Origin: Kineosporia succinea | GTDB lineage: Bacteria; Actinomycetota; Actinomycetes; Actinomycetales; Kineosporiaceae | Assembly (NCBI RefSeq): GCF_030811555.1 | Contig: NZ_JAUSQZ010000001.1 | Location: 496,001 to 560,000 of the forward strand | DNA: 64,000 bases | Reading direction: 5' to 3' | In this document: piece by piece, positions 1 to 64,000 of the stretch | How the letters are laid out: each line of letters starts with the position of its first letter | Numbering within the stretch: the stretch's first letter is position 1 | The notes under the pieces: generated by a model | The model's database searches: none | Seen by the model: the letters and a program-made list of their open reading frames with translations, nothing else | Told to the model about the DNA's origin: nothing | Made by a program: the position numbers and the translations under genes

Positions 1-929
1 CCCTGTCCCCCGTGCCATCCCAGATCGTCCCACTGCCGGTCACTGAGCGGCTCGGTCGCCAGCACGTGGTCCCACACCGGCACCGTGAACGGCCGCACGC
101 GGCGCAACGGGCTGGGGAACACGTTGGTCGCCAGCACCACCCGGCTCGCCCTGACCGTATGGTTCCTGACGACGGTGGACGCGGGTGCCGCTGCCAGCCC
201 CGTGTCCAGTCCCGTGGTCACGGACACCGCGACCCGCGAGCCCTCGTCCCGCACCCCCACCACCCGCGTCCCCTCGTACACCCGCACCCCGAGGGAAACC
301 GCCGCCGCCGCCAGCCCGAGCACCAGGCGGGCCGGGTCGAGAACCGCCGTGGAGTCCGGGTCCACCGCCCCGCCGAGATACGTGTGTGACGAGGCGACCG
401 CCCGGGCCTGGACCGCGTCCAGCATCGAGACCCGGCCACCCAGCTGCCGGGACGCGTCCACCTGAGCGGAGAGCGCATCCACCTGCCAGGGCTCGACCGC
501 CGCGACCATCTCGCCCGCCCGCGTCCACCCGCAGTCGATGCCATGAGCCAGCACCGTGCGCTCGATCGCGTCGAGGTTCTCGCGGCCCAGCCGCTGCAGC
601 AGCCCGATCTCGTCCGGCCACCGTGCCAGGCCGTTGGCCAGGCCGTGGGTCAGCGTCGCGGAGCAGAACCCGCCGTTGCGCCCACTCGCCGCCCACCCCA
701 GGGAACCGGCCTCGACCAGGGCGACCACGCGTCCCGGATTCTGCTCCGCCGCCTGCAACGCCGCCCACAACCCGGTGAAACCGCCACCCACCACGAGCAG
801 GTCGACCAGGAGGTCCGCGTCGACGGGCGGGTGCTGCGGACCGGTGAAACCGTCCAGCCACAACGGTGAATGCTTCACCCCGGCCAGGGATCCACCGGCC
901 CAGGACTGCGTCTGCCCGTTCCGTGCCAT
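1..929 (-). CDS. FAD-dependent amine oxidoreductase (DAO family), C-terminus outside window
   Basis: Flavoprotein of the D-amino-acid oxidase/glycine oxidase family, probably oxidising an amine such as putrescine, gamma-glutamylputrescine or another polyamine product. About 309 residues are present, and the frame is open to the window edge, so the C-terminus is missing. A dinucleotide-binding motif VVGGGFTGLWAAL lies near residue 50 and a GWAASGRNGG motif about 35 residues later; both are typical of this family. The ATG at 929 follows GGGAGG with 6 bases between. It starts 22 bp after the potC stop, so it is the last visible gene of the pot operon. It resembles the oxidase at 7999-9414, which suggests paralogues. 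Substrate is inferred from context. Confidence 0.85.
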   Translation of the reverse strand, partial: MARNGQTQSWAGGSLAGVKHSPLWLDGFTGPQHPPVDADLLVDLLVVGGGFTGLWAALQAAEQNPGRVVALVEAGSLGWAASGRNGGFCSATLTHGLANGLARWPDEIGLLQRLGRENLDAIERTVLAHGIDCGWTRAGEMVAAVEPWQVDALSAQVDASRQLGGRVSMLDAVQARAVASSHTYLGGAVDPDSTAVLDPARLVLGLAAAAVSLGVRVYEGTRVVGVRDEGSRVAVSVTTGLDTGLAAAPASTVVRNHTVRASRVVLATNVFPSPLRRVRPFTVPVWDHVLATEPLSDRQWDDLGWHGGQ

Positions 930-951
930 CCCCGGCCTCCCTGAGATCCGT

Positions 952-1740
952 CTACGGTTGTGAAACCCGGCGCCACCGGAACAGCTCAGCCGCCAGCACG
1001 ATCCCCATCGCCAGCAGGAACATCGCCGAGCCGATCACGTACGCGTCGGCCGGAATACCGCGCTGCGCCGAGACGTACACGAACTTCGGGAACGTGTTCA
1101 CGTCGCCGGACACGAAGTTGGTGATGATGAAGTCGTCGAACGACAGGCTGAACGCCAGCAGTGCCGCCCCCGCGATACCCGGCGCCACCAGCGGCAGGGT
1201 GATGCGGCGGAAGGTCTCGAACTCGTTCGCGTACAGGTCCTGCGCCGCCTGCTCCAGCCGCGGGTCGAGCGAGGCGATCCGGGCCTTCACCGCCACCACC
1301 ACGAAACTGATGCTGAACATGACGTGCGCGATCACGATGGTGGTGAAGCCCAGCGGGATGCGCATGTTCAGGAACAGCGTCAGCAGCGACGCGGCCAGCA
1401 CCACCTCGGGCGTGGCCATCGGCAGGAAGATGAGCAGGTTGGTGGGCGTGCGGCCACGGAACCGGTAGCGGGCCAGGGCGAACGCCACCATCGTGCCCAG
1501 CACCGTGGCCAGCACGGTCGAGGTCAGGCCGATCTTCAGGCTGTTACCCAGCGCGGTGCACACGTCGGGCGCGCTGCAGGGATTGGCCCAGTTCTCCAGC
1601 GTGAACCCGCGCCAGGTCAGGTTGCTGCGCGCGGGCCGGTTGAAGCTGAACACCATCACGTAGGCGATCGGCGTGAAGATGTAGATGAAGGCGATCACGC
1701 CGTAGACGTGCAGCGCGTGCCGGGAGAGCCACCGCTTCAT
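952..1740 (-). CDS. potC: Spermidine/putrescine ABC transporter permease PotC
   Basis: Inner-membrane permease, 262 residues, of a polyamine-type importer. About six hydrophobic segments are visible, beginning with YGVIAFIYIFTPIAYVMVF near residue 12. The cytoplasmic EAA loop, which contacts the ATPase, reads EQAAQDLYANEFETFRRITLP near the middle and is characteristic of PotC. The ATG at 1740 overlaps the potB stop (ATGA), so translation is coupled. It pairs with PotB to form the channel. Family assignment is firm; substrate within the polyamine group is inferred. Confidence 0.92.
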   Translation of the reverse strand: MKRWLSRHALHVYGVIAFIYIFTPIAYVMVFSFNRPARSNLTWRGFTLENWANPCSAPDVCTALGNSLKIGLTSTVLATVLGTMVAFALARYRFRGRTPTNLLIFLPMATPEVVLAASLLTLFLNMRIPLGFTTIVIAHVMFSISFVVVAVKARIASLDPRLEQAAQDLYANEFETFRRITLPLVAPGIAGAALLAFSLSFDDFIITNFVSGDVNTFPKFVYVSAQRGIPADAYVIGSAMFLLAMGIVLAAELFRWRRVSQP

Positions 1741-2639
1741 ACGAGCTCCTCCGTGCCGGCGCGGCGCACGTAGAGCACGACCAGCACCAGGATGATGGCC
1801 ATCAGCACGAAACTGAGCACCGCGGCGGTCGGGTAGTCGACGACCCGGAAGAATCGGCTCTCCACCACGTTGCCGACCATCGTGGTGCGGCTGTTGCCGA
1901 GCAGCGCCGCGTTCACGTAGTCGCCCGAGGCCGGGATGAACGTGAGCAGCGTGCCCGCCACCACCCCCGGCATCGACAGCGGGAAGGTGACCTTGCGCAG
2001 CACCGCGAAACCGTTGCCGTACAGGTCTCCCCCGGCCTCGATCAGCCGCGGGTCGATGCGCTCCAGGCTGGAGTACAGCGGCAGCACCATGAACGGCAGG
2101 AAGTTGTAGGTGATGCCCGCGACCACCGCGAACGCGCTGGCGGTGACGGCCATGTCCTGCGGGATCAGGTGCAGCCACTTCAGGGTGGAGACCACGGTGC
2201 CGTCGTCGGAGAGGATCTGCCGCCAGGCCAGGGTGCGCAGCACGAAGCTGGTGAAGAACGGGGCCACCACCAGCACGAGCAGCAGGTTTCTCAGGCGTCC
2301 GGCCTTGAGGGCGATCAGGTAGGCCAGCGGGTAGCCGATCGCCAGGCAGAGCAGCGTGGCCAGCGTCGAGTAGAAGAAGCTGCGGGCGAAGTGCTCCTTG
2401 TACTCACCGATGGTGTCCCAGTAGTTCACCAGGTGGAACGTCTGCACGAACTCGCCGGGAATGCCACTGCCCGAAGGGGTCTGGGTGGAGGTGCCGGCCA
2501 GGGTGAAGAGCGGCACCACGAAGAAGATCCCGAGCCAGAGCAGGCCGGGGAGCAGGAGCAGCGCGACGGTGCGCAGCTGCCGGCCGCGGGCGCGCGGGAG
2601 TTCTGCCTGCGTATCGGTGTGGGGGGCGATGGCGGCCAT
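1737..2639 (-). CDS. potB: Spermidine/putrescine ABC transporter permease PotB
   Basis: First permease subunit of the polyamine importer, 300 residues. A short hydrophilic N-terminus is followed by VALLLLPGLLWLGIFFVVPL and five further membrane segments. The EAA-loop sequence EAGGDLYGNGFAVLRKVTFP lies near residue 215. The start is 2 bp after the potA stop and the stop overlaps the potC start, giving the order potD-potA-potB-potC on the minus strand. It would dimerise with PotC and couple to PotA. Confidence 0.92.
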   Translation of the reverse strand: MAAIAPHTDTQAELPRARGRQLRTVALLLLPGLLWLGIFFVVPLFTLAGTSTQTPSGSGIPGEFVQTFHLVNYWDTIGEYKEHFARSFFYSTLATLLCLAIGYPLAYLIALKAGRLRNLLLVLVVAPFFTSFVLRTLAWRQILSDDGTVVSTLKWLHLIPQDMAVTASAFAVVAGITYNFLPFMVLPLYSSLERIDPRLIEAGGDLYGNGFAVLRKVTFPLSMPGVVAGTLLTFIPASGDYVNAALLGNSRTTMVGNVVESRFFRVVDYPTAAVLSFVLMAIILVLVVLYVRRAGTEELV

Positions 2640-2641
2640 GG

Positions 2642-3772
2642 TCAGCCCTGCGCCACGGTCTCGAGGTCATCGACGTTCTCGACGCCCGCGGCCGCGTCCC
2701 CGGCCAGGGCGAAGCTGTGGTCGGGTTCCCAGCTCAGGGTCACGGCGGTGCCGTCGGCGAAACGGTCGGCCACGCCCAGGTTCTGCGCGAACACGGTGAG
2801 GTCCTGGCCCCACGGCATGCGTACCAGGTACTGGGTGGAGACTCCCAGGTAGCTCGCGTCGATCACCCGGCCGCCGGTGAGTGTGTTGGTGCCTGAGGAC
2901 GTTTCGGTCGCCTCGGCGGTCAGGCGGATCTTCTCGGGGCGGACGCCGAGGAGGAGCTCCGGCTGGGGGGACGCACGCCTGCTGAGCACCCGTACCTTCT
3001 GCCCGTGGGTCTCGAGCGTCGTGTAGTCGCCGTCAGTACCGTGCCTGGTCGCCTCCACCAGGTTGGACTGCCCGAGGAAGTTCGCCACGAACGTGGTGTC
3101 CGGCGCCTCGTACAGCTCGCTCGGCGCCCCGAGCTGCTCGATCTTCCCGTGGTTCATCACCGCGACCCGGTCGGCCATCGTCATGGCCTCCTCCTGGTCG
3201 TGCGTGACGTGCACGAAGGTGATGCCGACCTCGGTCTGGATGCGCTTGAGCTCGATCTGCATCTGGCGGCGCAGTTTCAGGTCGAGCGCGCCCAGCGGCT
3301 CGTCGAGCAGCAGCACCTGCGGCCGGTTGACCACGGCCCGGGCCAGGGCGATGCGCTGTTGCTGACCGCCCGACAGCTGAGCCGGCTTGCGTCGGGCCAG
3401 GTGCCCCAGCTCGACCAGGTCGAGCGCCTCGGTGGCCTGCTTCCTCACGTCCTTCACACCGCGCCGGCGCAGGCCGAACGCCACGTTCTCGAAGATCGTC
3501 AGGTGCGGGAAGAGCGCGTAGTTCTGGAAGACCGTGTTCACCGGCCGCTGGTACGGCTTGGTGTGCGTGACGTCGAGATCGCCCAGGTGGATGGTGCCCT
3601 CGGTGGGCTCCTCGAGCCCGGCGACCATCCGCAGCGTGGTGGTCTTGCCGCAGCCGCTGGGCCCGAGCAGCGCGAAGAACGAGCCCTCGGGGATGGTCAG
3701 GTCGAGCCCGTCGACCGCCACGAAACTGCCGAACCGCTTGGAGACGCCGGTCAGGCGCAGGTCGCCGGCCAT
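2642..3772 (-). CDS. potA: Spermidine/putrescine ABC transporter ATP-binding protein PotA
   Basis: ATPase that powers PotBC, 376 residues, close to the E. coli PotA length. It shows Walker A GPSGCGKTT near residue 40, the Q-loop in NTVFQNYALFP, signature LSGGQQQRIALARA near 135, Walker B LLLDEPLGALD and a switch His in FVHVTHDQEEA. The C-terminal ~130 residues fit the TOBE regulatory domain of the carbohydrate/polyamine ATPase class (LLGVRPEKIRL). It starts 1 bp after the potD stop, which implies tight coupling in the operon. Confidence 0.93.
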   Translation of the reverse strand: MAGDLRLTGVSKRFGSFVAVDGLDLTIPEGSFFALLGPSGCGKTTTLRMVAGLEEPTEGTIHLGDLDVTHTKPYQRPVNTVFQNYALFPHLTIFENVAFGLRRRGVKDVRKQATEALDLVELGHLARRKPAQLSGGQQQRIALARAVVNRPQVLLLDEPLGALDLKLRRQMQIELKRIQTEVGITFVHVTHDQEEAMTMADRVAVMNHGKIEQLGAPSELYEAPDTTFVANFLGQSNLVEATRHGTDGDYTTLETHGQKVRVLSRRASPQPELLLGVRPEKIRLTAEATETSSGTNTLTGGRVIDASYLGVSTQYLVRMPWGQDLTVFAQNLGVADRFADGTAVTLSWEPDHSFALAGDAAAGVENVDDLETVAQG

Positions 3773-3773
3773 C

Positions 3774-5015
3774 TCAGTTGCCCAGCACGCGCTGGAACTC
3801 GGAGGCGAACTCGGTCTGCTCGGTGCCGGTCAGGGTGCGGAACACCTTGACCTTGGCCAGGTCCGACTCGCTCGGGAAGATGCTGGGGTTCTCCGCGAGC
3901 GCCGCCAGCTCCTTGTCCTTGCTGGAGGCCATGACCTCCTGAGCACCCTTCACCGGGCAGATGTAGTTCACGTAGGCGGCGACCTCGGCCGCGACCTCGG
4001 GCTCGTAGTAGTAGTTCATGAGGGCCTCGGCGTTCGCCTTGTGCGGCGAGCCGATCGGCACCAGCATGTTGTCGCTCCACAGCAGGCCGCCGGCCTCGGG
4101 CACGACGAACTCCCACTTGTCGCCGTTCTCGGCGTTGATCTGGGTGATGTCGCCCGACCAGCCGATCACCGCGAGCGCGTCGCCGGAGATCAGGTCCTCC
4201 TTGTAGGAGTTGCCCTTGACCTGGCGGATCTGGCCGTTGCCGAGGTTCTCCTCGAGCACGTCGAGGGCGTTGCCGAACTGGTCGGCGGTGAAGTCGCCGG
4301 AGATGTCGACGCCCTGCTGCAGCATGATCAGGCCGAGGGTGTCGCGCATCTCGGAGAGCACCTCGACCTTGCCCTTGAGCTCGGGCTTCCAGAGGTCGTC
4401 GACGCTCTTCAGGCCCTGCGGCAGCCGCTCCTTGTTCCAGGCGATGCCCGCGTAGCCGGACTGCCAGGTCAGGGAGTAGTTGCGGCCGTTGTCGAAGTCG
4501 ACGCTCTTGAGGTTGTCGAGGATGTTGGCGGCGTTGGGAATGCTGGCCTGATCGAGCTTCTGGGCGTAGCCCTGCTCCAGGAGGCGGGCGGCCATCCAGT
4601 CGGTGAAGACGACGACGTCCTTGCCGATGTCCTGGCCGTTGCGCAGCTGGCCCTGGATCTTGCCGTAGTACGAGTCGTTGTCCTCGATCGCCTCGTCGTA
4701 CGTGGCCTTGATCCCGGTCTCGGACTGGAACGCCTCGAGACTGGGATACTTCTTGGTGTCCTCGTCGTAGTCCAGGTAGAGCGTCCAGTTGGCCCAGTTC
4801 ACGGTCTTGTCGGAGGCCGAGGTGTCCGTGGCCGCCGCGGGTTTGGCGTTGCCGCTGCTGCCGGTGGTGGTGCCGGAGGTCCCGCAGGCGGCGAGCGCGG
4901 CGCCCAGGCCGAGCATTCCGGCGCCACCCATCAGCCGGCGGCGGGAGAAGCTCTGCTGCGCCCGGATCACGGCCGCGGCCTCGGGGGAGAGCGGACGGCG
5001 GCGACGCTGGGTCAT
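3774..5015 (-). CDS. potD: Polyamine ABC transporter substrate-binding lipoprotein PotD
   Basis: Extracytoplasmic binding protein for spermidine/putrescine-type ligands, 413 residues. I chose the ATG at 5015 because GAAAGGA stands 9 bases upstream; a longer in-frame reading has no such site. The N-terminus has a twin-arginine-like SRRRLMGG motif, a hydrophobic run and the lipobox LAAC, so it is probably Tat-exported and lipid-anchored. The mature part has PotD/PotF features such as NWANWTLYLDYDEDTKKYPS and VVFTDWMAARLL. It is the first gene of the leftward operon, opposite the Lrp-type regulator at 5500. Confidence 0.92.
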   Translation of the reverse strand: MTQRRRRPLSPEAAAVIRAQQSFSRRRLMGGAGMLGLGAALAACGTSGTTTGSSGNAKPAAATDTSASDKTVNWANWTLYLDYDEDTKKYPSLEAFQSETGIKATYDEAIEDNDSYYGKIQGQLRNGQDIGKDVVVFTDWMAARLLEQGYAQKLDQASIPNAANILDNLKSVDFDNGRNYSLTWQSGYAGIAWNKERLPQGLKSVDDLWKPELKGKVEVLSEMRDTLGLIMLQQGVDISGDFTADQFGNALDVLEENLGNGQIRQVKGNSYKEDLISGDALAVIGWSGDITQINAENGDKWEFVVPEAGGLLWSDNMLVPIGSPHKANAEALMNYYYEPEVAAEVAAYVNYICPVKGAQEVMASSKDKELAALAENPSIFPSESDLAKVKVFRTLTGTEQTEFASEFQRVLGN

Positions 5016-5499
5016 GGACGAAAGTCCTTTCGTGACGCTACGGGTGGCACTGTAGGAGCGGCGCGCTTCGGGGCGGCTGGTCGTGCGGCCTCGGCCGGGG
5101 AGCGTCAGCCTAAGCGCGGAATTCGGCAACCAAGCCGATCACGCATCGTTCGCAACACGTCGTTAACTTTCGCGGTGACCGGTCACCCGTCTCACAGGCC
5201 GTGACCGTCATTGCTGAACCCGGGGCGGAACTGCTCGGATACTGGCACGCAGTAAAGATGCACGGCAAGGCGTCAACGTAGTTTTCCGTGGCGTTCGCCG
5301 GGGAAAGCAACGGATTCGTTACCGGATCAGCACCGATCGCCCGGATTCCGGCGGCACGGGCGGTTTTCCGATGCCCCGGGGCCTCGTTTCTGCGGTTCCC
5401 GTGGTCAAGGCACCCCGTCAGCATGGATTCGCACTGTTATCGCGCCGGAAACAACGGAATCTATTGCCGAACGACGGTTGAACCAGCGAGGATCGCAGG
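5016..5499. other. Divergent control region between potD and the Lrp-type regulator
   Basis: 484 bp without a credible gene; short open frames here lack ribosome sites and codon bias. The stretch is less GC-rich than the flanking genes and should contain both divergent promoters. One perfect 14-bp palindrome lies at 5174-5187. The last 30 bases before 5500 are relatively A/T rich. No confident -35/-10 pair could be assigned. Confidence 0.6.
5174..5187. promoter_or_regulatory. 14-bp perfect palindrome, candidate operator
   Basis: GGTGACCGGTCACC is a perfect dyad in the potD/Lrp divergent region, about 160 bp upstream of potD. Lrp/AsnC proteins bind dyads, and an autoregulated divergent regulator is a common arrangement, so this is a plausible operator. 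The binding protein is inferred. Confidence 0.4.
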
Positions 5500-5976
5500 G
5501 TGACGCGTAAACCTCCGCGACCGTCCGCCCAGCCTCTCGACGAGACCTCGAAGCAGATCATCGAGCAGCTGCAGGAAGACGGCCGCCGTCCCTACGCCGC
5601 GATCGGCAAGGCCGTGGGCCTGTCCGAGGCGGCCGTCCGGCAGCGGGTGCAGCGGCTGCAGGACGGCGGGGTCATGCAGATCGTCGCGGTGACCGATCCG
5701 GTCCAGGTCGGGTTCGCCCGGCAGGCGATGATCGGCGTGAAGGTCGACGGGGAGATCGATCCGGTCGCCGACGAGCTGTCGGCGATGGCCGAGGTGGACT
5801 ACGTCGTGGTCACCGCCGGCTCGTTCGACCTCCTGGTCGAGGTGGTCTGTGAGGACGACGACCACCTCCTCGACGTGGTGGGCCGGCGCATCCGGGGTCT
5901 GCCCGGCGTCCGCAGCACGGAGACCTTCGTCTATCTGAAGCTCCGCAAGCAGCTCTACAACTGGGGTACCCGATGA
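5500..5976 (+). CDS. Lrp/AsnC family transcriptional regulator
   Basis: 158 residues, normal size for the family. An N-terminal winged helix-turn-helix (LDETSKQIIEQLQEDGRRPY to VRQRVQRLQDGGVM, residues ~13-65) precedes a C-terminal ligand-binding RAM/AsnC domain with VGFARQAMIGVKVDGEIDPV and VTAGSFDLLVEVVCEDDDHL. The GTG at 5500 follows GAGG with 8 bases between. Its stop overlaps the aminotransferase start (ATGA), so regulator and catabolic gene are co-translated. Likely senses an amine or amino acid and controls this locus and perhaps the divergent pot operon; that role is inferred from position. Confidence 0.88.
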   Translation: MTRKPPRPSAQPLDETSKQIIEQLQEDGRRPYAAIGKAVGLSEAAVRQRVQRLQDGGVMQIVAVTDPVQVGFARQAMIGVKVDGEIDPVADELSAMAEVDYVVVTAGSFDLLVEVVCEDDDHLLDVVGRRIRGLPGVRSTETFVYLKLRKQLYNWGTR

Positions 5977-7358
5977 CCGATGCTCTGACGCAGGCTCTTC
6001 AGGAGAAGTCCCGCGACCACCTGTGGTTGCACTTCACGCGGCACTCCGGGTACTTCGGCGAGAACCCCGACCCGGTGCCGATCATCGTGCGTGGCGAGGG
6101 TCACCACATCTACGACTCCCACGGCAAGCAGTACATCGACGGCCTGGCCGGGCTTTTCGTGGTGCAGGCCGGGCACGGGCGGGACGAGCTGGCGCAGGCG
6201 GCGGCGAAGCAGGCGAAGGAGCTGGCCTACTTCCCGCTCTGGTCGTACGCCACTCCCCCGGCGATCGAGCTGGCCGACCGGCTGGCGCAGTACGCGCCGG
6301 GCGACCTGAACCGGGTCTTCTTCACCACCGGTGGCGGTGAGGCCGTGGAGAGCGCCTGGAAGCTGGCCAAGCAGTACTTCAAGCTCAAGGGCAAGCCGGG
6401 CAAGACCAAGGTGATCTCGCGGTCGATCGCCTACCACGGCACCACCCAGGGCGCGTTGTCGATCACCGGGATCCCTGGCCTGAAGGCGCCTTTCGAGCCG
6501 CTGGTGCCGGGCGCGTTCCGGGTTCCGAACACCAACATCTACCGGGCCGAGGCGCAGTTCCGCGACGACCCGAAGGGCTTCGGCCGCTGGGCCGCCGACC
6601 GCATCGCCGAGGCCATCGAGTTCGAGGGCGCCGACACCGTGGCGGCCGTGTTCCTCGAGCCGGTGCAGAACGCCGGTGGTTGTTTCCCGGCGCCGCCCGG
6701 CTACTTCGAGCGGGTGCGCGAGATCTGCGACCAGTACGACGTGCTGCTCGTGTCCGACGAGACGATCTGCGCGTTCGGCCGGGTCGGGGGCATGTTCGCC
6801 TGCTCCGAGATGGGCTACGTGCCCGACATGATCACCTGCGCGAAGGGCATGACCAGCGGCTACTCCCCGATCGGGGCGATGATCGCGAGCGACCGCCTGT
6901 TCGAGCCGTTCTCGAGGGACGCCACCTATTTCCCGCACGGCTACACCTTCGGCGGGCACCCGGTGTCCGCGGCGGTCGGCCTGGCCAACCTCGACCTGTT
7001 CGAGCGCGAGGGCCTGCTCGAGAACGTGCGCACCAACGGGCCGGCGTTCCGCGCCACCCTGGAGAAGCTGCGCGACCTGCCGATCGTGGGCGACGTGCGC
7101 GGCGAGGGCTTCTTCTACGGCATCGAGATGGTGAAGGACAAGACCACCCGCGAGACCTTCACCGAGGCCGAGTCCGAGCGGCTGCTGCGCGGTTTCCTGT
7201 CCAGGGCGCTGTTCGAGGCCGGGCTGTACTGCCGGGCCGACGACCGCGGCGACCCGGTGATCCAGCTGTCGCCGCCGCTCACGCTGGGGCAGGCCGAGTT
7301 CGACGAGATCGAGGGCATCCTGCGCTCGGTGCTGACGGAAGCGTGGAACCGGTTGTGA
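5973..7358 (+). CDS. Class III (omega) aminotransferase, probably polyamine-specific
   Basis: PLP enzyme of 461 residues, aspartate aminotransferase family, omega-transaminase type. It shows FTTGGGEAVESAWKLAKQY (cofactor phosphate site), FLEPVQNAGG, SDETICAFGRVG with the PLP-nitrogen Asp, and the Schiff-base Lys in CAKGMTSGYSPIGAM. The C-terminus matches GabT/SpuC-type enzymes. Between an Lrp regulator and amine oxidases, and opposite a polyamine importer, it probably transfers the amino group of putrescine or a related diamine to pyruvate or 2-oxoglutarate. The start overlaps the previous stop by 4 bp. Exact substrate unknown. Confidence 0.88.
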   Translation: MTDALTQALQEKSRDHLWLHFTRHSGYFGENPDPVPIIVRGEGHHIYDSHGKQYIDGLAGLFVVQAGHGRDELAQAAAKQAKELAYFPLWSYATPPAIELADRLAQYAPGDLNRVFFTTGGGEAVESAWKLAKQYFKLKGKPGKTKVISRSIAYHGTTQGALSITGIPGLKAPFEPLVPGAFRVPNTNIYRAEAQFRDDPKGFGRWAADRIAEAIEFEGADTVAAVFLEPVQNAGGCFPAPPGYFERVREICDQYDVLLVSDETICAFGRVGGMFACSEMGYVPDMITCAKGMTSGYSPIGAMIASDRLFEPFSRDATYFPHGYTFGGHPVSAAVGLANLDLFEREGLLENVRTNGPAFRATLEKLRDLPIVGDVRGEGFFYGIEMVKDKTTRETFTEAESERLLRGFLSRALFEAGLYCRADDRGDPVIQLSPPLTLGQAEFDEIEGILRSVLTEAWNRL

Positions 7359-8002
7359 AGGAACGTCCCCGGACGCTGGTCCGGCGTCTGCCGAACAAGC
7401 AGGTCACCGAGCTCGAGGCGCTGCACGCGGTGCTCGACGCGGCCCTGGTCGCGCACGTGGCGGTGCCCGCCCCGGGCCGGCTGGCCGTGGTGCCGGTCGG
7501 CGCGGCCCGCGACGGCGACCGGCTGCTGATCCACGGGTCCAGCGCGTCGCAGGCGTTCCGCTTCCTCGCCACCGGGGTCGAGACGTGCACCACCATCACC
7601 CTGCTGGACGGGGTGGTGGTGGCGCGCAGCCAGTTCGAGTCGTCGATGAACTACCGCAGCGCCATGCTCTTCGGTGCCTACTCCGCGCTGGAGGGCCCGG
7701 AGAAGGAGCGGGGGCTGGCAGTGCTGGCCGAGGCCCTGATGCCCGGGATGGCCCAGGCGCGCACGCCGTCGCCGAAAGAGCTGCTGGCCACGTCCGTGCT
7801 CGCTCTTCCCCTCACCGAGTGGTCGCTCAAGGTGTCGGACCGGGCCGAGCCCGACGACGCCTCCGAAGACCTCGACAGCCCGGTCTGGGGCGGCGTCGTG
7901 CCGCTGCACCACGTCTGGGGCGAACCCGTCACCGCTCCCGGCCTGCCGGGAAATCCCGATGTCCCGCAGGCCCTTTCGCAGTGGCCGGAGGGCCGCTCGT
8001 GA
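7355..8002 (+). CDS. Pyridoxamine 5'-phosphate oxidase-like (split-barrel flavin fold) protein
   Basis: About 215 residues. The region VAHVAVPAPGRLAVVPVGAARDGDRLLIHGSS, given here in parts, resembles the split-barrel FMN-binding fold: AHVAVPAPGRLAVVPVG followed by DGDRLLIHGSSASQAFRFL. The GTG at 7355 overlaps the aminotransferase stop (GTGA); another in-frame GTG at 7343 has a poorer ribosome site. The stop overlaps the start of the next oxidase. It has no clear catalytic signature I can name. Its coupling between an aminotransferase and an amine oxidase suggests an accessory step in amine catabolism or cofactor handling; function unknown. Confidence 0.75.
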   Translation: MKERPRTLVRRLPNKQVTELEALHAVLDAALVAHVAVPAPGRLAVVPVGAARDGDRLLIHGSSASQAFRFLATGVETCTTITLLDGVVVARSQFESSMNYRSAMLFGAYSALEGPEKERGLAVLAEALMPGMAQARTPSPKELLATSVLALPLTEWSLKVSDRAEPDDASEDLDSPVWGGVVPLHHVWGEPVTAPGLPGNPDVPQALSQWPEGRS

Positions 8003-9414
8003 ACTACCGCTCGCTGTCGCTGTGGCTCGACCAGGTGGCGGAGGCGGGTGATCCGCTCACGCCGCGGGCGCCGCTCGACGGTGATCTCGACGTCGACGTG
8101 TGCATCGTCGGAGGCGGGCTGACCGGCCTGTGGACGGCGTACTACCTGCTGCGCGCCGAGCCGACGCTGCGGGTGGCGGTGCTCGAGGCGCAGATCGCGG
8201 GCTTCGGGGCGAGTGGCCGTAACGGCGGCTGGTGCTCGGCGCTGTTCCCGTCCGGCTTCTCGTCCCTGGCCCGGCGGCACGGGGCCGACGCGGCGACGGC
8301 GATGCGACGCGCGATGAACGACACCGTCGAGGAGGTCGGGCGGGTCACCGCGGCCGAGGGCATCGACTGCGACTTCGTGCGCGGCGGCACGATCGAGCTG
8401 GCACGCTCGGCGGCACAGCTGACCCGGGTGCGGTCGGCGGTCGAGGCCGATGCCGCCCGGGGCGGTCTCGACGGTTACGAGATGTGGGACGACGCGGTCA
8501 CCTCCACGCGTGTGCGGGCTTCCGGGGTGGTCGGCGCCGGGTACACCCCGCACTGCGCACGGCTCCATCCCGCCCGGCTGGTGCGAGGACTCGCCACCGT
8601 GGTGGAGGGTCTGGGCGCGCTGGTGCTCGAGCAGACCCCGGCCCTGGAGATCCTCCCCCGTACCCCGGACAACGGCGCCGGTGGGGCCGGGCCGCGGGTG
8701 CGCACCGAGCGGGGCACCGTGTACGCGCAGCACGTGGTGCGCGCCACCGAGGCCTGGACGTCACAGCTTCCCGGCACCCGGCGGGCGATCGCGCCGATCT
8801 ACTCACTGATGGTGGCGACCGAGCCGCTGCCGCCCGAGTTCTGGGACCGCGTGGGCCTGAGCCGGGGCGAGACCTTCACCGACGCACGGCATCTCGTCAT
8901 CTACGGCCAGCGCACCGCCGACGACCGCATCGCCTTCGGCGGGCGCGGGGCGCCGTACCACTTCGGCTCCCGCATCGCCCCGGCGTCCGACCGCGACGAC
9001 CGGGTGTTCGGTGCGCTGCGCCGCACCCTGACCGACCTGTTCCCCGACCTGCGCGGTTTCGGGTTCACCCACGGCTGGGGCGGACCGCTCGGCATCGCCC
9101 GCGACTGGAACGCCTCGGTCGGGCTCGACCCCGCCTCGGGCATCGCCTGGGCCGGCGGTTACGTGGGCGACGGCCTGTCCACCACGAACCTGGCCGGGCG
9201 CACCCTGACCGACCTGCTCCTGCGGCACGACACCGACCTCGTGCGCCTGCCCTGGGTCGGCCACCGCTCGCGGCGCTGGGAGCCGGAACCGCTGCGCTGG
9301 CTCGGCACCAACGCCGGGCTGCGCGCGATGACCGCGGCCGACGTGGAGGAACGGGTCACCGGACGCGAGTCGGTGGCCGCCCGCCTGATGGCCCCCTTCC
9401 TGGGCGGTCACTGA
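7999..9414 (+). CDS. FAD-dependent amine oxidoreductase (DAO family)
   Basis: 471-residue flavoprotein. The ADP-binding motif CIVGGGLTGLWTAYYLL is near residue 36 and GFGASGRNGGWCSALFP near residue 72. The C-terminal part has HGWGGPLGIARDW and a second flavin contact in GIAWAGGYVGDGLSTTNLAG, as in gamma-glutamylputrescine/glycine oxidases. The GTG at 7999 overlaps the previous stop by 4 bp. It is the fourth gene of the lrp-led operon and resembles the truncated oxidase at 1-929. Likely oxidises a polyamine or its breakdown product with release of H2O2 and ammonia; substrate inferred. Confidence 0.85.
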   Translation: MNYRSLSLWLDQVAEAGDPLTPRAPLDGDLDVDVCIVGGGLTGLWTAYYLLRAEPTLRVAVLEAQIAGFGASGRNGGWCSALFPSGFSSLARRHGADAATAMRRAMNDTVEEVGRVTAAEGIDCDFVRGGTIELARSAAQLTRVRSAVEADAARGGLDGYEMWDDAVTSTRVRASGVVGAGYTPHCARLHPARLVRGLATVVEGLGALVLEQTPALEILPRTPDNGAGGAGPRVRTERGTVYAQHVVRATEAWTSQLPGTRRAIAPIYSLMVATEPLPPEFWDRVGLSRGETFTDARHLVIYGQRTADDRIAFGGRGAPYHFGSRIAPASDRDDRVFGALRRTLTDLFPDLRGFGFTHGWGGPLGIARDWNASVGLDPASGIAWAGGYVGDGLSTTNLAGRTLTDLLLRHDTDLVRLPWVGHRSRRWEPEPLRWLGTNAGLRAMTAADVEERVTGRESVAARLMAPFLGGH

Positions 9415-9416
9415 CC

Positions 9417-9438
9417 GGGCGACCACCACGTCCGCCAT
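9417..9438 (+). repeat. Dispersed 3'-end element, type B copy 1
   Basis: A 22-base sequence 3 bases after the oxidase stop that recurs at 18410-18431 with one mismatch, and resembles the GACCACGACGTCC element at 44339 and 56277. It lies in the 37-bp gap between convergent genes. Function unknown. Confidence 0.5.
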
Positions 9439-9451
9439 CGGCCTTCGACGA

Positions 9452-10324
9452 TCAGAGGTAGAGCGTGCGGTGGCGGCGGCTGCCCTCGACGTGCCCGACC
9501 GCCATACCGAGCCTGGTGGCCAGACGTGACGGACCCCCCGGCAGCAGCACCCCCGTGAGCGCCCGCAGCACCCCCACCCAGCTGCCGACGACCGCACGCG
9601 GGCCACGCCGCCGCATCCCGAGCGGGCGGAACTTGCGGTACAGGAGCACTTCCCCGACGCCGTAACCGCGTTCCTGCTCGAAGATCTCCCTCGGGCCGAG
9701 GCGGTAGCGGTAGTGCACGACCGCTCCGGGCACGAACACCGGCTGCACCCCGATGCCGGCCAGCCGCCAGGACAGGTCCAGGTCGTGCTGCGTGGGGAGG
9801 GCCTCGTCGAAGCCCCCGATCCGCTCCAGGGGTTCGCGGCGGGCGCCCATCGTGGCCCCGACCACGGCCGGCCGGAACCCGCACAGCGTGTCGATGCGGT
9901 TGACCTGCAACGGTTCCCGGCGGTGGCGGACGTCGACGGGATTGAGGCGCACCACGTCCAGCTCTCCCCCGGCGAGACCGGCCGTGGCCAGCACCTCGCC
10001 CATGCGCTGCAGATAGCCCTCGGCGACGAGGTCGTCGCTGTCGACGAAGACGAGCGCCTCTCCGGTGGTGCTCGCGATCCCGTGGTTCAGGCCCGCGGCC
10101 TGGTGACCCGGGTTCGGTACCCGCAGCACCCGGTAGCTCACCTCGGCGAACCTCGCGGAGAACGCCTCGGCCACCTCGACGGTCGTGTCGGTGGACGCGT
10201 TGTCCACCACCACGACCTCCCACCAGCCGGCGTAGGTCTGGCTCACGATCGATTCGAGGGTCTCCTCGAGGGTGCGGGCACTGTTGCGGCAGGTCACGAT
10301 GACGCTGAGGGTGGGGACGCTCAC
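9452..10324 (-). CDS. Glycosyltransferase family 2
   Basis: 290 residues, GT-A fold. The N-terminus LSVIVTCRNSARTLEETLES and VVVVDNASTDTT form the nucleotide-binding half, and VFVDSDD near residue 95 supplies the metal-binding DxD-type motif. GGFDEALPTQHDLDLSWRL contains the expected acidic acceptor-site segment (ED/HD-W region). No signal peptide or clear C-terminal membrane segment is seen. The GTG at 10324 faces the divergent gene at 10370. It is convergent with the amine oxidase and not part of that operon. Sugar and acceptor are unknown; a role in cell-surface glycan or secondary glycosylation is typical. Confidence 0.86.
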   Translation of the reverse strand: MSVPTLSVIVTCRNSARTLEETLESIVSQTYAGWWEVVVVDNASTDTTVEVAEAFSARFAEVSYRVLRVPNPGHQAAGLNHGIASTTGEALVFVDSDDLVAEGYLQRMGEVLATAGLAGGELDVVRLNPVDVRHRREPLQVNRIDTLCGFRPAVVGATMGARREPLERIGGFDEALPTQHDLDLSWRLAGIGVQPVFVPGAVVHYRYRLGPREIFEQERGYGVGEVLLYRKFRPLGMRRRGPRAVVGSWVGVLRALTGVLLPGGPSRLATRLGMAVGHVEGSRRHRTLYL

Positions 10325-10369
10325 GGGGGAAGTGTTTCACCGTGAGCGGTGCGGCCCAGGCTGGGGAGC

Positions 10370-10974
10370 ATGTCTGTGACCCGGCTGCTCGTGCTGCTGA
10401 TCGAGGAGCCGGAGGAGCCCTCGGTCTCCGGCTCCGGTCCCGGTTCGTCGAAACGGCGCCTGGACCACCGGCTGACGGTGGACGGGGACGCCGAGTTCCA
10501 GCGTCTCGTGCGGGAGGCGCTGTGGGGGCTGCCCCCTACGAGCCGGACTGGATCAGCGCGGGCATCTCGTTCTGGTGGGTGCTGAGCCGCGACGAGGTGA
10601 TCGCGGCCCTGGGCGCCCGCGGCAGCCTGCTCGAGGCGAGGCCGGCCGGTCTGCAGTTCGCCTCGGCCGGGTTCGACCCGAGCGCGGCGGGCACACCGGC
10701 GCACGTGGCCGAGATGTTCCCCTTCCAGGGCGCCATGCTGCGCGCCGAGGTGGAGGGGGTGCGGGCGGTGCGGTCGCGGGTGCGGGACGGGGAGTACGGG
10801 TTCGCCGGGGAGGACCCGGCGCGCATCCGGCCGGGCCGGCACCCGATGCGGCCCGCGGACGAGAACCCCGGCGGGAGAACGACGGCCGCCGCCGCGGGCT
10901 CGGCGGCCACCGTGGCGCTCGTGGCGGTCTCGCTCTGGTTCGGCGCGCGCACGTTCCGCCGGGAGTCCGCCTGA
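10370..10974 (+). pseudogene. Frameshifted gene for an unknown protein with a C-terminal membrane segment
   Basis: Two reading frames make one coding region. From 10370 to about 10530 the frame giving MSVTRLLVLLIEEPEEPS... EFQRLVREALWGL has ~90% G/C third positions; from about 10534 the next frame (-1), starting YEPDWISAGISFWWVLSRDE, carries the signal to the stop at 10974. The switch falls at a G5-CT-GC5 stretch (10524-10536). A missing base there, a true mutation, or a -1 ribosomal slip would each explain it. The C-terminus has one membrane segment (TVALVAVSLWFGA) after a polar linker. The GTG at 10376 has the better-spaced GGGGAG site and may be the true start. No family recognised. Confidence 0.6.
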
Positions 10975-10991
10975 TCGATCTTGATCATCAC

Positions 10992-11026
10992 TTAAGGCCG
11001 GGCCCGGAGAACGGGCCCGGCCTTAA
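10992..11026 (+). terminator. Strong hairpin terminator
   Basis: A perfect 15-bp stem (10992-11006 with 11012-11026) and 5-base loop lies 17 bp after the stop of the frameshifted gene and is followed by CTTTGAA. It is likely a rho-independent terminator, with a weak U tract. Confidence 0.75.
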
Positions 11027-11631
11027 CTTTGAATAGTGACCAATGATGTCTAAACGGACATACGGAATGACGCTTTCTTCATTTCGGGGCGATTCAAGGG
11101 GTTTACCCCGCATCGACATCACCCGAACGGGTGAGAAACGTGAATGCGTTCAATTGCCTGACCACCGGTCAGCCATCCACCCGGTCACGTCATCGAATTG
11201 TGACCGCCCCGACGGTGAACCGTCCCGGCGGGGCCGGTAAACAATCGCGGGGCGAACACAGAGCGACAATGCAGATCGTGACGTAGTCATTACCCAGCGA
11301 TCGGATCGAGCCGCAATTCCCGAATTCCGTACCAGCCAGTCACCACCTCCGTACGCTGCGTAGTACGCGACTCTGGAACTCGCTTCTAGCACAGCTGAAT
11401 GGCGAAAAGGTATTCACAGCGAGTTGCCGGACCCCCGCACGACGCATCACGCGATCATGACACTCCGTGATGGCCGCGAGGCTTATTGGGTGTTTACCCC
11501 CAACGTCCCCACAGTAATTGCCGGGCATTTCTGAATGCAGCTTCCCTGCCCTGACAACGTGTGTTTCCATGGTCGGACAGTGGGGAGGGCACAGCCGTTA
11601 GAGCCGCCAGCCCTCGATGACTGGAGACTCG
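11027..11631. other. Long A/T-richer intergenic region upstream of the roadblock gene
   Basis: About 600 bp with no frame showing high third-position G/C, so I call no gene. Visible structures: CTGACC-ACC-GGTCAG inverted repeat at 11158-11172, a hairpin at 11206-11234 (inner stem GACGG/CCGTC), and CGTAC...GTACG near 11351-11368. It probably holds the promoter and leader of the gene at 11632, and possibly a small RNA. Confidence 0.55.
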
Positions 11632-13254
11632 ATGAGCAATTCACAGCGGGGCTTCGCCGGCCTCCGCCAGCGCATGTCCCGCAACGAGCCGAAGCACGCC
11701 ACCCCGGGCCACCCGGCGAGCGCGATCCCCGCGCCGACGCCGACCGACTCGGGTGAGATGCCGGTTCCGTTGCGGCCCGACGACATGCGCGACGGCGACC
11801 GCATCGACCTGAATGTCTCACCGGAAGACCAGGAACACCTCTTCGCGTTCGAGCCGGGTGCCCCGTTGCCGGCCCGCACCCGCCGCCCCAAGCCGCAGCA
11901 GCCGCCGGTCGCCCCGCCCGAGCCGCAGGCGCGTCCCGGCGTTCCGCCCGTCACGGGCGCCCAGTCGATCATCGCGTCCGCCACCGTGATCTCGTCGACG
12001 TCCGGCACCTACCTGGTGTCGTCGTCGCCGATCGCCGACGAGGCCCGCCGCCGTGAGGAAGCTCTCCGGGCCGAGGCCGCGCGCCGCAGCATGACCAGTG
12101 GTCAGGTCGGGCCGCCCACCGGCGAGCAGCACTACCGCGACGAACCGGCTTACCTCGACACCCGGGCATCGCACGCCCCGCAGTCGTCGTACGACCAGTC
12201 CTACGGCTACGGCGGGTACGACGGCACGGGCTACGGCACGCCGCCCACGGGGTCCCCGGCCCGGACCGGCTCGGCACAGACCGGTTCGGCGGCGCCGACC
12301 GGTTCGCCCGCCCCCACGGCCCACGCTCACCAGAACCCGGCCGACCAGAACCCGGCCGGCCAGTACCCGGGTCACCAGAACGCGGGTCACCAGAGCCATC
12401 CCCTGACTCCCCCGGCTCCCCAGTTCCGCCCGGCCCCGCCGCAGAACCAGCAGCCGCAGTACCCGGCGCAGCCCCCGGTCCAGCACCGGCAGCCGCAGCC
12501 CCCCGCCCAGCAGCCGGTGCAGCAGCCGGTCCAGCAAGCGGTGCAGCACTCGGTCCAGCACCCCGCGCCGACCGCTCCGCCGCGACCGCAGTCCCCGAAC
12601 ACCGAGCCCATCGACCTCCGCCAGCTCCAGGTCCAGGCGGCCCCGGTGCGCCCGGCCGGTCACGACGCGCCCGACACCATGCGTCGCCGAACCGACCGAT
12701 CGGCGGATTGGTATCCGGACCGTCCTGCCGAAGGACAAGCAGAGAGTCATCTCGGCAGCCGGCCCCACGACCCGGCGGGCACCCCCGTCCGCCGCCCCCT
12801 TGGTTCCGGTCCGAGCGACCGGCCCGGAACCGCCCTGCAACTCCGCTCCCCTCACCCCAGCCTTCACGGCCGGAAGGAAGACAACGTGACGAACATCGAC
12901 ATCGTCCTCAAGGAAGCCATGCAGATCGACGGCGCCGTCGGCGTCGCGCTGGTGGACTACACGAGTGGCATGACGCTCGGCCAGGCCGGTGGCGGGACCC
13001 TGAACCTCGAGGTGGCCGCGGCGGGCAACACCGAGGTCGTCCGGTCGAAGCTGCGCACGATGGAGGCCCTGGGGCTGCGGGAGGGCATCGAGGACATCCT
13101 GATCACCCTCGACACCCAGTACCACCTGATCCGCCTGATCACCGACCAGTCCGGCATCGGCCTGTTCCTGTACCTCGCGCTCGACAAGCACCGCTCGAAC
13201 CTGGCCCTGGCCCGCCGCAAGCTGGCGAACCTGGAGCGCACCATCGAGATCTGA
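11632..13254 (+). CDS. Roadblock/LC7 domain protein with long disordered N-terminus
   Basis: 540 residues from the ATG at 11632 (GGAG 5 bases upstream). Residues 1 to ~415 are hydrophilic and low in complexity: Pro/Gln/Ala/Tyr-rich, with TGSAQTGSAAPTGS and many QxPVQ repeats. The last ~122 residues are a roadblock/LC7 (MglB-like) domain: IDIVLKEAMQIDGAVGVALV, YTSGMTLGQAGG and LFLYLALDKHRSNLALARR. Such domains dimerise and act on small GTPases or signal from sensor kinases; no GTPase partner is adjacent. An internal in-frame GTG at 12886 with GGAAGGA upstream could yield the domain alone. It ends before a bidirectional hairpin. Confidence 0.8.
   Translation: MSNSQRGFAGLRQRMSRNEPKHATPGHPASAIPAPTPTDSGEMPVPLRPDDMRDGDRIDLNVSPEDQEHLFAFEPGAPLPARTRRPKPQQPPVAPPEPQARPGVPPVTGAQSIIASATVISSTSGTYLVSSSPIADEARRREEALRAEAARRSMTSGQVGPPTGEQHYRDEPAYLDTRASHAPQSSYDQSYGYGGYDGTGYGTPPTGSPARTGSAQTGSAAPTGSPAPTAHAHQNPADQNPAGQYPGHQNAGHQSHPLTPPAPQFRPAPPQNQQPQYPAQPPVQHRQPQPPAQQPVQQPVQQAVQHSVQHPAPTAPPRPQSPNTEPIDLRQLQVQAAPVRPAGHDAPDTMRRRTDRSADWYPDRPAEGQAESHLGSRPHDPAGTPVRRPLGSGPSDRPGTALQLRSPHPSLHGRKEDNVTNIDIVLKEAMQIDGAVGVALVDYTSGMTLGQAGGGTLNLEVAAAGNTEVVRSKLRTMEALGLREGIEDILITLDTQYHLIRLITDQSGIGLFLYLALDKHRSNLALARRKLANLERTIEI
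12871..12888 (+). promoter_or_regulatory. Internal ribosome site and GTG start in frame with the roadblock domain
   Basis: GGAAGGA at 12872-12878 stands 7 bases before a GTG (12886) that is in frame with the 11632 gene and coincides with the first residue of the roadblock domain (VTNIDIVLKEAM). Translation from here would give a free ~122-residue protein, the usual length of stand-alone bacterial roadblock proteins. Confidence 0.5.
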
Positions 13255-13352
13255 GGGCGTACCCCCGCCCCGAGGGCGCTCGAGGCCCGGGCACAGCCCC
13301 AGACTGTGCGCAGCATCCGGTTCGACGGTTCCCTGAACATCACGCTCGACTG

Positions 13353-13382
13353 AGAAGGCCCCGGGTTCCCCCGGGGCCTTCT
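13353..13382. terminator. Bidirectional hairpin between convergent genes
   Basis: A 13-bp stem (13353-13365 with 13370-13382) and 4-base loop between the roadblock gene and the end of prpE; it can stop transcripts from both sides. U tracts are short. Confidence 0.7.
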
Positions 13383-13395
13383 TCGTGCGAAAGCC

Positions 13396-15276
13396 CTACG
13401 AGCGCAAGGTGGGCGTGAGCGCGTCCAGCACCGACGCGTCCTCGATCGTGCTCGGAACCGTGAACGGCACCCCGTCGGCGATCTCCCGCATGGTGCGCCG
13501 CAGGATCTTTCCCGAGCGCGTCTTCGGGAGCGCGGCCACCACGTCCACCCGCCGCAGGGAGGCGACCGCACCGATCTCGGTGCGCACCAGCGTCACCAAT
13601 TCGGTTTCCAGCTGGGCGACCGGCGTCTCGACGCCCGCCTTGAGCACCACGAAACCCCTTGGCTGCTGCCCCTTCAGCTCGTCGTGCACCCCGATCACCG
13701 CGCACTCGGCCACCGCCGGGTGCCCCGCGAGCACGGCCTCCATCGAACCGGTGGACAGCCGGTGCCCGGCCACGTTGATCACGTCGTCGGTGCGGCCCAT
13801 GACGAACACGTAGCCGTCCTCGTCCTTGAAACCGCCGTCGCCGGAGAGGTACCAGCCCGGGAAGGCGGACAGGTATGACGCGACGAAACGCTCGTCGTCC
13901 TGCCACAACGTGGGCAGCGTGCCCGGCGGGAGCGGCAGGCGGATGCAGATCGCGCCCTCCTCGGCGGGCCCGAGCGGCTGACCGGAGGGATCGAGCACCT
14001 GCACGTCATAGCCCGGGACCGGCACCGTGGGCGAACCGGCCTTGAGCGGAAGCGGTTCCAGGCCCACCGGATTCGCGCAGATCGGCCAGCCGGTCTCGGT
14101 CTGCCACCAGTTGTCGACGACCGGGACACCCAGCGTCGACGACGCCCACGCCCAGGTATCGGGATCGAGGCGCTCCCCGGCCAGGAACAGCGTGCGCAGG
14201 CTGCTGATGTCCCGGCCCTCGAGCAGTTCCGCCGAGGGATCCGCGCGGCGGATCGCCCGGAACGCGGTCGGCGCGGTGAACACCACGTTGACCTTGTGCT
14301 CCTCGACCACCCGCCAGAACGCGCCCGCGTCCGGGGTTCCCACCGGCTTGCCCTCGTAGAGCACGGTGGTGGCGCCGGCCAGCAGCGGCGCGTAGACGAT
14401 GTACGAGTGCCCGACCACCCAGCCCACGTCGCTGGCGGTGAACATGACGTCGCCCGGCCCGATGCCGAAGATGTTCTGCATCGACCAGCCCAGCGCCACC
14501 GCGTGCCCGCCGTTGTCCCGCACGATGCCCTTGGGCCGTCCGGTGGTGCCCGAGGTGTAGAGGATGTAGAGCGGGTCGGTCGCCTCCACCGTCACGCAGC
14601 CGGCGGGCGGCACCGCGTTGGGCGTCATGATGGTGCGCCACTCCACGTCTTTCGGCCCGAGCTCGGCCACCGCCTGCGGACGCTGCAGCACCACGACGGT
14701 CTCCGGCTCGTGCTCGGCGCGGCGCAGGGCCTCGTCGAGCAGCGGTTTGTACTCCACCACCCGGGTCGGCTCGAGGCCGCAGCTGGCCGCCACCACGACC
14801 TTCGGTCTGGCGTCGTCGATGCGCACCGCCAGCTCGGCCGGGGCGAAACCGCCGAAGACCACCGAGTGCACGGCGCCGATGCGGGCGCAGGCCAGCATCG
14901 CGACCACGGCCTCGGGCACCATCGGCATGTAGATGAGCACGGTGTCGCCCTTGCCCACACCGCAGGCCTCCAGCCCACCGGCGAAACGGGCCACCAGGTC
15001 GAGGAGTTCGGCGTAGCTGTAGGTGCGCTTCGTGCCGGTGACCGGGGAGTCGTAGATGAGGGCGGCCTGCTCGGCGCGCCCGGCGATGATGTGCCGGTCG
15101 AGCGCGTTGTAGCAGGTGTTCAGCCGGGCGCCGGGGTACCAGCGGTACAGCGGCGGATTCGTGTCGTCGAGGATCTGCTTCGGCCTGCGGATCCAGTTGA
15201 CGCTCCGCGCGGCATCACCCCAGAACGCGGCCGGATCGTCCAGGCTCCTGCGGTACTCGCCGGCGTAACTCGTCAT
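13396..15276 (-). CDS. prpE: Propionate-CoA ligase (propionyl-CoA synthetase)
   Basis: AMP-forming acyl-CoA synthetase of 626 residues, matching PrpE length. It has the AMP-binding signature YILYTSGTTGRPKGIVRDNG; RDNGGH after PKG and NWWQTETGWPI (rather than the TWWQTETG of acetyl-CoA synthetase) point to PrpE. The C-terminal domain includes GYYLSGD-like WYLSGDGG, GRTDDVINVAGHRLSTG and the catalytic, acetylation-prone Lys in TRSGKILRR. It activates propionate (probably also acetate, acrylate) with ATP and CoA in the cytoplasm. Monocistronic here. GAGGGAG precedes the ATG at 15276. No prpBCD genes are adjacent. Confidence 0.88.
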   Translation of the reverse strand: MTSYAGEYRRSLDDPAAFWGDAARSVNWIRRPKQILDDTNPPLYRWYPGARLNTCYNALDRHIIAGRAEQAALIYDSPVTGTKRTYSYAELLDLVARFAGGLEACGVGKGDTVLIYMPMVPEAVVAMLACARIGAVHSVVFGGFAPAELAVRIDDARPKVVVAASCGLEPTRVVEYKPLLDEALRRAEHEPETVVVLQRPQAVAELGPKDVEWRTIMTPNAVPPAGCVTVEATDPLYILYTSGTTGRPKGIVRDNGGHAVALGWSMQNIFGIGPGDVMFTASDVGWVVGHSYIVYAPLLAGATTVLYEGKPVGTPDAGAFWRVVEEHKVNVVFTAPTAFRAIRRADPSAELLEGRDISSLRTLFLAGERLDPDTWAWASSTLGVPVVDNWWQTETGWPICANPVGLEPLPLKAGSPTVPVPGYDVQVLDPSGQPLGPAEEGAICIRLPLPPGTLPTLWQDDERFVASYLSAFPGWYLSGDGGFKDEDGYVFVMGRTDDVINVAGHRLSTGSMEAVLAGHPAVAECAVIGVHDELKGQQPRGFVVLKAGVETPVAQLETELVTLVRTEIGAVASLRRVDVVAALPKTRSGKILRRTMREIADGVPFTVPSTIEDASVLDALTPTLRS

Positions 15277-15326
15277 CTGCGTGCTCCCTCATCGTGCACC
15301 CGTGGCACTCGTGGCACCCTGGCCCG

Positions 15327-15725
15327 GTGTCCTTCGACCCTGCAGATCTTCCCGCGACCGCCGGCCCGCTGCTGACCGACCGGCATCTGGCCACCCTCAC
15401 CACGTTGCGGGCGGACGGCAGTCCGCACGTCGTGCCCGTCGGTTTCACCTGGGACGCCGATGCTCGTCTGGTGCGGGTGATCTGTTCCGGCACCAGTGTC
15501 AAGGCTCGCAATGCCGCCCGGGGTGGGCGAGCGGCCGTGTCGGTGGTCGACGGGCGTTTCTGGCTCACCTTCGAGGGGCCCGCGCACGTGCTCGAGGACG
15601 CGCCGGCGGTGCGGGAGGGCGAGCGGCGGTACGCGGAGCGGTACCGGGAACCCCGCGAGAACCCGCAGCGGGTGGTCGTGGTCATCGCCGTGGACCGGGT
15701 GCTGGGGAACCTGCCGGTGGAGTGA
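15327..15725 (+). CDS. PPOX-class F420-dependent or FMN-binding protein
   Basis: 132 residues, about the size of Rv1155-type split-barrel proteins. LTDRHLATLTTLRADGSPHV followed by VPVGFTWDADARLVRVICSG and KARNAARGGRAAVSVVDG are typical of the actinobacterial F420/FMN-binding PPOX class (often N-terminal LxxxHLATLxTLRxDGxPH). The GTG at 15327 (VSFDPADLP) gives the usual N-terminus; a GTG at 15294 is in frame but overlaps the prpE promoter area. Divergent from prpE by 50 bp. Role: reductase or flavin carrier on an unknown substrate. Confidence 0.8.
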   Translation: MSFDPADLPATAGPLLTDRHLATLTTLRADGSPHVVPVGFTWDADARLVRVICSGTSVKARNAARGGRAAVSVVDGRFWLTFEGPAHVLEDAPAVREGERRYAERYREPRENPQRVVVVIAVDRVLGNLPVE

Positions 15726-15848
15726 CGTGGGTGGGCCGCGGCCGGGGCCGGGGCGCGAGGTGGCTCCGGGGCGCACCCACCGGCGGGCGTGATCACCCCC
15801 GCATGATGCGGGGAGCGGGGTTGCGGGAGGGTTGCGGCCGCTCGTGGC

Positions 15849-17096
15849 TCACGCGGCGTCGAGGATCAGGCGCTCCACGGCGTCGGGGGCGAAGATCGCG
15901 TCGGCCACCGACAGGGCCAGGCCGATCGGGCCGGCGCTGTTGTCGAGCGAGCTGCGCACGATCTGCAGGCGGGTGGTGGCCAGGGGCAGGGAGCGCCGGT
16001 AGACCATCTCGCGGATCCCGGCGAAGAGCTGCCCCTCGACCCGGGCGAGCTGGCCGCCGATCACCACGACGCGCGGGTTGAACAGGCTCACCGCCCCGGC
16101 GATCGACGCCCCCAGGATGCGGCCCGCCCGGCGGGTGATCTGCACGGCCACCGGGTCGCCGGCCAGGGCCAGCTCGATCGCCGCGTCGACGCTGGACACG
16201 TCGCGGCCCGCCGCCTGCAGGTCACGCATGAGAGCCCAGCCGCCGACGTACGCCTCGACGCAGCCGGTGTTGCCGCAGCGGCACAGCGGCTGGTCGTCGT
16301 CGTCCGGGCGGCTCAGCTGGGAGTGCCCGATGTCGCCGGCCGCACCGTCGGCCCCGCGGTAGATCTGGCCGCCGACCACCACACCGGCACCGATACCGGT
16401 GCCCAGCTTGAGCATGAGCATGTGGCTGGTCGTCGGGTAGTTACGGCGGTACTCGCCGAAGGCCATCGCGTTGACGTCCTTGTCGACCAGCACCGGGCAG
16501 TCGTAGTGGGACGCGAACCAGCCGCGGATGTCGTAACCGTCCCAGCCGGTCATGATCGGCGGGTTCACCACGGCGCCGCGGGCGAAGTCGACCGGGCCGG
16601 GCACCGACATCCCGATGCCGTGCACCTCCTGCGGAGTGTGGCCGGCCTCGGCGAGCAGACGGGTGAAATGCTCACCGACGACACCGATGATGCGCTCCGG
16701 GCCCTCGGTGATGTCGATGCGCTGCTCGCTCTCCGAGGCGATCACCCCGTTCAGGTCGCACACGGCCGCACGCATCCCGGTCGCGCCCAGGTCGGCCACC
16801 AGCAGCACCCCGCGGGCGGCGTTGAAGCCGAAGCGGGTGGCGGGCCGGCCCCGCGTGGGGCTGTCCTCTCCTGCGGGGACGATCAGGCGCGCCTGCAGCA
16901 GCTGGTCGAGCCGCTGGTTCACGGTGGTCCGGGACAACCCGGTGCGGGTCATCACCTCGGACCGGGTGAGGGCCGCGCCGTCACGCAACAGGGCGAGGAT
17001 CTCGCCGACGCCGCTGCTCACTCCTCCGGACGCAGCAGGACCTGCGCCGTCCGGGTGCAGTGGGGACGCGGTGGGGACCTGGGGGGCGGCACTCAT
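15849..17096 (-). CDS. ROK family transcriptional repressor
   Basis: 415 residues. An N-terminal winged helix (ALTRSEVMTRTGLSRTTVNQRL, residues ~40-95) precedes a ROK sugar-kinase-like domain. ATP-site-like DLGATGMRAAVCDLNG, the ROK segment GTGIGAGVVVGG, and zinc-binding GHSQL ... CRCGNTGCVEAY are present. ROK regulators bind a sugar and release operator DNA. It is divergent from the sugar ABC operon at 17290, which it very probably controls. The ATG at 17096 follows GGAGA. Effector unknown; it might be the cassette's ketose. Confidence 0.88.
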   Translation of the reverse strand: MSAAPQVPTASPLHPDGAGPAASGGVSSGVGEILALLRDGAALTRSEVMTRTGLSRTTVNQRLDQLLQARLIVPAGEDSPTRGRPATRFGFNAARGVLLVADLGATGMRAAVCDLNGVIASESEQRIDITEGPERIIGVVGEHFTRLLAEAGHTPQEVHGIGMSVPGPVDFARGAVVNPPIMTGWDGYDIRGWFASHYDCPVLVDKDVNAMAFGEYRRNYPTTSHMLMLKLGTGIGAGVVVGGQIYRGADGAAGDIGHSQLSRPDDDDQPLCRCGNTGCVEAYVGGWALMRDLQAAGRDVSSVDAAIELALAGDPVAVQITRRAGRILGASIAGAVSLFNPRVVVIGGQLARVEGQLFAGIREMVYRRSLPLATTRLQIVRSSLDNSAGPIGLALSVADAIFAPDAVERLILDAA

Positions 17097-17204
17097 CGCA
17101 ACATCTCCGGGGGGACAAGCGAGTCAACGCTGAGCTCGCGGACTTCGAACACCGACCCATCCTATTTCTGTCTAGCCGGTTTGCAAAAGTCTCCCCCTTA
17201 ACGA

Positions 17205-17234
17205 TTGACAGCCTGGCACAAGGAAGCGTGTAAT
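17205..17234 (+). promoter_or_regulatory. Sigma-70-type promoter of the sugar operon
   Basis: TTGACA at 17205-17210 and TGTAAT at 17229-17234 with an 18-bp spacer, 55 bp before the start of the binding-protein gene. Perfect -35 and good -10 matches are rare in this GC-rich DNA. Confidence 0.65.
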
Positions 17235-17250
17235 CGACCAGACCGTTGGC

Positions 17251-17266
17251 GGTACGAAGCCGTACC
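17251..17266. promoter_or_regulatory. Inverted repeat, candidate ROK operator
   Basis: GGTACG-AAGC-CGTACC lies just downstream of the promoter at 17205-17234, in the expected transcribed or initiation region, where a repressor would block transcription. Binding by the divergent ROK protein is inferred. Confidence 0.4.
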
Positions 17267-17289
17267 CCGTTCGTAAAGGAGGCTCCAAC

Positions 17290-18336
17290 GTGGGAGCCAG
17301 CACCTCGATCCGACGCATCGCCACCCTCGGCGTGACCATGTCCGTCGCAGCGGCCGCCCTCGCGGCCTGCGGTAGTTCCTCCTCGGGCTCCGGCTCGGCC
17401 GGCTCCGGCGACTCCGCCGAGCCCGCCAAGGTCGCCGCCGTCATCAAGGGCCTCGACAACCCCTTCTTCCAGACCATGGAGGACGGCATCAAGGCCGGGG
17501 CGAGCACCGCGGGCATCGACCCGACGATCCAGGCCGCGAACTCGATCACCGACACCACCGGCCAGGCCGACAAGCTGACCGCCCTCGCCGGGCAGGACTT
17601 CAGCTGCTACATCGTCAACCCGATCACCGGCACCAACCTGGTGCAGGGCCTGGCGAAGCTGGCCGCGGCGAAGAAGACGATCGTGAACATCGACTCCCCC
17701 GTCGAGGAGGAGGCGGCCAAGGCCGCGAGCGCCACCCCGGCGACCTACATCGGCACCGACAACGTCGCGGCCGGCAAGCTCGGCGGCGAGGAGATGGTCA
17801 AGCAGATCACCTCCGGAAACGTGGCCGTGATCGGCGGCACCTCCGGCGACGTGACCAGCGGCAAGCGGGTCGAGGGCTTCAAGTCCGGCCTGACCGCCGA
17901 CGTGAAGGTCGTGCAGGAGGTCTCCGCCGACTGGAACCGCGAGAAGGCCCTGACCCAGGCCACCACCGTGCTGCGGGCCCACCCCGACCTGAAGGGCTTC
18001 TACGTCGCGAACGACGACATGGCCCTGGGTGTGGTGCGGGCCGTGGAGAACGCGAAGCTCACCGACCAGGTCAAGGTCATCGGCACCGACGGCGTCGAGG
18101 AGGCCCTGAAGTCGGTGCAGTCCGGGGGCCTGACCGCCACCGTCGCCCAGTACCCCTACACCATCGGTGAGATGGGCGTCGAGGCCTGCGCCGCCGCCGC
18201 GGCCGGCAAGACCCTCCCGGCCACGGTCAACGCCCCGGTCGAGCTGGTCACCAAGGCCGACGCCGACAAGGCCCTGGCCGCCACCCCGAAGCCGTTCGGC
18301 GACTACGAAGACCCGATCGCCGACCTGCTGAAGTAA
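17290..18336 (+). CDS. Sugar ABC transporter substrate-binding lipoprotein
   Basis: 348-residue periplasmic-binding protein of the ribose/fructose (PBP type I) family. GTG at 17290 with an ideal AAAGGAGG 7 bases upstream, suggesting high expression. The signal peptide ends in lipobox ALAAC near residue 25, followed by a Ser/Gly linker. Then KVAAVIKGLDNPFFQTMEDG and later FYVANDDMALGVVRAVENAK and VIGTDGVEEAL are typical of RbsB-like proteins. It captures a sugar for the permease at 18510. Ligand inferred as a ketohexose or related rare sugar from the downstream epimerase. Confidence 0.88.
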   Translation: MGASTSIRRIATLGVTMSVAAAALAACGSSSSGSGSAGSGDSAEPAKVAAVIKGLDNPFFQTMEDGIKAGASTAGIDPTIQAANSITDTTGQADKLTALAGQDFSCYIVNPITGTNLVQGLAKLAAAKKTIVNIDSPVEEEAAKAASATPATYIGTDNVAAGKLGGEEMVKQITSGNVAVIGGTSGDVTSGKRVEGFKSGLTADVKVVQEVSADWNREKALTQATTVLRAHPDLKGFYVANDDMALGVVRAVENAKLTDQVKVIGTDGVEEALKSVQSGGLTATVAQYPYTIGEMGVEACAAAAAGKTLPATVNAPVELVTKADADKALAATPKPFGDYEDPIADLLK

Positions 18337-18345
18337 CCCCGGATC

Positions 18346-18383
18346 GCGGGGGACGGCGGACCTTCTCACCCTCCGTCCCCCGC
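18346..18383 (+). promoter_or_regulatory. Intra-operon hairpin after the binding-protein gene
   Basis: An 11-bp stem (18346-18356 with 18373-18383) and 16-base loop directly after the stop. Such hairpins commonly protect the binding-protein mRNA or partly terminate, keeping binding protein above permease levels. Confidence 0.5.
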
Positions 18384-18409
18384 CCCGGCAGCCGATCCGC
18401 GGAAGACGT

Positions 18410-18431
18410 GGGCGACCCCCACGTCCGCCAT
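18410..18431 (+). repeat. Dispersed 3'-end element, type B copy 2
   Basis: 21 of 22 bases match 9417-9438. It lies 74 bp after the binding-protein stop, inside the operon gap. Same orientation relative to the upstream gene as the other copies. Confidence 0.5.
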
Positions 18432-18509
18432 TCACCGCACGTGACCGCTACCCGTGCGTCCCCCCACGACACCCGAAAACCCGTGCCATCCGGCTCGAAA
18501 GGTTCACCG

Positions 18510-19493
18510 ATGACCGCGACCGCCATCGACGCGCCGCCCGCCCCGCCGGCGCCCGCGCGTAGTCAGCGACTGAAAGACCCCGCGTTCTGGGCCGACTGGG
18601 CCGCGCTCGTCGGCCTGATCGGCCTGACGATCGTGTTCCAGGCCCTCAACTCGACCTTCCTCAGCTACGGCAACGTCCAGTCGATCCTGGTGGCCGCGGC
18701 CATCCTGGTCATCCTCTCGATCGGCCAGACCTTCACCATCGCCACCGGCGGCATCGACCTGAGCGTGGCCTCGGTGATGACGTTCGCCGCCTGTGCCTTC
18801 GGCTGGGCCTTCACCCAGGGCTGGGCCCTGCCCCTGTGCATGGTGATCGCGGTCGTCGCCGGTCTGGCGTTCGGCGCGGTCAACGGCGTGCTGATCGCGA
18901 AGGGCAAGATCCCCGACTTCGTCGTCACCCTGGGCACGCTGAGCGCCGCCTCCGGCCTGGCGCTGATCCTGTCCGACGGCAAGCCCACCACCGTGATCAG
19001 CCCCTTCCTGCTGAAGTTCTCGACCCAGGGACTGGGCCTGTTTGGCTGGACGTTCATCCTGGCGATCGGGATCGCCGTCGTGACCCACGTGGTGCTCTTC
19101 AACACCCGGTTCGGCACCCACGTGCTGGCCGCCGGTGGCTCGGCCGAGGCCGCGACCGCCACGGGTATCAGCACGGCCCGCATCAAGATCGCGGTCTACA
19201 CCATCTCCGGTGTGCTGGCCGGGCTGAGCGGCATCCTGCTGGTGGCCCGTATCGGCGCCTCCTCCCCCGCCGCCGACACCACGATGACCCTGAACACCGT
19301 CGCCGCCGTGGTGCTCGGTGGGGTCAGCCTGCTCGGCGGCCGCGCCACCATCGTCGGCCCGGTACTCGGCGCCCTGGTGCTCACGGTGCTGGTCAACGGC
19401 CTCACGCTGGTCGGCGTCTCGCAGTTCTACCAGCCGCTCGCGGTCGGCATCGTCGTGGTGCTCGCCGCCCTCCTGATGCGCTTCCAGAAGTGA
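18510..19493 (+). CDS. Sugar ABC transporter permease (RbsC/FrcC-like)
   Basis: 327 residues from the ATG at 18510, preceded by GAAAGG 7 bases away; an upstream in-frame start lacks a ribosome site. About nine to ten hydrophobic segments. Family hallmarks: IATGGIDLSVASVMTFAA, AVNGVLIAKGKIPDFVVTLG and VAAVVLGGVSLLGGRATIVG. It forms the membrane channel with the binding protein at 17290 and the single ATPase at 19504. The 173-bp gap upstream contains a hairpin. Confidence 0.88.
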   Translation: MTATAIDAPPAPPAPARSQRLKDPAFWADWAALVGLIGLTIVFQALNSTFLSYGNVQSILVAAAILVILSIGQTFTIATGGIDLSVASVMTFAACAFGWAFTQGWALPLCMVIAVVAGLAFGAVNGVLIAKGKIPDFVVTLGTLSAASGLALILSDGKPTTVISPFLLKFSTQGLGLFGWTFILAIGIAVVTHVVLFNTRFGTHVLAAGGSAEAATATGISTARIKIAVYTISGVLAGLSGILLVARIGASSPAADTTMTLNTVAAVVLGGVSLLGGRATIVGPVLGALVLTVLVNGLTLVGVSQFYQPLAVGIVVVLAALLMRFQK

Positions 19494-19503
19494 GGACCCC
19501 GTC

Positions 19504-20265
19504 GTGACCACCCCCACCGTGACCAAGGACCTGGTCTCGATCGAGGACATCTCGATCTCCTTCGGCAGCGTGCGCGCCCTGCGCAACGTCTCCCTCACCC
19601 TGCAGCCCGGTGAGATCACCGCGCTGGTCGGCGACAACGGCGCCGGCAAGTCGACGCTGGTGCGGTGCCTGAGCGGCATCCACCGCCCGGACTCCGGCAC
19701 GATCCGCTTCGACGGCGAGCAGACCCACTTCTCCACGCCGGAGGACGCCCGCAACGCCGGCATCGAGACCGTGCACCAGAACCTGGCGCTGGTCGAGGAC
19801 CTCACCGTCTGGCAGAACCTGTTCCTGAACCGCGAGATCGTGCGCGGCGTCGGGCCGCTGGCCATCCTCGACAAGCGCGCCATGAAGCGCGAGGCGCAGC
19901 GCATGGTCTCGACGCTGGCGGTGAACGTCCCCAGCGTCACCTCCACCGTGCGGCGTCTGTCGGGCGGTCAGCGCCAGGCCGTGTCCATCTGCCGCGCAGC
20001 CGGTTTCAGTTCGAAGCTGGTCATCATGGACGAGCCCACGGCCGCCCTGGGGGTGCAGGAGACCGAGCGCGTCGAGAAGCTCATCCTCAAGCTCCGCGAC
20101 GACGGCCACGCCGTGCTGCTGATCAGCCACAACTTCGCGCAGGTCATGCGGCTGGCCGACCAGGTGTGGGTGATGCGCTCGGGCCAGTGCGTGGCCGGGC
20201 GGCGCATCGTCGACACCACCGGCGAGGAGATCGTCGCCCTCATCACCGGCGCCAAGGCGTCCTGA
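19504..20265 (+). CDS. Sugar ABC transporter ATP-binding protein (single-domain, FrcA-like)
   Basis: 253 residues with one nucleotide-binding domain, unlike RbsA/XylG which carry two. Walker A GDNGAGKST near residue 43, signature RLSGGQRQAVSICRA, Walker B LVIMDEPTAALG, and switch His in LLISHNFAQV. Single-domain ATPases are known in FrcA-type fructose systems, where the ATPase homodimerises. The GTG at 19504 lies 10 bp after the permease stop. No second ATPase gene is present, so homodimer function is likely. Confidence 0.88.
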   Translation: MTTPTVTKDLVSIEDISISFGSVRALRNVSLTLQPGEITALVGDNGAGKSTLVRCLSGIHRPDSGTIRFDGEQTHFSTPEDARNAGIETVHQNLALVEDLTVWQNLFLNREIVRGVGPLAILDKRAMKREAQRMVSTLAVNVPSVTSTVRRLSGGQRQAVSICRAAGFSSKLVIMDEPTAALGVQETERVEKLILKLRDDGHAVLLISHNFAQVMRLADQVWVMRSGQCVAGRRIVDTTGEEIVALITGAKAS

Positions 20266-20293
20266 CCTTCTTTTCATCGTAAGGAGATTCACC

Positions 20294-21157
20294 ATGAACG
20301 CCCTGGGTGTGCACGCACTGGTCTGGGTCGGCTCCACCACTCCCGCCGAGGTCGAGCAGGCGGTCGCCAAGACCAAGGCCGCCGGCTACGACCTGCTCGA
20401 GTTCTCCCTGCACGACGGCCTGACCATGGACGTCGCCCACGCCCGCGGGGTGCTCGACGCGGCCGGCCTGCAGGTCGCGTGCTCGCGCGGTCTGGCCCCC
20501 GACGCCGACGTGTCCAGCGAGGACCCGGCCGTGGTGGCCCGCGGCGCCGACCTGCTGAGCAAGTCGCTCGAGATCACCGCCGGCCTGGGCGGCAAGATGT
20601 TCGCCGGGGCGCTCTACAGCGCGTTCGGCAAGGCCTCTCAGCCCCTGTCCGCCAAGGGCCGGGCCAACGTCGTGGGGGTCCTGCAGGACCTGGCCAAGCA
20701 GGCCGCGGCCGACGACATCACGCTGATGCTCGAGATCTGCAACCGCTACGAGACCAACGTCATCAACACCGCGCACGACGCGCTGCTGCTGGCCGACGAC
20801 ATCGGCGCGGACAACGTGAAGATCCACCTCGACACGTACCACATGAACATCGAGGAGGCCGACATGGTGCGGCCCGTGCGCGAGGTCGGCGACCGGCTCG
20901 GCTACGTGCACATCGGCGAGAACCACCGGGGCTACCTGGGCAGCGGGCACATCGACTTCAACGCCTTCTTCCACGCCCTGGCCGACATCGACTACACCGG
21001 CCCGATCACGTTCGAGTCGTTCTCCTCGGCCGTCGTCGCGCCCGGCCTGTCGAACGACCTGGCGATCTGGCGCAACCTCTGGTCGGACGGCGAGGACCTG
21101 GCCAAGCACGCCCACGCGTACCTGACCAACGGGCTGTCCGCGGCTCGTCACCCGTGA
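20294..21157 (+). CDS. Sugar phosphate isomerase/epimerase, ketose 3-epimerase-like
   Basis: 287-residue TIM-barrel protein of the xylose-isomerase-like superfamily. Its metal site segments look like D-tagatose/D-psicose 3-epimerases: LMLEICNRYETNVINT (catalytic Glu), KIHLDTYHMNIEEADM (Asp and His), YVHIGENHRG and ITFESFSSAV (second Glu). Those enzymes epimerise C3 of ketohexoses. ATG at 20294 with AAGGAG 7 bases upstream. Its place after a sugar importer and before a kinase supports a role converting an imported rare ketose to a metabolisable one. Exact sugar unknown. Confidence 0.8.
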   Translation: MNALGVHALVWVGSTTPAEVEQAVAKTKAAGYDLLEFSLHDGLTMDVAHARGVLDAAGLQVACSRGLAPDADVSSEDPAVVARGADLLSKSLEITAGLGGKMFAGALYSAFGKASQPLSAKGRANVVGVLQDLAKQAAADDITLMLEICNRYETNVINTAHDALLLADDIGADNVKIHLDTYHMNIEEADMVRPVREVGDRLGYVHIGENHRGYLGSGHIDFNAFFHALADIDYTGPITFESFSSAVVAPGLSNDLAIWRNLWSDGEDLAKHAHAYLTNGLSAARHP

Positions 21158-21843
21158 GCGGCGCGCCCGTGCCCGCACAGAACACCGCGGCAGGGCATGA
21201 TTCCCTGGTGCGACCGACGATGGACGAACTCGCGACCCGTGTCCTGAAGCTCGCCGCGGGGCGCATGGGCGACAGAGTGATCGTCGGGATCGCCGGGGTT
21301 CCCGGGGCCGGCAAGACCACGCTCGCCGAGAAGCTCACCGCGGTGCTGGTCGACCGGATCGGGGCCGACCAGGTGGCGCACGTGCCGATGGACGGTTTCC
21401 ACCTGGCCGACGTCACGCTCGACCGGCTCGGCTCACGGCAGCGCAAGGGGGCGCCGGACACGTTCGACGCCCTGGGCTACGCGGCCCTGCTGAAGCGGCT
21501 GCGTGAGAGCGGGGACCTGGTCTACGCGCCGGGTTTCGAGCGCACGCTGGAGCAGCCGATCGCCGGGGCCATCGCGGTGCTGCCGAGCGCGCGTGTGGTG
21601 GTCACGGAGGGGAACTACCTGCTGCTCGGCGGCGACTGGGACCGGGCCAAGGAGCAGCTCGACGAGGTCTGGTACTGCCACACCCCCGAGGAGCTGCGCA
21701 TGGAGCGGCTGCTGGCGCGGCACGTGCGGTTCGGCAAGACGCCGGAGTTCGCGTCGGCCTGGATCGAGCAGACCGACCAGCCCAACGCGCGCGTCATCGA
21801 GGCCAGCCGGGAGCGGGCCGACCTGATCGTCGAGATGGACTGA
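21154..21843 (+). CDS. P-loop nucleoside/carbohydrate kinase (uridine kinase/phosphoribulokinase-like)
   Basis: About 229 residues. Walker A GIAGVPGAGKTT near residue 48, VPMDGFHLAD, GAPDTFDALGY, and VVVTEGNYLLLGGDWDRAKE are characteristic of the FrcK/YggC-like nucleotide-kinase family. The GTG at 21154 overlaps the epimerase stop (GTGA); later starts at 21208 or 21220 are possible. As last gene of the sugar operon it probably phosphorylates the ketose produced by the epimerase, although the family is annotated mostly as nucleoside kinases. Substrate inferred. Confidence 0.8.
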   Translation: MSGAPVPAQNTAAGHDSLVRPTMDELATRVLKLAAGRMGDRVIVGIAGVPGAGKTTLAEKLTAVLVDRIGADQVAHVPMDGFHLADVTLDRLGSRQRKGAPDTFDALGYAALLKRLRESGDLVYAPGFERTLEQPIAGAIAVLPSARVVVTEGNYLLLGGDWDRAKEQLDEVWYCHTPEELRMERLLARHVRFGKTPEFASAWIEQTDQPNARVIEASRERADLIVEMD

Positions 21844-21876
21844 TCCCGGCCCTGGTTCTCTGAACCCGAAGCCGAT

Positions 21877-21918
21877 GGGGGACGCGCCGGAAGACTCGAG
21901 TCTCCCGGCGCGTCTCCC
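21877..21918. terminator. Hairpin between convergent genes
   Basis: Stem of about 12 bp (GGGACGCGCCGG with CCGGCGCGTCTCCC, one bulge) around an inner GACTC/GAGTC stem, followed by GTTTCTGG. It separates the sugar operon from the DivIVA-repeat gene. Confidence 0.65.
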
Positions 21919-21930
21919 GTTTCTGGGCTT

Positions 21931-22488
21931 CTAGACCGTCTGGACGACCAGGAGCTCGACGACGCGGTCGAGGAAGGCGTCGACCGAGGCCTCGCGGTAG
22001 CCCCGCGAGCCGCGACGGCTCTTGAAGACCGCCAAGCGCACCGCGTCGGGCGGGAGGGGCTGGCCCATCGCGAACGACTCCTCGATGCGGATGCAGAGGT
22101 CGTCGACCGCGTCGATGTCGTAGGTGAGCTCCATGCCGCTGCCGCGGGGGAACCGCTCACCGTCGGGACGACCCAGCTGGGCCCGCAGCGACTGCTCCTG
22201 GGTGCGCAGCTGCGTCTGCCAGGCCTGGCTGCCGCTGCGCTCCTCACCCCGCTGCTTCTCGCGGCGGGCGAAGGCGTCTTCGATGCGGTCGAGGGCGGCG
22301 TCGACCGCATCGACGTCGTACCCGCCGCGGACCAGGTCGAAGCCGACCGTGCGGACGTGCCACGACGTCATCGCGGGACCGCGGCCGTTCTCCTCGTAGG
22401 CGGCCCGGGCGCGGCCGAGGAACGACTCGACCTGGTCGACGTCGTAGCCCTTGGAGACGCGGCCGGCGCGCGGAAAGGTGTCGCTCAC
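21931..22488 (-). CDS. DivIVA-repeat protein
   Basis: 185 residues with four short copies of the actinobacterial DivIVA-like motif (F-x-x-x-x-x-GYD-x-x-VD-x-x-L): residues ~5-25 (SKGYDVDQVESFLGRARA), ~45-70 (VRGGYDVDAVDAALDRIE), ~122-140 (LTYDIDAVDDLCIRIEESF) and ~155-178 (GYREASVDAFLDRVVELL). Long coiled-coil regions of true DivIVA/Wag31 are absent, so it is not the polar growth organiser itself. Its position after rlmN/cdsA is common in actinobacteria. Possibly a membrane-curvature or septum-linked adaptor; function not known. Confidence 0.75.
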   Translation of the reverse strand: MSDTFPRAGRVSKGYDVDQVESFLGRARAAYEENGRGPAMTSWHVRTVGFDLVRGGYDVDAVDAALDRIEDAFARREKQRGEERSGSQAWQTQLRTQEQSLRAQLGRPDGERFPRGSGMELTYDIDAVDDLCIRIEESFAMGQPLPPDAVRLAVFKSRRGSRGYREASVDAFLDRVVELLVVQTV

Positions 22489-22646
22489 GGCTCACATTCT
22501 GCACCCGCCGACGGGAAGTTGGTGTGCTGGTCCGTAGATGGAACGCGTGAAATTTGCGGCACGTAACCAGTTGTGATGCGCCCGTGACTTTTTGAGGCTG
22601 GTGTGATTCGCGTCGGTGCGTGTCCGGTGCCCCTTCGCGTCCGGGG

Positions 22647-22706
22647 CGATCGGGGCGGGCGCTGGTCGATCGGGGCGGGTGCTGGTCGATCGGAGCGGGC
22701 GCTGGT
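22647..22706. repeat. Three tandem copies of a 20-bp unit
   Basis: Units 22647-22666, 22667-22686 and 22687-22706 (consensus CGATCGGGGCGGGCGCTGGT) differ by one base each, with a partial fourth start. They lie in the gap upstream of the DivIVA-repeat gene and downstream of rlmN. Function unknown. Confidence 0.7.
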
Positions 22707-22715
22707 CGATCACGC

Positions 22716-22753
22716 GGAAACTCCCCGACGTCCGCAGACGCCGGGGAGTTTCC
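22716..22753 (-). terminator. Terminator of rlmN
   Basis: A 12-bp stem (22716-22727 with 22742-22753) and 14-base loop, 25 bp after the rlmN stop on the minus strand. Confidence 0.65.
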
Positions 22754-22777
22754 TGTCCGTGCTTCTGGACCGTGCTT

Positions 22778-23980
22778 CTAGACCGTGGCGGCCAGCTGCC
22801 CGCAGGCGCCGTCGATCTCCTGGCCCCGGGTGTCGCGCACCGTGGTGGGCACGCCGCGCTCGCGCAGCGCGTTCACGAAGGCGTTCTGGGCGCGGCGGGT
22901 GCTCGCGGTCCACTTCGAACCGGGCGTCGGGTTCAGCGGGATCGGGTTGACGTGCACCCAGCCCTTGCCCCGCTTGTTCAGCTCGCGGCCCAGCAGGTCG
23001 CCGCGCCACTCGTGGTCGTTGATGTCCTTGATCAGGGCGTACTCGATGCTGACGCGGCGGCCGGTGGCGTCGAAGTAGCGGCGGGCGGCGTCGAGGGTCT
23101 CGCCGACCTTCCAGCGGGTGTTGATCGGCACCAGTTCGTCGCGCAGCTCGTCGTCGGGGGCGTGCAGGCTCAGCGCCAGCGTGACCGGGATGCCCTCGGC
23201 CGCGAGCTTGTCGATGGCCGGCACCAGGCCGACCGTCGACATCGTGATGCCGCGCGCGGACATGCCCAGGCCCTCGGGGGCCGGGTCGACCAGGCGGCGG
23301 ATCGCGGCGACGGCCGACTTGTAGTTGGCCAGGGCCTCGCCCATGCCCATGAAGACGACGTTGGTGACGCGGCCGGCCTGACCCTCCGCCGACTCCTCGG
23401 CCTCCTCGCCCAGGGGCACGCCCTCCGTGCTCTTGCCCAGGGGCACGGCCGTGCGCATGTACCGGGCGGCGGTGCGGACCTGCTCGACGATCTCGGCCGT
23501 GGACAGGTTGCGGGTGAGCCCGGCCTGCCCGGTGGCGCAGAACGGGCAGTTCATGCCGCAACCGGCCTGGCTGGAGACACACACCGTGGCCCGGTCGGGG
23601 TAGCGCATGAGCACGCTCTCGACCAGGGCGCCGTCGAACAGCTTCCAGACCGTCTTGACGGTGGCGCCGTCGTCGCAGACCAGCTCGCGCACCGGCTTGA
23701 TCAGCGTCGGGAGCAGCGCGTCGAGCATCGGCTGACGGGACGCGCCCGGCAGGTCGGTGAGCTCGGCGGCGTCCATCTGGGCCAGGCGCTCGAAGTAGTG
23801 CACCGACAGCTGACGGCCCCGGAACGGCTTCTCCCCCAGCTCCTTGACCGCCGCCATGCGCTCGGCCAGCGTGAGGTCGGCCAGGTGCCGCGGCGGCTTG
23901 CCCCGGCGGGGGGCCACCATCAGCAGCTTGCCGGGCTCGGGCGCGGTCGGCTTCGGCTCGGGCAGGTTCTCGGAGGTCAT
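22778..23980 (-). CDS. rlmN: 23S rRNA (adenine(2503)-C2)-methyltransferase RlmN
   Basis: Radical SAM methyltransferase of 400 residues. The cluster motif CGMNCPFC holds the three Fe4S4-binding cysteines. Other family marks: [23 protein letters not shown] (SAM site), [14 protein letters not shown], and the C-terminal catalytic Cys in IDGACGQL. It methylates A2503 of 23S rRNA and A37 of some tRNAs. An acidic insert (~residues 190-212, [16 protein letters not shown]) is longer than in E. coli. It lies 68 bp after cdsA on the same strand. Confidence 0.93.
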
Positions 23981-24048
23981 CTTGGCGCTTTCTGGGTTTG
24001 CTAGAGCAGGCTGTGCTCCGGATGCTCCGGAGCAGGAAGGCAGGGCTC

Positions 24049-26973
24049 TCAGAGCAGGAAATGCAGGAGCAGGTAGACCACGGGGGCCGTGGGGAGCAAC
24101 GAGTCCATGCGGTCCATGATTCCGCCGTGGCCGGGGAGCAGGTTGCCCATGTCCTTGATGCCCAGGTCGCGCTTGAGCAGGGACTCGGACAGGTCGCCGC
24201 CGGTCGCGGTGAACACGGCCGCCGCCCCGACGATCGCGCCCACCCAGGGCTGACCGTCGAGCAGGAACACCGTGGCCGCCGTTCCCGCCACCAGGCAGGT
24301 GATCAGCGAGCCGGCGAAACCCTCCCAGGACTTCTTCGGGCTGATCTTCGGGGCCATCGGGTGCTTGCCGAACAGCACCCCCGCCACGTAACCACCGATG
24401 TCGCTGGCCGCGGTGACGATGATGAAGGTGACCACCCGTTCGGGCCCCTGGTCGGCCGCGAGCATGAGGATCGCGAACCCGGCCAGCAACGGCACGTACG
24501 CCGCCACGAACAGACCGGCCGTGACGTCTCGCATGGCCCCGTCGATGCCCTCGACTATTCGCCAGAGCAGGATGCCGAACGCCGTCAGCAGATAACTGAC
24601 GAGCAGCCCCTCCGGGCCCGCGACGTAGGCCGAGACCAGCATGCCGAGCGCACCGACGGCGACCGGGATGACCGGCACCACGATCTGCTTGGCCGCCAGG
24701 GCCCCGGACAGCTCCCAGACCGAGAGCACGACCACGAACGACGCCAGGGCGACGAACGCCTCCGGCCGCACGAACAGCGACACCAGGGCGAGAGCCGCCA
24801 GCCCGACGCCGACCCCGATGGCCGCGGGTAGGTTGCGCCCCGCGCGGCCGTGGTCCTTGGCCGCCACGGCGACGATTGTCGCATCCGGCTCGGGCGGGTT
24901 ATCCATGTTGCGCAGGGCCGCCCGGGCCTGCTCGTGTCCGGTGGGGTCGTTGTGCATCGAGCGGTCGCCTCGTTCGGATCTGTCGCCGCGCTCGCCACGC
25001 TCGGCCCGTCGTTGCCGGACGGGGCGGGTGCGCTCGTCCTCCTCGTGTTCCGGTGCGGGGAACGCGTCGTCGTACTGGTCGTGCTCGTCGCGGTTGCCGT
25101 AGCCGACGCGCTTGTCGTCGTAGTCGTCGCGCCGGCCGTAGCCGTCGTTGTGCTCGTCGCGCCGGCCGTGGCCGTCGGGGCGGTCGTAGCCGTCGCGGTC
25201 GTCGTAGCCGTCGCGCGCGGCGGTGGGGCGGCGGCCCGGCGGGGCGGGGAACGGGGAGGAGTCGCGCGTCTCGCGGGCGTTGCGGGGTTCGCGGGAGTCA
25301 CTGAGGACGCGGGGGTCCCGGGACCCCGGGGCGACGCGCGGGTCGCGGGGGTCACGGGAGTCGTGGCGGTCCGGGGACGCGTGCACGTCGCCGGTGTCCG
25401 GGGTGCGGCGGCCGCGGCCGAAGGGGCTGCGGCGTCCTTCGGCCGGGGTCGCGGGGGTGCTGCCGGGTTCCGGGAACGCGTCGGGCCGGCCGAGCAGTCC
25501 CCCGGACGCGCTGGGGAACGGGTCGGCCTCCTCACGCCCACGACCGAACGCACCCCGCCGGGCCTTGGCCGGATCGGGGAAGCCGTCGTCCGGCACCCCC
25601 TCGGCGGGAGTACCCGCGACCGGACCGGAGTCACCTCGGCCGCGGCCGAACACGCCTCGCCGGGCCTTCGCGGGGTCCGGGAAACCGTCATCGGGCATGC
25701 CCTCGGCCGGCGTACCCGACACCGAGCCCGAGTCACCTCGACCGAACGCGCTGCGACGAGCCTTCGCGGGATCCGGGAAACCGTCGTCCGGCACACCCTC
25801 GGCCGGCGTGCCCGGGATCGGCCCCGAGTCACCCCGGCCACGCCCGAACGCGCCACGCCGAGCTTTCGCCGGGTCGGGGAACGCCTCGGCCGGTGTACCC
25901 GGCGCCGGGCCGGAACCGCCGCGGCCGAACCGGCCCCGGGGCTGCGGGCCGCTGTCGGCGCCTCGGGGATCAGTACCTCGCGGATCGGTACCTCGGGCAT
26001 CAGTGCCTCGGGAACTGGTGCCGCGTGGGTCGGTGCCTCGGCCGTCCCTTCCCGTTCCGCGTTCGGCGCCCCGGCGGCCGGCCGGGGTCGAGGGGTCGGG
26101 GAAAGGTGAGGCGTCACGGCCGGATCGGCCGCCGGCCGCGGGTTCGTCGTCGGTCAGCGCCAGGGGTTCCGGGAAGTCGTCCACCTCGGGACGTCCGCGT
26201 CCGAACAGACCCCGACCACCCGTGGGAGGGCCGGACGGATCCGGTGTGCGACGGCCACGACCGAAGGCGCCCCGGCGGGCGCCCGCGCCGGGCGTCTGAG
26301 GACCCGCGAAGGTTCCCCGCTCCGGACCGCCACGGCCCGGCTGGGAGGTGCGTGCGTCGTCCGCGAAAGGGTCGGGTCCGGGGAAGGGATCCGCCTCGCC
26401 CCGCCCGCGACCGAAGAGGCCGCGACCGCCCGTGGGCGGCCCGGACGGATCCGCGCCGCGCCGACCGGACGGGAAAGGCCCGGTGTCGCGGGGGTTCTCG
26501 TGGTCGTCGGCGGGTGCCTCGCGGTACGGGTTCACCGGGATGCTGCCCGACTGGGTGGCGCGCTGAGGCAGGCCCGGGTGCGACGTGCCGCGCGCAGGCG
26601 CGGGCCGCGCGGAACCCCGGGGAGCATCCGCACCGCCGGAACCGCCGGAGCGGTCGAGGAACTGGTCGAACGACGACGTCGACGGGCCGTTGGAACGGAT
26701 GCCGTGACCACGGTCGCGCCCGAAGGCACGCCCGGAGGCACCACCGCGGGCCAGACGGTTACCGCCCAGACCTCCACTTCCCGGACGCCGACCGCCGAGA
26801 CCACCGGAGTCGTTCTGCTCCTCGCCCGGCCCCTCCGCCGGCCAGGCGTCGTTCTCACCGGTTCCGTCAGCGGCCTCTTCGGGCCACGCGTCCCTGGACG
26901 CCGGACCGCGTGCGGCCCGGCGTCCCCGGCGGGACGAGGAATCGGACGGACCAGAACCTCCGGCCACGCTCAT
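24049..26973 (-). CDS. cdsA: Phosphatidate cytidylyltransferase with ~710-residue disordered N-terminal extension
   Basis: 974 residues; the enzyme is only the last ~262. That part has eight or so membrane segments and the family signature: [25 protein letters not shown], then [14 protein letters not shown] with the metal-binding Asp residues. It makes CDP-diacylglycerol from phosphatidate and CTP. Residues 1-~710 are rich in Gly, Arg, Asp, Pro and Ser, with (G)RGxFGRGR motifs, a four-times-repeated ~36-residue block, and Tyr/Asp-rich stretches. The ATG at 26973 overlaps the frr stop (ATGA), which supports the long form. An internal ATG at 24957 could yield a near-standard enzyme. Confidence 0.9.
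25555..25885 (-). repeat. Four in-frame repeats of ~105 bp inside cdsA
   Basis: Each unit encodes roughly [16 protein letters not shown] plus a DSGP..GTPAEG..DDG spacer. Copies differ at several positions, so they are older than a recent slippage event. Two further copies of a [16 protein letters not shown] block lie near 26205-26255 and 26410-26460. Confidence 0.75.
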
Positions 26974-27527
26974 ACCTCGAGAAGCTCGGTCTCCTTGTGC
27001 CGGAGCAGCTCGTCGATGGAGTCCACGTGGGACTTGGTCGACTGCTCCAGCTCCTTCTCGGCGCGGGCACCCTCGTCCTCGCCGATCTCACCGTCTTTCA
27101 CCGCGCGGTCGAGCGTTTCCTTGGCCTTGCGGCGCACACTGCGGATCGACACGCGGCCGTCTTCCGCCTTGGTGCGGGCGAGCTTGATGTACTCCTTGCG
27201 GCGCTCCTCCGTGAGCACCGGCAGCACCACGCGGATGATCTTGCCGTCGTTGCTCGGGTTGACGCCGAGGTTGGACGAGCGCAGCGCCTTCTCGATGTCG
27301 GTCAGGGCGCTCGCGTCGTACGGCTGGATCAGGATCTGCCGGGCCTCGGGCACCGTGAAGGAAGCCAGCTGCTGCAGCGGGGTCGGGGCGCCGTAGTACT
27401 CGACCGTGATCTTGTTGAACATGGCCGGGTTCGCGCGCCCCGTGCGGATGTTGCTGAAGTCTTCCTTGGCGACCTCGACCGCCTTGTCCATCTTCTCCTC
27501 GGCCTCGAGGAGGGTCTCGTCGATCAC
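26970..27527 (-). CDS. frr: Ribosome recycling factor
   Basis: 185 residues, standard length. It shows [25 protein letters not shown] given here as [15 protein letters not shown] then [15 protein letters not shown], and [13 protein letters not shown], all typical of RRF. With EF-G it splits post-termination ribosomes. GTG at 27527 with AAGGAG 5 bases upstream. The stop overlaps the cdsA start by 4 bp. Confidence 0.96.
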
Positions 27528-27617
27528 TGTCGCTCCTTCATCGCTACCTGTCGGCCGGGCGACCCGGACCGGATGTGCCGTGAAATCTTGCTAGGAACCG
27601 CCCCGAATCCGGCCGGA

Positions 27618-28352
27618 TCAGCCGGAGGTGACGAGCGTCCCGATTCTCTCACCCCGCACGGCGGCCGCGATGTTCCCTTCGCCCTCCATGCCGAAGACGA
27701 TCATGGGGAGCTTGTTGTCCATGCACAGGCTGAAAGCGGTGGCGTCGACCACCTTGAGCTGGCGGGTCAGCGCGTCGGTGTACGAGACCTCGTCGAGCTT
27801 GCTCGCCGTCGGGTCTTTGCGGGGGTCGGCGGTGTACACGCCGTCCACCCCGTTCTTGCTCATCAGCACCGCGTGCGCCTTGATCTCGAGGGCGCGCTGG
27901 GCCGCGGCCGTGTCGGTCGAGAAGTACGGCGCGCCCAGACCGGCCCCGAAGATCACCACTCGGTTCTTCTCCAGGTGACGGATGGCCTTGCGCGGGATGT
28001 ACGGCTCCGCGACCTGGCCCATCGTGATCGCCGTCTGCACCCGGGTGTCGATGCCCGCCTTCTCCAGGAAGTCCTGCAGCGCCAGGCAGTTCAGCACCGT
28101 GCCGAGCATGCCCATGTAGTCGGCGCGGCCGCGGTCCATGCCGCGCTGCGAGAGCTCGGCGCCACGCAGGAAGTTGCCACCACCGATGACGATGGCGATC
28201 TGGATGCCCTCCTTCGCGACCCCGGCGATCTGCTCGGCCAGGTGCGCCACCACGTCCGGATCGACGCCCAGCTGGCCGTTGCCGAACACCTCACCGGAGA
28301 GCTTCAGCAGCACCCGGCGCTGGGGCTTGACGGAATGCGAAGAGTCGGACAT
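27618..28352 (-). CDS. pyrH: Uridylate kinase
   Basis: 244 residues. The bacterial UMP kinase pattern is clear: [60 protein letters not shown] and [15 protein letters not shown]. It converts UMP to UDP. I chose the ATG at 28352 because AGGAGGT stands 8 bases upstream; longer readings lack a site. It lies between tsf and frr as in most actinobacteria, with 90 bp before frr. Confidence 0.96.
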
Positions 28353-28433
28353 CCAGCGGTACCTCCTGGTTCGTGGCGCCCGGCGGACGGGCGTCCGGGG
28401 GCAGTCTGCCGTATCGCACGGCCGACAGAGAAA

Positions 28434-28469
28434 AAGCCGGTGAGAGGCTGGTCTGCCTCTCACCGGCTT
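28434..28469 (-). terminator. Rho-independent terminator of rpsB-tsf
   Basis: A 15-bp stem (28434-28448 with 28455-28469) and 6-base loop, followed on the minus strand by TTTTTCTC. It lies 79 bp after the tsf stop and separates rpsB-tsf from pyrH-frr-cdsA. Confidence 0.9.
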
Positions 28470-28547
28470 GTCACCGGACGCTGTCCCGCAGTTGCGGGGA
28501 GCGACCGGGTGGTACTACCGGCTGTATCGATCAGCAGCCGGTATCGA

Positions 28548-29375
28548 TCAGACGCCCACCCGGAAGCGGTAGAAGCCGACGGCGGTGATGCCGGCGCCGT
28601 CGAGCACCTTCTGCACGGTGGTGCCCTGGTCCTTGGCGAACTTCTGCTCGACGAGCACGTTCTCCTTGAAGAACCCGGTCACGCGGCCTTCGACGATCTT
28701 CGGCAGCGCGCCCTCGGGCTTGCCCTCCTCGCGGGCCGTGGCCTCGGCGATGCGGCGCTCGTTCTCCACCACGTCGGCCGGGACCTCGTCGCGCGAGAGG
28801 TACAGCGGGGGCAGCGCGGCGATGTGGAGGGCGATGTCGCGCACGACGTCGCTCTCACCGCTGGCGCCGAAGAGCACGCCCACCTGCGGCGGCAGGTCGG
28901 GGCTGGTGCGGTGCAGGTAGGAGGCCACGAACGGGGCCTCGAGACGGGCCACGGCGCGCAGCTCGATCTTCTCGCCGATCGACGCGTTGGCGTCGTCGAG
29001 GAGCGCCTGCACGGTGCGGCCGTCGGCCACCTCGCTCTTCAGCAGGCTGTCGACGTCGGCGGCCTTGACGGCCACGGCCTGGTCGAGCACCTGCTGGAGG
29101 ACGACCTGGAACTTGTCGCCCTTGGAGACGAAGTCGGTCTCGCAGTCGAGCTCGACGAGCGTGCCCACGCCGGCCTCGGTGTACGCCGCGACGGCGCCCT
29201 GGGACGCGGTGCGCGACTCGCGCTTGGCCACACCCTTCTGGCCCTTGACGCGGAGGTACTCCATCGCCTTGTCGTAGTCGCCGTCGCTCTCGACGAGAGC
29301 GTTCTTGCAGTCCAGCATTCCGGCGCCGGTCTGCTCGCGCAGCTTCTTGACGTCGGCGGCGGTGTAGTTCGCCAT
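28548..29375 (-). CDS. tsf: Elongation factor Ts
   Basis: 275 residues. The N-terminal UBA-like segment KLREQTGAGMLDCKNAL and the motifs AKRESRTASQGAVAAY and ELDCETDFVSKGDKFQ are diagnostic. It exchanges GDP for GTP on EF-Tu. It follows rpsB by 121 bp and is closed by a strong terminator. Confidence 0.96.
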   Translation of the reverse strand: MANYTAADVKKLREQTGAGMLDCKNALVESDGDYDKAMEYLRVKGQKGVAKRESRTASQGAVAAYTEAGVGTLVELDCETDFVSKGDKFQVVLQQVLDQAVAVKAADVDSLLKSEVADGRTVQALLDDANASIGEKIELRAVARLEAPFVASYLHRTSPDLPPQVGVLFGASGESDVVRDIALHIAALPPLYLSRDEVPADVVENERRIAEATAREEGKPEGALPKIVEGRVTGFFKENVLVEQKFAKDQGTTVQKVLDGAGITAVGFYRFRVGV

Positions 29376-29496
29376 TGCTCTGACTCCTGTTTTGGTGAGG
29401 AGGTCGTCAGTTCGGTCGGATCAGGCGTCGGGCGCGCCGCCGGTGGGCGGCGCGCCCGGTACCTGGCTCACGAGCTCGTCAGAGCCCGGGTGGAGC

Positions 29497-30435
29497 TCAG
29501 TTCGAGGCGGTCTCGGCGGCCTCGGCAGCCGGAGCCTCGGCCGCGGGGGCCTCGGTGCTCTCGGCGGCGGGCGCCTCGGTGGCCTCGGCAGCCGGGGCCT
29601 CGGCCGCGGGGGCCTCGGTCGACTCGGCGGCGGGGGTGCCCTCGGCCTGACCGGCCAGCAGCTCGCGCTCCCACTCGGGCAGCGGCTCGGCGGCGGCGGC
29701 CGGGGTGCCCTCGGTCGCGGCGGCGGCGGTGTTCTGGCCACCACCGTGGCGGCTCATGAGACCGTCGGCGACGGCGTCGGCCACGACCCGGGTGAGCAGG
29801 GTGACGGAGCGGATCGCGTCGTCGTTGCCCGGGATCTTGTAGTCGACCTCGTCGGGGTCACAGTTGGTGTCGAGGATCGCGACGATCGGGATGCCGAGCT
29901 TACGGGCCTCGTCGACGGCCAGGTGCTCCTTCTTGGTGTCCACGATCCAGACCGCGCTCGGGACGCGGGCCATGTCGCGGATACCGCCGAGGGTGCGCTC
30001 CAGCTTGTCCTTCTCGCGGCGCAGGACGAGGAGTTCCTTCTTCGTCATGCCGCTCTTGGCCACGTCCTCGAAGTCGATGACCTCGAGCTCCTTGAGGCGC
30101 TGGAGCCGCTTGTGGACCGTCTGGAAGTTGGTGAGCATGCCGCCCAGCCAGCGCTGGTTCACGTAGGGCATGCCGACGCGCGTCGCCTGCTCGGCGATGG
30201 GCTCCTGGGCCTGCTTCTTCGTGCCGACGAAGAGGATGCTGCCGCCGTGGGCGACGGTCTCCTTGACGAACTCGTAGGCGCTGTCGATGAACGACAGCGA
30301 CTGCTGCAGGTCGATGATGTAGATGCCGTTGCGCTCGGTGAGGATGAAGCGCTTCATCTTCGGGTTCCAGCGACGGGTCTGGTGCCCGAAGTGCACACCG
30401 CTGCCGAGCAGCTGGCGCATCGTGACGACTGCCAT
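29497..30435 (-). CDS. rpsB: 30S ribosomal protein S2
   Basis: 312 residues. The S2 core ([66 protein letters not shown]) occupies ~250 residues. A C-terminal tail of ~60 residues is repetitive ([20 protein letters not shown]), an actinobacterial-type extension. ATG at 30435 with AGGAGA 7 bases upstream. Confidence 0.96.
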
Positions 30436-30776
30436 GGATCAATCTCCTAGGCGCGCACCACCGGTGGGTGGGCGCAGTTCTCTCGGTTGGTTCACGGCTC
30501 CGGGTGGTGCCGTGCCTGGTGCCCGCGACGTTCCGGACCTTCCGCCGGCTGATCAGGCAGCCGTCAGGGACAGGACCGAGCGGAACGCCGGCCCACCTTG
30601 CGGCGGGCCTGAATGCGGACACGCGAAGTCGACCGACTCGCGCCGGTCGCGTGGGCAGTCTACCCGCACTCCGGGGTGCGGGATGACGACGGTCTGGGAA
30701 CCCCGCGGAGCGCGGAGGCATTCCCGTTGATTCGCGGGGCTTTTGCCAGGTTCGGGTGGGCACCGGGTGCTCCTGC
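30436..30776 (-). other. rpsB leader and promoter region
   Basis: 341 bp without a gene. It should hold the rpsB promoter and untranslated leader. A TAGACT hexamer on the minus strand near 30660 could be a -10 element, but I see no matching -35. GC-rich inverted repeats (for example GGCCC...GGGCC near 30588-30609) may be leader structure for S2 autoregulation; not proven. Confidence 0.45.
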
Positions 30777-31592
30777 TCAAGGGTGGACGTCGTGGTCGCC
30801 GTGGTCGTCCGGGTCGCGCCGGTACCGGGTGACGATTCGGTAGTCCTTGGTGGGGCCGTCGACCTTCATGTCGACCAGGAGTTCGGGCTGGTTGGTGGGC
30901 CCGGGTTCGGTGCTGGGTTCGGTGCTGGGTTCGGTGCTGGGTTCGGTGCTGGGGCCGGTGCTGGGGCCGGTGCTGGGGCCGGTGCTGGGGCCGGTGCTGG
31001 GGCCGGTGCTGGGGCCGGTGCTGGGGCCGGTGCTGGGTTCGGTGCTGGGTTCGGTGCTGGGTTCGGTGCGGGGGCTGGGGCCGGTGCGGGGGCTGGGGTC
31101 GGTGCTGGGGTCGGTCGGGCGGGCCGCGCGGGGCTCGACGTCGTGGAGGCGGTAGGTGCCGCGGTACTGGTCGGCGACGCAGTCGTGGATGTCCTGGGCG
31201 GTGTAGACGACCGGGCGGGACGAGGTGGTGGCGTGAACGGGCGGGGTGGGCTCGGGCAGGGTTGGCTCGGGCGAGCTGACGGGGGCTGCCGGTTCCGGGG
31301 CGGTCTCGGGCTCGAAAGTGAGCAGGTGCATGGTGGTGCCGTTGGCGAGCAGCACCCGGATCAGGTCGTCTTCGAGGACGTACTCGTACTCACGGAACGC
31401 CGGGCCGACGTGTCCCGAGGGCAGGTGGAGCTCGACGTCCTCGCGGTAGTGGAGGCGGCCGGGGGCCATGGGGGTGAAGCGCGCCGTGCCGGTGGCCGTG
31501 CCCAGGTCCGGATGGATCACCCGGGTCAGCGTCCAGGTTCCGGTCAGCGTCTGGAAGACCCGCTCGGCGACGTTCACGGGTTCATTTTCCAT
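30777..31592 (-). CDS. DUF6314 family protein with PST(E/G) repeat insert
   Basis: 271 residues. DUF6314 (lipocalin-like, ~150 residues) marks: FQTLTGTWTLTRVI, GTARFTPMAPGRLHYREDVE, FREYEYVLEDDLIRVLLANG, CVADQYRGTYRL and DGPTKDYRIVTRYRR. Two low-complexity inserts interrupt it: a Pro/Glu/Ser segment (~residues 95-125) and ~14 PST(E/G) units (~residues 175-230). The insert splits the last two domain motifs, presumably as a surface loop. ATG at 31592; a GTG at 31577 is possible. Function of the family is unknown. Confidence 0.8.
   Translation of the reverse strand: MENEPVNVAERVFQTLTGTWTLTRVIHPDLGTATGTARFTPMAPGRLHYREDVELHLPSGHVGPAFREYEYVLEDDLIRVLLANGTTMHLLTFEPETAPEPAAPVSSPEPTLPEPTPPVHATTSSRPVVYTAQDIHDCVADQYRGTYRLHDVEPRAARPTDPSTDPSPRTGPSPRTEPSTEPSTEPSTGPSTGPSTGPSTGPSTGPSTGPSTGPSTEPSTEPSTEPSTEPGPTNQPELLVDMKVDGPTKDYRIVTRYRRDPDDHGDHDVHP
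30902..31069 (-). repeat. 12-bp tandem repeat, ~14 units, coding
   Basis: Alternating blocks of CTGGGTTCGGTG and CTGGGGCCGGTG, encoding PSTE and PSTG on the minus strand. Near-identity within blocks implies recent slippage expansion. Degenerate units continue to about 31115. Confidence 0.9.
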
Positions 31593-31679
31593 CCCCGCGC
31601 TTGGTGGGTGCGGCGACCGGGGCACTGCGACGTGGTCGGGGCCGGGCCGGCGGGCGGGCCGCTGATCTAGGGTTCCGGC

Positions 31680-32870
31680 ATGGTGAACGGTGCGTGGCGA
31701 CGGGTCGCGAAGGCGGCGGGGCTGCTCGACGGGGCCGGGGTGCCCGCGCCCACGATCTTCGCCCGGATGAGCGAACTGGCCACCCGCACCGGGGCGATCA
31801 ACCTGGGGCAGGGGTTTCCGGACACCGACGGGCCCTCGGCCGTGCTCGAGGCCGCCGTGGCGGCGATTCGCGGTGGGGCCAACCAGTACCCGCCCGGGCG
31901 GGGCATCGCTCCCCTGCGCCGGGCGGTCGCCGAGCACCAGCGCCACTGGTACGGCCTCGACCCGGACCCGGACACCGAAGTACTCGTCACCGCCGGCGCC
32001 ACCGAGGCGCTGACCGCCAGCATCATCGCGCTGACCGAGCCCGGCGACGAGGTGGTGGTGCTGGAGCCGATCTACGACTCGTACTCCGCCGCGATCGAGA
32101 TGGCCGGGGCGGTGCGCCGCACGGTGAAGCTGGAGTGGCCCGAATACCGGCTCACCGCCGAGGCTCTCGCCCGCGCCGTGACCGACCGCACCCGGCTCAT
32201 CCTGCTCAACACCCCGCACAACCCGACCGGTCGGGTGCTCGACCGGAGCGAGCTCGACCTGGTGGCCGGGGCCGCCCGCGACCACGACCTGATCGTGCTC
32301 GCCGACGAGGTCTACGAGCACCTGGCCTTCGCCCCGCACCAGCACGTGCCGATCGCGACGCTGCCCGGGATGGCCGACCGAACGGTGACGATCTCCTCGG
32401 CGGGCAAGACGTTCTCGGTGACCGGCTGGAAGATCGGCTGGCTGCACGCGCGGCCCGAGCTGGTCGACGCGATCACCGCCGTCAAGCAGTTCCTCACCTA
32501 CGTGAACGGCAGCCCGTTCCAGCCCGCCGTCGCCGCCGGACTGGCTCTGCCCGACGAGCAGTTCCGGGCCTTCGGTGAGGATCTGCGCGGCCGCAGCACC
32601 ATGCTCACCGACGGGCTGGCCGCCGCCGGGTTCGACGTACGCCCCAGCGACGGAACCTATTTCGTGATCGCCGACGCCACTCCCCTGGGCTACCGGGACG
32701 GCGCGGCCCTGTGCGACGACCTGCCCCGCCTCGCCGGAGTGGTGGGTGTGCCGGTGCAGGCGTTCGCCGAGGATCCGTCGCAGCCCTCGCCCCTGGTGCG
32801 CTTCGCCTGCTGCAAGCGCCCGGACGTGATCGCGGAGGCGGCCGAACGCCTGGCGGGCATGCGGCGCTGA
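31680..32870 (+). CDS. Class I/II aminotransferase (DapC/KAT-like)
   Basis: 396 residues, PLP fold type I. INLGQGFPDTDGP, YPPGRGIAPLRRAVAEH, NTPHNPTGRVL, LADEVYEHLAF and the Schiff-base Lys in SSAGKTFSVTGWKIGW identify the kynurenine/methionine aminotransferase or actinobacterial N-succinyldiaminopimelate aminotransferase group. AGGG lies 7 bases before the ATG. Divergent from the DUF6314 gene. Substrate cannot be fixed from sequence; a DapC role in lysine/peptidoglycan synthesis is plausible for actinobacteria. Confidence 0.82.
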   Translation: MVNGAWRRVAKAAGLLDGAGVPAPTIFARMSELATRTGAINLGQGFPDTDGPSAVLEAAVAAIRGGANQYPPGRGIAPLRRAVAEHQRHWYGLDPDPDTEVLVTAGATEALTASIIALTEPGDEVVVLEPIYDSYSAAIEMAGAVRRTVKLEWPEYRLTAEALARAVTDRTRLILLNTPHNPTGRVLDRSELDLVAGAARDHDLIVLADEVYEHLAFAPHQHVPIATLPGMADRTVTISSAGKTFSVTGWKIGWLHARPELVDAITAVKQFLTYVNGSPFQPAVAAGLALPDEQFRAFGEDLRGRSTMLTDGLAAAGFDVRPSDGTYFVIADATPLGYRDGAALCDDLPRLAGVVGVPVQAFAEDPSQPSPLVRFACCKRPDVIAEAAERLAGMRR

Positions 32871-32895
32871 CCCGGCCGCCGGGTGCGGCCCCGAT

Positions 32896-33504
32896 TCACG
32901 CCGCCGCACGGAACTTCCCCGGATGCGCGACGGACTTCGACGACCCGCCGCCCTGGTTCACGCTCAGCGCCGCGCCGGGTGCGGTCACCGGATCCAGGGG
33001 CAGGAGGATCGCCGGCCCCCGGCTCAGGCCGAGCAGTTCGAGCGGGTCGACGTAGGTGCCCTCCCGGCGCACACCCCAGTGCAGGCAGACTCCCGGCAGA
33101 CAGTGGCTGCCAGGGCCCGCGCCGAGCAGATCGCCCAGCACCGCTCCGGCCGCGACCGGCTCACCGCGCCGCACCCGGGTGCGCACCGGCTCGAAACTGC
33201 TCACCAGCCCGCCGCCGTGGTCGATGCTGACCACCGGCGTGCCCGCCACCACCCCGGCGAAGCTCACCGTGCCACCGGCCGGAGCGATCACCGGCTGGTT
33301 CACCGCGGCCCCGAGATCGACGCCGCGATGACCGGGCGACCAGGGGTGCGGGCCGACCGCGAAACCCCGAACCAGGGCGGGCCGGGGTTGCAGCGGCCAC
33401 TCCCAGCTCGACACCGGGGCCGGAGGCGGAGCCTCGACGGGGGCAGCGGCGGCCGGCGAAAAGGTCAGCAGCGCACCGAGAATCAGGATCAGGGTCGTCG
33501 TCAC
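32896..33504 (-). CDS. M23 family metallopeptidase-like protein, secreted
   Basis: 202 residues. A signal peptide (LILILGALLTFSPAAAAP) is followed by a lysostaphin-type fold: GHRGVDLGAAVNQPVIAPAGG with the first His/Asp pair, SIDHGGGLVSSFEPV, and CLHWGVRREGTYVDPL. The usual second motif HxH shows only one His (CLHWG), so zinc binding may be altered or the enzyme may be non-catalytic. GTG at 33504. It lies between an aminotransferase and whiG, near rpsB as in other actinobacteria. Probably a cell-wall hydrolase or regulator. Confidence 0.82.
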   Translation of the reverse strand: MTTTLILILGALLTFSPAAAAPVEAPPPAPVSSWEWPLQPRPALVRGFAVGPHPWSPGHRGVDLGAAVNQPVIAPAGGTVSFAGVVAGTPVVSIDHGGGLVSSFEPVRTRVRRGEPVAAGAVLGDLLGAGPGSHCLPGVCLHWGVRREGTYVDPLELLGLSRGPAILLPLDPVTAPGAALSVNQGGGSSKSVAHPGKFRAAA

Positions 33505-33637
33505 CGCACCAGGTTGCCGTCAGCCGCGGCGGCCCGGCCCTCCGAGCCGGCGGGCTGTGGAAAACCAGCCACTCGTGCCGTCCTGTGGACAGCTCGTGGC
33601 GACCGCCGCGTCCACCGTCACCGGAGGGCAAAACGCC

Positions 33638-33669
33638 GGGCGGCGCATCGGGTGACCGATGCGCCGCCC
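33638..33669 (-). terminator. Rho-independent terminator of whiG
   Basis: A perfect 14-bp stem (33638-33651 with 33656-33669) and 4-base loop; on the minus strand it is followed by CGGCGTTTTGCC. It stands 19 bp after the whiG stop. Confidence 0.85.
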
Positions 33670-33687
33670 CGGGCTGACCGTTGAGGG

Positions 33688-34506
33688 CTAGCTGACCTCG
33701 GAGAGCTTGCCGCGCAGCTGGAGCACGGCCTTGGTGTGCATCTGGCAGATGCGTGACTCGGTCACCCCGAGCACCCGGCCGATCTCCGCGAGCGTCAGAC
33801 CCTCGTAGTAGTAGAGCGTGACGACGATCTTCTCGCGCTCGGGCAGCTGGTTGATCGCGCGGGAGAGCATGAACTTGGTCTCCTCGCTCTCGAACGCCTG
33901 GACCGGGTCTTCGGCCTTGGTGTCTTCGAGCGTGTCGACCAGGGAGAGCTTGTCGCCCTTCTCGCCGCCGACCGTGAGCAGCTCGTCGAGGGCCACCACG
34001 TTGACGTAGGAGACCTGGGAGAACACGGCGTGCAGCTCTTCGAGCGTCATCCCCAGGCGCTCGGCCACCTCCGGCTCGGTGGGCGAGCGGTGCAGCTCGC
34101 CCTCCAGCGTGGCGTAGGCCCGCTCGACCTCACGGGCCTTGTAACGCACCGAGCGGGGAATCCAGTCGATGGCCCGCAGCTCGTCGATGATCGCGCCGCG
34201 GATACGGGAGATCGCGTAGGTCTCGAACTTGATCGCGCGCTCGATGTCGAACTTCTCGATCGCGTCGATCAGGCCGAAGATGCCGTAGGAGACCAGATCG
34301 GCCTGCTCGATGTTCGGCGGCAGACCCACGCCGACCCGTCCGGCCACGTACTTCACCAGCGGCGAGTAGTGCAGGATCAGGCGTTCGCGGGTCGTCTGGT
34401 CGCCCGTGAGCTTGAACTTCTCCCACAGCGCCCGCAAAGCGGCTTCGTTGGCCGCGACGGCGTCCTCCGCGGTCGCGTCGACGAGAGCGTCGCTGTTCGC
34501 AGTCAC
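33688..34506 (-). CDS. whiG: RNA polymerase sigma factor WhiG/FliA
   Basis: 272 residues. Region 2: [18 protein letters not shown] and [16 protein letters not shown]; region 3: [18 protein letters not shown]; region 4 helix-turn-helix: [20 protein letters not shown]. It belongs to the FliA/SigD/WhiG class, which directs flagellar or sporulation genes. GTG at 34506. It follows xerC by 54 bp. No flagellar or anti-sigma gene is adjacent, so motility versus sporulation cannot be decided here. Confidence 0.92.
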
Positions 34507-34560
34507 CCGGGTCCTCCCTGCATGAGCGCCTAGTCATCCGGTCAGGCAGCTTCGTCGTAC

Positions 34561-35592
34561 TCAGGCCCTGGGGTGGGCCTGACGGTAGCTGGCGCGCAGC
34601 CGGTCCACGGACACATGCGTGTAGAGCTGCGTAGTCGTGAGCGTAGCGTGACCAAGCAGTTCCTGTACGCTACGAAGGTCCGCGCCGCCGTCGAGAAGAT
34701 GCGTCGCCGCACTGTGGCGTAACCCGTGCGGGCCAAGCGAAGGCGCGTCATTCACCCGTTCGAGTGCCTGATGCACCACCTGTCGGACTTGACGCTGGTT
34801 GACCCGACCTCCACGCTTTCCCAAAAATGCCGCCGGCCCGCTGTTTTCGCTGGTCAGAGCAGGTCTGGCCCGATCCAGCCACGAATTGAGGGCCGTCGCG
34901 GCCGGTACTCCGTACGGGACCACGCGTTCCTTGCCGCCCTTGCCCAGAACGCGGATCGTGCGGCGATCCCGATCGATGTCGTCGACGTCGAGCGAGACAA
35001 GTTCACCCACTCGGACGCCGGTCGCGTAAAGCAGCTCCAGAAGGGCCAGGTCGCGGACGAGTATCGGATCGTTCGGATCGATCTTGAGAGTACCGGAACC
35101 GCTTTCGGGCACACCGTTCTCGACCACCGAGGCGGCCTCGGCGAGCGCTCGGCCGGCCTGGTCCTGACGCAGGACACCGGGCAGCGGACGGCCCCGCTTC
35201 GGCGCCTGCAGCCGCGCCCCCGGATCGGTCGTCAGCCGTTCGGTGCGGTAGAGCCAGCGGCTCAGCGCCCGGGCGCTCGCGGCCCGGCGGGCCAGGCTCG
35301 CGCGCGCCTGACCGGCGGTGGACATCGACGCCAGCCAGGAACGCAGCACGGCGAGTGTGAGCAGATCGTCGAGCGGACTTTCGGCCCCGACGGCGTTCCG
35401 GGCGTGTCGCAGCAGTTCTGCGGCGTCGGAGGAGTAGGCCCGCACGGTGTGCTCGGACAGGTTGCGCTCGGCCGCCAGATGACGCGCGTACTCCTCGACC
35501 AGCACCTGGTCGTGCGGGTGGCCGTGCGGGTGGTGGTGCGGTTCGGCGCCGGACTCGGGTGATCGGCCGGGGGGCAGCTCGGGCATCCGCAC
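34561..35592 (-). CDS. xerC: Tyrosine recombinase XerC
   Basis: 343 residues. N-terminal core-binding domain ([22 protein letters not shown] region) and C-terminal catalytic domain with Arg in [14 protein letters not shown], Lys in [12 protein letters not shown], HxxR in [15 protein letters not shown], His in [13 protein letters not shown] and Tyr in the same segment. It resolves chromosome dimers with XerD at dif. The first ~25 residues are His/Pro-rich ([11 protein letters not shown]), unusual for the family. GTG at 35592 or ATG at 35586; the former is closer to GGGGGA. No dif site seen nearby. Confidence 0.9.
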
Positions 35593-35651
35593 ACCGTCCC
35601 CCTTTCGGGCATCGGGCTCAAGCAGGAGGGGCGGCGTGCCGTGCAGGTCTC

Positions 35652-36626
35652 ATGAGCAGGACTAGTGTGCGGCGGGTGGACCGATCAGACCAGGGACGCG
35701 TGGTGCGGATCGGCACGCGCTCCTCACCGATGGCGCTGGCCCAGGTCGAGCGCGTGCGGGCCGAGCTGACCGCGCTCGAGCCGGATCTGGTGGTCGAGGT
35801 CGTGCCGGTGACGACCAGCGGCGACCGCTGGCCCGGCTCGCTGGCGGCGCTCGGCGGCAAGGGCGCCTTCACCCGCGAGGTCGACCAGCTGCTGCTGAAC
35901 CGTGAGGTCGACCTCGCCGTGCACTGCATGAAAGACGTTCCGGGAGACCGGCCGGTGCCGGCCGGCACCACGTTCGCCTGCTACCTCGAGCGCGACGACG
36001 TGCGGGACGCCCTGATCCACCCCGGCGGCCTCACGCTCGACGAGCTGCCCGCCGGCACCCGCATCGGGACCTCCGCGGTGCGCCGGATCGCTCAGCTGGC
36101 GAGGGCCTATCCGCACCTGACCACGGTGCCGATCCGCGGCAACGCCAACAGCCGTCTGGCCAAGCTCGAGGCCGGGCACGCCGACGCGCTGCTGCTCGCC
36201 TACTCCGGCCTGGAACGGATCGGCGAGACCGCCCGGGCGACACAGATCCTCGGCATCGACACCATGTGCCCGCCGATCGGCGCCGGGGTGCTCGGGCTGC
36301 AGTGCCGGGAGGAGGACACCGAAACGGTCGATCTGATCGGCAGGCTCGGCAGCACCGGCACCTGGCGGGAGACCACGGCCGAGCGGATGATGCTGCACGT
36401 GCTCCAGGGGCACTGCAACAGCCCGATCGCCGGGCTCGCCACCTCTCGGCCCGACGGTCGGCTCGGCCTGCGGGCCATGGTGTTCTCGCTCGACGGCAAG
36501 ACCACGCTGGAGGCCGAGGAGACCGGAAGCGCCTCGGATCCGGTGCTGCTCGGCACCTCGGTCGCCGTGGCCCTGCTGCACCAGGGCGCCCGGGAGCTGA
36601 TCGACTCGACGGCCGACCAGGGCTGA
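35652..36626 (+). CDS. hemC: Hydroxymethylbilane synthase
   Basis: 324 residues. [33 protein letters not shown] with the catalytic Asp, [35 protein letters not shown] and the dipyrromethane-cofactor Cys in [11 protein letters not shown]. It polymerises four porphobilinogen units for tetrapyrrole synthesis. The ATG at 35652 has only a weak AGG site. It is oriented against its neighbours, between xerC and dprA, with no other hem genes nearby; a second copy elsewhere is possible. Confidence 0.9.
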
Positions 36627-36637
36627 GACCCGTTGCG

Positions 36638-37801
36638 TCATCGGGACGTTCCCGACGACCGGCGGCGGGCCCGGCGCCAGCCGTCTCCGACCCGCTCGGC
36701 CAGTTCCCGCAGCTCCAGGCGGGCCAGTGACGCCTCGACGGCCGTCTCGCCCGCCCCGGCCACCGAACACAACCGGGCCACCGGCACGGCCCTGCGCACG
36801 GGCAGGGCGTCGAGAACCTGCAGGTCCCGGGGCTCCAGACCGTCGTACTCGGCCTCCGGAACCGGCTCGTCGCTCGCGAGGAACGTGCCGATCGGGCCGA
36901 CCAGCTCACACAGCTCGTCGGCCGAGGTGATGCAGACCGCGCCCGAGCGCAGCAGACGGTGCGCCCCGTAGGACGACGGCGAGGTCACCGGGCCGGGCAC
37001 CGCCCCGACCGGAAGGCTCAGCCGGTCGGCCCAGTTCGCGGTGCCCATCGTGCCGGAGCGGTTGCCCGCCTCGACCACGCAGGTGGCCTGGCCCAGTGCC
37101 GCGATGATGCGGTTGCGGAAGATGAAGCGCCACTTCGTCGGCGTCTGCCCCGGCGGGACCTCACTGACCAGCGCCCCGGAATCGGCGATCTCGGCGATGA
37201 GGAGCTCGTTCGAGGGCGGGTAGAACCGGTCGACCCCACCCGCCAGCACCGCCAGCGTCGGACCGCTCACCGCGAGCGCCCCCCGATGAGCGGCGGCGTC
37301 GATGCCGAGGGCAGCCCCGGAGACGACGGTGATGCCCTTGTCGGCGCTGCCCGCGGCCAGTTCGGTGGCCATGTGCTCACCGTAGGCGGTGGCGGCCCGT
37401 GCCCCGACGATCGAGACCGACTGCGCACAGGCCTGATTCAGGGGCATCGGGCCGCGGACGTAGAGGCAGAAGGGTTTCTCGTCGCCCAGCCGGTCGAGGC
37501 CGGTGGGCCACTCCGGGTCGGCGGGCACGACCAGACGGCCCCCGATCAGGGTGAGGTTGTGCAGGTCCTGGTCGGGATCGAGACTTGCGAGCCGGGGACC
37601 GTACCGTTCGGCGTCGTACCCGTCGAAGACGTCGGCCAGTGCCCCGACCGCCCCACGCCGGGCCACGAGGGCACCGGCCCGGGCGTCACCGGGTTCGACC
37701 AGCCGGCTCCAGGCCACCCGGGCCCGGCGCTCCTCGGGGTCGCTGCCGAGCCGCGGCTCGACGACGGCCTGCGCCGCCGACGCGTTCTCGTTGCCGTTCA
37801 C
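36638..37801 (-). CDS. dprA: DNA-processing protein DprA
   Basis: 387 residues. A Rossmann-like core contains VSIVGARAATAYGEHMA, GITVVSGAALGIDAAAHRGA, AVLAGGVDRFYPPSN, RFIFRNRIIAALGQATCVVE and AGNRSGTMGTANWA, followed by a C-terminal winged-helix (ALPVRRAVPVARLC). It loads RecA on incoming single-stranded DNA. The GTG at 37801 overlaps the comM stop (GTGA). It is convergent with hemC. Confidence 0.92.
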   Translation of the reverse strand: MNGNENASAAQAVVEPRLGSDPEERRARVAWSRLVEPGDARAGALVARRGAVGALADVFDGYDAERYGPRLASLDPDQDLHNLTLIGGRLVVPADPEWPTGLDRLGDEKPFCLYVRGPMPLNQACAQSVSIVGARAATAYGEHMATELAAGSADKGITVVSGAALGIDAAAHRGALAVSGPTLAVLAGGVDRFYPPSNELLIAEIADSGALVSEVPPGQTPTKWRFIFRNRIIAALGQATCVVEAGNRSGTMGTANWADRLSLPVGAVPGPVTSPSSYGAHRLLRSGAVCITSADELCELVGPIGTFLASDEPVPEAEYDGLEPRDLQVLDALPVRRAVPVARLCSVAGAGETAVEASLARLELRELAERVGDGWRRARRRSSGTSR

Positions 37802-39423
37802 ACTGACACCTGCCCCCGGCGCCGGAGCATCAGCGCCAGCGACACGTCGTCGCGGTCGGGACGTTCCCGCCCGGCCAGATCGCCCACCGAGTAGGCGACT
37901 TTCAGCACCCGGTCGTGGCCCCGGATCGACAGCTTGCCGGTGTCGAGCGCCCGGTCGACATCCTGGGTGACGTCGGGAGGCAGTCGCAGCGGGCCCCGCA
38001 GGTAGCTGCCGGGGATCTCGCCGTTGCAGGTCCACGGGGTGCCGGCGAGCCGGTCGCGGGCGATGGCCCGAGCGGCACGCACCCGCTGGGCCACCGTGGC
38101 CGAGGTCTCGGCCCGGTCGCTCTCGGCCATGTCGGTGCGCGACACCGGGAGCACGTCGACCTGCAGGTCGACCCGGTCGAGCAGAGGACCGGACAGCCGG
38201 GACAGGTAGCGGCGCCGGGCGATCGGCGCGCAGACACAGTTCAGCCCTTTGCCCGAGGCCTGGCCGCAGGGACAGGGATTGCTGGCCAGCACCAGCAGGA
38301 ACCGGGCCGGGAAACGGGCGCTGCCGTTGGCGCGGTGGATCACCAGGTCGCCGTGCTCGAGCGGTTGGCGCAGAGCATCGAGCACCTGCGAGTGGAATTC
38401 GCCGGCCTCGTCGAGGAAGAGGATGCCGCGGTGGGCCAGCGACGCCGCACCCGGGTGCGGGAGTCCGCTGCCGCCGCCGACCATGGAGACGATCGTGGCG
38501 GTGTGGTGGGGACTCTGGAACGGTGGTCGCCGGATCAGCCCGCTCGCCGGGACGAGGGTGCCCGCGACCGAGTGCACGGCCGTCACCTCCACCGCCGCCT
38601 CGTCGTCGAGATCGGGCAGCAGCCCCGGCAACCGGGATGCGAGAAGGGTCTTGCCGGTGCCCGGCGGGCCCATGAGCAGCAGGTGATGCCCTCCGGCGGC
38701 GGCGAGTTCGAGGGCCGTGCGCGCCTGCTTCTGGCCGATCACGTCGGACAGGTCGGGCTCCGGACCGGCCGGGAGACCGGCCCGCGCCGGGGTGAGGTCG
38801 CCGGGCCGCACCAGCAGGTCGCCCGGATGCGCCTCGGGAGCGCGGCTCTCGCGGCGGGGCGCGACATGGAGCAGGGCGGGCTGGTGAATCTCGGGCGGCA
38901 GCTCACCGGCGATGCCGCCGTGCAACCGGATCAGGTCGGCCAGGGTGCTCATCGGATGCACCCGGGCGCCGGGCACGAGACGGGCCTCGGCCTCGTTGGC
39001 GACGGGCACCACCACGTCGGGGAAGCCGCTGCGCACGGCGGCGAGCGTGGCGGGCAGCACTCCGCGCACCGGGCGCACCCGGCCGTTGAGCCCGAGTTCG
39101 CCGATGTGGACGTAGGTTCGGGCGGCCGACGCCTCGAGCACCGACTGGGCGCGGAGCAGGGCCACCGCGATCGCCAGGTCGAACCCGCTGCCCGCCTTGG
39201 GCAGCGCGGCGGGTGACAGGTTCACCGTGATGCGGCGCTGCGGCAGCGGGTGCCCGGAGTTGGAACAGGCGGCGCGCACCCGGTCGCGGGACTCGGTGAG
39301 CGACGCGTCGGGCAGGCCGACCAGGGTGAAGGCGGGCAGCCCGAGGGCGATGTCGGCCTCCACGTCGACCAGGTGCCCGGTCATCCCGACGATCGCGACG
39401 GACAACGCGCGGCCCAGCGCCAT
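37798..39423 (-). CDS. comM: YifB/ComM family Mg-chelatase-like AAA+ ATPase
   Basis: 541 residues. An N-terminal Lon-protease-like domain (GHLVDVEADIALGLPAFTLV, LSPAALPKAGSGFDLAIA) precedes the AAA+ core: Walker A LMGPPGTGKTLLASRLP, Walker B GILFLDEAGEFHSQVL, and the RFPARFLLVLASNPCPCG and CVCAPIARRRYLSRLSGPLL segments. ComM helicases promote branch migration in natural transformation. The start overlaps the yraN stop by 1 bp and its stop overlaps dprA. Confidence 0.92.
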   Translation of the reverse strand: MALGRALSVAIVGMTGHLVDVEADIALGLPAFTLVGLPDASLTESRDRVRAACSNSGHPLPQRRITVNLSPAALPKAGSGFDLAIAVALLRAQSVLEASAARTYVHIGELGLNGRVRPVRGVLPATLAAVRSGFPDVVVPVANEAEARLVPGARVHPMSTLADLIRLHGGIAGELPPEIHQPALLHVAPRRESRAPEAHPGDLLVRPGDLTPARAGLPAGPEPDLSDVIGQKQARTALELAAAGGHHLLLMGPPGTGKTLLASRLPGLLPDLDDEAAVEVTAVHSVAGTLVPASGLIRRPPFQSPHHTATIVSMVGGGSGLPHPGAASLAHRGILFLDEAGEFHSQVLDALRQPLEHGDLVIHRANGSARFPARFLLVLASNPCPCGQASGKGLNCVCAPIARRRYLSRLSGPLLDRVDLQVDVLPVSRTDMAESDRAETSATVAQRVRAARAIARDRLAGTPWTCNGEIPGSYLRGPLRLPPDVTQDVDRALDTGKLSIRGHDRVLKVAYSVGDLAGRERPDRDDVSLALMLRRRGQVSV

Positions 39424-39782
39424 CAGAGCACCCCCTTGAGGTGCACCATGCGGGTGGTGCCGGACAGCGGGCGGACAATGCCGACCACGTCGACGCGCAC
39501 CTGCGGGTAGAACCGGCTCTGCGATGCGAGCCAGGCCCCGGTGAGGCGCCGTAACCGGCCCGCCTTCACCGAGGTCACCGCCTCGAAGGGGTCACCCGCC
39601 CGCACCGACTGCCGGGTCTTGACCTCGCAGACCACCAGGCACTGCCCCTCCAGCGCCACCAGATCGATCTCACCGGATCGGCACCGCCAGTTGCGGGCCA
39701 GGATCCGGCAGCCCGTCGCCTCCAGGTGCGCCGCCGCCAGGTTCTCCCCGTAGCGGCCGAGCTCGGCCTTTGCCAGCTGCAT
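39423..39782 (-). CDS. yraN: YraN (UPF0102) family nuclease-like protein
   Basis: 119 residues from the ATG at 39782, chosen because GGAGGT stands 7 bases upstream; GTG codons at 39788-39791 sit on the ribosome site. LGRYGENLAAAHLEATGCRILARNW and GEIDLVALEGQCLVVCEVKTRQ are given in part: GEIDLVAL and VCEVKTR form the PD-(D/E)xK-like nuclease core. Function in the cell is unknown; it is always near comM/dprA/rnhB. Confidence 0.9.
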   Translation of the reverse strand: MQLAKAELGRYGENLAAAHLEATGCRILARNWRCRSGEIDLVALEGQCLVVCEVKTRQSVRAGDPFEAVTSVKAGRLRRLTGAWLASQSRFYPQVRVDVVGIVRPLSGTTRMVHLKGVL

Positions 39783-39889
39783 CTCCACCACCTCCGGTGC
39801 GAAAGCCTGCTCGCTCCGGAGGTTCCCGACGGGTCGTCAGCGGCCGCCTGTGGACGGACAGCCGTTCGTACGGTGCTGTGGAAAGTTCG

Positions 39890-40537
39890 TCAGCCCATCC
39901 GGGTGCCGCACTCGGAGCAGAACGCCGCCCCCGGCACGTTGCGCGTGGACTCGCAGCCCGGGCAGGCCCGCTTCACCTGGAACTCCTGACCGCAGCCGGA
40001 GCAGAACCTGCCACCGTCGACCTTCGCGGAGCAGTGCGGGCAGGTGACGGTGGTGCGGGCCGAGACGTCGAGGTTCTTGTTCCAGTCGACCTCCCGGGCC
40101 TGGTCGTGCATCTGCTGCACCTGGGCCTGCGACTGCGCCCGGGACAGCTCTTCGTGCACGAACGGCGAGCAGCGGGCGCACTGGCCGACCTGCTCGTTCC
40201 AGCAGACGTCGTGACAGACCCAGTCGCTGCAGCCCCGGCACTGGCGGAACTCGTGGCGGACCGTCTCGACCGCCTCGGACATCGCCCTGTCCTTGGCGGC
40301 GGAATTGGTTCCGCGGTCCCAGTAGTCGGCCAGACTGCCGAGCTTGTGGGCGTTGCCGCCGAAGAAGTTGCCGACGGTGCGCAGCACGTTCTGCGCCATC
40401 TCGGCCTTGTCGCGCACGAACGGCGAACGATGACCGTTGCCGCACCGCTCGCAGGAGAACTCGAACTGGAAACCGTCGTTGTTCGAGAGGTCACGGACGT
40501 TGTCGGTGAACGCATAGTGCTGGGCCACGGACGTCAT
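39890..40537 (-). CDS. Zinc-ribbon protein with seven CxxC-type knuckles
   Basis: 215 residues. Cysteine pairs occur as CERCG, CRGCSDWVCHDVC, CARC, CPHC, CSGC, CPGC and CSEC, indicating several zinc ribbons; the last three resemble double-zinc-ribbon (DZR) modules. The middle (residues ~40-95) is Ala/Gln-rich and probably helical. No membrane segment or signal peptide. ATG at 40537. Monocistronic, divergent from the ABC operon at 40716 across an 18-bp palindrome. No known domain beyond zinc ribbons; possibly a nucleic-acid or protein adaptor. Confidence 0.75.
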   Translation of the reverse strand: MTSVAQHYAFTDNVRDLSNNDGFQFEFSCERCGNGHRSPFVRDKAEMAQNVLRTVGNFFGGNAHKLGSLADYWDRGTNSAAKDRAMSEAVETVRHEFRQCRGCSDWVCHDVCWNEQVGQCARCSPFVHEELSRAQSQAQVQQMHDQAREVDWNKNLDVSARTTVTCPHCSAKVDGGRFCSGCGQEFQVKRACPGCESTRNVPGAAFCSECGTRMG

Positions 40538-40596
40538 GCTAGGGGCGGGTGGCCTGCGAAAACAGACCTGTTCGAGGGTTTTGCGAAGTCCGGTCG

Positions 40597-40614
40597 GCGG
40601 GGGTGCACCCCCGC
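40597..40614. promoter_or_regulatory. 18-bp perfect palindrome, candidate operator
   Basis: GCGGGGGTGCACCCCCGC lies midway in the 178-bp gap between the divergent zinc-ribbon gene and the ABC operon. It could be an operator or a hairpin. No regulator gene is adjacent. Confidence 0.4.
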
Positions 40615-40715
40615 ATCCGGGGCGCCCCCGAGCCGGAAACCGGGGACGAATCCCCAGAACCGGGTGCCGAACCGGACGTGAACTGTCGGTGGTCACCAAT
40701 AGAGTCGGCCAGGTC

Positions 40716-41774
40716 ATGATGATCTCAGTCGAGAACCTCACGAAGCGCTACGGCGCTGTCACCGCGCTCGACGGGCTGACCTTCGCCATCGAGTCCGGAG
40801 TCGTCGGTCTGGTCGGTGCCAACGGCGCGGGCAAGTCCACGATGATCAAGATCCTGCTCGGGCTGCTGCCCGCCACCACCGGTGGCGCGCGGGTCCTGGG
40901 TCTCGACGTCGCCACCGACGGCCCCGCCATCCGGCAGCGAGTGGGCTACATGCCCGAGCACGACTGCCTTCCGGCCGACATGTCGGCCACCGAATTCGTC
41001 CTCCACATGGCCCGGATGTCCGGGCTGCCGCTGACCGCGGCCCGCGAGCGCACGGCCGACACACTGCGGCACGTCGGGCTGTACGAGGAGCGGTACCGCT
41101 CGATGGGCGGCTACTCGACCGGTATGAAGCAGCGGGTCAAGCTGGCCCAGGCCCTCGTGCACGACCCGGGTCTGCTGCTGCTCGACGAGCCGACCAACGG
41201 TCTCGACCCGGCCGGGCGCGACCAGATGCTCGCGCTGCTGCGGCGCATCGGCACCGAGTTCGGCATCCCGATGCTCGTGACCTCGCACCTGCTGGGCGAA
41301 CTGGAACAGGTCTGCGACCACATCGTGGTCGTCGACGGCGGGCGTCTGCTGCGGTCGTCGTCCACCGCCGACGTCACCTCGGCCAGCCGCATCCTGGCGG
41401 TCGAGGTCGACGAGCGGGTGCCCGAGCTGGGCGCGGCCCTGCAGGCCGCCGGGCTCGTGGTGCACCCGGCCGGGCGGCAGATCGAGGTCGAGCTGGTCGA
41501 CGACGGCACCTACGACGTCGTGCTCGACACCGTCGTGCAGCTCGGGGTCGGCCTGCACCGGCTCGAGCGGCGCCGCCACCGGATGGCCGAGATCTTCCGC
41601 GCCGACCCGACTCTCGACCCCGACCAGAACGACCCGGGCGGCAACGACGCGGGTGACCCCGCCCGGGCCGTTGCTGCTGCCCTACAGCAGAAGTGGGCCC
41701 AGGCCTCACAGCCCGCCAGCGGGCCCGCCACCGCGCCGAACACCGCGCCGAACACCGAAGGGGGGCGACCGTGA
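40716..41774 (+). CDS. ABC transporter ATP-binding protein (exporter type) 1
   Basis: 352 residues. Walker A GLVGANGAGKSTMIKIL near residue 33, signature GYSTGMKQRVKLAQAL (STGMK variant of drug/lantibiotic-type exporters), Walker B LLLLDEPTNGLDPAGRD, switch His in LVTSHLLGELEQV. The C-terminal ~60 residues are a Pro/Asn/Asp-rich tail. ATG at 40716 or 40719. It is the first of four overlapping genes and pairs with the permease at 41771. Confidence 0.87.
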   Translation: MMISVENLTKRYGAVTALDGLTFAIESGVVGLVGANGAGKSTMIKILLGLLPATTGGARVLGLDVATDGPAIRQRVGYMPEHDCLPADMSATEFVLHMARMSGLPLTAARERTADTLRHVGLYEERYRSMGGYSTGMKQRVKLAQALVHDPGLLLLDEPTNGLDPAGRDQMLALLRRIGTEFGIPMLVTSHLLGELEQVCDHIVVVDGGRLLRSSSTADVTSASRILAVEVDERVPELGAALQAAGLVVHPAGRQIEVELVDDGTYDVVLDTVVQLGVGLHRLERRRHRMAEIFRADPTLDPDQNDPGGNDAGDPARAVAAALQQKWAQASQPASGPATAPNTAPNTEGGRP

Positions 41775-42652
41775 GCAGCAACGGTGGAGTCATCCACGAC
41801 ATCGGGTTCCGGCACTACGAAGGGCCCCGGCTGGGCCGGGGCTACCTGATCCGGTCGCTGTACGTCGAGAGCCTGCGGGGCTGCTACGGTCTCGGCCGCT
41901 CGACGAAGTCGAAGATCATGCCCTTCCTGCTGCTGTTCGTCATGACCGGCCCCGCGATCATCGTCGCGGTGGTGGCCGGCGTGACCGGGCTGGACTCGCT
42001 GCCGATCGAGTCGGTCGACTACATCTTCGCGCTGAGCTCGGCGATCACCATCTTCGTGGCCGCCCAGGCCCCGGCCACGGTCTCGCGGGACCTGCGGTTC
42101 CGCACCATGCCGCTGTACCTCTCGCGTCCGCTGCACCGCAACGACTACGTGCTGGCCAAGTTCGGCGCGATGAGCACGGCCCTGTTCATCCTCATCGCGG
42201 TTCCGCAGACCGCCCTGTTCCTGGGGTCGCTGCTGGCCAAGATGTCGTTCTGGCCGAACGCGAAGAGCTGGGCGGCGGGCCTTCTCGGGGCCTTCCTGGT
42301 CTCGCTGGTGCTGGCCGGCATCGGCCTGCTGATCGCCTCGATCACCCCGCGGCGCGGCTTCGGGGTGGCCGCGGTGATCACCGTGCTGCTCCTGCTCACC
42401 CTGATCAGCGGCGTCCTCTCGGCCCTGGCCTACGAGAACGACCATCCCGACCTGTCCGGCTACTTCGCCATGATCAACCCGGTCGGGCTGGTGCAGGGAG
42501 TGCTGCACTGGCTGGTCGACGCCGACGTCTCGTACCCCGTGCCCCCGCCCGGCACCACCGGCGGTCTGGTGTTCACCGCGGTCATGGTCCTGGTGATCGC
42601 CGGCAGCTACGCCCTCCTGCTCGCGCGCTACCGGAAGGTGTCGGCCTCATGA
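41771..42652 (+). CDS. ABC-2 type transporter permease 1
   Basis: 293 residues with about six membrane segments (for example MPFLLLFVMTGPAIIVAVVAG, LLIASITPRRGFGVAAVITV, TAVMVLVIAGSYALLLARYR). GTG at 41771 overlaps the ATPase stop. The N-terminus GFRHYEGPRLGRGYLIRSL is typical of actinobacterial ABC-2 permeases of this tandem family. It works with ATPase 1, perhaps also with pair 2. Export substrate unknown. Confidence 0.85.
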   Translation: MSSNGGVIHDIGFRHYEGPRLGRGYLIRSLYVESLRGCYGLGRSTKSKIMPFLLLFVMTGPAIIVAVVAGVTGLDSLPIESVDYIFALSSAITIFVAAQAPATVSRDLRFRTMPLYLSRPLHRNDYVLAKFGAMSTALFILIAVPQTALFLGSLLAKMSFWPNAKSWAAGLLGAFLVSLVLAGIGLLIASITPRRGFGVAAVITVLLLLTLISGVLSALAYENDHPDLSGYFAMINPVGLVQGVLHWLVDADVSYPVPPPGTTGGLVFTAVMVLVIAGSYALLLARYRKVSAS

Positions 42653-43587
42653 GCCAGGCGACGAGAATCGAACGCGCCCCCGTCGTGCTGAAACTCGAAC
42701 AGGTCAGCCGCTGGTTCGGCAACGTGGTGGCGGTGAACGACGTCTCGATGACGATCGGGGCCGGCGTTACCGGTCTGCTCGGGCCGAACGGCGCGGGCAA
42801 GTCCACGCTGATCCACATGATGAGCGGGTTCCTGCCGCCCTCGTCCGGCTCGGTCACGGTCGACGGCCAGGCCACCTGGCACAACGAGGGCATCTACCGC
42901 CGCATCGGCCTGGTGCCCGAGCGGGAGGCGATGTACGACGGGGTCTCCGGCTGGGACTTCGTGCTCGCCAACGCGAGGCTGCACCGGCTGCCCGACCCGA
43001 AAGCAGCCGCGCGGCGGGCGATCGAGACCGTCGACATGCTCGAGGCCTCGTCCCGCGACGTGGGCGGCTACTCCAAGGGCATGAAGCAGCGCATCAAGAT
43101 GGCCACCGCCCTGGTGCACGATCCGGACGTGCTGCTGCTCGACGAGCCGTTCAACGGCATGGACCCGCGCCAGCGTCTCCAGCTGATGGACCTGATGACC
43201 GAGCTCGGCCGCACCGGCCGGGTGGTGCTGTTCAGCTCGCACATCCTCGAGGAGGTCGAGCAGATCGCCGGGGGCATCGAGGTGATGGTGGCCGGGCGGC
43301 ACGCGGCGTCCGGCGACTTCCGCGAGATCCGCCGCCTGATGACCGAACGGCCGCACCAGTACACGATCCGGTCGAGTGACGACCGGGCTCTGGCCGCCGC
43401 GCTGATCGCCGACGGTTCCACCTCCGGGGTGGAGCTCGGCGACCGGCTCAACGTGCAGGCCACCGACTACACCCGGTTCGCCCACCGGCTGCCGGTCTTC
43501 GCCCGGGAACGAGGGATCCGGTTGTACGAGGTCACACCCGCCGACGAGTCGCTGGAGAAGGTCTTCTCCTACCTGGTGAACCGATGA
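42649..43587 (+). CDS. ABC transporter ATP-binding protein (exporter type) 2
   Basis: 312 residues. Walker A GLLGPNGAGKSTLIHMM, signature GYSKGMKQRIKMATAL, Walker B VLLLDEPFNGMDPRQR, switch His in FSSHILEEVEQI. Clearly homologous to ATPase 1, so the operon arose from duplication of an ATPase/permease unit. ATG at 42649 overlaps the permease 1 stop (ATGA). Confidence 0.88.
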   Translation: MSQATRIERAPVVLKLEQVSRWFGNVVAVNDVSMTIGAGVTGLLGPNGAGKSTLIHMMSGFLPPSSGSVTVDGQATWHNEGIYRRIGLVPEREAMYDGVSGWDFVLANARLHRLPDPKAAARRAIETVDMLEASSRDVGGYSKGMKQRIKMATALVHDPDVLLLDEPFNGMDPRQRLQLMDLMTELGRTGRVVLFSSHILEEVEQIAGGIEVMVAGRHAASGDFREIRRLMTERPHQYTIRSSDDRALAAALIADGSTSGVELGDRLNVQATDYTRFAHRLPVFARERGIRLYEVTPADESLEKVFSYLVNR

Positions 43588-44312
43588 ACGCCACCGTCGC
43601 CGGGCTCAGCTGGCACAGTCTCGTCGGCCGCCGCCGCGCCGTCCTGCTGTTCGTGCTCCCCGCCGTCCTGATCGCCCTGGCCGTGCTGGTGCGGCTGGTC
43701 AGCGGTCAGTCGTCGGGCAACGCTGCCGATCTGCTCGGCCAGTTCTCGCTCGGTTTCCTGATCCCGCTGCTCTGCCTGATCGCGGGCACCGGCGCGATCG
43801 GCCCGGAGATCGACGACGGCTCGATCGTCTACCTGCTCGCGAAACCGCTGAACCGCTACGTGATCGCGGTCAGCAAGTGGATCGTCGCGATCGGCGTGAT
43901 CGTGCTGTTCGGCGTGCTGCCCACGCTGGTCGCGGGTTTCGTGATCGCCGGCAATCAGGACGGGGTGGCCACCGGCTACGCGACCGGCGCCCTGCTGGCC
44001 GGTGTCGCCTACGCCACGGTGTTCCTGCTGCTGGCCGTCGTCACCCGCAACGCGGTGGTGGTCGGCCTGCTCTACGCCCTGGTCTGGGAGGCCGCGATCG
44101 GCGGGTACGTGCCCGGCGCGCAGACGCTCAGCATCCAGCAGTGGGCCCTGGCCGTCACCGAGAAGATGCTCGGAGACGGGGCCGCCGGCTTCGGCGTCAA
44201 CTCCGCGGTCGGCCTGGGCACCGGCGTCACGCTGCTCACCGTGGTCACGGTGATCGGGCTCGCCTACACCGGCTACCGGCTGCGCAGCATCCGGATCAGT
44301 GGTGAGGAGTGA
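43584..44312 (+). CDS. ABC-2 type transporter permease 2
   Basis: 242 residues with six hydrophobic segments (RAVLLFVLPAVLIALAVLV, FSLGFLIPLLCLIAGTGAIG, IVLFGVLPTLVAGFVIAG and others). The ABC-2 motif GPEIDDGSIVYLLAKPLNRY near residue 72 is diagnostic. ATG at 43584 overlaps the previous stop. Shorter than permease 1 and lacks its N-terminal cytoplasmic segment. Confidence 0.86.
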   Translation: MNATVAGLSWHSLVGRRRAVLLFVLPAVLIALAVLVRLVSGQSSGNAADLLGQFSLGFLIPLLCLIAGTGAIGPEIDDGSIVYLLAKPLNRYVIAVSKWIVAIGVIVLFGVLPTLVAGFVIAGNQDGVATGYATGALLAGVAYATVFLLLAVVTRNAVVVGLLYALVWEAAIGGYVPGAQTLSIQQWALAVTEKMLGDGAAGFGVNSAVGLGTGVTLLTVVTVIGLAYTGYRLRSIRISGEE

Positions 44313-44338
44313 CCGGCTGACACCGACGCGGGCGAGGT

Positions 44339-44357
44339 GACCACGACGTCCTCAAGC
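44339..44357 (+). repeat. Dispersed 3'-end element, type A copy 1
   Basis: GACCACGACGTCCTCAAGC, 27 bp after the ABC permease stop, is identical over 19 bases to 56277-56295. Related copies at 9421 and 18414. Confidence 0.55.
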
Positions 44358-44364
44358 ACAAAAT

Positions 44365-44395
44365 CTGCCCGCCCCTCGAGGTGAGGGGCGGGCAG
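44365..44395 (-). terminator. Rho-independent terminator of the DUF2469 gene
   Basis: A 13-bp stem (44365-44377 with 44383-44395) and 5-base loop, followed on the minus strand by ATTTTGTG. It also separates the convergent ABC operon. Confidence 0.85.
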
Positions 44396-44410
44396 TGAGC
44401 CGGGACGCGA

Positions 44411-44740
44411 TCAGCTGGCCGCGCCGAAACCGCCGTTCTTCGGCAGCTGCAGATCGTTCGGCGTGAGTTCCTCGACGTTCACGTCCTTGAACGTGACCAC
44501 CTTGACCGCCTTCACGAACCGGGCGGGGCGATAGACGTCCCACACCCAGGCGTCGCTCATCGAGACCTCGAAATACACCTCGCCGTCGGCCGACCGCACC
44601 TGCAGATCCACCTGGTTGGCCAGGTAGAACCGGCGCTCGGTCTCGACCACGTAGCTGAAGAGACCGACCACGTCGCGATACTCGCGATAGAGCTGCAGCT
44701 CCATCTCGGTCTCGTAGTTCTCAAGGTCCTCGGCGCTCAT
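44411..44740 (-). CDS. DUF2469 family protein
   Basis: 109 residues from the ATG at 44740 (GGGGAGG upstream). MSAEDLENYETEMELQLYRE, VVETERRFYLANQVDL and WVWDVYRPARFVKAVKVVTF are characteristic of this highly conserved actinobacterial family, found next to rnhB/lepB genes. Cytoplasmic, no membrane segment. Function unknown. Confidence 0.92.
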   Translation of the reverse strand: MSAEDLENYETEMELQLYREYRDVVGLFSYVVETERRFYLANQVDLQVRSADGEVYFEVSMSDAWVWDVYRPARFVKAVKVVTFKDVNVEELTPNDLQLPKNGGFGAAS

Positions 44741-45061
44741 CCGACCTCCCCTCCGACACCGTTCGGCGAGGTCCGCCAGGTCTGCCGTCGCTCGTTCATA
44801 CCTGCCGCTTGCTCCTGTGTGCCGCTGGTCGGGACCGTCACGCACTGCCAGGACATGCTTACCATCCGCCCGGTTCCGGTCCCGCTTCTGTCCCATGATG
44901 TCGCAGAACCGCGCGAGGAGGGACGCTTGCCGCGCGACGGGCGGCCACCCGGCTGGACGTTCCGGAATCAGACCGCTGCGAACTGCGACGACGGGCAGAC
45001 CTCACGAGCCCGATGGCGGACGCGCCGGTGGCCCGGTCGGGCTGTGGTCGGGAACCAGCCG
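44741..45061. other. Gap upstream of the DUF2469 gene
   Basis: 321 bp between the DUF2469 start and the crcB stop, both on the minus strand. It should contain the DUF2469 promoter. I see no gene, clear promoter hexamers or strong hairpin. Confidence 0.5.
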
Positions 45062-45433
45062 TCAGGAAAGCGCCAGCCCCAGCTCGACTCCGCCCCACGC
45101 CAGCAGAAGCCCACCGACGACGGACGCGACCACGTAACCGGTCGCCGGCCCCACCCGTCGCGCTCGGACCAGCTTCACCGTCTCGAAGCTGAACGTGCTG
45201 TAGGTCGTGAACGCACCGCACCAGCCGGTGCCCCCAGCCGCGAGAGCCGCACTGCCGATGCGTCCGCCGGCCACGAGGCCCATGAGCAGACCGAGCACCG
45301 CGGAGCCGGAGAGATTGATGACGAGGGTGCCCAGGGGAAGCGTGCTCGGGAACCGGCGCTGCACCCAGCGGTCGAGGAGGTACCGGGACGGGGCACCGAT
45401 CGCGGCGCCCAGGGCGACCATCAGGGGGATCAT
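45062..45433 (-). CDS. crcB: Fluoride channel subunit CrcB/FluC (1)
   Basis: 123 residues with four membrane helices. GAPSRYLLDRWVQRRFP, GTLVINLSGSAVLGLLMGL and the channel-lining GAFTTYSTFSFETVKL are family marks. With its partner at 45430 it likely forms a heterodimeric F- exporter. ATG overlaps the partner's stop (ATGA). No fluoride riboswitch is seen, because the pair is coupled to rnhB. Confidence 0.92.
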   Translation of the reverse strand: MIPLMVALGAAIGAPSRYLLDRWVQRRFPSTLPLGTLVINLSGSAVLGLLMGLVAGGRIGSAALAAGGTGWCGAFTTYSTFSFETVKLVRARRVGPATGYVVASVVGGLLLAWGGVELGLALS

Positions 45434-46011
45434 GCGTCGGCGCCCTCGTCGGGAAGGACCACGGGGCCGGCCTCCCCGGTCGAACCAGGAGTCCCCGCCG
45501 AGTCAGCCCTAACCGAGTCAGTCCCAGCCGAGTCGGCCCCAACCGAGTCAGCCCCAGCCAAGTCAGCCCCAGCCAAGTCAGCCCCAGCCAGGTCAGCCCC
45601 AGCCCCTACCGCGCGAGCAACCGGCCGGGCCACCAGCGACACCGCCCACTCCCCCAGCACCACCGCCAGCAACGCGCCAACCAGCGTCAGCGTCACGTAA
45701 CCGACCGCCGCGAGCGGTCTGTCGGCGTCGATGAGATGAAAGGTGTCGGTGCTGTAGGTGGAGAAGGTGGTGAAGCCCCCGAGGATCCCGACGCCCAGGA
45801 ACGGCCGCACCAGCGGATGCGGCGACGCCGACCGCGCCAGCCTCGCCATGAGCACCCCCATGAAGAAGCCACCCGTGACGTTGATGACCAGCACGGCCCA
45901 GGGCACCCCGCCCGGAGAGGCCGGCACGACGCGGGTCAGGCCGTACCGGGCCTCGGCCCCGATCACCCCACCCGCCGCGATGACCGCGAGCTCCTGACGC
46001 AGGCGGCTCAT
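45430..46011 (-). CDS. crcB: Fluoride channel subunit CrcB/FluC (2) with pentapeptide-like tail
   Basis: 193 residues. Residues ~1-125 are a normal CrcB: GVIGAEARYGLTRVVP, WAVLVINVTGGFFMGVLMA and GFTTFSTYSTDTFHL. The remaining ~65 residues are an added tail with seven five-residue steps (ADLAG, ADLAG, ADLAG, ADSVG, ADSAG, TDSVR, ADSAG), resembling a pentapeptide-repeat pattern, encoded by a 15-bp DNA repeat. ATG at 46011 overlaps the rnhB stop. The tail should be cytoplasmic. Confidence 0.9.
   Translation of the reverse strand: MSRLRQELAVIAAGGVIGAEARYGLTRVVPASPGGVPWAVLVINVTGGFFMGVLMARLARSASPHPLVRPFLGVGILGGFTTFSTYSTDTFHLIDADRPLAAVGYVTLTLVGALLAVVLGEWAVSLVARPVARAVGAGADLAGADLAGADLAGADSVGADSAGTDSVRADSAGTPGSTGEAGPVVLPDEGADA
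45498..45602 (-). repeat. 15-bp tandem repeat inside crcB, ~7 units
   Basis: Units of the form GCCAAGTCAGCCCCA, the last three nearly identical, encoding (A/G)ADLAG-type steps. Likely recent expansion. Confidence 0.75.
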
Positions 46012-47108
46012 GGGAAGAGCGTGAGTTCCTCGTGGTCGTAACCGACGGCCCGCCCGTGTTTCGGCGGCGCCAGCTCGGCGCGGCCGCCACGGACTCCGTC
46101 CTCCTCCGACGAGACCAGCTCCTCCAGGTCCGACGCCGAGTCGGCCTCGGCCGGAATCCCTTCGAGCGCCTCCGCCAGCTCAAGGTCGGAAGCCGAGTCG
46201 ACCTCGGGGACGACCGGGGAGTCCAGCCCGTCCAGATCCAGCGTCTCGCCGTACACCCCGTCCGAACCCGGGATGTTCCACGACAGCCGGTGCATACGGC
46301 TGGGCCCGAGCCGGCGCAGCGCGGCCAGGTGGTCGGGCGCCGAGTAGCCCTTGTTCAGCTCCCAGCCGTAGCCCGGGTGGTCGTCGGCGAAACCGACCAT
46401 CAGGCCGTCCCGTTCGACCTTGGCCAGCACACTCGCCGCGGCCACGGCGGCACACCGCAGGTCGGCCTTCACCTGGGTCACCACCCGCGCGGGCACGATC
46501 GACGACAACGGCTCGCCGTCGACGAACGTCAGCGGATGCCCCACCGCCACCGGAGTCTCGTCGAAGTCGAACAGCGCTGTGCCCTGCGGCGCCTCCTCGA
46601 CCGCGTCGGCGGGAACCGTCAGCCAGTCGTGCGAACCGTCGAGCAGGGCGCAGTCGGGCCGGATCTCGAGCTGGGCGAAGGCCCGGGCGGCGGCGAGCCG
46701 GAGCCCGCCGATGATGCCGATCTCGTCGATCTCCCCGGACGAGGCGTGCCCCACCGCCGACATCGGCGCCCAGCGGCGCAACTTCGGCACCAGCTTCTCG
46801 CGCACCGCGGGAGCCAGGAGCTTCGAGTCCTTCACCCCGGTCGGCGCGGACTTCGTCTCCAGGTCGATCACCACGACCCCGACGGTGACCGGGCCGGCCA
46901 GCGCACCGCGGCCCACCTCGTCCACGCCCGCGACGAAACGATGCCCCTCGCGCAGCAGCTTGCGCTCCTCGCGCAGCGTCGGCGGCTGGGCCGTCAGCTT
47001 CTTGAGCAATGCCTTCTTGGCGGCGGCCTTACGCGCCTTGGCCCGCTGCGCGGCGGCCTGGCTGGCCGCAGCCTTCTTCGACAAGGGGCGGCCGGACGCC
47101 GGGGTCAT
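46008..47108 (-). CDS. rnhB: Ribonuclease HII with N- and C-terminal extensions
   Basis: 366 residues, much longer than the usual ~210-250. The core has VAGVDEVGRGALAGPVTVGV (catalytic Asp-Glu), LLDGSHDWLTVP and AAASVLAKVERDGLM. It removes ribonucleotides from DNA and RNA primers. N-terminal ~60 residues are Ala/Lys-rich (KKAAASQAAAQRAKARKAAA), C-terminal ~75 are acidic with a repeated DSASDLE. ATG at 47108 chosen over a GTG at 47147. The stop overlaps crcB. Confidence 0.92.
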   Translation of the reverse strand: MTPASGRPLSKKAAASQAAAQRAKARKAAAKKALLKKLTAQPPTLREERKLLREGHRFVAGVDEVGRGALAGPVTVGVVVIDLETKSAPTGVKDSKLLAPAVREKLVPKLRRWAPMSAVGHASSGEIDEIGIIGGLRLAAARAFAQLEIRPDCALLDGSHDWLTVPADAVEEAPQGTALFDFDETPVAVGHPLTFVDGEPLSSIVPARVVTQVKADLRCAAVAAASVLAKVERDGLMVGFADDHPGYGWELNKGYSAPDHLAALRRLGPSRMHRLSWNIPGSDGVYGETLDLDGLDSPVVPEVDSASDLELAEALEGIPAEADSASDLEELVSSEEDGVRGGRAELAPPKHGRAVGYDHEELTLFP

Positions 47109-47220
47109 CGCGCACTCACCACCTGAAGCCTGTCGAGCCGGAACCAATCGGAGGAGCCAGACGCTACCGGACGCCCGGCGGATCTCGGCGCGAAGGGGCA
47201 GAAGTTGCGCGTGTTTCCCG

Positions 47221-48132
47221 CTATGACGAATCCACTCCCCCGAAGACCTCCGACGGATTCGTCAGCACCGACATGCGTTTCAGCGGCCAGACCCGGGCGA
47301 AGGCGACGCCCACCACGTTGTCCATCGGCACCGTGCCGTCGGCGTTGTCGCGGTGGTAGCGGGAGTCGGCCGAGTCACCGCGGTTGTCGCCCATCACCCA
47401 CACGTGGTCGGCGGGCACGGTGACCTCGAACTCGTCCTCGCTGGGCGCGCTCCCCGGCTTCACGTAGGGCTCATCCACCGCCGTGCCGTTGACCGTGACC
47501 CGGCCCTGGTCGTCGCAGCAGACCACCTTGTCGCCGGGCAGGCCGATGAGCCGCTTGATCAGATGATTGTCGGCGTCGCTGGGCATCAGGCCGACGAACA
47601 TGAGTGCACCGTGGATGCGTTCCATCGCCGGGCTCGAGGCCGCGGCCTTCTCGGTCGGGGGCAGCCAGCCGCCCGGGTCCTGGAACACCACGATGTCGCC
47701 GCGGTGCAGGGTGAGCGGGCCCGGCGTCAGCTTGCTCACCAGCACCCGGTCACCCACCTGCAGCGTGTCTTCCATCGACGACGAGGGGATGAAGAACGCC
47801 TGCATCAGGTACGTCTTGATGATCAGCGACAGGCCCAGCGCGATGAGCAGCACCAGGAAGACCTCGCGGATCAGGAACCCGGCGGCCTGGACCGGGGTGA
47901 GCGGCGGGTCTTCCGGCTTGGGCCGGTGCGCCAGCGGCCGGAACTTGCCCGGCCCGGACTTCTTCGGGCGCGGGGCCTTTCCGGCCCGCACCCGCTCGGC
48001 GTCGAGCGCGTCGCGCCGGCTCATCCCCCGCGGACGGTTCGCGGGGGTGCGCCGGGCCCGGCGCCAGGCCTCTTCCCCCTCGTCGGGTCCGGAGGGCCCC
48101 GAGGCGCGGTGCGAGCTCACGCCCGAGGTCAC
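47221..48132 (-). CDS. lepB: Signal peptidase I (third of three)
   Basis: 303 residues. A ~100-residue basic/Pro-rich N-terminus precedes one membrane helix (VFLVLLIALGLSLIIKTYLM). Catalytic Ser in FFIPSSSMEDTLQVGDRVLV, catalytic Lys in HLIKRLIGLPGD, and the conserved box VMGDNRGDSADSRYH. GTG at 48132 overlaps the stop of the middle copy. Cleaves signal peptides on the outer face of the membrane. Confidence 0.92.
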   Translation of the reverse strand: MTSGVSSHRASGPSGPDEGEEAWRRARRTPANRPRGMSRRDALDAERVRAGKAPRPKKSGPGKFRPLAHRPKPEDPPLTPVQAAGFLIREVFLVLLIALGLSLIIKTYLMQAFFIPSSSMEDTLQVGDRVLVSKLTPGPLTLHRGDIVVFQDPGGWLPPTEKAAASSPAMERIHGALMFVGLMPSDADNHLIKRLIGLPGDKVVCCDDQGRVTVNGTAVDEPYVKPGSAPSEDEFEVTVPADHVWVMGDNRGDSADSRYHRDNADGTVPMDNVVGVAFARVWPLKRMSVLTNPSEVFGGVDSS

Positions 48133-48911
48133 GGGGCCGGGACGCCGGCGAACGTCGACGACGGGTTACGCAGCAGGCTGAACCGGCTCAGCGGCCAGAC
48201 GTTCACGAAGGCCCGGCCGACGATGTTGCTCTCGGGCACCATGCCGTTGTTGATGTCCGGGTGGTAGCGGGAGTCCTGCGACACAGAACGATGATCCCCC
48301 AGAACCCAGACGTGGCCCGCCGGAACGGTCACCGAGAACGTCTTCTCACTCGGCTCGTCACCCGGGTAGAGGTACGGCTCGTCGATCGCGACGCCGTTGA
48401 CCGTGACCCGGCCCTGGTCGTCGCAGCAGGCCACCACGTCACCGGGCAGGCCGATCACGCGCTTGATCAGGTGGTCGTCGGAGTTGCTGGGCACCAGGCC
48501 GATGAAGCTCAGGGCCCGGTGGACGCTGCCCGCGGGGGCGGTCTCGCTGTCACCGAGCCAGCCGCCCGGGTCCTTGAACACCACGATGTCACCGCGGTGC
48601 AGGTCGAACGGGCCGGGCGTCAGCTTGCTCACCAGCACCCGGTCGCCGGTCAGGAGGGTGTTCTCCATCGACGGGGACGGGATGAAGAACGCCTGCACCA
48701 GGAAGGTCTTGATCAGCAGCGACAGACCCAGCGCGATGACCAGCACCAGGGCCAGCTCCCGCACGAGGCTCAGCAGCTGGGCGAGCGGGCCGGGAGCCGG
48801 CTTCTCGGGCACCGGCGCCGGCGCCTCGGACTCCGGGACAGGGGCCGGAGACGGGGTAGGGGCCGGAGACGGCGTAGGGGCAGCCGCGTTCCACGGGTCC
48901 GCAGGGGTCAC
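48129..48911 (-). CDS. lepB: Signal peptidase I (middle of three)
   Basis: 260 residues from the GTG at 48911, chosen for AGGAGGA 4-5 bases upstream; a GTG at 48947 would overlap the preceding stop. N-terminus is Pro/Ser-rich (TPSPAPTPSPAP). One membrane helix, Ser in IPSPSMENTLLTGDRVLV, Lys in HLIKRVIGLPGD, and VLGDHRSVSQDSRYH. Closer to the third copy than to the first, implying a later duplication. Confidence 0.92.
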   Translation of the reverse strand: MTPADPWNAAAPTPSPAPTPSPAPVPESEAPAPVPEKPAPGPLAQLLSLVRELALVLVIALGLSLLIKTFLVQAFFIPSPSMENTLLTGDRVLVSKLTPGPFDLHRGDIVVFKDPGGWLGDSETAPAGSVHRALSFIGLVPSNSDDHLIKRVIGLPGDVVACCDDQGRVTVNGVAIDEPYLYPGDEPSEKTFSVTVPAGHVWVLGDHRSVSQDSRYHPDINNGMVPESNIVGRAFVNVWPLSRFSLLRNPSSTFAGVPAP

Positions 48912-48943
48912 CGGTTCCTCCTGGTCCGGCCGGTCACCGGCCC

Positions 48944-49633
48944 TCACCGGCCCGACCCGTCGTCGAGCCCACCGAAACGTGACAGTGGCCAGTAGATCCC
49001 GGCCACCTTGCCGACCACCCGGTCGAGGGGAACCGTGCCACCCCCGGGCGAGCCCAGGTAGGCCCGCGAGTCCGCGGAGTCGGACCGATGGTCACCCATC
49101 ACCCAGAGCCGGTCGTCGGGAACCACGATGTCGAACGCCACCTCGCTCGGCCGGTCGCCGTCCGCCACGTACGTCTCGTCGAGCGGCTCGTCGTTGACGG
49201 TGATGCGCCCCTGGTCGTCACAGCAGACCACGTGGTCGCCGGGCAGGCCTATCACTCGCTTGACGTAGTCGTGAGACCCGACGGGCATGCTGAAGAGCGC
49301 GGCGACGCCCCGGCCGACCCGGCCGAGCAGCGTGTCGGGGCCGGGGTCGGTGTCGTCGAACACCCCGGCACCGTTGAAGACCACCACGTCGCCGCGCTGC
49401 ACGTCGCCGAAGAGGGAGGACAGCCGCGAGACCACCACCCGGTCGCCGATCTCCACGGTCGGCTCCATCGAGCCGGTGGGCACCACGAACGACTGCAGGA
49501 GGAACGCGCGCACCAGGGCGATCGTCACCGCGACCGCGACCAGAACCACTGCGGCCCGGCGCACCGGGCTCGCCGGAGAACGGTCAGGCATCGCCGGGCG
49601 GGGCGACGTCGGCGCGGTCCGGCCGATCAGCAC
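48944..49633 (-). CDS. lepB: Signal peptidase I (first of three)
   Basis: 229 residues. Short N-terminus, one membrane helix ([20 protein letters not shown]), Ser in VVPTGSMEPTVEIGDRVVV, Lys in HDYVKRVIGLPGD and VMGDHRSDSADSRAY. The GTG at 49633 has AAGGTGG upstream; ATG at 49591 is the alternative. It is the most divergent of the three. All three lie in the order rplS-lepB-lepB-lepB-rnhB. Confidence 0.92.
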   Translation of the reverse strand: MLIGRTAPTSPRPAMPDRSPASPVRRAAVVLVAVAVTIALVRAFLLQSFVVPTGSMEPTVEIGDRVVVSRLSSLFGDVQRGDVVVFNGAGVFDDTDPGPDTLLGRVGRGVAALFSMPVGSHDYVKRVIGLPGDHVVCCDDQGRITVNDEPLDETYVADGDRPSEVAFDIVVPDDRLWVMGDHRSDSADSRAYLGSPGGGTVPLDRVVGKVAGIYWPLSRFGGLDDGSGR

Positions 49634-49825
49634 CCGATCCCACCTTCTTCTTCAGATCAGGCGTCATTGAGAGGCCGTCGAGCGGTTTCCAGAAAAGAAC
49701 ATGCATCACGGATCCTCGCACGGGCCCGCGACGAATGGCGCCGAACCACGCGAGCGGCCCGCACGCGCGCCGATTCACAGCTTCTCATCCCAAGCTGTGC
49801 CAGCAGAACGCAGAGGGGCAAAGCG

Positions 49826-49865
49826 GAACCGGCCCCGGCTCCCGTCGGGAGGCCAGGGCCGGTTC
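49826..49865 (-). terminator. Terminator-like hairpin after rplS
   Basis: A 10-bp outer stem (49826-49835 with 49856-49865) with an inner CTCCC/GGGAG stem, 20 bp after the rplS stop on the minus strand. The U tract is weak. Confidence 0.6.
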
Positions 49866-49885
49866 GCGAAGCGCTACGAAGAAGT

Positions 49886-50245
49886 TCAGCGCGCCGGGAT
49901 GGCGTCGCGCTTCTCCTTGATCTTGGCGGCCTTGCCGCGCAGCGAGCGCAGGTAGTACAGCTTGGCGCGGCGGACGTCACCGCGGGTCGCGACCTCGATC
50001 TTCTCGATGATCGGGGTGTGCACCGGGAAGGTGCGCTCCACGCCGACACCGAAGCTGACCTTGCGGACCGTGAAGGTCTCGCGGACGCCACCACCGGAGC
50101 GGCGGATCACGACGCCCTGGAACAGCTGCACACGGGAGCGGTTGCCCTCGACCACGCGGACGTGAACCTTGACGGTGTCACCGGCGCGGAAGGAGGGGAC
50201 GTCGCTCTTCAGGGAGGCAGCGTCGAGACTGTCGAGTGCGTGCAC
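49886..50245 (-). CDS. rplS: 50S ribosomal protein L19
   Basis: 119 residues from the GTG at 50245, which gives the usual N-terminus ([12 protein letters not shown]); a GTG at 50272 is also in frame. [39 protein letters not shown] and [20 protein letters not shown] are diagnostic. Located after trmD as usual. Confidence 0.95.
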
Positions 50246-50348
50246 GATATGTCGCTCTCTCGCAGATGCCACAGGTCACCGGCGAAGGTAGAAGATTCTA
50301 CGGTTCACGGTTCGTGCCCGGCGCTGACGTCGGTACCGCGCTCTCCCC

Positions 50349-50399
50349 CTGTGGCAGGGGCGCAGCCGACAGGCGGCACGAAGGGTCAGTCTGCCACAG
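50349..50399 (-). promoter_or_regulatory. Inverted repeat spanning the trmD stop and rplS leader
   Basis: CTGTGGCAG (50349-50357) and CTGCCACAG (50391-50399) are perfect complements, with a second small stem CCCCTG/CAGGGG at 50346-50360 competing for the same bases. Two alternative folds ahead of rplS could be an attenuator or autoregulatory leader; inference only. Confidence 0.4.
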
Positions 50400-51177
50400 G
50401 CCGGGCGGGCAACCGAAATTGAGAGCCCTCCACCGACCAGCCCTCCTCGGCCAGAACGGCCCGGTCGACCTTGTCCAGCGTCCCGGGGTCCAGCTTGAGA
50501 ATCAGGTCCGGCCGACGCCGCGCCGTACGCCGCAGCCGCTCGTCACGACGCCACCGCTCGATCTGCGCGTGATGCCCCGACATCAGCACGGCCGGCACCT
50601 CACGGTCTTGCCACACCGCCGGTTTCGTGTAGACCGGGTATTCGAGCAGGCCGTCTTCGTGGCTCTCCTCGACCAGGCTCTCGGCGTTGCCGATCACCCC
50701 CGGGATCAGCCGGGCGACGGCCTCGACCACGGCCAGCACCGCCACCTCACCACCGTTGAGCACGTAGTCGCCGAGGCTGAACGGCCGCACCGGCATGAGC
50801 GTGGCGGCGTGCTCGTAGACCCGCTCGTCGATGCCCTCGTAGCGGCCGCAGGCGAACGCCAGCCAGTCCTGCTGGGCCAGCTCGCGGGCCATCGCCTGGG
50901 TGAACGGCTGCCCGGAGGGACTCGGCACCAGAAGCGTCGGCCGTCGCGGCCCCTCGGCCAGCGTGCCCAGCGCCTCGGCCCACGGCTCCGGCTTCATCAC
51001 CATGCCGGCGCCGCCCCCGGCCGGGGCGTCGTCGACGGTGCGGTGCCGGTCGTGGGTGAACTCCCGCAGGTCGTGCACGGTGAGGTCGAGCAGACCGGTG
51101 CGCCGGGCCTTGCCGATGAGCGAGAGGTCCAGCGGCGCCAGGTATTCCGGGAAGATCGAGAAGACGTCGATGCGCAT
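50386..51177 (-). CDS. trmD: tRNA (guanine(37)-N1)-methyltransferase
   Basis: 263 residues. [66 protein letters not shown] and [18 protein letters not shown] (trefoil-knot SAM site) are diagnostic. It methylates G37 of tRNAs. The ATG abuts the rimM stop. Confidence 0.96.
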
Positions 51178-51720
51178 CTAGTCGTCGAGATCTTCCAGGA
51201 GACCGAGGGGCGGATCGAGGACGAGGTGGCCGGCCTTGATGTCCACGAGGGGCACCAGGGCACTCACGAAGGGGACCAGACGGTCTTCTCCGCGCAGCGT
51301 GCGCACGACCAGCAGGTCTTGCGCACCCGGGTGCTGCACGGCGACGATCTCGCCGAGCTTCTCCCCCGCCGTGTCCACCGCGGCCAGGCCGACCAGCTCG
51401 TGGTCGTACCAGGCGTCGGGTTCGTCGGAGGCCTCGTCGAGGTCGAGCTCGAGCACGGCGTTGCGCATGCCCTCGGCCGAGGTCCGGTCGGTCAGTTCTT
51501 CGAAGGCGAGCAGAAGGGTGCCGTTGTTGTCACGGACCCGGGTGAGAGTGAGCGTGGTGGGCAGGCCCGACGCGACCAGGGAACGCTGAAGGGAGCCGTC
51601 TTCCACGTGGAAGACGGCTCCCTTCACGAACCGCTGGTCCGGCGCGTCGGTCCGGACCTCGATGCTCACCTCGCCGCGCAGACCGTGGGCACGACCCACC
51701 CTTGCAACCACGAGACGCAC
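51178..51720 (-). CDS. rimM: Ribosome maturation factor RimM
   Basis: 180 residues. N-terminal RimM barrel (VVARVGRAHGLRGEVSIEV) and C-terminal PRC-barrel (AWYDHELVGLAAVDTAGEKL, HLVLDPPLGLLEDL). It assists 30S head assembly by binding S19. GTG at 51720, 23 bp after khpA. Confidence 0.94.
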   Translation of the reverse strand: MRLVVARVGRAHGLRGEVSIEVRTDAPDQRFVKGAVFHVEDGSLQRSLVASGLPTTLTLTRVRDNNGTLLLAFEELTDRTSAEGMRNAVLELDLDEASDEPDAWYDHELVGLAAVDTAGEKLGEIVAVQHPGAQDLLVVRTLRGEDRLVPFVSALVPLVDIKAGHLVLDPPLGLLEDLDD

Positions 51721-51743
51721 AGTGTTCCTGCTTTCGGGACGGT

Positions 51744-51986
51744 TCAGCGACCGCGGTCGACGTCGACGACGTCGACGCGGACCGGCTCACCGTTGGAGAT
51801 CGCCTTGACCACGGTGCGCAGCGCCGTGGCGGTGCGACCCGAGCGGCCGATCACCCGGCCGAGGTCTTCGGGGTGCACCCGGACCTCGAGCAGGGAACCC
51901 CGGCGGAGCGAACGACTGCGCACGACCACGTCGTCCGGATGGGCGACGATGCCGCGGACCAGGTGCTCCAGCGCGTCGACGAGCAT
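51744..51986 (-). CDS. khpA: KH-domain RNA-binding protein KhpA
   Basis: 80 residues. A single type II KH domain with the GxxG loop in DLGRVIGRSGRTATALRTVV. It binds RNA, in other species as a dimer with KhpB. It follows rpsP by 2 bp, so translation is coupled. Confidence 0.92.
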   Translation of the reverse strand: MLVDALEHLVRGIVAHPDDVVVRSRSLRRGSLLEVRVHPEDLGRVIGRSGRTATALRTVVKAISNGEPVRVDVVDVDRGR

Positions 51987-51988
51987 GA

Positions 51989-52468
51989 TCAGGCCTGCTC
52001 GGCCGGAGCCTCGGCAGCAGCCTCGGCCGGCTTCTCCTCGGCCTTGGCCTCAGCCTTCTCGGCCTTCTTGGCGGCCTCTTCCTTCTTGGCCTCGTCGCGC
52101 TTGGTGCGCAGCGTCTTGGCCTCGTTCTCGTTCAGGCTCTTGGCCTCGGCGAAGCCCGAGCGGTCTTCGACCTTCTTCTCGGCGACCCGGAGGGTGCCCT
52201 CGGCGCCCGGCAGGCCCTTGAACTTCTGCCAGTCACCGGTGACCTTGAGGATGGCCGCGACCTGCTCGGTCGGCTGCGCGCCGACGCCGAGCCAGTACTG
52301 CACGCGCTCGCTGTTGACCTCGATGACCGACGGGTCGTGGGTCGGGTGGTACTTACCGATCTCCTCGATCGCACGACCGTCACGCTTGGTGCGCGAGTCG
52401 GCGACGACGATGCGGTAGTACGGAGCGCGGATCTTGCCCATCCGCTTGAGACGGATCTTGACTGCCAC
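51989..52468 (-). CDS. rpsP: 30S ribosomal protein S16 with C-terminal extension
   Basis: 159 residues, against ~80-90 typical. The core [20 protein letters not shown] and [20 protein letters not shown] is normal; the last ~65 residues are Lys/Glu/Ala-rich and probably helical ([20 protein letters not shown]), as in many actinobacteria. First gene of the leftward rpsP-khpA-rimM-trmD-rplS series. Confidence 0.95.
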
Positions 52469-52589
52469 GGGTGTGGACTCCTCATATGCATGGGTGCGGC
52501 CGTACGTCTCCCCGGAGTGGGGTTTCCGGTGGATCGGTAAGCCTTGGACTCGGCGACGCCTGCGGTGAGAGGGTCCGCACCGGCCGGGT

Positions 52590-53690
52590 TCAGCCGACCA
52601 TTCTGCCAGATGTCAACGCCCCGCGGAGCACGACCACCTGCGGCGTGCTCACGACGCGCAGATCCGTGCGGGGATCGGCCTCGTAGACGACCAGGTCGGC
52701 GGGTGCGCCCTCGGCCAGCGCGGGCCGGCCGAGCCAGCGGCGGGCCGACCAGCAGGCGGCGTCGAGGGCGGCGACGCGGGGCAGCCCGGCCGCGTGCAGC
52801 TCGGCCACCTCGGAGGCCACCAGACCGTGGGGCAGTGACCCGCCGGCGTCGGTGCCGCAGAACACCGGCACGCCTTCGTGGTAGGCCGCGCTCACCCGCT
52901 CGTAGCGACGTCGGTGCAGGTCGAGCATGTGGGTGCGGTACCGCGGAAACTTCTCACGGGCCCGCTCGGCGATCTCGGGGAACGTGGCGATGTTGATCAG
53001 GGTGGGGACGATCGGCACACCGGCGCTCGCGGCTCGGGTGCGCGTGTGGTCGTCGAGACCGGTCGCGTGCTCGACGCAGTCGATGCCCGCGGTGAGGAGA
53101 TCGGGCAGGCACTCCTCGCCGAAGCAGTGAGCGGTGACCCGGGCCCCCTCGGCGTGGGCCGCGGCCATGCCCGCCCGCAGCGCGTCGAGCGGCCAGCAGG
53201 GGGCGAGATCGCCCGTGGAACGGTCGATCCAGTCACCGACGATCTTGACCCAGCCGTCGCCGAGCCGGGCCTGGGCCGCCATCGTCGCGGGGAGCTGCTC
53301 GGGCTCGATCTCGTGCGCGTAGTGCCGGAGGTAGCGCCGGGTGCGGGCGATGTGACGGCCGGCCCGCACGACCACCGGCAGGTCGTCGCGGTCGTCGATC
53401 CAGCGGGTGTCGGCCGGGGACCCGGCGTCGCGCAGCAGCAGGGCCCCGGCGTCACGGTCGGCGAGCGCCTGCTGCTCGCTGGTGGCCGCGTCGACCGCGC
53501 CCTGACCGTCGAGCCCGACGTGACTGTGCGCGTCGACCAGACCGGGCAGCACCCAGCCGTCGACCAGGGTCTGGTCGAGGCCGGGCCCGGTGGGCCGCTC
53601 GAAGGTGATGCGGCCGCCGATGACCCAGGCGCCGTCACGAACCTCGTCCGGACCGGTGAGAAGGGGCCCGGTCAGCCTGATCACGGTCAC
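52590..53690 (-). CDS. Amidohydrolase family protein
   Basis: 366 residues, metal-dependent hydrolase. [15 protein letters not shown] gives the first metal-binding HxH motif, [13 protein letters not shown] and [11 protein letters not shown] supply further His residues, and [17 protein letters not shown] the catalytic Asp. The [10 protein letters not shown] segment may hold a carboxylated Lys. This type is often near ffh and rpsP in actinobacteria; substrate unknown (imidazolonepropionase-like or prolidase-like). GTG at 53690. Confidence 0.85.
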
Positions 53691-53722
53691 CGAGTCACCC
53701 GGCCCGTGCCCCCGGAAAGACG

Positions 53723-53760
53723 GCAGCGGCCGCCGGGCCGGGTGGCCCGGGCGACCGCTG
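53723..53760 (-). terminator. Terminator-like hairpin after ffh
   Basis: Arms CAGCGGCCGCCGGGCC and GGCCCGGGCGACCGCTG, with mismatches, around GGGT. On the minus strand it is followed by CCGTCTTTCC. It stands 17 bp after the ffh stop. Confidence 0.6.
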
Positions 53761-53777
53761 TGGTCTCCATTCTGAGG

Positions 53778-55376
53778 TCAGCGCCCCAGGAACTTCTCGA
53801 AACCGGGCGGCAGCTCGAGGTTCGCCGGGTCGATGTTCGCCGGCGGCTGAGCGGCCCCGAACGCACCGCCCGCCGGCGTGGCCGGGCCCTTCTTGCCGCC
53901 GTCGGCGAGCTGCTGGGCGCGCTTGGCCGGGTTGCCCGACTTCGCCTTGCCCTTGCGCGGCGCCGTGTTCTTGCCCTTGCCCTTCTTGCCGCCGCCCCCC
54001 AGACCGGGAGGCATGCCCGGCATCCCCGGCATGCCGGGCATCCCGCCGCCGCGACGCATGGCGCGCATCATCTTCTGCGCCTCGCCGAACCGCTCGATCA
54101 GCGTGTTGACCTCGCTGACCTGCGTGCCGGAACCCTTGGCCACGCGCAGACGCCGGGAACCGTTGAGCACCCGGGGCTGACGGCGCTCGAGGGGCGTCAT
54201 CGACTTGATGATGGCCTCGACGCGGTCCATCTCGCGCTCGTCGAAGTTGTCGAGCTGCTCGCGCAGTTCGCCCATGCCCGGCAGCATGCCGAGCATCTTC
54301 TTCAGCGAGCCCATGTTCTTCAGGGCCGCCATCTGGGCCAGGAAGTCCTCGAGGGTGAAGTCTTCGTCGGCGGCCAGCTTGGCCGCCATCTTCTCGGCCT
54401 GCTCGGCGTCGAACGCCTTCTCGGCCTGCTCGATCAGGGTGAGGATGTCACCCATGTCGAGGATGCGGCTCGCCATCCGGTCGGGGTGGAAGAGCTCGAA
54501 CTCCTCGAGCTTCTCACCGGTCGACGCGAACATCACCGGCTGGCCGGTCACGCCCATCACCGACAGGGCCGCACCACCGCGGGCGTCACCGTCGAGCTTG
54601 GAGAGCACGACGCCGGTGAAGCCGACCCCGTCCATGAAGGCCATCGCGGTGTTCACCGCGTCCTGCCCGATCATCGCGTCGACGACGAACAGCACCTCGT
54701 CGGGGCTGGTCGCGGCCTTGATGTCGGCGGCCTGCTGCATGAGCTCACCGTCGACACCGAGACGACCGGCGGTGTCGATGATGACCACGTCGTGGTGCTT
54801 GTCGCGGGCGAAGGCCACGCCGTCGCGGGCGACCTTGACCGGGTCGCCCTGGCTGGTGCCGGACACGCCCTGGCCCTCGGAGACACCCCGCTCGGGCGCG
54901 AACACCGGCACCCCGGCGCGCTGCCCGACCACCTCGAGCTGGGTGACGGCGTTGGGACGCTGCAGGTCGGAGGCCACCAGCAGCGGCGTGTGCCCCTGCT
55001 CGCGCAGCCACCGGCCGAGCTTGCCGGCGAGGGTGGTCTTACCCGCACCCTGCAGACCGGCGAGCATGATCACGGTGGGCGGGTTCTTGGCGAACCGCAG
55101 CCGGCGCGTCTCGCCGCCGAGGATGCCGACGAGCTCCTCGTTGACGATCTTGACGACCTGCTGGGCCGGGTTCAGGGCCTGCGAGACCTCGATGCCGACC
55201 GCGCGCTCCCGGATGCGCGACGTGAACTGCCGCACCACCGGCAGGGCGACGTCGGCGTCGAGCAGCGCGCGGCGGATCTCGCGGATCGTTGCGTCGACGT
55301 CGGCCTCGGACAGCCGGCCCTTGCCGCGCAGCGACTTGAAGGTGGCGGTCAGGCGGTCGGAAAGCGTGGCGAACAC
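53778..55376 (-). CDS. ffh: Signal recognition particle protein Ffh
   Basis: 532 residues. N domain, then G domain with GLQGAGKTTLAGKLGRWL, DTAGRLGVDGELM and SKLDGDARGGAALS, then M domain with FTLEDFLAQMAALKNMG and SGTQVSEVNTLIERF. The C-terminus has GMPGMPGMPGMPPG and a Lys/Gly-rich stretch, longer than in E. coli. It binds 4.5S RNA and signal peptides and docks on FtsY (61155). GTG at 55376. Confidence 0.95.
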   Translation of the reverse strand: MFATLSDRLTATFKSLRGKGRLSEADVDATIREIRRALLDADVALPVVRQFTSRIRERAVGIEVSQALNPAQQVVKIVNEELVGILGGETRRLRFAKNPPTVIMLAGLQGAGKTTLAGKLGRWLREQGHTPLLVASDLQRPNAVTQLEVVGQRAGVPVFAPERGVSEGQGVSGTSQGDPVKVARDGVAFARDKHHDVVIIDTAGRLGVDGELMQQAADIKAATSPDEVLFVVDAMIGQDAVNTAMAFMDGVGFTGVVLSKLDGDARGGAALSVMGVTGQPVMFASTGEKLEEFELFHPDRMASRILDMGDILTLIEQAEKAFDAEQAEKMAAKLAADEDFTLEDFLAQMAALKNMGSLKKMLGMLPGMGELREQLDNFDEREMDRVEAIIKSMTPLERRQPRVLNGSRRLRVAKGSGTQVSEVNTLIERFGEAQKMMRAMRRGGGMPGMPGMPGMPPGLGGGGKKGKGKNTAPRKGKAKSGNPAKRAQQLADGGKKGPATPAGGAFGAAQPPANIDPANLELPPGFEKFLGR

Positions 55377-55568
55377 CCCATCAGCTTAATGCCCTCCCGG
55401 CCCCGCCACCTCCACGACGCCGACGCGTCCGTCGACGCGTCCGCCGACGGCCCGCCGGATCACTCGCCGTGATCGCCTGCTTCGTGACGCTCGTCCCGGC
55501 CCGGGGAGGCAACGGCACCTTCACCCGTATCGTCCAAGGCCGCACGAGCGATGGACGAGAGGACGACG

Positions 55569-56264
55569 ATGCCCACGAACGTCGAGCAGCGCCCGGACGA
55601 GAAGCGGCCCGGGCCGGAACGGTCCGGCCGCGGCCCCCTGGCCGCGTTCGCGATCGGCGCCCCGATCGTGCTGATCCTGGTGGTGGCGGCCGGGTTCACC
55701 CACCCCTGGAACCCGGGCGGCGGGATCGCCGAGGGCAGCTACACCCGCGACTACTCCCAGACCCGCCAGATCGGGGCCGGCCCCGGCCGCTGCCTGCAGG
55801 TGACGCTGACCGGCACGCTCAGTGCCACCTACCGCTCCCCCGCCTGGAGCCTCGGCGGCCCGGGCTGGACGTCACCGAGGCTCACCGCCCCGGGCGTGCG
55901 GAGCCGGATCACGACCGCGTGCGCCGAGGGCGGCGTGACGGCCCCCTCCGACGCCGTGCAGCTCACCCAGTACTGGGCCACACAGACCTGCGACGAGCCC
56001 GAGCGCGGCGACTGGCAGCAGTCGGCGCGTCTGAAGGGGTGCGACCAGGACCTGGTGGCCGGGATCAGCGCCGGGAGCACGCGCGAGGGTGACACCTTCG
56101 AGGCCTCGTTCGGGGATCTCGGCTGGCAGGGCACGACCTACGGCGACTCGGTGTGCCTCGACGGCATGGTCGTCGCCCAGGTGGAGGACGAAGGCTCGAC
56201 CGTGCCGGTGGGGCTGGACGGCTACCGGGTCTGTCTCGACCCGGCCAGCGCGAACCGGTCCTGA
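55569..56264 (+). CDS. Unknown protein with one N-terminal membrane helix
   Basis: 231 residues from the ATG at 55569 (AGAGGA 5 bases upstream; ATG at 55551 less likely). A short polar N-terminus precedes one helix (AFAIGAPIVLILVVAAGF, residues ~26-44), so it is a type II anchored exported protein. The outer part has six Cys (in CLQV, ACAEG, TCDEP, GCDQD, VCLDG, VCLDP), suggesting disulfides. High third-position G/C. No family recognised. It is divergent from ffh and convergent with glnD. Confidence 0.75.
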   Translation: MPTNVEQRPDEKRPGPERSGRGPLAAFAIGAPIVLILVVAAGFTHPWNPGGGIAEGSYTRDYSQTRQIGAGPGRCLQVTLTGTLSATYRSPAWSLGGPGWTSPRLTAPGVRSRITTACAEGGVTAPSDAVQLTQYWATQTCDEPERGDWQQSARLKGCDQDLVAGISAGSTREGDTFEASFGDLGWQGTTYGDSVCLDGMVVAQVEDEGSTVPVGLDGYRVCLDPASANRS

Positions 56265-56276
56265 CCCACCCGACCC

Positions 56277-56295
56277 GACCACGACGTCCTCAAGC
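56277..56295 (+). repeat. Dispersed 3'-end element, type A copy 2
   Basis: Identical 19 bases to 44339-44357, 12 bp after the stop of the unknown membrane protein. Followed by a run of CCCG(A)AA-type iterations to about 56365. Confidence 0.55.
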
Positions 56296-56365
56296 CCGAA
56301 AACCCGAAAACCCGGGAACCCGAGAGCCCGGGAGCCCGGGAGCCCGAACAACCCGGGAACCCGCC
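56290..56365. repeat. Short CCCGGGAA/CCCGAAAA iterations
   Basis: About eight degenerate 8-9-bp steps (CCCGAAAA, CCCGGGAA, CCCGGGAG) between converging genes. A similar GGTTCCCGGTTTCCC pattern occurs 3' of ftsY at 61116-61154. Confidence 0.6.
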
Positions 56366-56371
56366 AACCCG

Positions 56372-58888
56372 CTACGACCCCGGCACCGACCCGGCGTCCA
56401 CCAGCACCGAAACCGTCTCGGCCACCCGCGGCGGCGACAGCGGGCCGCCCCCCTCGCGCTCACACACGTACAGCACGTCGACCGCCTGACCCGCGTGCGT
56501 CGCGACGTGCGCCGACCGCAGGTCAACGCCCACCCCGGCGAGCGCCGAGCCGATCGCGTGCATCAGGCCCGGCCGGTCGGCGGCCCGCACCTCCAGCACC
56601 GTGGCCTCCTGAGAAGCGCCGGGCAGCAACACCACTCGTGGACGCGCGGGCGCACCACTGCGGCTGCGGAACCCGGCGTCCCGGCGGATCAGCGGCTCCA
56701 GCACGCTCTGGTCGCCCTCGCTGAGACGGCGCAGGTGCAGCTCGAGCAGCTCGGGCGGCGGCATGTCCCCGCGGCTCTCGACCCACCAGGTGTCGACCGC
56801 GATGTCCGGCCCCTCGAGGTGCTCCCCCAGGTGGTCGGCGGCCACGGTGCGCACCAGCGCGGACTTCACGGTGAGCCGGAAACTGGCCAGCACCCCGGCG
56901 ATGTCGGCGAGCAGGCCGGAGCGGTCGGGGGCGACGACGGTGACGGTGAAGAGCTCGTCCATCGGGCTGACCCCGACGCGGGGACGGCCGTCGTTCAGCA
57001 CCGCGCGCACCAGTTCCACCTCGGTGCGCGCGATCGGGGCCGGTCCGGGCGGCTCCTCACCGCGCAGGGCGGTGGAGGCCCGGGCCATCAGGTCTTCGAC
57101 GAGCCGGGCGCGCCAGGCCGTCCAGGCGACCGGCCCGACCGCGGCGGCGTCGGCCTCGGTCAGGGCCCGCAGCAGCAGAAGCGTCTCCTGCTTGCCACCG
57201 ACCGCCCCGACCAGGGCCTCGACCGTGCGCGGGTCGTCGGGGTCGCGCCGGGTGGCCAGCTCGATCAGGGTCAGGTGCTCGCGCACCAGCCGCTCGAGCG
57301 TGGAGCTGTCGTCGTCGTTCAGGCCCATCCGCTGCGCGACCTTGGCCGCGATCGGCGCACCGGTGACCGAATGGTCTTGCGCGCCTGCGACCTTGCCGAT
57401 GTCGTGGAGCAGCGCGGCGAGCACGAGCAGGTCGGGACGACTGGTGTCACGCAGCGCGCCCTGGATCTGGATGACCGTCTCGATCAGGTGCCGGTCGACC
57501 GTGTGCCGGTGAACCGCGTTGCGCTGCGGGCGGTTCCGCACCGAGGCCCATTCCGGGATCCAGCGCGTGATCACGCCCGCGCGGTCGAGGGACTCCCAGA
57601 CCTGGGCCAGGTTCGGCCCGCCCGCGAGCATCCCGACGAACTCGTCGCGCGCGGCGGCGGGCCAGGGCTCAGGCAGGGGCGGGCAGTCCTGGGCCAGGTG
57701 CTCGACGGTCACGGGGCTCAGGGGCAGGCCGGCGCGGACGGCCGTGGCCGCGGCGCGGATCGGCAGCACCGGGTCCTGGGCGGCCTCGACGCCGACGCCG
57801 AGCACGACCTCACCGTCGTGCTCCACGAGTCCGTGCCCGAGGGGCCTCAATCGAGGACGCCGGGGTCCGGGCCGCAGTCGGCGCGTCGGGATCGACTGGC
57901 GGGCACGGCGGGCGGTGACGTCCACGGCGTAGGCGATGGACCGGGTGCAGTCGGCCACCCGGGCGAGCAGTTCGTCGGCGTCGGTCAGGCCGCACAGCAC
58001 CGCGACCGCGTCCTGCTCGGGCAGGAGCAGCCGGTCGTTGTTCTTGCCGGTGACGGCCTGCAGCGCGTCGCGGACGTCGAGCAGCTGCTCGTGCGCCTCG
58101 TCGATCGAGCCGTGCGGCCGGTCGGTGACCCAGCTGGCCGCGAGCGCGCGCAGCACGGTGACGTCGCGCAGGCCGCCGCGGGCCTCCTTGAGGTCGGGTT
58201 CGAGCAGGTGGGCGGCCTCGCCGTAGCGTTCGGCGCGCTCGGCCAGGCTCTCGAGCACCTGCGGCAGGCGGCGGCGGATGCCACCGCGCCAGTCGCCGAG
58301 CAGGGACGTGCGGGTCTTCACCACCAGGGCGGCGTCACCGGCGATGACGCGCAGGTCGAGCAGGCCGATGGCGGCGGAGAGGTCGGCGGCGGCCACCTCG
58401 CGGCACTGGCTGGGGGTGCGGACGCTGTGGTCGAGTCGCAGCCCGCCGTCCCACAGCGGGTACCAGAGTCGCTGGGCGAGTTCGCCGACCTCGTCGGCGG
58501 GCAGACGGCGGCCGTCGTGCAGGAGCACCAGGTCGAGGTCGCTGGCCGGGCCGGTCTGGCCGCGGGCCACGCTGCCGACCGCGGCGAGGGCCAGACCCTC
58601 GAGGCCGTTGTGACCGTTCTGGCCCCGGCCCCGGCGGCGCGGGCGCTCGTCGAGCGGGGCCACGGCGGCGGCCCAGCCCAGCTGCAGGGTGTTCTCGGCC
58701 ATCGCGGTCAGGGCGGCGCGACGCCCGGGCCCCTCCGGGCCTCCGCGAAGGGCCCTGGTGAGTCTGTCTTTTCGCAGGTCACGGGCGGCGTGGGCGGCCG
58801 CGAGGGCCAGGTCCTCCACCGTCTGGTCGTCGGGTTCGTCGCTGTGCGGAGTGTTCTCGTCCAGACCGTCGAACTGGCCAGCCGTCAC
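56372..58888 (-). CDS. glnD: [Protein-PII] uridylyltransferase GlnD
   Basis: 838 residues. Nucleotidyltransferase domain with [19 protein letters not shown] (Gly-Ser and DxD metal site), an HD domain with [13 protein letters not shown] and [17 protein letters not shown], and two C-terminal ACT domains ([39 protein letters not shown]). It modifies and demodifies PII at 59006; in actinobacteria this enzyme adenylylates PII (Tyr51). It is separated from glnB by a hairpin. Confidence 0.92.
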
Positions 58889-58939
58889 CGTTCACCTTTC
58901 GTCCCAGCGCCCGTGTCAGAGACGGCCGCCGGTACCGGA

Positions 58940-58978
58940 AACTCCCGGCACCCCCGATGGCTGGGGGTGCCGGGAGTT
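58940..58978 (-). terminator. Hairpin between glnB and glnD
   Basis: A perfect 16-bp stem (58940-58955 with 58963-58978) and 7-base loop in the 117-bp gap after glnB. It probably terminates part of the amtB-glnB transcripts, lowering glnD expression. Confidence 0.75.
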
Positions 58979-59005
58979 GCTGTCGCCCGGATCTTTCCCG
59001 GGGTT

Positions 59006-60648
<1,643 letters not shown>

Positions 60649-60819
60649 CCGCCACCCCTTCAAGAGAAAACCGCCCCCCGTTGAAGGGGCTGTCGTCGGG
60701 ACCATCGTGAAGTTGTCGCCGACAGCGCAGGGTGACGGCGACTGGCAGCGACTCCGTACGGTGCCGCTCGCCCTACGGAAGAAATTGCTGTGTGAGGGTT
60801 TCCTGCCGACACCTCCGCG

Positions 60820-60866
60820 ATTTCCTTGCCGTAACGTTTGGCGCGAGCTTGTTTCCGGTCGGTTAC
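60820..60866 (-). promoter_or_regulatory. Two GlnR-like boxes upstream of amtB
   Basis: On the minus strand GTAAC-N6-GAAAC (60866-60851) matches the GlnR half-site pair gTnAC-N6-GAAAC exactly, and GTTAC-N6-GAAAT (60835-60820) matches with one change. They are separated by 15 bp rather than 6. They lie 170-220 bp upstream of amtB, whose operon is a classic GlnR target in actinobacteria. Confidence 0.6.
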
Positions 60867-61051
60867 CGGTCCTGGGCATTAGCCCGTTCGCGCGGCCGGG
60901 CACCGGGGCGGACCGGGACATCTCCGGCGCCCGTCACACGCTGGTGACCCGAGCGCGGCTCTAGCGATGGGGGCGTCACCCAGAGATCAAATCCGTGTGG
61001 CATCAAGCATTTCGTGAGCGAGGTCACGGGCCCGGGCCCGGGGTGAATGAA

Positions 61052-61092
61052 GGACGCGGGCCCGCCCCCGTTCCGGGGACGGACCCGCGTCC
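61052..61092 (-). terminator. Terminator-like hairpin after ftsY
   Basis: Outer arms GGACGCGGG and CCCGCGTCC (9 bp) with further inner pairs CCG/CGG and CCCCG/CGGGG. On the minus strand it is followed by TTCATTC. Confidence 0.65.
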
Positions 61093-61115
61093 GTCGTTGT
61101 CAGCTCTTGGTTGTC

Positions 61116-61154
61116 GTTCTTGGTTCCCGGTTTCCCGGTTCCCGGTTTCCCGGC
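61116..61154. repeat. GGTTCCCGGTTTCCC iterations 3' of ftsY
   Basis: Two and a half near-perfect 16-bp steps directly after the ftsY stop (minus strand). Compare 56290-56365 after glnD. Confidence 0.6.
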
Positions 61155-62366
61155 TCAGGCGAGCAGGGCGTCCACGAAGGCGTCCGGGTCGAACGGGGCC
61201 AGGTCGTCCGGGCCCTCACCGAGACCGATGAGCTTGACCGGCACCCCGAGGGAGCGCTGCACGGCGACCACGATGCCGCCCTTGGCCGTGCCGTCGAGCT
61301 TGGTCAGCACGATGCCGGTGATGTTGACGACCTCGCTGAAGACCTTGGCCTGCTGCATGCCGTTCTGGCCGGTGGTGGCGTCGAGCACGAGCAGCACCTC
61401 GTTGACCGGGCCGTGCTTCTCGACGACCCGCTTCACCTTGCCGAGCTCGTCCATCAGACCGACCTTGTTCTGCAGGCGGCCCGCGGTGTCGATGATGACG
61501 ACGTCGGCCTCGGCCTCGATGCCGTACTTGACCGCGTCGAACCCGACGGACGCCGGGTCCGCCCCGTCGCGGTCGCTGCGGATCGTGGGCACACCGATAC
61601 GGTCGCCCCAGGTCTGCAGCTGGTCGGCGGCCGCGGCGCGGAACGTGTCGGCCGCGCCGAGCACGACGTCCTTGTCCTCGGCGACGAGCACGCGGGCGAG
61701 CTTGCCGACGGTGGTGGTCTTGCCGGTGCCGTTGACGCCGACCACCATGACGACGGCGGGACGGCCGGGCTCGTGGTCGATGGCCAGCGAGCGGTCGAGA
61801 CCCTCACCCGGGTCGATGATCTTCTTCAGTTCCTCGCGCAGCAGCTCGCGCACCTGCTCGGTGTCGCGGACGCCGAGCACCGAGACGCGCTCCCGCAGGC
61901 GGTCGACGAGTTCGGTGGTCGGGTCGACGCCGAGGTCGGCCAGGAGCAGCGTCTCCTCGATCTCGTCCCAGGTGTCGGCGTCGAGCTTGTCGCGGCTCAG
62001 CAGTTCGAGCAGGCCGCGGCCGAGGGCGTTCGAGCGGGCCAGGCGCTCGCGCAGGCGCACCAGCCGGCTGCGAGGGGCCTCGGGGCGGTCGAGCGTGGGA
62101 ACCAGCAGTTCCGGTTCCGGTTCCGGCTGCGGCTCGACCTCGACGGTCGGTGCCGTGGTCGCGGTCTTCTCGGCCGACTTCTCGGCGGTCGGCGGGGCGT
62201 CGAGAACCTCGGCGTCGTCACCGGGACGCTCGAGGGTGGTGGTGCCCGCGCCGCCCGGCGGGAGCGGAGGCTCCTTACGTCCGCGTCCGGCGACGAGCCC
62301 GATCGTTCCGCCGAGACCGGCGAGCGCGACGATCGCGATGAGAATGATCCACTGGACGGTGTCCAC
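61155..62366 (-). CDS. ftsY: Signal recognition particle receptor FtsY
   Basis: 403 residues. An N-terminal membrane helix (WIILIAIVALAGLGGTIGLV), an acidic/Pro linker to ~residue 110, an NG domain with GVNGTGKTTTVGKLAR, DTAGRLQNKVGLMDEL and LTKLDGTAKGGIVVAV. It receives the Ffh-ribosome complex at the membrane. GTG at 62366. The GTPase motifs mirror those of Ffh at 53778. Confidence 0.95.
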   Translation of the reverse strand: MDTVQWIILIAIVALAGLGGTIGLVAGRGRKEPPLPPGGAGTTTLERPGDDAEVLDAPPTAEKSAEKTATTAPTVEVEPQPEPEPELLVPTLDRPEAPRSRLVRLRERLARSNALGRGLLELLSRDKLDADTWDEIEETLLLADLGVDPTTELVDRLRERVSVLGVRDTEQVRELLREELKKIIDPGEGLDRSLAIDHEPGRPAVVMVVGVNGTGKTTTVGKLARVLVAEDKDVVLGAADTFRAAAADQLQTWGDRIGVPTIRSDRDGADPASVGFDAVKYGIEAEADVVIIDTAGRLQNKVGLMDELGKVKRVVEKHGPVNEVLLVLDATTGQNGMQQAKVFSEVVNITGIVLTKLDGTAKGGIVVAVQRSLGVPVKLIGLGEGPDDLAPFDPDAFVDALLA

Positions 62367-62689
62367 TCCGGACGAGCCTCCTCAGGCACAGGGTGGCGTC
62401 GGCTCCCCCGACGCCGATGACGTGTCGGCCGTTGATGAGCATGCCAGCCCGTGTGCTGCGGCGCCCGCGCCGGGTGTCCCCCCGCCCGGCGCGTCACCCG
62501 GTTACCGGGGTGGTGGTGGGGCGGGGGTCACGAGGGGGTCACAGATCGAGAGCCGACGGACGCGCGGTCGCACCGACGCCACGAAGGCGCGGCTCCCGGG
62601 GCGGTCGCCGGGGCGACGGTTCCCGGAACCGCGCCTTCGTGAAGGTGCCGTTCGGATGCCGGTGCGGGTTGCCTTCTCTGCCGGTCGGA
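62367..62689. other. Gap upstream of ftsY
   Basis: 323 bp. It holds the ftsY promoter region and the hairpin 62580-62641 that follows the edge gene. No gene seen. Confidence 0.55.
62580..62641 (-). terminator. Long hairpin after the edge gene
   Basis: Perfect 13-bp outer arms (62580-62592 with 62629-62641) and partly paired interior, 48 bp after the stop at 62690 on the minus strand. No U tract follows, so termination is uncertain. Confidence 0.55.
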
Positions 62690-64000
62690 TCAGCGCCCGT
62701 GCCGGACGCGGCCCCCGCCGCGGACCTTCTTGCCCTTGGACCGGCCCTTGGTGTTGTCGTGGGCCCTGGGCTGCGGGCCGGTGGCCTCGACCGGCTCCAT
62801 GACGGCAGTCTCGTCGGCGGCGGGAACGGGGGCCATGACCACGGTCTCGTCCGAAGAAGACGGGGCCTTCACCGGGGCCATGACCTCGGTCTCGGCCGCC
62901 GCCGGGGGGACGGCGGCCTTGGCTGCCTTCTGCGGCTGGCCCGCCTTCGCTGCCTGGCCTGCCGAGGCTGCCTTCTGTGCCGTGGCCGCCTTCTGCGCCT
63001 GGCCCACCTTCTGCGCCTGGCCCAACTTCGCTGCCTGGCCTGCCTTCTGTGTCTGGCCTGCCTTCGCTGCCTGGCCTGCCTTGACCGGCGTCATGACCTC
63101 CGTCTCGGCCGGGGCCGACTCGACGGGCTTCATGACCTCGGTCGCCGCCTCGGCGGCCGGTTCGCTCTCGTTATTGCCGGTGTTCTCAGGCCTGCTGGTG
63201 TTCTCGTTCTTGCTGGTGTTCTCGTTCTTGCTGGTGTTCTCAGGCCTGCTCGTGGCCTTGGGCCTGGTCTGGTTCGCGGCCGGGTCGGGCGCCGAGGTGC
63301 TGCGGGCGATGGGCTCGCGCACCGGGGCGAACACCGCGGTCTCCGCCGCCGAGGGAACGGACGGCTCGGACGTCTCGATGACCTGAGTCTCCCGGGCGGC
63401 CTCTGCGTCCGCCGCGGCCTTCTCAGCCGCGGCCTTCTCAGCCGCGGCCTTCTCAGCCGCCGCCTTCTCAGCCGCCGCCTTCTCAGCCGCCGCCTTCTCA
63501 GCCGCCGCCTTCTCAGCCGCCGCCTTCTCAGCCGCCGCCTTCTCAGCCGCCGCCTTCTCAGCCGCCGCCTTCTCAGCCGCCGCCTTCTCAGCCGCCGCCT
63601 TCTCAGCCGCCGCCTTCTCAGCCGCCGCCTTCTCAGCCGCCGCCTTCTCAGCCGCCGCCTTCTCAGCCGCCGCCTTCTCAGCCGCCGCCTTCTCAGCCGC
63701 CGCCTTCTCAGCCGCCGCCTTCTCAGCCGCCGCCTTCTCAGCCGCCGCCTTCTCAGCCGCCGCCTTCTCAGCCGCCGCCTTCTCAGCCGCCGCCTTCTCA
63801 GCCGCCGCCTTCTCAGCCGCCGCCTTCTCAGCCTCGGCGACCGAGGTCGCCTCGTCCTTCACCGGGGCGATCATGACCGTCTCGTCGGACGGAGCCACCG
63901 GCTCGCTCTTCTTCGACTCGACCTTGGCCGACGACATGGACGCGGTGGGCTCCGGAGCCGCCGGGACACCGGGCTTCACCGTCGGGCTCTTCACGCCGGA
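62690..64000 (-). CDS. Low-complexity protein with (AEKAA)28 helix and repeated ETxV(M/F)xPV motifs, N-terminus uncertain or outside window
   Basis: At least 434 residues; the frame is open to the window edge, and the GTG at 63994 has no clear ribosome site, so the gene may begin beyond it. Order: a motif DETVMIAPVKDE, 28 tandem AEKAA units (~140 residues, highly helical, charge-patterned), then ETAVFAPVRE, Asn/Glu-rich ENTSKNENTS units, TEVMKPV, TEVMTPV, KAGQ-type repeats, TEVMAPV, ETVVMAPV, ETAVMEPV and a basic tail (KGRSKGKKVRGGGRVRHGR). No membrane segment seen. The seven ETxV-type motifs look like a short linear motif, possibly phosphothreonine sites. No family recognised. Confidence 0.7.
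   Translation of the reverse strand, partial: SGVKSPTVKPGVPAAPEPTASMSSAKVESKKSEPVAPSDETVMIAPVKDEATSVAEAEKAAAEKAAAEKAAAEKAAAEKAAAEKAAAEKAAAEKAAAEKAAAEKAAAEKAAAEKAAAEKAAAEKAAAEKAAAEKAAAEKAAAEKAAAEKAAAEKAAAEKAAAEKAAAEKAAAEKAAAEKAAAEKAAAEKAAAEKAAADAEAARETQVIETSEPSVPSAAETAVFAPVREPIARSTSAPDPAANQTRPKATSRPENTSKNENTSKNENTSRPENTGNNESEPAAEAATEVMKPVESAPAETEVMTPVKAGQAAKAGQTQKAGQAAKLGQAQKVGQAQKAATAQKAASAGQAAKAGQPQKAAKAAVPPAAAETEVMAPVKAPSSSDETVVMAPVPAADETAVMEPVEATGPQPRAHDNTKGRSKGKKVRGGGRVRHGR
63418..63837 (-). repeat. 15-bp tandem repeat, 28 units, coding
   Basis: Unit GCTGAGAAGGCGGCG (minus strand) encodes AEKAA; all but the first three forward units (GCCGCGG variant) are identical. Such length and identity imply recent expansion or homogenisation and a likely variable copy number. 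Not a CRISPR: no spacers. Confidence 0.97.

Follow-up and report, generated by a model that had tools for sequence, protein, structure and literature searches.

A candidate multivalent phospho-threonine docking tail on a predicted membrane protein encoded beside smc in Kineosporia

At one edge of the stretch of Kineosporia succinea DNA analysed here (64,000 nucleotides, G000:C1:496001-560000, hereafter the window, from a one-contig source genome of 8,065,021 bases), an open frame encodes a long perfect repeat and a series of short, closely similar threonine motifs. What kind of protein carries such motifs, and what might they be for? The initial annotation had read the frame as a multivalent scaffold that displays phospho-switchable docking sites on a rigid spacer. 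The features on which it based this proposal, 28 AEKAA units, seven motifs and a basic C-terminal tail, are all present within 62690-64000.

The gene and its relatives

Read on the minus strand, the frame at 62690-64000 has 436 residues and is open at the window edge. The upstream sequence, which the initial annotation had recommended obtaining, completes it to a protein of 904 residues with a GTG start, of which the window contains no more than the C-terminal half. In full, the gene occupies G000:C1:558690-561404 on the minus strand (L009:2690-5404); in window numbering it runs from 62690 to 65404, the part beyond 64000 being outside the window. In the complete protein a membrane helix is predicted at the N-terminus and the motif occurs at 11 sites; the basic tail ends in RVRHGR (62693-62749, minus strand) and is conserved when the sequence is compared with those of orthologues and relatives. 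The gene is located between smc and ftsY. Upstream, Pfam identifies SMC_N and the SMC hinge at L009:5828-9784; the downstream neighbour (61155-62366, minus strand) encodes an SRP54-type GTPase (PF00448, PF02881) and is read as ftsY. NCBIfam gave no name above cut-off to the 904-residue protein or to two smc-adjacent relatives.

The N-terminal 135 residues, used as a query, matched sequences in Kineosporia mesophila and Kineosporia babensis, and an orthologue is present in all six Kineosporia genomes examined; the other five proteins have 877-1112 residues (880-1115 for the open frames of all six). Across the family, the N-terminal region is matched at E <= 0.01 in 11 of 13 genomes, namely 6/6 from Kineosporia and 5/7 from other genera, where the matches are much weaker. 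A profile search adds G004, leaving G012 (88% complete) as the only family genome with no match. Five of the six frames from other genera have 163-355 residues; the sixth (G010) is open for 1069 residues, with a later part that is seemingly unrelated, and none of the six has a T-x-x-[VILMF]-x-P-[VI] site after the anchor. For the K. mesophila orthologue, AlphaFold with a two-row alignment predicts, fairly confidently, a helix of membrane length at residues 2-27 and, with less confidence, a second helix at 57-98; mean pLDDT is 38, and residues 98-908 are below 50. In an alignment of 11 rows (A1), residues A23, P25, R28, G30, T35 and G38 are invariant.

In the order as a whole, 68 of 248 genomes give a profile match at E <= 0.01, the weaker of these being short and possibly due to chance. 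Among the 18 best loci outside the family (L128-L145), short regular expressions recognise an smc signature in 16 and an FtsY signature in 6, within the stretch examined. Like the Kineosporia protein, these unnamed small membrane proteins have an anchor with a PxxRxGxxLTPxGE-like segment and adjacency to smc, and half of them share an HR-type C-terminus (RHGR or RHRR at the end of 3 of 18, and a looser version in 6 others). They differ in size, with open frames of 72-394 residues, some of which include sequence ahead of the start, and in having no T-x-x-[VILMF]-x-P-[VI] site in any of the 18 strings examined. The 904-residue protein has the same N-terminal helix followed by PxxRxG...TP.G, and its gene the same position next to smc. 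These comparisons place the Kineosporia gene, as an enlarged form, in a family of smc-adjacent small membrane proteins in the Actinomycetales. The predicted disordered linker from the anchor to the basic C-terminus has expanded in Kineosporia to about 800-1000 residues, and the motif array, variable in copy number and spacing, was found in this one genus only. The reading proposed below would give the unnamed family its first functional lead; a literature search on smc and ftsY together with a membrane protein downstream turned up, judged by listing, only a review of another organism. Six of the relatives in other families (L128, L129, L132, L133, L134 and L140) share a short (I/V)DLR motif near the C-terminus, which is unlike the Kineosporia motif; in five of the six an acidic residue comes next.

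The threonine motif and its constraint

The pattern T-x-x-[VILMF]-x-P-[VI] occurs at 11 sites in the whole protein, seven of them within the window. The seven copies, located by pattern search and all on the minus strand, are DETVMIAPV (63860-63886, with the Thr codon starting, by lowest coordinate, at 63878), ETAVFAPV (63320-63343; Thr codon 63338), ATEVMKPV (63122-63145; 63140), ETEVMTPV (63083-63106; 63101), ETEVMAPV (62870-62893; 62888), DETVVMAPV (62825-62851; 62843) and DETAVMEPV (62789-62815; 62807). Beyond residue 100, each of the six orthologues carries 9-14 such sites; shuffled tails (500 per orthologue) have a mean of 0.04-0.16 and a highest single value of 3. A variant with Pro at +2, TMPMAPV at residue 178 of the 904-residue protein, has counterparts at the same place in the orthologues in the form of TMPLAPV, TMPMLPV, TRPIAPV or TRPMAPV. 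AlphaFold run on the window fragment as a single sequence predicts no structure for the motifs.

The residue at the Thr position itself is the least variable among the positions left free in the motif search. A pattern that leaves the Thr position free and restricts +1, +2, +3, +5 and +6 finds 61 sites in the six orthologues. The residue at the Thr position is Thr in 60 and Val in the remaining one; 49 sites have Glu at -1 and 45 have Asp at -2. In the tails, matches to the looser xxx[VILMF]xP[VI] begin with Thr at 72 of 76 sites and with Ser at 0 of 76, the tails being composed of 7.0% Thr and 6.8% Ser. Leaving +3 free yields 75 sites, of which 72 are hydrophobic at this position (Met 41, Ile 24, Phe 3, Leu 3, Val 1, other 3), and leaving +5 and +6 free yields Pro-Val or Pro-Ile in 38 of 39. 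Glu or Asp is found at -1 in 52 of the 75 sites and at -2 in 58.

The codons of the motif copies are also informative. When each of the 61 copies is paired with every other, in its own species and across species, the Thr codon shows synonymous differences in 53% of pairs and non-synonymous ones in 3%; at position -3, non-synonymous differences reach 71%. Pairs taken inside a single gene have unlike Thr codons in 209 of 404 cases, all of them synonymous, as is necessarily the case since the pattern requires Thr. The synonymous variety rules out that the motif is freshly copied DNA only, and some copies are still clearly recent duplicates, for example four in G008. The ratio pN/pS was computed for six pairs. 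The closest of them, G007 and G009, gives 0.0 for the anchor (the first 95 residues), 0.147 for the motif and 0.721 for the linker, and four other pairs have the same direction. The exception is G006-G008, with 0.79 in the motif above 0.68 in the linker, perhaps from misaligned copies. The initial annotation had named homologues that lack motif conservation as the finding that would undo its proposal; the Kineosporia orthologues keep the motif while the rod and the linkers vary.

The motif recurs in other proteins of the genus. In the window genome, the DNA pattern [DE]-T-x-[VMI]-[ILMF]-x-P-[VA] has 18 matches versus 0 for the reversed control. Nine are in the gene for the 904-residue protein, two in the C-terminal tail of a protein read as NuoI from its iron-sulphur cluster motifs, one in a kinase linker (L082), one in a presumably aldehyde-dehydrogenase-like frame and five in frames judged spurious by reading. 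For a looser pattern in the 13 family genomes the reversed control is not zero (0-6 per genome), and the matches number 19 versus 4 in G005, 14 versus 4 in G007, and 2-6 versus 1-6 in the seven genomes of other genera; 7 of 13 matches in G008 and 5 of 14 in G009 fall inside the gene. With a stricter pattern, the matches inside the gene are 9 of 10 in G000, 7 of 9 in G005, 9 of 10 in G006 and 4 of 7 in G007. Over 248 genomes of the order, this stricter pattern gives 6-10 matches in each of the six Kineosporia and at most 4 in any other.

Searches of the window genome yield 24 matches to kinases and 9 to FHA domains, with none of the latter seen near the gene for the 904-residue protein. A kinase frame could be read at 18 of the 24 kinase loci, and motifs were found in only two. 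In L082 (G000:C1:3164403-3165137), a linker between the kinase domain and hydrophobic segments contains TSVLPP, TSVIPP, TSVIHP and TSVIPP, all of the form T-S-V-(I/L)-x-P; in L084, PTAVIAPV follows the kinase domain. Low-complexity C-terminal NuoI tails with DDTAVIPPV-type motifs are present in four of the six Kineosporia (G000, L146; G008, L148; G009, L149; G006, L151), and in these copies Pro is often at +4, alongside or replacing the one at +5. The NuoI of G005 and G007 has no motif, and neither do seven NuoI frames from other genera, three of which, from genus g6, are possibly truncated or misjoined, as they lie at the end of a contig or run on from it. Among 11 further matches in Kineosporia, the motif stands in plausible linkers of a membrane protein (L193 and L196, orthologues) and of L188, which we take to be a CHAD-like protein; six of the 11 seem to be in folded proteins, at chain ends or in spurious frames, and L191 and L197 were not recovered in frame. 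In L193 and L196, DETQVMNPV and ATRMMPPV stand ahead of a hydrophobic, probably membrane segment, an arrangement conserved in two Kineosporia genomes.

A candidate kinase-gated docking strip

We propose that the Kineosporia protein is a membrane-anchored, multivalent phospho-threonine docking tail read by forkhead-associated (FHA) domains, and assign this reading a probability of about 0.56. The predicted N-terminal helix would anchor the protein in the membrane with the tail in the cytoplasm, an orientation suggested by the Arg residues after the helix and by the lack of a charged residue ahead of it. The expanded, disordered linker would then display 9-14 T-x-x-hydrophobic-x-P-(V/I) sites, usually after Asp-Glu. 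Each site would be the target of a Ser/Thr kinase and, once phosphorylated, would be bound by an FHA domain, and the tail would act as a multivalent, kinase-gated docking strip at the membrane. We infer the phosphorylation, the FHA reading, the topology and the clients from sequence.

The likeness to Ser/Thr-kinase sites, on which the initial annotation relied, holds in part. In M. tuberculosis, PknA-dependent Thr sites are enriched, according to the sections consulted, in acidic residues at -1 and at -3 to -6, Pro at -1 and +2, Leu or Val at +3 and basic residues at +4, with no significant enrichment in the PknB set (PMC7164672). Phosphopeptides lowered by a PknA/PknB inhibitor are described, in the portion consulted, as 88% on Thr, with the motifs Glu-x-x-pThr and pThr-x-Pro (PMC5845002). 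The Kineosporia motif agrees with the PknA-type sites in its acidic -1, its hydrophobic +3 and its use of Thr over Ser. It mostly departs from them at -3, +2 and +4 (acidic, Pro and basic in 7, 6 and 11 of 75 sites, respectively), the preferences being statistical enrichments in another genus and not strict requirements. Our confidence in the docking strip is slightly lowered because the published preferences for acidic -3 and basic +4 are mostly unmet. The reading also gains support from the copies of the motif carried by two Ser/Thr kinases and by the NuoI tails.

The requirements of the reader domain are consistent with the motif as well. Binding by FHA domains depends on the residue at pT+3, and the ligand classes listed in the part of the source consulted include pTXX(M) and pTXX(V) (PMC5549992), so that the Met and Val found at +3 in Kineosporia are favourable. 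A close parallel is FhaA, which, in the account available from the excerpt, binds CwlM via pT382 in the peptide NDRPTGTFTF, with Phe at +3, and which may be recruited by the pseudokinase region of MurJ/MviN (PMC6180346). In both systems an FHA domain would recognise a Thr site that has a hydrophobic +3. They differ in that two sites are described in CwlM, compared with 9-14 here, in that the proteins are unrelated, and in that the Kineosporia sites are known from sequence alone. The bacterial FHA ligands in the consulted portions of the papers cited here have one or two sites. About ten conserved sites, with the motif also on NuoI and kinases of the same genus, would be well suited to the study of phospho-dependent, multivalent assembly in a bacterium. 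A search for literature on multivalent FHA ligands found, judged by title, none that was close, and we make no firm claim that such an arrangement is unpublished.

GarA and OdhI have an N-terminal switch of the ETTxxF type. An FHA protein of the window genome, L065, carries VETTISF. The Kineosporia motif shares with these the Glu before the Thr and the hydrophobic +3; it differs from GarA, where the FHA domain is in the same chain, in that Pfam reports none in the 904-residue protein.

A genus-wide phospho-threonine code, in which the motif was amplified about tenfold on the strip and separately gained on the NuoI tail and kinase linkers, is a speculative and rather doubtful extension. A shared FHA reader could then cluster respiratory, kinase and chromosome-linked membrane proteins when the kinases are active.

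The regularity of the C-terminal part of the motif speaks for a different use. When left free, Pro +5 and Val/Ile +6 recur as faithfully as the Thr does, and the kinase and FHA rules, in the portions of the publications consulted, make no demand for either (PMC7164672, PMC5549992, PMC5845002). These strict positions fall outside the published rules, and another reader may exist. It is a real possibility, though we hold it to be an unlikely one, that the motif docks as a peptide with no need of phosphorylation, for instance as a strand added to the sheet of a partner, and that the Thr serves for packing or hydrogen bonding; the exclusion of Ser, the acidic residues at -1 and -2 and the recurrence in kinase linkers fit a kinase site better. 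Many sites in sequence predicted to be without structure would also suit a tail in which phosphorylation alters only charge or phase behaviour, with no specific FHA reader. A mere charge switch, however, needs neither the hydrophobic +3 nor the exclusion of Ser, which makes this reading improbable.

The AEKAA rod

The 28 exact AEKAA units (63413-63832, minus strand) were identified by sequence count and as a 15-bp DNA repeat by TRF, which reports 28.2 copies of the unit with 99% matches at 63411-63833. The single-helix rod envisaged in the initial annotation is supported by AlphaFold, which, for the window fragment folded alone as a single sequence, predicts one continuous helix that spans the rod and its flanks (residues 50-206 of the fragment, with a core pLDDT of about 85-93) and a weaker helix at residues 311-350. 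The rigid spacer as a design element did not survive comparison: the rod is intact in the window species only, degenerate in one of the five Kineosporia orthologues and absent from the other four. The degenerate case (L046, from G005) has an Ala/Glu/Lys-rich stretch of roughly 250 residues in place of the perfect repeat. A conserved device is ruled out by this distribution, and the rod is best seen as a species-specific expansion of a 15-bp tandem repeat.

The distribution of the rod also bears on the view that the protein tethers the nucleoid or chromosome. The 904-residue protein matches the Pfam model for the histone H1-like HC2 (PF07382) with an E-value of 1.2e-19, three stretches passing; the basic end is conserved, and smc signatures accompany most of the best loci in other families. 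HC2 and the 904-residue protein have in common an Ala/Lys-rich repeat. The best match, however, falls at residues 526-673, essentially on the Glu/Lys rod and not in a part conserved in the orthologues, and gene adjacency alone says little, so we consider a tether quite improbable. The histone-like assignment, which also takes in NF038053 and NF038052 (both of which score below their cut-offs), was set aside as the leading account, its matches lying on or around the rod. That the whole is neutral low-complexity sequence, as the fast drift of the linkers and rod and their expansion by short tandem repeats might suggest, is very improbable, given an anchor and motifs that are constrained while the linkers drift almost freely, and codon data that disfavour it.

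Further tandem arrays, imperfect and with an 18-bp unit, are present in the linkers between motifs at 62916-63254 of the window. Elsewhere in the genome, L002 (G000:C1:7402713-7402917) matches the rod at 84% at the DNA level; one of its minus frames reads as an AKKAAAKKAAA-type array, a lysine-rich stretch and not an AEKAA rod.
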